Below are positions 1 to 17,010 of a stretch of 17,010 nucleotides of DNA, piece by piece. Source of the DNA: Comamonadaceae bacterium (GTDB taxonomy: Bacteria > Pseudomonadota > Gammaproteobacteria > Burkholderiales > Burkholderiaceae); contig CANNNB010000024.1 of the NCBI GenBank assembly GCA_947505995.1, forward strand, positions 1-17,010, given 5' to 3'. Each line of letters begins with the position of its first letter. The first letter of the stretch is position 1. The notes under the pieces are model-generated. The model ran no database searches. It was not told the DNA's origin and was given only the letters and a program-made list of their open reading frames with translations. A program made the position numbers and the translations under genes.

Positions 1-633
1 ATGAACTTTCGCCTGGACATTTTAGATGCGGGCAACTTGTTAAACCGTTTAGGCACCAAAGACGCACTGCGCGGGGGTGCTGGTAAGTTGGAGGGTCAGA
101 TTAACTGGCAAGGCTCACCCATAACCTTGCATTACCCCAGCTTGGGTGGCAACTTCAATGTGAGCATGGGCCGCGGCCAATTTCTTCAAGCCGAACCGGG
201 TGTCGCAAAACTGTTGGGGGTTTTAAGTTTACAAGCGCTACCGCGACGTTTGTTGTTGGATTTCCGAGATGTGTTCAGCGCTGGTTTTACCTTTGACACG
301 ATTCGAGGTGATGTCTTAATTCAACAAGGCATTGCCAGCACGCGCAACCTTCAAATGAAGGGCGTCAATGCCGTCGTTCAAATGGATGGCAGCTCTGACA
401 TCGAAAAGGAAACTCAAAACTTGCGCGTTCTGATCTTGCCGGAAGTGGATGCCGGTACCGCCTCATTGCTGGCAGGCATTGCGCTAAATCCGGCAATTGG
501 CTTAAGCACCTTCTTGGCCCAACTTATTCTCAAACAACCGCTGCGCCGGGTCAACACCCAAGAGTTCTTAATTGACGGCTCTTGGGGCGATCCCAAGGTG
601 ACCAAAGTAACAAGCGCTGCTGTTGCGCCTTAA
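1..633 (+). CDS. YhdP/TIGR02099-family AsmA-like protein, C-terminal part
   Basis: The 3' end of a large envelope gene; the 210 residues seen here fit the C-terminal end of the YhdP family (full proteins exceed 1,200 residues), so the ATG at base 1 is almost certainly internal and the start lies upstream of the window. Recognisable family stretches are the GQFLQAEPGVAKLLGVLSLQ block at about residues 59-78, the RRLLLDFRDVFSAGFTFD block that follows it, and the C-terminal LLAGIALNPAIGLSTFLAQ and EFLIDGSWGDPKV stretches. Family knowledge: YhdP is an inner-membrane-anchored AsmA-like protein spanning the periplasm, implicated in phospholipid transport to the outer membrane. The stop (TAA at 631) lies 20 bases before the sensor-kinase start, so co-transcription is possible although no functional link is evident. 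No frameshift is visible in the part present. Confidence 0.85.
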   Translation: MNFRLDILDAGNLLNRLGTKDALRGGAGKLEGQINWQGSPITLHYPSLGGNFNVSMGRGQFLQAEPGVAKLLGVLSLQALPRRLLLDFRDVFSAGFTFDTIRGDVLIQQGIASTRNLQMKGVNAVVQMDGSSDIEKETQNLRVLILPEVDAGTASLLAGIALNPAIGLSTFLAQLILKQPLRRVNTQEFLIDGSWGDPKVTKVTSAAVAP

Positions 634-653
634 GCCCTGCAACGCTTTTGCAC

Positions 654-2714
654 ATGACGCCCACCGAGTCTTTGTCGCTGCAAAACAAGCATCCGCTGTG
701 GCAGTTTTTCACATCTGCCGCGCGCTCTTTCACTGATCGTCGCTTTTCCTTGTGGCTTGCATTGATTGGCTTAGTCGTTGCCCTGTTGGTGACCTTGGTT
801 TGGCTTGCTGGTCGGTACGAAGCCAGTCAATACCAAGCAGAATTAGATCGAGACACAGCCGATGCGGTGAGTGATCTTCGCAATGGTTTTAGTCGTCACA
901 TTGTGAGCCTGCAAAATTTACAGGTGAAATCACTCTCGCCCAAATTGTGGCAAGCAGAAGTCGCGCCGCTGCTGAATCAAAACAGGTCTTGGATACGAAT
1001 AGAAAGAAGAGACTTGCAAGGCTTGATCTTGGACGCATCGGACTCGCCATTTAAGCCGAATTTGTTTGACGATAAAAACCGCATGAATGAGCAAGCAGAA
1101 ATCGTTCAAACTTGTTTGCGCTCTAAACGCCTAAAGGGCCCCGCCTATTCGCGCAGTTATTTTTTACCCCAGCCCAATGGCATTGGCCTGGAGGTCATGG
1201 AAGTGTGCCTGCCCATCATTGAACGGGGCAGCATCCTTGGTTTTACGCTTTTGACTTATGGCCTTCAAGAAATTTTGTCCGCTGAATTGGGCGAGACTTA
1301 TGGGCGTCGCAACGAAATATCCTTCATTGAGCCCGATGGAACGCGGCTAGCGGTTCACGGCACTTTGCCGCGCGCCAAACGGCTGTTCACGGCCACCCAG
1401 TTGCTTGACTTGCCTGGCACAACGCTCATGTTGCGCATGGATGGCCGCCGCGCTGCGCCTGATCTTTTCCCAAATATTTTGCCGGCCTTGGTCACGGCCA
1501 TGTCCATTGCGTTGGTCTCTGTGTTGGTTTTATTGGGCAAAGACTCTCGCCGCCGACTTAAAGCTGAGCGCGACTTGGCAGATGCGTTGGCCTTTCGAAA
1601 AGCCATGGAAGACTCTTTGGTCACAGGCCTGCGTGCGCGTGATTTAAAAGGTCGAATTACCTATGTAAACCCCGCGTTTTGTCAGATGGTGGGGTTTGAC
1701 GCTGACCAACTCTTGGGCCAATCTGCGCCCATGCCTTATTGGCCATCCGAAATGGTCGGCGAGTATCAACAAAGGCAAGCCGTTCGATTGGCGGGTAACG
1801 CGCCGCCGCGAGAGGGTTTTGAATCGGTTTTTGTGAGAAATGATGGCTCGCGATTTCCAGTTCTAATTTTTGAAGCGCCTTTGATCAATGTCCTCGGTCA
1901 GCAAACGGGCTGGATGAGTGCGTTTTTGGACATCAGCGAACAGCGCCGCATTGAAGAGTTGTCTCGTTCAAGTCAAGAACGATTGCAAGCGACCGCTAGA
2001 TTAGCAACCGTTGGCGAGATGGCATCACTGTTAAGTCATGAGTTGAACCAACCTCTGGCAGCTATTTCAAGTTATGCCACAGGCTCTTTGAACCTTCTTC
2101 GGCATCCAGAAAACGGCGATGTTGCTCACCGATTGAGCGATCTTCAAATGGCCTTTGAGCGAATTTCTGAACAAGCAAGCCGTGCGGGCAAAGTCATTAA
2201 CAGTGTTCATGATTTCGTGCGGCGTCGCGATCAGGACAAAGAGGTTGTGTCTCCTCAAGCCATCATTGATGCTGTGATGCCACTGGTGCAGTTGCAAGCT
2301 CACAAGTTGCATGTTCGCGTCGAAACCAAATTGGGTGAGCGCTTATCACCCATTCTTTGCGATCGAACCATGGTCGAACAGGTCTTGCTAAATTTAGCGC
2401 GCAACGGCATGCAAGCCATGGACCACCCGGCATGTCACAAGCGGCTCCTGACCCTTCAGATTAAAAGAGCCCCTTCAAGCGAGTCCCATGGATGGGTTGA
2501 GTTTTCAATCATTGACTTGGGGATCGGAATTTCTCCTGACATTGCGCAAAAGCTTTTCACGCCCTTTTTCACCACCAAGCCTGAAGGCATGGGTCTGGGC
2601 CTCAGTCTTTGCCGAACCGTTGTAGAGCAACACGGCGGTCACTTGGAGTTTGAAGCGCAAGAGCCCTGCGGCACGCTTTTTCGTTTCACCCTGCCCACCG
2701 CTGCTGAGCTGTGA
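654..2714 (+). CDS. Membrane sensor histidine kinase with PAS domain, DctS/FixL-like
   Basis: Sensor kinase of 686 residues from the ATG at 654; an in-frame ATG at 582 would overlap the upstream gene and is less likely. Neither start has a clear Shine-Dalgarno. Order: transmembrane segment about 33-52, periplasmic sensor region about 55-274, second membrane segment about 275-296, PAS domain about 310-435 ending in FLDISEQ, dimerisation/phosphoacceptor domain with SHELNQPL (His462), and HATPase domain with N-box Asn584, G1 box DLGIGIS (Asp621), FFTTK, and G2 box GMGLGLS near 645-651. All catalytic boxes are intact. The H-box type and two-membrane-segment layout resemble DctS, which senses C4-dicarboxylates in Rhodobacter, but no TRAP or other dicarboxylate transporter is present here, so the ligand is unknown. 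The response regulator starts 19 bases downstream and is its evident partner. Confidence 0.9.
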   Translation: MTPTESLSLQNKHPLWQFFTSAARSFTDRRFSLWLALIGLVVALLVTLVWLAGRYEASQYQAELDRDTADAVSDLRNGFSRHIVSLQNLQVKSLSPKLWQAEVAPLLNQNRSWIRIERRDLQGLILDASDSPFKPNLFDDKNRMNEQAEIVQTCLRSKRLKGPAYSRSYFLPQPNGIGLEVMEVCLPIIERGSILGFTLLTYGLQEILSAELGETYGRRNEISFIEPDGTRLAVHGTLPRAKRLFTATQLLDLPGTTLMLRMDGRRAAPDLFPNILPALVTAMSIALVSVLVLLGKDSRRRLKAERDLADALAFRKAMEDSLVTGLRARDLKGRITYVNPAFCQMVGFDADQLLGQSAPMPYWPSEMVGEYQQRQAVRLAGNAPPREGFESVFVRNDGSRFPVLIFEAPLINVLGQQTGWMSAFLDISEQRRIEELSRSSQERLQATARLATVGEMASLLSHELNQPLAAISSYATGSLNLLRHPENGDVAHRLSDLQMAFERISEQASRAGKVINSVHDFVRRRDQDKEVVSPQAIIDAVMPLVQLQAHKLHVRVETKLGERLSPILCDRTMVEQVLLNLARNGMQAMDHPACHKRLLTLQIKRAPSSESHGWVEFSIIDLGIGISPDIAQKLFTPFFTTKPEGMGLGLSLCRTVVEQHGGHLEFEAQEPCGTLFRFTLPTAAEL

Positions 2715-2733
2715 GCAAGACTAAAATCAAAAC

Positions 2734-3378
2734 ATGCAACCCGCCCTAAACGCCTGTATTTATATTGTTGACGACGATGCCAGCGTTCGCGAAGCGATGG
2801 CCTGGTTGCTGCGTTCTCGTCGACTTATGAGCGAGGTTTTTGCAAGCGCAGATGATTTTGAGCGCATGTTGCAAGAAAAGTTTCCAGGTCCCCAAGCACC
2901 CGTCACGACGCAAGCAGGTTGCATCCTTTTAGACGTACGAATGCCCGGACAAAGTGGTTTGGCACTCTTTGAGACCCTGATTGGCAATGGGCTGGCTCAT
3001 ACGTGGCCGGTTATTTTTTTGACGGGCCATGCCGATGTGCCAACGGCCGTCGACAGCGTCAAGCGTGGGGCATTTGATTTTTGCGAAAAACCCTTCTCCG
3101 ATAACGCTCTGGTCGACCGCGTGGAACAGGCCTTGGTTTTGTCCAAGGCGCGACTGGCCGTTCACCTACAAAGTGCAGGTTTAGCCTCACGCCTGCAAGA
3201 TTTAACCGAGCGTGAGCGCCATGTGATGCAGCTGGTGGTGGCGGGACTGCCCAACAAACTGATTGCCGACCAACTGGACATCAGCGTGCGCACCGTTGAA
3301 GTTCATCGCTCGCGTGTGTTTGAAAAAATGGAGGTAAAGTCTGCTGTCGAATTGGCAAATTTATTGAGGGAGGTTTGA
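2734..3378 (+). CDS. Response regulator, FixJ/DctR type with LuxR-family HTH
   Basis: A 214-residue two-domain regulator. The receiver domain (about 8-125) has the acidic pocket DDD at 13-15, phosphoacceptor Asp67 in LLDVRMPG, Thr97 in FLTGH and Lys119 in CEKPF, so it should be phosphorylated. A GerE/LuxR helix-turn-helix occupies about 155-212 (LTERERHVMQLV, then DISVRTVEVHRSRV). This combination is the FixJ/TtrR/DctR class, a DNA-binding transcription activator in the cytoplasm. It sits 19 bases after the kinase gene, so the pair is almost certainly one operon and one phosphorelay. Its targets cannot be read from the window: no transporter or metabolic operon sits directly next to it. It converges on the small minus-strand gene ending at 3408, with 29 bases between. 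Confidence 0.92.
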   Translation: MQPALNACIYIVDDDASVREAMAWLLRSRRLMSEVFASADDFERMLQEKFPGPQAPVTTQAGCILLDVRMPGQSGLALFETLIGNGLAHTWPVIFLTGHADVPTAVDSVKRGAFDFCEKPFSDNALVDRVEQALVLSKARLAVHLQSAGLASRLQDLTERERHVMQLVVAGLPNKLIADQLDISVRTVEVHRSRVFEKMEVKSAVELANLLREV

Positions 3379-3407
3379 GTGCGTGTGAAAGATCGCCCGT
3401 CTTACCG

Positions 3408-3554
3408 TCACTCTTTGGGCGGCCTATTTTGCTCAGGATCGCTTGGCTTTTCCGACTTCAGTTCGCCCTTGTCTCGGCCCGCAAACATCGTCCACCAAAC
3501 AATCACCAACAAAATCAACAACGCCAACAGCGCCTCTAACAATATCAAACCCAT
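3408..3554 (-). CDS. Small single-pass membrane protein (48 aa), function unknown
   Basis: A 48-codon gene divergent from mltA. Residues 3-24 form a continuous hydrophobic segment ending in VIVWWTMF, followed by a highly charged, proline-rich tail (GRDKGE near 26-31, ending RPPKE), a normal layout for a short bitopic inner-membrane protein. On the minus strand the sequence AAGGAG lies 7 bases before the ATG, one of the best ribosome binding sites in the window. The open frame extends upstream to a longer 146-residue ORF, but that extension is antisense to the mltA coding region and lacks such a start. The ATG complement occupies 3552-3554 and shares CATG with the mltA start. I recall similar short ORFs in Burkholderiales but cannot verify this. 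Function unknown; the next gene along this strand is convergent. Confidence 0.72.
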   Translation of the reverse strand: MGLILLEALLALLILLVIVWWTMFAGRDKGELKSEKPSDPEQNRPPKE

Positions 3555-4704
3555 GCAACAACTCCTTGGATCATGGATTGTAGGAAGCTTCTGTGTTTTG
3601 GGTGCTTTCCTTTTAACGGCCTGCTCTTCTCCGGAGAAAACGCCACCGCCCCAAGCCCTTGTTATACCGCCAGAGGCGGCCGTTCGTGAAAATCCGCCTG
3701 CGGTTTTATGGCGGGCCAAAAGCCGTTGGGTGGCGGCCAGCTGGTCTGACCTTCCTGGTTTCAACGCCGACAATTTCAACGAAGCCTGGGTCGCTTGGCG
3801 ACAAAACTGTGCGCGAAATCTACCCAACTCACAAAGCCTTTGTGCCAACGTTAAACGCTTAGAGGGCCAGCCGTCTGAGGCACAGAAAACCTGGTTGATG
3901 CAAAACTTTCAACCCTACCGCGTGGAAAGCTTGAATGCCACTGCAGCCCCGGCCAAGGGTCTGTTGACGTCTTATTACGAACCCGTTTTTGAAGCCTCTC
4001 GAAGCGCTAGGCCTGGCTTTGAGGTGCCCTTGTATGGCTTACCTGCCAATTTAAAGGCGCGCGCCCCTTGGTACAGCAGAGAAGAGATTTCCAAATTACC
4101 CGCCGCCCAAGCCGCGCTCAAAGGCAAAGAAATCGCCTTTCTTGCCAGCCCCGTTGATGCCATGGTGCTTCACATTCAGGGCTCGGGGCGCCTTTGGCTG
4201 ACTCAGGGAGATGGCCGCCGTATACAAATTCGATTGGCTTATGCCGGAACCAACGACCATCCTTATCAAAGCATTGGCAAATGGCTGCTCGATCAAAACC
4301 TCACCAAGGATGCAAGCTGGCCAGGCATCAAGGCTTGGTTGGCTCAAAATCCGCGCAGAACCAATGAGTTAATGTGGCGCAACCCCCGCTTCATTTTCTT
4401 TAAAGAAGAGGCCCTAAACGGCGCTGAGGCGGAATTGGGCCCCAAGGGGGCAATGGGCGTTCCCTTAACGCCCGGACGATCCATTGCGGTGGATCCAGGA
4501 AGTATCCCTTACGGCTCGGCAGTCTGGCTTTCTAGCGGCGGGCCTCAAACGCCCTTAAATCGGCTGGTCTTTGCACAAGACACTGGCAGCGCCATTCAAG
4601 GCGCTGTGCGTGCCGACTTTTTTGCCGGCTCTGGCGCGGCCGCTGGCGAGTTGGCCGGTCGTCTTAAACAAGACATGAGCGCATGGGTTTTACTTCCAAG
4701 ATAG
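3553..4704 (+). CDS. mltA: Membrane-bound lytic murein transglycosylase A (lipoprotein)
   Basis: Cleaves the glycan strands of peptidoglycan with formation of 1,6-anhydro-muramic acid, acting from the outer-membrane inner leaflet. From the ATG at 3553 it has 383 residues. The N-terminus is a lipoprotein signal with lipobox LTAC (Cys24), followed by a Pro-rich linker. MltA domain landmarks are LLTSYYEPVFEASRS, VDAMVLHIQGSGRLWL, and the C-terminal 3D/double-psi-barrel block GVPLTPGRSIAVDPGSIPYG then AQDTGSAIQGAVRADFF, with Asp343 and Asp355 as candidates for the catalytic acid. The frame stays open upstream to a GTG at 3379, but that region is the antisense of the small membrane gene and would bury the signal peptide. 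Oddities: no Shine-Dalgarno before this ATG and no Lys/Arg in the signal-peptide n-region. The next gene starts 48 bases downstream. Confidence 0.9.
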   Translation: MQQLLGSWIVGSFCVLGAFLLTACSSPEKTPPPQALVIPPEAAVRENPPAVLWRAKSRWVAASWSDLPGFNADNFNEAWVAWRQNCARNLPNSQSLCANVKRLEGQPSEAQKTWLMQNFQPYRVESLNATAAPAKGLLTSYYEPVFEASRSARPGFEVPLYGLPANLKARAPWYSREEISKLPAAQAALKGKEIAFLASPVDAMVLHIQGSGRLWLTQGDGRRIQIRLAYAGTNDHPYQSIGKWLLDQNLTKDASWPGIKAWLAQNPRRTNELMWRNPRFIFFKEEALNGAEAELGPKGAMGVPLTPGRSIAVDPGSIPYGSAVWLSSGGPQTPLNRLVFAQDTGSAIQGAVRADFFAGSGAAAGELAGRLKQDMSAWVLLPR

Positions 4705-4752
4705 GCGCGATCGCTCTACACTTGGCCTAAATGCTTTTGAAAGTGGCTCAAA

Positions 4753-7700
4753 ATGAACGCTCCTTTGCCTGAACACTTGCGCCAAGCGCTGGCCAACGTC
4801 ACCCTTGACGACAAATACAGCCTGAAAACTGGCCGCGCTTTTATGAGCGGTGTGCAGGCCTTGGTTCGCTTGCCAATGCTGCAGCAAGAGCGCGACGCTT
4901 TGGCCGGCAAAAGAACAGGCGCATTAATCAGTGGTTATCGCGGCTCGCCATTAGGTGGTTACGACCAGGCTTTATGGAAGGCTAAGTCTTACCTTGAAAA
5001 ACACAACATTGTTTTTCAACCTGGCGTCAACGAAGAGCTAGCGGCGACAGCACTGTGGGGTACCCAACAATTGGGTTTTGCGCCACCAGGTAGCCAAAAG
5101 TTAGACGGCGTTTTTGGAATTTGGTACGGCAAAGGACCGGGTGTCGATCGCTGCTCTGATGTGTTCAAGCACGCCAACATGGCCGGCACCACCGCGTGGG
5201 GCGGCGTCTTGGCTGTCGCAGGGGATGATCACATTGCCAAAAGCTCTACGGCGGCGCACCAAAGCGACCATATTTTCAAAGCCTGTGGCTTGCCGGTGTT
5301 CTTTCCTGCGTCAGTTCAAGAAGTCTTAGATCTGGGCGTTCACGCCATTGCACTAAGCCGTTTCGCCGGCGTGTGGTCTGGCATGAAAACCATTCAAGAA
5401 ATTGTTGAATCGAGTGCAACGGCCGACATCAACGCCGATCGCGTCAAGATTGTTTTACCTGAGTTTGAAATGCCCCCAGGCGGCCTTCATATCAGGTGGC
5501 CTGACGCGGCCCTTGATCAAGAGGCGCGTTTGTTTGATTACAAATGGTACGCAGCACTGGCCTACATTCGCGCCAATCGTTTGAACCACAACGTGATAGA
5601 GGGCCCAAATGATCGCTACGGCATCATGGCCAGTGGCAAAGCCTACAACGACACAAGACAAGCCTTGCTAGATCTGGGTTTAGACACAGAAACCTGCCAG
5701 CGACTGGGCATTCGTGTTCACAAAGTTTCTGTTGTTTGGCCTTTAGAAGCGCAAAGCACACGAGAGTTTGCCAAGGGCCTGAAAGAGATTTTGGTGGTTG
5801 AAGAAAAACGCCAAATTATCGAATACCAACTGAAAGAAGAGCTTTACAACTGGCCCGATTCACTGCGTCCTCGCATCGTTGGCAAGTTTGATGAGCTTGA
5901 AGGCGATGACTCTGGCGGCGAGTGGTCTATGCCCAATCCAATGGCGCACCGCCTTCTGCGGGCCAATGCCGATCTCACGCCCACCTTAATTGCCAAGGCA
6001 CTGGCCAAGCGGCTTAAAAAGCTTGATTTGCCGTCTGATGTGCTGGCTCGCATTGATGGCCTGTTGCAGATCATCAACGCCAAGGAAAGTGCACAAAACA
6101 GTTTGGTTCTTAATCCATCAGCAGAACGCATGCCTTGGTTCTGCTCAGGGTGTCCCCACAATACCAGCACCAAAGTACCCGAAGGATCACGTGCCATGGC
6201 GGGTATTGGTTGCCATTTCATGAGTGTGTGGATGGACCGCAGCACCATTGGCTTTACGCAAATGGGGGGCGAGGGTACGCCCTGGATTGGCCAGCAACAT
6301 TTCAGCAACGAAACGCATGTGTTTGCCAACATTGGTGATGGCACTTATTTTCACAGCGGCATCTTGGCCATCCGTCAAAGCATTGCCGCCGGCGTCAACA
6401 TCACCTACAAAATTTTGTACAACGATGCGGTGGCCATGACTGGTGGACAACCCGTTGGAGAGCGCGCTGAAGGACACAGCGTTGTGCAAATTGCGCAAAG
6501 CATGCGCGCTGAAGGCGCCATGGTCATCAAAGTCGTGACCGATGAACCCGAAAAATACGACGGTGTTGCTTTAGCTGAAGGCGTTTTGGTTCATCACAGG
6601 GATGAACTCGATGCAGTACAGCGTGAACTGCGTGAAGTGAAAGGTTGCACGGTCATTATTTATGACCAAACATGCGCCACTGAAAAACGTCGGCGTCGCA
6701 AGCGCGGCACGATGGTCGATCCAGCCGTGCGCGTCATGATCAATGAGCTGGTGTGTGAGGGTTGTGGCGATTGTGGCGTCCAATCCAATTGTTTGTCGGT
6801 TGAGCCTCTTGAAACCGAATTCGGCCGCAAAAGAACCATCAATCAAAACAGTTGTAACAAAGACACCAGTTGCCTCAAAGGCTTCTGTCCCAGTTTTATC
6901 AGTATTGAAGGTGGTCAATTAAAGAAAAAAACCAAAACACAGAAGTTCAGTTTTGATGCATTGCCCGCTTTGCCTTTGCCTGTACTGCCCGATTTGAGAA
7001 ATACACATCAACCCTATGGCGTGGTGGTTGCGGGTGTTGGCGGGACTGGTGTGATTACCATCGGTCAACTTTTGGGCATGGCCGCGCACTTAGATGGTAT
7101 TGGCATTGTGACTCAGGATTCTGCTGGCTTGGCCCAAAAGGGCGGCGCTACTTGGAGTCATGTTGTTTTGGCAAAGCACCAAGATGATATTCAAACCACA
7201 CGTGTCAGCATGGCCGCAGCAGATTTAATTCTGGGATGTGATCCCATCGTGACGGCTGGTAAAGAAACTTTATCACGCATGATGGAGGGCAGAACACGCG
7301 TTGCTTTGAATTCTCACAGCACACCCACTGCTGAGTTTGTTAAAAATACGCTTTGGCAAAACCCTGCTGACAGTTGTGCGGCCGACATTGCTTCTACTGT
7401 TGGCATTGGTGGTTTGGCTTCATTTGATGCTGACCATCTTTCGTCTCAACTGATGGGCGATACGATTTACATCAACCCCATGCTTTTGGGTTATGCCTGG
7501 CAAATGGGCTGGGTCCCATTAAGCCTTGATGCATTGAAACGTGCCATTGAATTAAATGAAGTGGCTGTGGCGCAAAACCTTGCCGCCTTTGAATGGGGGC
7601 GTCATGCGGCACATCAATTGCCTGCTGTTGAAGCCTTGTTAAAACCACTGCAAATCATGACTTTTAAAAAACGTGAACGCCTAGAAGACTTGATTGCCAC

Positions 7701-8307
7701 ACGTGTTGAATTTCTAACAGATTATCAAAACGCTGCTTATGCCAAAGAATACGAAAACTTCGTCTTGAAAGTCAAAGCCAAGGAAAGCGTTTTGGGTTCA
7801 TCCTTGTTAACTGAAACCGTAATTCGTCAACTGTTCAAATTGATGGCTTACAAAGATGAATACGAAGTGGCTCGCTTGCACACCGACAAACAGTTCCTAG
7901 AACGCGTTAAAACGCAGTTTGAGGGCGATTTCAAGATTTTCTACCATCTAGCCCCTCCCATGCTTTCCAAACGCAATGAGAAGGGCCAACTCATTAAACA
8001 AAAAATGAGCCCTCACATGGTTTTGGTTTTCAAAGTTCTGGCTCAACTGAAGTTTTTGCGCGGAACGGCTTTGGATATCTTTGGCCGCACCGAAGAGCGA
8101 CAAACTGAACGTGCTCTTATTCAAGAATACAAAGATGCTATTGATGAAATTCTGGTTTCTCTAAGTTCAGAAAATCATGCACTCGCCATCAAGATGGCCA
8201 ACGTGACTGAACAAATCAAAGGATTTGGTCATGTGAAGGAAAAACACTTGGCTGCTGTCATGGTTCAGTGGCAAAGCTGCATGGATGGATTCAGAAAAGC
8301 AATTTAA
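4753..8307 (+). CDS. Indolepyruvate (2-oxoacid) ferredoxin oxidoreductase, fused
   Basis: A single 1184-residue polypeptide fusing the parts of a thiamine-diphosphate 2-oxoacid:ferredoxin oxidoreductase. Order: N-terminal pyrimidine-binding-like domain (GYRGSPLGGYD, PGVNEELAATALWG, about 50-110); ThDP-binding domain with the FCSGCPHNTST and GIGCHF stretches and GDG at 528-530 followed by LYNDAV; a cysteine-rich Fe-S segment about 668-714 (VCEGCGDC, then SCNKDTSC and FCP); a gamma/IorB-like domain from about 755 (GVGGTGVITIGQLLG, QKGGATWSHV); and a C-terminal extension about 950-1184 seen in the proteobacterial fused form. Family knowledge: oxidative decarboxylation of aryl pyruvates from aromatic amino acids to aryl-acetyl-CoA. 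The actual substrate and electron acceptor are not shown; no ferredoxin or ligase gene is adjacent. The 3' third is noticeably AT-richer than the 5' third. A hairpin terminator follows at 8374. Confidence 0.9.
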   Translation: MNAPLPEHLRQALANVTLDDKYSLKTGRAFMSGVQALVRLPMLQQERDALAGKRTGALISGYRGSPLGGYDQALWKAKSYLEKHNIVFQPGVNEELAATALWGTQQLGFAPPGSQKLDGVFGIWYGKGPGVDRCSDVFKHANMAGTTAWGGVLAVAGDDHIAKSSTAAHQSDHIFKACGLPVFFPASVQEVLDLGVHAIALSRFAGVWSGMKTIQEIVESSATADINADRVKIVLPEFEMPPGGLHIRWPDAALDQEARLFDYKWYAALAYIRANRLNHNVIEGPNDRYGIMASGKAYNDTRQALLDLGLDTETCQRLGIRVHKVSVVWPLEAQSTREFAKGLKEILVVEEKRQIIEYQLKEELYNWPDSLRPRIVGKFDELEGDDSGGEWSMPNPMAHRLLRANADLTPTLIAKALAKRLKKLDLPSDVLARIDGLLQIINAKESAQNSLVLNPSAERMPWFCSGCPHNTSTKVPEGSRAMAGIGCHFMSVWMDRSTIGFTQMGGEGTPWIGQQHFSNETHVFANIGDGTYFHSGILAIRQSIAAGVNITYKILYNDAVAMTGGQPVGERAEGHSVVQIAQSMRAEGAMVIKVVTDEPEKYDGVALAEGVLVHHRDELDAVQRELREVKGCTVIIYDQTCATEKRRRRKRGTMVDPAVRVMINELVCEGCGDCGVQSNCLSVEPLETEFGRKRTINQNSCNKDTSCLKGFCPSFISIEGGQLKKKTKTQKFSFDALPALPLPVLPDLRNTHQPYGVVVAGVGGTGVITIGQLLGMAAHLDGIGIVTQDSAGLAQKGGATWSHVVLAKHQDDIQTTRVSMAAADLILGCDPIVTAGKETLSRMMEGRTRVALNSHSTPTAEFVKNTLWQNPADSCAADIASTVGIGGLASFDADHLSSQLMGDTIYINPMLLGYAWQMGWVPLSLDALKRAIELNEVAVAQNLAAFEWGRHAAHQLPAVEALLKPLQIMTFKKRERLEDLIATRVEFLTDYQNAAYAKEYENFVLKVKAKESVLGSSLLTETVIRQLFKLMAYKDEYEVARLHTDKQFLERVKTQFEGDFKIFYHLAPPMLSKRNEKGQLIKQKMSPHMVLVFKVLAQLKFLRGTALDIFGRTEERQTERALIQEYKDAIDEILVSLSSENHALAIKMANVTEQIKGFGHVKEKHLAAVMVQWQSCMDGFRKAI

Positions 8308-8357
8308 TTTGCGCTCTGACTTTGTCCTTGTATTCTTCTTTTATATAGATTAATACA

Positions 8358-8369
8358 TAGTAGTAGTAG
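8358..8369 (+). repeat. Four tandem TAG triplets, DnaA-trio-like
   Basis: TAG is repeated four times directly after the AT-rich run TTATATAGATTAATACA and before ATAAGGGGAG and the TGTGGACAA box. Family knowledge: the DnaA-trio is a 3'-GAT-5' type repeat that starts near a DnaA box, after a short GC-rich gap, and runs toward the unwinding region on the strand whose 3' end faces the box. Order and polarity agree here. The triplet run is short and sits about 18 bases from the box, so chance cannot be excluded. Confidence 0.4.
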
Positions 8370-8373
8370 ATAA

Positions 8374-8410
8374 GGGGAGACTTGTTCTGTGGACAAGTCT
8401 CTTTTTTCTT
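8374..8410 (+). terminator. Rho-independent terminator of the oxidoreductase gene
   Basis: A perfect 9-bp stem GAGACTTGT (8377-8385) and ACAAGTCTC (8393-8401) encloses a 7-base loop and is followed at once by six T and then CTTT. Position 67 bases after the stop codon and polarity fit termination of the plus-strand oxidoreductase transcript. The right side of the loop and stem also reads TGTGGACAA, a DnaA-box variant. Confidence 0.85.
8388..8396 (-). promoter_or_regulatory. DnaA-box variant TTGTCCACA
   Basis: TGTGGACAA on the plus strand is TTGTCCACA on the minus strand, one base from TTATCCACA and a form accepted by DnaA in several bacteria. It overlaps the loop and descending stem of the terminator hairpin, so its presence could be a coincidence of that hairpin. 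Confidence 0.4.
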
Positions 8411-8414
8411 TATA

Positions 8415-8427
8415 GATCAAGGAATTG
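8415..8427 (+). promoter_or_regulatory. Near-consensus IHF-like site
   Basis: GATCAAGGAATTG matches the WATCAANNNNTTR integration-host-factor consensus at every defined position except the first, which is G instead of A/T. It lies between the left and right DnaA-box groups, where an architectural bend would be expected in an origin. A 13-mer with several free positions is weak evidence alone. Confidence 0.3.
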
Positions 8428-8491
8428 AATCATCTGGAAGGGTGTGCACCAGTCTGCTCCGGAGCTGTCACTCAAATATGAACAACTTTAG

Positions 8492-8502
8492 AAATTTTAA
8501 AA
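8492..8502. repeat. 11-bp AT-rich repeat, copy 1
   Basis: AAATTTTAAAA, identical to the copy at 8560-8570. The two direct copies lie 68 bases apart and bracket the palindrome and both right-hand DnaA boxes. In AT-rich sequence such repeats arise easily, but the bracketing is regular. Confidence 0.5.
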
Positions 8503-8505
8503 AAC

Positions 8506-8514
8506 TGTGGATAA
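8506..8514 (-). promoter_or_regulatory. Perfect DnaA box (TTATCCACA on the minus strand)
   Basis: TGTGGATAA on the plus strand is an exact match to the Escherichia coli high-affinity DnaA box. I noticed no other exact copy in the window by eye. It forms the left arm of the 20-bp palindrome at 8509-8528. Confidence 0.65.
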
Positions 8515-8528
8515 CCACGTGGTTATCC
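8509..8528. repeat. Perfect 20-bp palindrome centred on CACGTG
   Basis: Two perfect 10-base half-sites, GGATAACCAC and its reverse complement. Read on the minus strand it could fold as an 8-bp stem with an ACGT loop, followed four bases later by six T (8504-8499 in plus coordinates), a possible weak terminator for the minus-strand gene ending at 8577. It is not a parS site: beyond the CACGTG core the arms differ from GTTTC/GAAAC. A binding site for DnaA plus a second dimeric protein is another possibility. Confidence 0.6.
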
Positions 8529-8533
8529 TAAAT

Positions 8534-8542
8534 CTATCCACA
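8534..8542 (+). promoter_or_regulatory. DnaA-box variant CTATCCACA
   Basis: One mismatch (first base) from TTATCCACA, 19 bases beyond the perfect box and in the opposite orientation. It ends at CATG and is followed by the second AT-rich repeat. Confidence 0.45.
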
Positions 8543-8559
8543 TGTTTGTTCATTGACAA

Positions 8560-8570
8560 AAATTTTAAAA
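8560..8570. repeat. 11-bp AT-rich repeat, copy 2
   Basis: AAATTTTAAAA, the second copy of the repeat at 8492-8502, lying just after the downstream end of the minus-strand Spy/CpxP-like gene. Confidence 0.5.
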
Positions 8571-8576
8571 TACTAT

Positions 8577-9092
8577 TCAGGGATGCATCTTGGCGTGATG
8601 TCCCATAGGCCCTTTTGCAAACAACTTTTGAGTATGCGTGTCAAAGACTTTTTGTTGTGCAGGCGTTAAGCTGGCATAAAAGGTTTTACTTGCATTCATT
8701 CGCTTGGTAATTTCAGCATCTCTTTCCGTTTTTTGCGCCATCATTTTATCGATGCGTTCTGGTGTTGAGAGTTTTTCCAATTCTGAAGGTGTAGGTGGCG
8801 CAGGTCGTTTAATGGGTGTTTTCATGACGCCAACAAAGCTTTGCCAAGCTGCTTCCTGCGAAGCTTGAAGTTGCAAATAGACCTTCATTTCATCCAAATG
8901 TTTTTGATGGCGTTGCGTTCGCATGGCATCGCGGTGTTCATGCATTTTTGGGCCGCCCATCATGCTGTGCATTCTGTCGCTTCCAGGCACGCCTTGTGAG
9001 CCTGACGCAGGACTTTGTGCAAAACTAATGGTGGTGACCAAGGTACCCAGTACCACAAAGGAGGAAAAGGCCAAACGGGTCATTGAAGTCAT
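8577..9092 (-). CDS. Spy/CpxP-like LTXXQ periplasmic protein, His/Met-rich
   Basis: A 171-residue secreted protein. Residues 1-25 form a signal peptide with likely cleavage after SFA (25/26), so it acts in the periplasm. The helical remainder carries the family motif LTPAQ at 142-146 and a degenerate first copy near 75-83 (QASQEAAW). Family knowledge: Spy/CpxP proteins are ATP-independent periplasmic chaperones or stress sensors that dampen envelope-stress signalling. Unusual are the His- and Met-rich stretches (about 41-69 and the tail GHHAKMHP), which suggest metal binding; this is inference. The first ATG is chosen because AGGAA lies about 6 bases upstream on the minus strand; a second Met at codon 4 lacks that spacing. 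It lies 65 bases after pirin on the same strand and may be transcribed with it. Confidence 0.82.
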   Translation of the reverse strand: MTSMTRLAFSSFVVLGTLVTTISFAQSPASGSQGVPGSDRMHSMMGGPKMHEHRDAMRTQRHQKHLDEMKVYLQLQASQEAAWQSFVGVMKTPIKRPAPPTPSELEKLSTPERIDKMMAQKTERDAEITKRMNASKTFYASLTPAQQKVFDTHTQKLFAKGPMGHHAKMHP

Positions 9093-9157
9093 GTTGATTC
9101 CTTAGTTTTAAGAAAACCAGTTTGCCAATTGGATGTATCCGTTGTTTGCAGTTTTTG

Positions 9158-10039
9158 TTATGAATTGTAAAGACCGGCTTTGAAATCCTCGACGGCTTGT
9201 ACTAATTCTTCGCGTGTATTCATAACAAATGGCCCATATTGTGCAATTGGCTCGTTCAGCGGGTGGCCCGCAACCAAAAGAACCTTGGCACCAGGCGACC
9301 CTTCAATGACGATGCCACTGCCTTCATTTTGAAGAATGGCCATTTTGTGCAGGCCGACCTTCGATTTTCCTTCATCGCTGATTACGCTGACATGACCGCG
9401 GTAAACAAACAAAAAAGCATTGTGCAAGGGGCTCAATGTTTGTTGAAAACAAAGCGTATCCTCAAAATGAATGTCCAAATAAAGTGGGCTGGTGGGAAAC
9501 AGTGCAATGGGCCTCTGAACCGCACCCGTAAACCCATTGGACTCACCTGCGATAACCCTAACCTTAATGGAGGCATGCGGTTGATATTCTGGAATCGAAC
9601 TGCTTTGAATATCTTGATAAGTTGGGGTGCACATTTTTTGATAAGAGGGCAAGTTCAACCATAGCTGGAAGCCCTCCATCACGCCTTCTTCCTGTTCGGG
9701 CATTTCACTGTGAATGACGCCTCTTCCTGCGGTCATCCATTGAACACCGCCGTTTTGTAAAAGCCCTTCGTGACCTGCGCTGTCTTTGTGCCTCATTCTT
9801 CCGGCAATCATGTAAGTGATGGTTTCAAACCCGCGATGGGGATGATCTGGAAAACCACCACCGTAGTCATTAGGGTCGTCGCTGCCAAAGTTATCTAGCA
9901 TTAAGAAGGGGTCGAGCCTTGCTTGGTGGGCTTGTGTCAAAACGCGCGTGAGTTTGACGCCATCACCGTCTCGAGTGGCTTGGCCAACGATCTGTTGTTC
10001 AATGCGGCGGCCTTGAAGGGGCTTTTTGTTTGAGTTCAT
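9158..10039 (-). CDS. Pirin family protein
   Basis: A 293-residue bicupin of the pirin family. The N-terminal cupin has the diagnostic metal-binding blocks: DHPHRGFETITY with His66 and His68, and GVIHSEMP with His110 and Glu112, matching the four iron ligands of characterised pirins. The GGVQWMTAGRG stretch and the C-terminal pirin cupin (about 180-280, ending PIAQYGPFVMNT) are also present. Family knowledge: bacterial pirins include quercetin dioxygenases and redox-linked regulators of central metabolism; the substrate here cannot be told. Start at 10039 fits the family's short N-terminus, but no good Shine-Dalgarno precedes it. The reductase gene upstream on the same strand ends 159 bases before the pirin start, so pirin probably has its own promoter in that gap. 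Confidence 0.9.
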   Translation of the reverse strand: MNSNKKPLQGRRIEQQIVGQATRDGDGVKLTRVLTQAHQARLDPFLMLDNFGSDDPNDYGGGFPDHPHRGFETITYMIAGRMRHKDSAGHEGLLQNGGVQWMTAGRGVIHSEMPEQEEGVMEGFQLWLNLPSYQKMCTPTYQDIQSSSIPEYQPHASIKVRVIAGESNGFTGAVQRPIALFPTSPLYLDIHFEDTLCFQQTLSPLHNAFLFVYRGHVSVISDEGKSKVGLHKMAILQNEGSGIVIEGSPGAKVLLVAGHPLNEPIAQYGPFVMNTREELVQAVEDFKAGLYNS

Positions 10040-10081
10040 GAGGGATGATTTTGCATCGTTTTCTTGATCTGAATCATTTTC

Positions 10082-10101
10082 TGAATGCTAAGGCGCATTC
10101 A
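10082..10101. repeat. 7-bp inverted repeat upstream of pirin
   Basis: TGAATGC and GCATTCA are separated by 6 bases in the 159-base gap between the reductase stop and the pirin start. Neither strand has a T-run after it, so it is not a standard terminator; it could be an operator for pirin. No regulator can be assigned, and a short repeat like this may be chance. Confidence 0.3.
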
Positions 10102-10198
10102 AACTAATCAGTCGAATTGTGTCGATTGCACCAGCACCGATTGGTTTGGGATAATGGCTAAGCTGAACGCGCCACAGTTTGTCAACCAACCGGCACGC

Positions 10199-11314
10199 TT
10201 ATAGGCGCGGGTAGTCGGTATAACCTGCCGAATGACCACCATAAAAAGTGCTTCTGTCAGGGGTGTTGTAGGGGCCGTTTTGTTTCAACCGCGCAGCCAA
10301 GTCAGGATTGGCAATGAATGCTTTTCCAAATGCAATCAAGTCAGCACCCTCGTCAATGGCTTGATCGGCCAATGCCCGGTCATAGGCATTGTTAAGCATC
10401 CAAGCGCCATGGCCACCGCTTTGTTGGTAAGACGTCTTAAGCGCGCGATAGTCAAAGGGTTTCTCGCCTTGTTGAAAATCTCGGGCTGCCCCAGTCGAGC
10501 CTTCAATGGTGTGGACATACGCCAAATTTAAAGTGCCAAGGAAACTTGCAACATGCTCAAACAGTGCTTGCGGCGCAGCATCGCTTGCATCGTTGGCGGG
10601 TGTTACGGGTGAAATGCGAATGCCGCATCGACCGCCACCTATCTCTTGACACACACCAAGCATCACTTCTTTCAAAAGTCGTGCGCGATTTTCAATCGAA
10701 CCGCCATAAGCATCTGTTCTGTGATTGCTGCCTGCCCTTAAAAATTGATCAATCAAATAGCCATTGGCCGCATGTACTTCGATGCCATCAAAGCCTGCCT
10801 CGATGGCGTTTTTTGCAGCTCGCCGATAGTCGGCGACGATGCCGGGCATTTCAGCCAGTTCGAGCGCGCGCGGCACAGAGGTTGGGACAAAGCTTGGAAC
10901 ACCGTTTTCTATCAGCACGGTTTTTGACTTGGCAACAATGGCCGAGGGTGCAACGGGTGATTGCCCGTTGGGCTGAAGGCTGGTGTGTGAGATGCGACCA
11001 ACGTGCCAAAGTTGCACCACAATTTTCCCGCCTTCTGCATGCACCGCTTCAGTGACCGCCAGCCAAGCCTTGACTTGTTCTGCCGACCAAATACCTGGCA
11101 CATCAGCGTATCCCTGGCCTTGGTGACTGATAGCGGTTGCTTCGGTGATGATCAGACCCGCTCCCATTGCGGGGTTGGCTCGTTGCGCATAGTATTCAGC
11201 CATGAGTGCATTCGCCAGAGCCTGTGGCGCTCGGTTGCGAGTTAGAGGCGCCATCACAATGCGTGAGGCAAGTTGCAGCAGGCCTGCTTGGCAAGGTTCA
11301 AATAAGTTTTTCAT
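10199..11314 (-). CDS. NADH:flavin oxidoreductase, Old Yellow Enzyme family (NemA-like)
   Basis: A 371-residue FMN-dependent TIM-barrel ene-reductase. From the chosen Met (complement of 11312-11314) it begins MKNLFEP and soon reads RIVMAPLTRNRA, aligning with Escherichia coli NemA as I recall it. Active-site features are VQLWHVGRISH (about 99-110), the substrate-binding pair His181 and Asn184 in HAANGYLIDQF with Tyr186, SNHRTDAYGGSIENRARL, and the C-terminal FYGGHSAGYTDYP. Family knowledge: such enzymes reduce activated C=C bonds, N-ethylmaleimide, quinones and nitro compounds with NAD(P)H. The frame continues upstream, but that part would lie inside the divergent transporter gene and adds no conserved sequence. 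No Shine-Dalgarno is evident. It is divergent from the MFS gene with start codons sharing CATG. Confidence 0.9.
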   Translation of the reverse strand: MKNLFEPCQAGLLQLASRIVMAPLTRNRAPQALANALMAEYYAQRANPAMGAGLIITEATAISHQGQGYADVPGIWSAEQVKAWLAVTEAVHAEGGKIVVQLWHVGRISHTSLQPNGQSPVAPSAIVAKSKTVLIENGVPSFVPTSVPRALELAEMPGIVADYRRAAKNAIEAGFDGIEVHAANGYLIDQFLRAGSNHRTDAYGGSIENRARLLKEVMLGVCQEIGGGRCGIRISPVTPANDASDAAPQALFEHVASFLGTLNLAYVHTIEGSTGAARDFQQGEKPFDYRALKTSYQQSGGHGAWMLNNAYDRALADQAIDEGADLIAFGKAFIANPDLAARLKQNGPYNTPDRSTFYGGHSAGYTDYPRL

Positions 11315-12545
11315 GACGCAAAGAATAAGGTTTTTGACAGCGCTCTGGTTGGCGGTTTGCATTTCTATGGCTGCGGCCGTTTCACTCGGCATGACACGAT
11401 TTGCCTATGCTTTGTTGTTGCCTTCCATGCGCGAAGACTTGGCTTGGACCTATACCTTAGCAGGCAGCATGAACACTTTCAACGCGGTGGGGTATTTGAT
11501 TGGCGCCTTGATCACGCCTCGTGTGTTGAAGCGTTGGGGTGTTGTGCATGTACTGATAAGTGGGTCCTTCATTGCGTCTTTGTTGATGGCACTGACAGGC
11601 TTTTTTTCTGAAACCGCCCTTCTTTTGATTCAGCGCTTGTTGGCTGGATTGGTCAGTGCGGTGGTATTCGTTTCTGGTGGTCTGTTGGCTGCAAGACTGG
11701 GTGCTCATTTGCCTTCGCAGTCGGGCTTGTTGTTGGGTCTTTATTACGGCGGTACAGGCTGGGGAATTGTATTGTCTGCACTGCTTGTTCCCGTCGCGTT
11801 GTTGGCAGCGTATGAGGAAGCCCTTGTTCATCCATGGAAGTGGGCTTGGTGGGTTTTGGCGCTTGCGTGTTTCACCATGACGCTTGCGCTGCTTGCCATC
11901 CGTAAGCCCATGCAGCATTGGACATCTGAGCGGATACCTTTAGAGGCGAATGACGCCATGCTTAATCACCAAGTCACTCAAATGCATTGGCCAGACTGGG
12001 TGTTCGGACTTGCAGGTTACGGCCTGTTTGGCGTGGGCTACATTGGCTACATGACTTTTGTGGTGGCTGTGTTGCGCGAGCAAGGGGCAAGCCCCACGGA
12101 GATTACGTTCTTTTATGCCTTGCTCGGCCTTGCTGTGGTTGCTTCTTCCAGAATTTGGGCCGGTCTGTTGAATCGCTATCGAGGCGGGCAGTCTTTGTCG
12201 ATTCTGAATGCGTTGCTAAGTCTTGCCACGCTCATCCCCGCCATCACATCTTCTTGGCCCATGATGCTTGTGTCGGGGTTGTTGTTTGGGGGGGTGTTTT
12301 TATCGGTGGTTGCATCCACCACGGCCATGGTGAAGCACAACCTTGCACCCTCGCAGTGGGCGACGGGCATCAGTGTTTTCACTGTGGTCTTTGCGGTGGG
12401 GCAAATCACAGGACCCGCCATGGTGGGTTGGATTGCAGACGGGCCAGGCGGTCTTAAGCGAGGGCTTCTTTTCTCTGCTGCAGCCTTGCTAATTGGCGCC
12501 GTGTTGGCGTGGCAGCAAAAGCCTGTTCAGCAAAACGGAAAGTGA
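11313..12545 (+). CDS. MFS transporter, YbfB/YjiJ family
   Basis: A 410-residue major-facilitator protein with about twelve hydrophobic segments. The N-terminal signature GMTRFAYALLLPSMREDL, right after the first membrane segment, and the YLIGALI stretch in the second fit the YbfB/YjiJ group of uncharacterised inner-membrane permeases; a GVGYIGYMTFVV segment opens the C-terminal half. Substrate unknown; being divergent from an ene-reductase, shared induction by an electrophile or aromatic compound is possible but unproven. The ATG at 11313 is chosen because it places the start a few residues before the first helix; the longer frame from 11202 is antisense to the reductase gene. There is no Shine-Dalgarno at usable distance. 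It ends one base before the stop of the convergent aldolase-like gene. Confidence 0.87.
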   Translation: MTQRIRFLTALWLAVCISMAAAVSLGMTRFAYALLLPSMREDLAWTYTLAGSMNTFNAVGYLIGALITPRVLKRWGVVHVLISGSFIASLLMALTGFFSETALLLIQRLLAGLVSAVVFVSGGLLAARLGAHLPSQSGLLLGLYYGGTGWGIVLSALLVPVALLAAYEEALVHPWKWAWWVLALACFTMTLALLAIRKPMQHWTSERIPLEANDAMLNHQVTQMHWPDWVFGLAGYGLFGVGYIGYMTFVVAVLREQGASPTEITFFYALLGLAVVASSRIWAGLLNRYRGGQSLSILNALLSLATLIPAITSSWPMMLVSGLLFGGVFLSVVASTTAMVKHNLAPSQWATGISVFTVVFAVGQITGPAMVGWIADGPGGLKRGLLFSAAALLIGAVLAWQQKPVQQNGK

Positions 12546-12546
12546 C

Positions 12547-13332
12547 TCAGACGTCGTAACCTGGATTTTCGCGATTGAGTTTTCGCAACAAAGAAGGCCA
12601 AACAAAACTGCCCCCCAAGCCCCCAGTTTGGACTTTCATCACATGTGCAATGTCTTTCAAAAAATCTGGGTTGATAGCAATGAGATCGGATACGCCATTT
12701 TGACCTGAGAGTGCATCGACTTGTATGCGGCAGGTGTTTTCAAATATGTACATTTCCAAAAATGCATCGGCAATGGTTTTGCCAACAGTGAGCAAGCCAT
12801 GATTGCGCAGCATAAAAAAATTAGCCTCACCCAGGTCTTTTTGCAAGCGTGCTTTTTCATCGTCGCGAATGGCAACACCTTCGTAGTCGTGATAGGCCAG
12901 CGAGGCCAGAACAAAGGTGCTTTGCTGGCTGATAGGCAGCACACCTTGTTTTTGTGTACTCACTGCCACGCCTGCGCGGGTGTGCGTGTGAAGCACACAT
13001 GTGGCCTCTGGTCGTGCTTCATGCATGGCGCTGTGAATGACGAAGCCCGCGGGGTTCACGGGATACGGGTTATCAGCGTCCAGCTTGTTGCAAAGCATGT
13101 CGACCTTCACCAGGTTTGAGGCGGTGATCTCATCAAACATCAGGCCATAGGGGTTGATTAAAAAATGATGTTCGTCACCAGACACGGAGGTCGGTAATTT
13201 GGCGCTGATGTGGGTGAAAACCAAATCGCTCCAACCATACAAAGCAACCAAGCGATAGCACGCCGCTAAATTGACACGAAGTTGCCATTCATCAGGGTGG
13301 CAACGTTCTTGATGGGTTTGGGATGGGCTCAT
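12547..13332 (-). CDS. Class II aldolase/adducin family protein
   Basis: A 261-residue cytoplasmic protein of the class II aldolase/adducin fold. Zinc-ligand histidines are visible as His115 and His117 in VLHTHTRAG and His178 in LRNHGLLTVG; GWSDLVFTHISAK near 33-45 is the family's N-terminal substrate-loop region. At the place where fuculose-phosphate aldolase carries its catalytic glutamate, this protein reads NPAGFVIH, so by my alignment from memory that Glu is replaced by Gly. It may therefore not be a classical sugar-phosphate aldolase; many adducin-like homologues share this pattern and are of unknown function. The start is supported by AGGAG 5 bases upstream on the minus strand. It shares a 156-base divergent region with mnmG and converges on the MFS gene with a one-base gap. 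Confidence 0.87.
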   Translation of the reverse strand: MSPSQTHQERCHPDEWQLRVNLAACYRLVALYGWSDLVFTHISAKLPTSVSGDEHHFLINPYGLMFDEITASNLVKVDMLCNKLDADNPYPVNPAGFVIHSAMHEARPEATCVLHTHTRAGVAVSTQKQGVLPISQQSTFVLASLAYHDYEGVAIRDDEKARLQKDLGEANFFMLRNHGLLTVGKTIADAFLEMYIFENTCRIQVDALSGQNGVSDLIAINPDFLKDIAHVMKVQTGGLGGSFVWPSLLRKLNRENPGYDV

Positions 13333-13445
13333 GGACGCTCCTGTTGGCTAGAGACTTGAGCTTAGCTTTAGAGGGCCGCATTAACCAGTCACGCAAGGAA
13401 CACCTGATGCAGATAAAATTAGCGCCTTAGCCCCTGGCCTCTCAC

Positions 13446-13460
13446 GGCGCGAGCAGCGCC
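13446..13460 (+). other. Small GC-rich hairpin in the mnmG leader
   Basis: GGCGC and GCGCC flank a 5-base loop 28 bases before the mnmG start. It has no T-run, so it is not a terminator; it might affect the mRNA leader or be chance. No promoter could be placed with confidence in the 156-base aldolase/mnmG gap; the TAAAAT at 13414-13419 lacks a convincing -35 partner. Confidence 0.25.
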
Positions 13461-13488
13461 GACCTATCGGTAATGGACTGGTGATTAG

Positions 13489-15525
13489 ATGTTTTACCCA
13501 CAAGAATTTGATGTGATCGTTGTTGGCGGTGGACATGCCGGCACGGAAGCCGCGTTGGCGTCAGCGCGCATGGGTTGTAAAACACTCTTGCTGACCCACA
13601 ACATTGAGACCTTGGGCCAGATGAGCTGCAACCCCTCCATCGGCGGCATTGGCAAGGGCCATTTGCTGAAAGAAGTCGATGCTTTGGGCGGCGCCATGGC
13701 CTTGGCTACAGACGAGGGGGGTATTCAGTTTCGCATTCTGAACAGCTCTAAAGGCCCCGCTGTGCGAGCAACGCGTGCTCAAGCTGATCGAATTTTGTAC
13801 AAGGCGGCCATTCGCCGCCGCCTTGAGAACCAAGAAAACTTGTGGTTGTTTCAACAAGCGGTTGACGATCTCATGGTGGAGTCAAATGGCGTAGAAGACC
13901 GTGTGGTGGGGGCTGTTACGCAAGTGGGTGTTCGCTTCCGATCGAAAACAGTGGTTCTAACGGCCGGCACATTTTTGGATGGCAAGATTCATGTGGGCTT
14001 AGAAAACTATTCAGCTGGGCGGGCGGGTGATCCGCCGGCGGTCAGTTTGTCGGCTCGTTTGAAAGATCTCAAGTTGCCCCAAGGCCGCTTGAAAACGGGT
14101 ACGCCGCCGCGCCTGGATGGGCGCACCATTGATTTTTCAAAGTGCCAAGAGCAACCGGGTGATGGCATGCCGGGCGGCTTGAATGCAGAGGCGGGCGTTC
14201 CTGTTTTTAGCTTCATGGGTCGCGCAGACATGCACCCTGCACAGATGCCTTGCTGGATCACGCATACCAATGAGAAAACCCACGACATCATTCGGTCGGG
14301 GTTTGATCGAAGCCCCATGTTCATGGGAAAGATTGAAGGTGTTGGGCCAAGGTATTGCCCAAGCGTGGAAGACAAAATCAACCGCTTTGCCGACAAAGAC
14401 AGCCATCAGATCTTTTTAGAACCCGAGGGTCTCACCACCCACGAGTTTTATCCCAATGGCATTTCCACCAGTTTGCCTTTTGACATTCAATACGCCTTGG
14501 TTCGGTCTATGAAGGGGCTTGAGAATGCGCACATTCTTCGGCCCGGTTACGCCATTGAATACGACTATTTTGACCCGCGCTCATTGAAGAGCAGCTTTGA
14601 AACGCGTCAAATAGGCGGGCTATTTTTTGCGGGGCAAATCAATGGCACGACGGGTTACGAAGAGGCCGCCTCGCAGGGGCTGTTTGCCGGCATCAATGCG
14701 GCGCTTCAGTGTCGGTCCTTGTCTGGCTCTGGCAACGACATGGGCGGCGCATGGTTGCCAAGCCGCGACCAAGCCTATTTAGGCGTGCTGGTGGATGATC
14801 TCATTACCAAAGGCGTGACAGAGCCTTACCGAATGTTTACCAGCCGGGCGGAGTTTCGTTTGCAACTGAGAGAAGACAACGCCGACATGCGCTTGACGGA
14901 GGTGGGCCGACAAATGGGCCTGGTCGACGATGAGCGCTGGGCTTCTTTTTGTACAAAGCGCGAAGCTGTTTCACGTGAAACAGAGCGACTAAAGTCCACT
15001 TGGGTCAACCCTAGAAACTTACCCGATTCAGAGTCGGCGCGCGTACTGGGCAAGATCATCGAGCATGAGCACAACTTGTTTGACCTGCTCCGCCGACCCG
15101 GTGTGAGTTATGAAAGCTTGGTGTCCTTGGATGCCGGCCGCTTTGTTTCAGCATCTGTTTCACGTGAAACATTGGGCGAGATCGCTGCGTCGGTGATCGA
15201 GCAGGTTGAGATTGCTGCCAAGTATGCAGGGTACATTGATCGACAAAAGGTCGAGGTTGAACGCGCCGCACATTTTGAGAATCTGAAATTGCCCGCAAAG
15301 CTTGATTACCTTTTGGTCTCGTCTTTGTCGATCGAAGCTCGGCAAAAGTTGGCGAAACATCGCCCTGAAACATTGGGGATGGCGTCCCGAATTTCTGGAA
15401 TTACCCCTGCAACCATTTCCTTGCTGCTGATTTATCTCAAGAGGGGTGGCTTTCAGGAGTTCATGCCGGCCAAGCCAGCGGAGACGGTGCTGGCGGCGGA
15501 AGGTGCGGCGAGCCTGACGCCATGA
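13489..15525 (+). CDS. mnmG: tRNA uridine-5-carboxymethylaminomethyl modification enzyme MnmG
   Basis: FAD-dependent subunit that, with MnmE, installs the carboxymethylaminomethyl group on wobble U34 of several tRNAs. It has 678 residues against about 629 in Escherichia coli. The FAD-binding GGGHAG motif is at 13-18, Cys47 lies in [14 protein letters not shown], and [35 protein letters not shown] and the C-terminal [18 protein letters not shown] blocks are intact. GGTGA just before ATG acts as a modest ribosome binding site. Residues 494-498 and 557-561 both read VSRET because each encodes a perfect parS site; the second lies in a segment about 10 residues longer than in the E. coli protein as I recall it. 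The stop overlaps the rsmG start (ATGA), so the two genes are translationally coupled. Confidence 0.97.
14967..14982. promoter_or_regulatory. parS: parS centromere site 1, inside mnmG
   Basis: TGTTTCACGTGAAACA is an exact match to the canonical ParB-binding parS site, and the palindrome extends one base each side to 18 bp. It is read in the mnmG frame as part of AVSRET (VSRET at 494-498). ParB nucleates here for ParA-driven origin segregation. Site 2 has the same sequence 189 bases downstream. Confidence 0.95.
15156..15171. promoter_or_regulatory. parS: parS centromere site 2, inside mnmG
   Basis: A second exact TGTTTCACGTGAAACA, in the same codon phase as site 1 and again encoding VSRET (557-561). 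The centre-to-centre distance to site 1 is 189 bases, and to site 3 is 970 bases. Confidence 0.95.
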
Positions 15526-16229
15526 CGGCAGATGGCCTGATTGAGGCTGGCATTCTTCAGGAGCTTTCTCTTGGAATTGAAGCCTTGGGCTTGAACGTCG
15601 CGGAGGCGCAGCAACGACAGTTGATGGGCTACATGGCGCTGATTCAAAAATGGAACAAAGTTTATAACCTGACGGCGCTTCGCCGGCCGCAGGAGATCTT
15701 GACGCACCACTTGTTAGACAGCTTGTCGGCTATTTCGCCCTTGCTCAGGCACATTGTCAAAACAAAAAGCGTTCCTCATGCGGAAATTGAGTTGCTGGAT
15801 GTGGGCTCTGGTGGGGGCTTGCCCGGTGTGGTCATTGCCATTTGCTGCCCCAACGTCAGCGTTACATGTGTCGACACTGTCTCCAAGAAGGCTGCGTTTG
15901 TGCAGCAGGTAGCAGCCAGTTTAAAGTTGTCAAACTTGCGCGGTGTTCACGCTCGGGTAGAAAACCTGACGGGGCCTTTTGACATCATTTGTGCTCGAGC
16001 GTTTGCTTCTTTGCCTGATTTTGTCAATTGGTCTATCGGTGCTTTGTCTGATGAGGGTGTTTGGATGGCCATGAAGGCTAAGTTACCCGAAGCGGAGATG
16101 GCCGCGCTACCTTCTTTTGCGGAGGTGTTTCACGTGGAACAACTTCAAGTTCCTGGCTTGGCGGCCGAACGGTGCATGGTCTGGATGAAAAAATCAGCAA
16201 CTTTGTCTATTGCAGCAAGCGCGACCTGA
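15522..16229 (+). CDS. rsmG: 16S rRNA (guanine-527-N7)-methyltransferase RsmG
   Basis: Methylates N7 of G527 in 16S rRNA using S-adenosylmethionine. It has 235 residues: an N-terminal helical part with [12 protein letters not shown], the block [10 protein letters not shown], the SAM-binding glycine loop [12 protein letters not shown] at about 91-102, the acidic strand [13 protein letters not shown], and [12 protein letters not shown]. The ATG overlaps the mnmG stop by four bases. Residues 202-207 (VFHVEQ) are encoded by a parS-like site, in a different codon phase from the copies in mnmG. Gene order mnmG-rsmG-parA is a common origin-proximal block, and here a LysE gene is interposed. Confidence 0.96.
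16126..16141. promoter_or_regulatory. parS: parS-like site 3, inside rsmG
   Basis: TGTTTCACGTGGAACA differs from the canonical 16-mer at one base (A to G), a variant found in functional parS sites of other bacteria. It lies about 790 bases before parA and encodes part of VFHVEQ. Confidence 0.85.
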
Positions 16230-16269
16230 GCTTCGCCCCTTACACTTGGGCTCATTGAGAAAGCCTTTG

Positions 16270-16884
16270 ATGTTTGGAATTTCTGATTACGGTGCTTTTG
16301 TCGCCGCCTTTGTGTTGCTTTTGTTCTTGCCCGGCCCAGGCAATCTGGCCTTAATTACCTCTACCACTCAAGGCGGCATGAGGGGCGGCACGGCCTCCGT
16401 CATGGGCTTGATTTTGGGCGATCAAATTTTGCTATGGATGACGGTGGCCGGAGTGGCTGCATTGTTGCAAACCCATCCCCATTTGTTCTTGGCCTTGAAA
16501 TGGGTGGGCGCCTCATACCTTGCTTGGCTGGGTTTTAAAATGGTCTTTGCCAAATCTGGTGAAGGGCCATCGATCAAGATCACACCAGGGCGGTACTTCA
16601 AAGAAACCATGTTCATTACATTGCTCAATCCAAAAACGATCATGTTTTACTTTGCTTTTTTCCCTCAATTTATTGACCCCGAGCAGCACCAAGGAATGAT
16701 TACTTTTGTATTCATGGCGGTCACCATTGCTGTTTTGGGCTTCATGTATTGTTTTGGCGTTGTAGTCATCACGCAGACCATGGCAGCTCGCATTAGAGCC
16801 AACCCCAAAGTGTCTGGACTCTTGCAAAAAATTGCCGGATTGTTCCTAATCGGCTTTGGTCTCAAATTGGCCTTAGGCAAATAA
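16270..16884 (+). CDS. LysE/RhtB family amino-acid exporter
   Basis: A 204-residue inner-membrane protein with about six hydrophobic segments, the usual LysE/RhtB size. Diagnostic stretches are LPGPGN at 20-25 in the first helix, KWVGASYLAWLGFKM, and the conserved LNPKTIMFYFAFFPQF. Family knowledge: export of basic or neutral amino acids such as lysine, threonine or homoserine; the substrate is not deducible. The ATG at 16270 is chosen over an in-frame ATG at 16210 because the latter overlaps rsmG and only adds a polar leader; GAGAAAG upstream is a weak ribosome binding site. It is 40 bases after rsmG and 31 before parA in the same direction, so it is probably co-transcribed with the partition genes by position, not by function. 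Confidence 0.92.
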   Translation: MFGISDYGAFVAAFVLLLFLPGPGNLALITSTTQGGMRGGTASVMGLILGDQILLWMTVAGVAALLQTHPHLFLALKWVGASYLAWLGFKMVFAKSGEGPSIKITPGRYFKETMFITLLNPKTIMFYFAFFPQFIDPEQHQGMITFVFMAVTIAVLGFMYCFGVVVITQTMAARIRANPKVSGLLQKIAGLFLIGFGLKLALGK

Positions 16885-16915
16885 TCGCATCCGCTGAAAA
16901 CTAAAAGAGTAACAA

Positions 16916-17010
16916 ATGGCAAAGATTTTCTGTGTTGCAAATCAAAAGGGCGGCGTTGGCAAGACCACCTCGGCCGTTAACTTGGCCGCTGGCTTAGCCA
17001 AAGTGGGGCA
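16916..17010 (+). CDS. parA: Chromosome-partitioning ATPase ParA (5' end only)
   Basis: The first 31 codons of a ParA/Soj ATPase, cut by the window end. It begins [18 protein letters not shown], the deviant Walker A motif with the signature lysine, followed by [13 protein letters not shown]. Family knowledge: ParA binds the nucleoid as an ATP dimer and moves ParB-parS complexes to segregate the origin region. The immediate neighbourhood of parS in mnmG and rsmG identifies this as the chromosomal, not a plasmid, ParA; parB is expected just downstream, outside the window. AAGAG about 7 bases before the ATG can serve as ribosome binding site. Confidence 0.95.

Follow-up and report, generated by a model that had tools for sequence, protein, structure and literature searches.

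Numbering of chromosomes commonly starts at dnaA, which is also where the replication origin is assumed to lie. The locus analyzed here raises the question of whether a short intergenic spacer, set among other genes, could be the chromosomal origin. The window, that is, the whole 17,010-nt stretch of DNA analyzed here, was originally predicted to hold a candidate origin between two convergent genes or, alternatively, a DnaA-titration or reactivation-type site. The features of the window are collected in Table 1.

Sequence elements of the spacer

The spacer comprises 269 nt between the convergent IOR and LTXXQ-motif genes, and its G+C content is 34%, compared with 51% for the window. The convergent arrangement and the AT-richness were thus both as predicted, and the only other clean convergent pair named in the prediction, with ends at 12545 and 12547, indeed leaves one base. 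To the right of the spacer, mnmG and rsmG (both by Pfam), three parS-like sites, and the start of a parA-like gene were all present; none of 200 shuffles of the window reached three parS-like matches to the consensus.

Table 1. Features of the window, in order of position
Feature	Position	Strand	Evidence
IOR, left neighbour: indolepyruvate-ferredoxin-oxidoreductase-like protein	4753..8307	+	Pfam POR, TPP, DUF6537
Intergenic spacer, proposed chromosomal origin (oriC)	8308..8576	.	Gene calls, alignment, skew in relatives
AT-rich stretch ahead of TAG repeats, candidate unwinding element	8336..8357	+	Invariant across six aligned LimB loci; unwinding inferred
Conserved origin module, ~190 bp	8355..8545	+	Model R1 match, 124.9 bits
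Four TAG triplets, DnaA-trio-like	8358..8369	+	Sequence; family-conserved
Two-mismatch DnaA box, overlaps last TAG triplets	8365..8373	-	Box scan
Intrinsic-terminator-like hairpin and U tract, candidate IOR terminator	8372..8406	+	Folding
DnaA box R1, one mismatch, 18 nt from TAG repeats	8388..8396	-	Box scan
IHF-like site, one mismatch	8415..8427	+	Match to IHF consensus
ATGAACAACTT, widely conserved in family module; not a recognised DnaA box	8478..8488	+	
DnaA box R2, perfect	8506..8514	-	Box scan
20-nt perfect palindrome: R2 and inverted two-mismatch box; - strand hairpin	8509..8528	.	
Two-mismatch DnaA box, inverted relative to R2	8523..8531	+	Box scan
DnaA box R3, one mismatch, inverted relative to R1 and R2	8534..8542	+	Box scan
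LTXXQ-motif protein, right neighbour	8577..9092	-	Pfam
mnmG (gidA)	13489..15525	+	Pfam
parS-like site within mnmG	14967..14982	+	Perfect match to consensus
parS-like site within mnmG	15156..15171	+	Perfect match to consensus
parS-like site within rsmG	16126..16141	+	One mismatch to consensus
parA-like gene start, cut by window end	16916..17010	+	Read by eye

Scanning of the spacer recovered the predicted perfect DnaA box (R2) and the two one-mismatch boxes (R1 and R3), along with the four TAG triplets beside an AT-rich stretch and the near-IHF site, which differs at one position from the IHF consensus; by eye, several relatives of the dnaA-dnaN type fit this consensus fully. Among 5000 dinucleotide shuffles of the spacer, a single one contained at least three boxes with no more than one mismatch, and none did so when one box had to be perfect; the sequence TAGTAGTAG, on either strand, was present in nine of 5000. 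Across the whole window, the count of boxes with no more than one mismatch, four, was equalled in 65 of 200 shuffles and is unremarkable; it is their clustering that is unusual. The spacer therefore holds what is expected of an oriC, namely a DnaA-box cluster above chance in AT-rich intergenic DNA. As for the predicted pair of AT repeats, 15-mers that are 93% alike do lie at 8492 and 8560, but their alignment columns vary among six LimB loci; the repeats are therefore probably incidental, and we rejected them as functional elements.

Conservation of the module in relatives

Among the matches listed, the closest relatives of IOR belonged to Limnohabitans or Comamonadaceae, with identities of 95% (L003, partial), 92% (L006), 90% (L004, Limnohabitans sp. 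MMS-10A-178), 88% (L002 and L005), and 87% (L001, Rim11); the next reached at most 76%. The window and the relatives grouped with it by IOR identity and gene order are referred to as LimB, a name carried by L004, whereas three genomes (G017, G028, and G047) were assigned to LimB by mnmG and dnaA identity alone. LimC and LimA are names carried by other records (e.g., L010 and L013 for the former and L037 for the latter).

Conservation of the spacer among relatives was borne out, as an alignment showed the module to be kept in six LimB loci. The module consists, in order, of the TAG repeats after the AT-rich stretch, R1, the IHF-like site, ATGAACAACTT, R2, and the inverted R3. At least 80 IOR loci were available among the matches listed, of which 78 were read, leaving out L003 and L033, which are ended by their contigs. 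Only five of these 78, all LimB, showed a cluster of boxes in the 400 bp that follow IOR, and one other locus, L078, had a single one-mismatch box there.

Pattern searches were then extended beyond the IOR loci. Of 299 family genomes, 23 contained the TAG-repeat and R1 pattern, with spacing allowed to vary by 20 nt, and of 60 genus genomes, 34 contained the R1-R2 pattern, in every case as a single occurrence; reversed-pattern controls of the former and controls of the latter gave none. The TAG-R1 distance was identical in the 23 exact family matches and one base shorter in some LimC rows. Seventeen of the 23 exact-pattern loci adjoin dnaA or dnaN.

A sequence-only model (model R1) was built from 36 aligned sequences, including the window and genus members. 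The window, itself in the training set, matched positions 3-194 of the 195 in the model, so that full length, order, and spacing are preserved; judged by sequence, the LimB module is homologous to the dnaA-dnaN module of many relatives. Model R1 matched 58 of 60 genus genomes, three of them twice, and 282 of 299 family genomes, with no match in the remaining two and 17, respectively, indicating near-universal presence among the genus genomes searched. These copy numbers are minima because stricter filters were used in the genus and family searches. Across the order, 26 of 120 genomes matched, all but three weakly, and since the only strong matches (G001, G176, and G190) are also in the family sample, we regard the model as family-level. 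Within the 80 listed IOR loci, model R1 matched directly beyond IOR in five LimB loci and approximately 2 kb beyond IOR in 15 that are LimC or near it, with no strong match in the stretch covered for the other 60, some of which are short. Two module copies, at 15524 and 21234, were observed in L021.

GC skew around the module

Cumulative GC skew was calculated over 400 kb around the module in two LimB genomes, MMS-10A-178 (G003) and Rim11 (G001), and in the LimC genome G058. In MMS-10A-178, the minimum was located at 263,327 and the spacer at 267,273, a distance of 3.9 kb, with dnaA at 183,905-185,302. Similarly, the minimum of Rim11 (528,274) was 3.5 kb from the spacer (531,750), with dnaA at 447,862-449,259. 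Thus, dnaA is 78-80 kb off the minimum in both. The LimC minimum (1,682,151) was only 656 bp from the module (1,682,807), and dnaA was approximately 240 kb away (1,442,168). As a control, the 235-kb contig of the LimA genome G010 gave a minimum 12 kb from its module, which lies between dnaA and dnaN.

The LimB genome G014 is a single contig of 2,948,795 bases, close to its stated genome size, from which 40 stretches of 20 kb were sampled up to 1.97 Mb. The stretch at 1-20 kb was positive, against the trend; the six stretches between 50 and 320 kb were negative, all 30 between 350 kb and 1.82 Mb were positive, and the last three were negative. The first of these sign changes, from negative at 300-320 kb to positive at 350-370 kb, brackets the module at 343 kb, and cumulative skew peaked with the last positive stretch, at 1.82 Mb; the point lying half a genome beyond the module is 1.818 Mb. 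The skew test proposed with the original prediction therefore came out in its favor in close relatives: the minimum lay 3.5-3.9 kb from the LimB spacer and not beside dnaA, within 4 kb of the module in all three genomes followed over 400 kb, and the sampled skew of G014 supplied the maximum. By our own score, the spacer was also the highest-scoring DnaA-box cluster in the 400 kb of both MMS-10A-178 and Rim11, comprising two perfect boxes and one with one mismatch within 300 bp, and the only TAGTAGTAG in that range.

Some skew observations stand against the origin reading. The window itself has its cumulative skew minimum at 4822, which is 3.5 kb to the left of the spacer, and the minima of Rim11 and MMS-10A-178 are likewise 3.5-4 kb to its left, near the IOR start. 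TA skew did not single out the spacer, as its lowest bins ended at approximately 340 kb in MMS-10A-178 and 620 kb in Rim11.

Position of the module relative to dnaA

Module and dnaA were both found in 53 genus genomes, on different contigs in 42 of these, leaving 11 scorable, and in all 11 they were 82-239 kb apart; 82 kb was measured in three LimB genomes and 239 kb in LimC. In contrast to these distances, mnmG was 3-15 kb from the module in 47 genomes that carry both on the same contig, and on another contig in nine more. When 30 genus dnaA loci were searched with model R1, allowing matches up to an E-value of 1, the module was found in none, while the dnaA locus of the LimA control (L081) matched with 123.7 bits. 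In L081, dnaA and dnaN are separated by 235 nt; in the 30 genus loci, the gap measures 112-284 nt. The skew and the absence of the module from the 30 dnaA loci led us to reject an origin at dnaA in LimB and LimC.

One alternative keeps the true origin at dnaA and regards the spacer as a DnaA-titration or reactivation site comparable to datA or DARS. Titration sites likewise carry DnaA boxes and IHF sites, and a perfect DnaA box was found directly upstream of dnaA in all ten dnaA loci scanned. Such sites are, however, defined by DnaA boxes that lack the origin signature and lie apart from the skew minimum, and the spacer does not fit this definition, with its TAG repeats, AT-rich stretch, and homology to the dnaA-dnaN module of relatives. 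Moreover, it is dnaA that lies 78-80 kb (MMS-10A-178 and Rim11) or approximately 240 kb (G058) from the skew minimum, and every one of the 30 genus dnaA loci is devoid of a module match. We therefore consider a titration or reactivation site very improbable and the spacer itself very probably the origin.

The original prediction held that an origin remote from dnaA would be notable in this group. This premise calls for revision: such a position does not appear to be rare in the family, as the module was away from dnaA in 41 of 83 scorable family genomes and beside it in the other 42, LimA included. These 83 were drawn from the best 130 of 282 matching genomes, a choice biased towards model-like sequences, after setting aside 24 in which separate contigs carry module and dnaA and 23 without a listed dnaA. 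In 41 of the near genomes, at most 600 bp separate module and dnaA, and all of these have a copy downstream of dnaA in the opposite orientation; G334 carries a second copy upstream. The remaining near genome, G315, was counted round the record start, since dnaA begins at 103 and the module reaches almost to the end of the contig. In the far group, the distance is 7.6-259 kb; G183 is an unsure member that was kept as far, although its second copy could be close to dnaA across the record ends. With 82 kb to dnaA in three genomes and other neighbours in the window, LimB does not occupy the usual site, the dnaA-dnaN gap. Since this location is not universal in the family, the mismatch lowers only the claim to a usual site.

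Displaced modules were observed in various surroundings. L210 (G107) has its module beside a UbiB/kinase-like frame, and L211-L213 (G184, G345, and G276) have theirs between response-regulator-like and TerB-like genes, all of these gene names being guesses from sequence; in L191 (G187), the module adjoins minD-minC. The contigs of G224, G322, G349, and G176 (contig C1) start at dnaA, and the nearest listed module match is 43-100 kb in, which suggests that numbering based on dnaA misplaces the origin.

At least 20 of the 130 listed family genomes carry two module matches; in G194 and G332, for instance, the first is at dnaA and the second 24-29 kb from it, and G334 has one on either side of dnaA. 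Copies in two-match genomes such as G049, G051, G053, G194, G332, and G334 are 0.3-46 kb apart or flank dnaA. Together with the three genus genomes matched twice, these cases would suit a scheme in which the spacer is in use along with a second, unrecognised origin, and PMC4403523 mentions proposals of double origins in certain bacteria. Nevertheless, Rim11, MMS-10A-178, and G014 each gave a single module match, and only one skew switch was observed in the 400 kb of the former two and in the sampled 50 kb-1.82 Mb of G014. Two origins in use thus seem even less probable than a titration site, and the spacer as the single origin is preferred.

A terminator-like hairpin overlapping R1

Folding analysis predicted a hairpin on the + strand of the spacer with 16 pairs followed by a U tract, in which R1 occupies the loop and the 3' arm. 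A z-score below -3 combined with a T run was obtained for all 11 LimB rows, representing 10 distinct loci (L163 and L204 come from one genome), compared with one of 21 other genus rows (L183, z-score -3.1), none of 17 dnaA-dnaN rows, and none of five other displaced rows. Every LimB row that was folded keeps the hairpin, which in L001 has a single position unpaired. Covariation was weak: 99% of cells were paired, only one pair had changed on both sides, and among 500 shuffles, 35 reached the paired percentage and 25 the covariation score. A bidirectional terminator was also considered and rejected. Because the - strand hairpin at 8509-8528 is weak in L006 and, in L002 and L005, is not accompanied by a U tract, only a + strand terminator is claimed. 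The IOR gene of LimC locus L013 is itself followed, directly after its stop, by a hairpin-like sequence, as judged by eye. On the basis of predicted folding, the LimB origin appears to double as a candidate terminator of IOR.

The strong + strand hairpin and the weaker - strand one could be taken to mean that the spacer is merely a terminator pair for convergent genes with incidental DnaA boxes, but in those LimB and LimC relatives that were measured the module coincides with the skew minimum or lies close to it and, outside LimB, occurs almost always without the hairpin (present in one of 21 other genus rows and none of 17 dnaA-dnaN rows), so we give this explanation the least credence of all.

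Min genes and the LimB arrangement

In LimC locus L013, IOR is followed in turn by minE, minD, minC, and the module (13500-15540; recognised by sequence), and MinC was confirmed in the genome of this locus. In contrast, MinC was found in none of three LimB genomes tested versus all eight others, and MinE in none of 14 LimB genomes versus all four others; LimC and LimA genomes were among those that matched. Although some LimB genomes may be incomplete, Rim11, MMS-10A-178, and the single-contig G014 agree on the absence of Min. If the Min genes were lost, the module would come to lie between two convergent genes, as in LimB.

Adjacency of dnaA and dnaN was intact in all 31 loci read, and for this reason we tend to favor the reading that the origin, rather than dnaA, moved. 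The range of states observed (a dnaA copy only, two copies, or a displaced copy only) would fit relocation by duplication and loss. It is conceivable, though we put it at somewhat below even odds, that the origin is a portable cassette of approximately 190 bp that has moved out of the dnaA-dnaN gap more than once, through duplication and loss of the old copy, and that in LimB also terminates transcription of the neighbouring gene. LimB would then have taken on the terminator role after relocation and minCDE loss. As R1 and the terminator stem would be the same DNA, DnaA loading and transcription could interact directly.

Discussion

Taken together, these results support the spacer as the chromosomal replication origin of the window's Limnohabitans (LimB); we infer that it fires and assign this reading a probability of about 0.94. 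In the proposed mechanism, DnaA would bind R1, R2, and R3, and IHF would bend the DNA between R1 and R2. DnaA would then spread from R1 along the TAG repeats, and the AT-rich stretch at 8336-8357 would open and allow the helicase to be loaded there. Newly made copies would be segregated by ParA and ParB with the parS sites located 6-8 kb away.

In about half of the 83 scored family genomes, the module lies elsewhere than at dnaA, up to hundreds of kilobases off. In the freshwater genus Limnohabitans, it is found between dnaA and dnaN (LimA), beside minC (LimC), and between convergent genes (LimB), and the occurrence of three contexts in such close relatives makes it possible to test origin movement directly. 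In the same way, the terminator-like hairpin that overlaps R1 offers a clean test of the interplay between termination and initiation. In the open-licence literature searched, mostly as listings, no account of a Limnohabitans origin or of an R1/terminator overlap within oriC was seen. Displacement from dnaA is already known from Cupriavidus; as far as searched, the LimB site itself is new, as are its homology to the dnaA-dnaN module, the coincident minCDE loss, the three contexts in close relatives, and the R1/terminator overlap.

The oriC of Escherichia coli is near gidA/mnmG rather than beside dnaA and contains an unwinding region, R1, an IHF site, and further boxes. The element order of the LimB spacer is similar, whereas flanking genes, box number, and sequence differ. 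A gidA-mioC placement of the E. coli oriC is mentioned in PMC10225481, and the same text, on Ori-Finder 2022, states that oriC is not always near dnaA.

Within Burkholderiales, the passages of PMC2864759 on Cupriavidus metallidurans CH34 describe a skew switch of chromosome 1 approximately 90 kb from dnaA-dnaN-gyrB, adjoining a 213-nt region with three perfect DnaA boxes. This origin signal is displaced from dnaA as in LimB, a likeness in described position. Passages on Burkholderia cenocepacia (PMC4948915 and PMC7364216) describe an oric1 region with DnaA boxes, repeats, an IHF site, and an AT block; a box cluster is placed there near nucleotide 1 and near the skew minimum, the exact position is called unclear, and gidA (BCAL0024) and dnaA (BCAL0423) are approximately 400 locus tags apart. 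The LimB spacer resembles oric1 in these described elements.

The repeated triplets next to a DnaA box recall the DnaA-trio of the basal unwinding system (BUS). As defined for the search described in PMC8287927, a BUS has at least three DnaA-trios 0-16 nt from a first located DnaA box with at most two mismatches. The spacer has four TAG triplets, and a two-mismatch box (8365-8373) overlaps them, whereas R1 is 18 nt away; because R1 misses the 0-16 nt rule, membership is not claimed.

A close counterpart is the dnaA-dnaN module of relatives, such as that of LimA strain B9-3 (L081), which is homologous along approximately 190 bp and shares the element order and the 18-nt gap between the TAG repeats and R1. 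The LimB copy differs from it in lying approximately 82 kb from dnaA, as measured in three genomes, and in placing R1 within a terminator-like hairpin.
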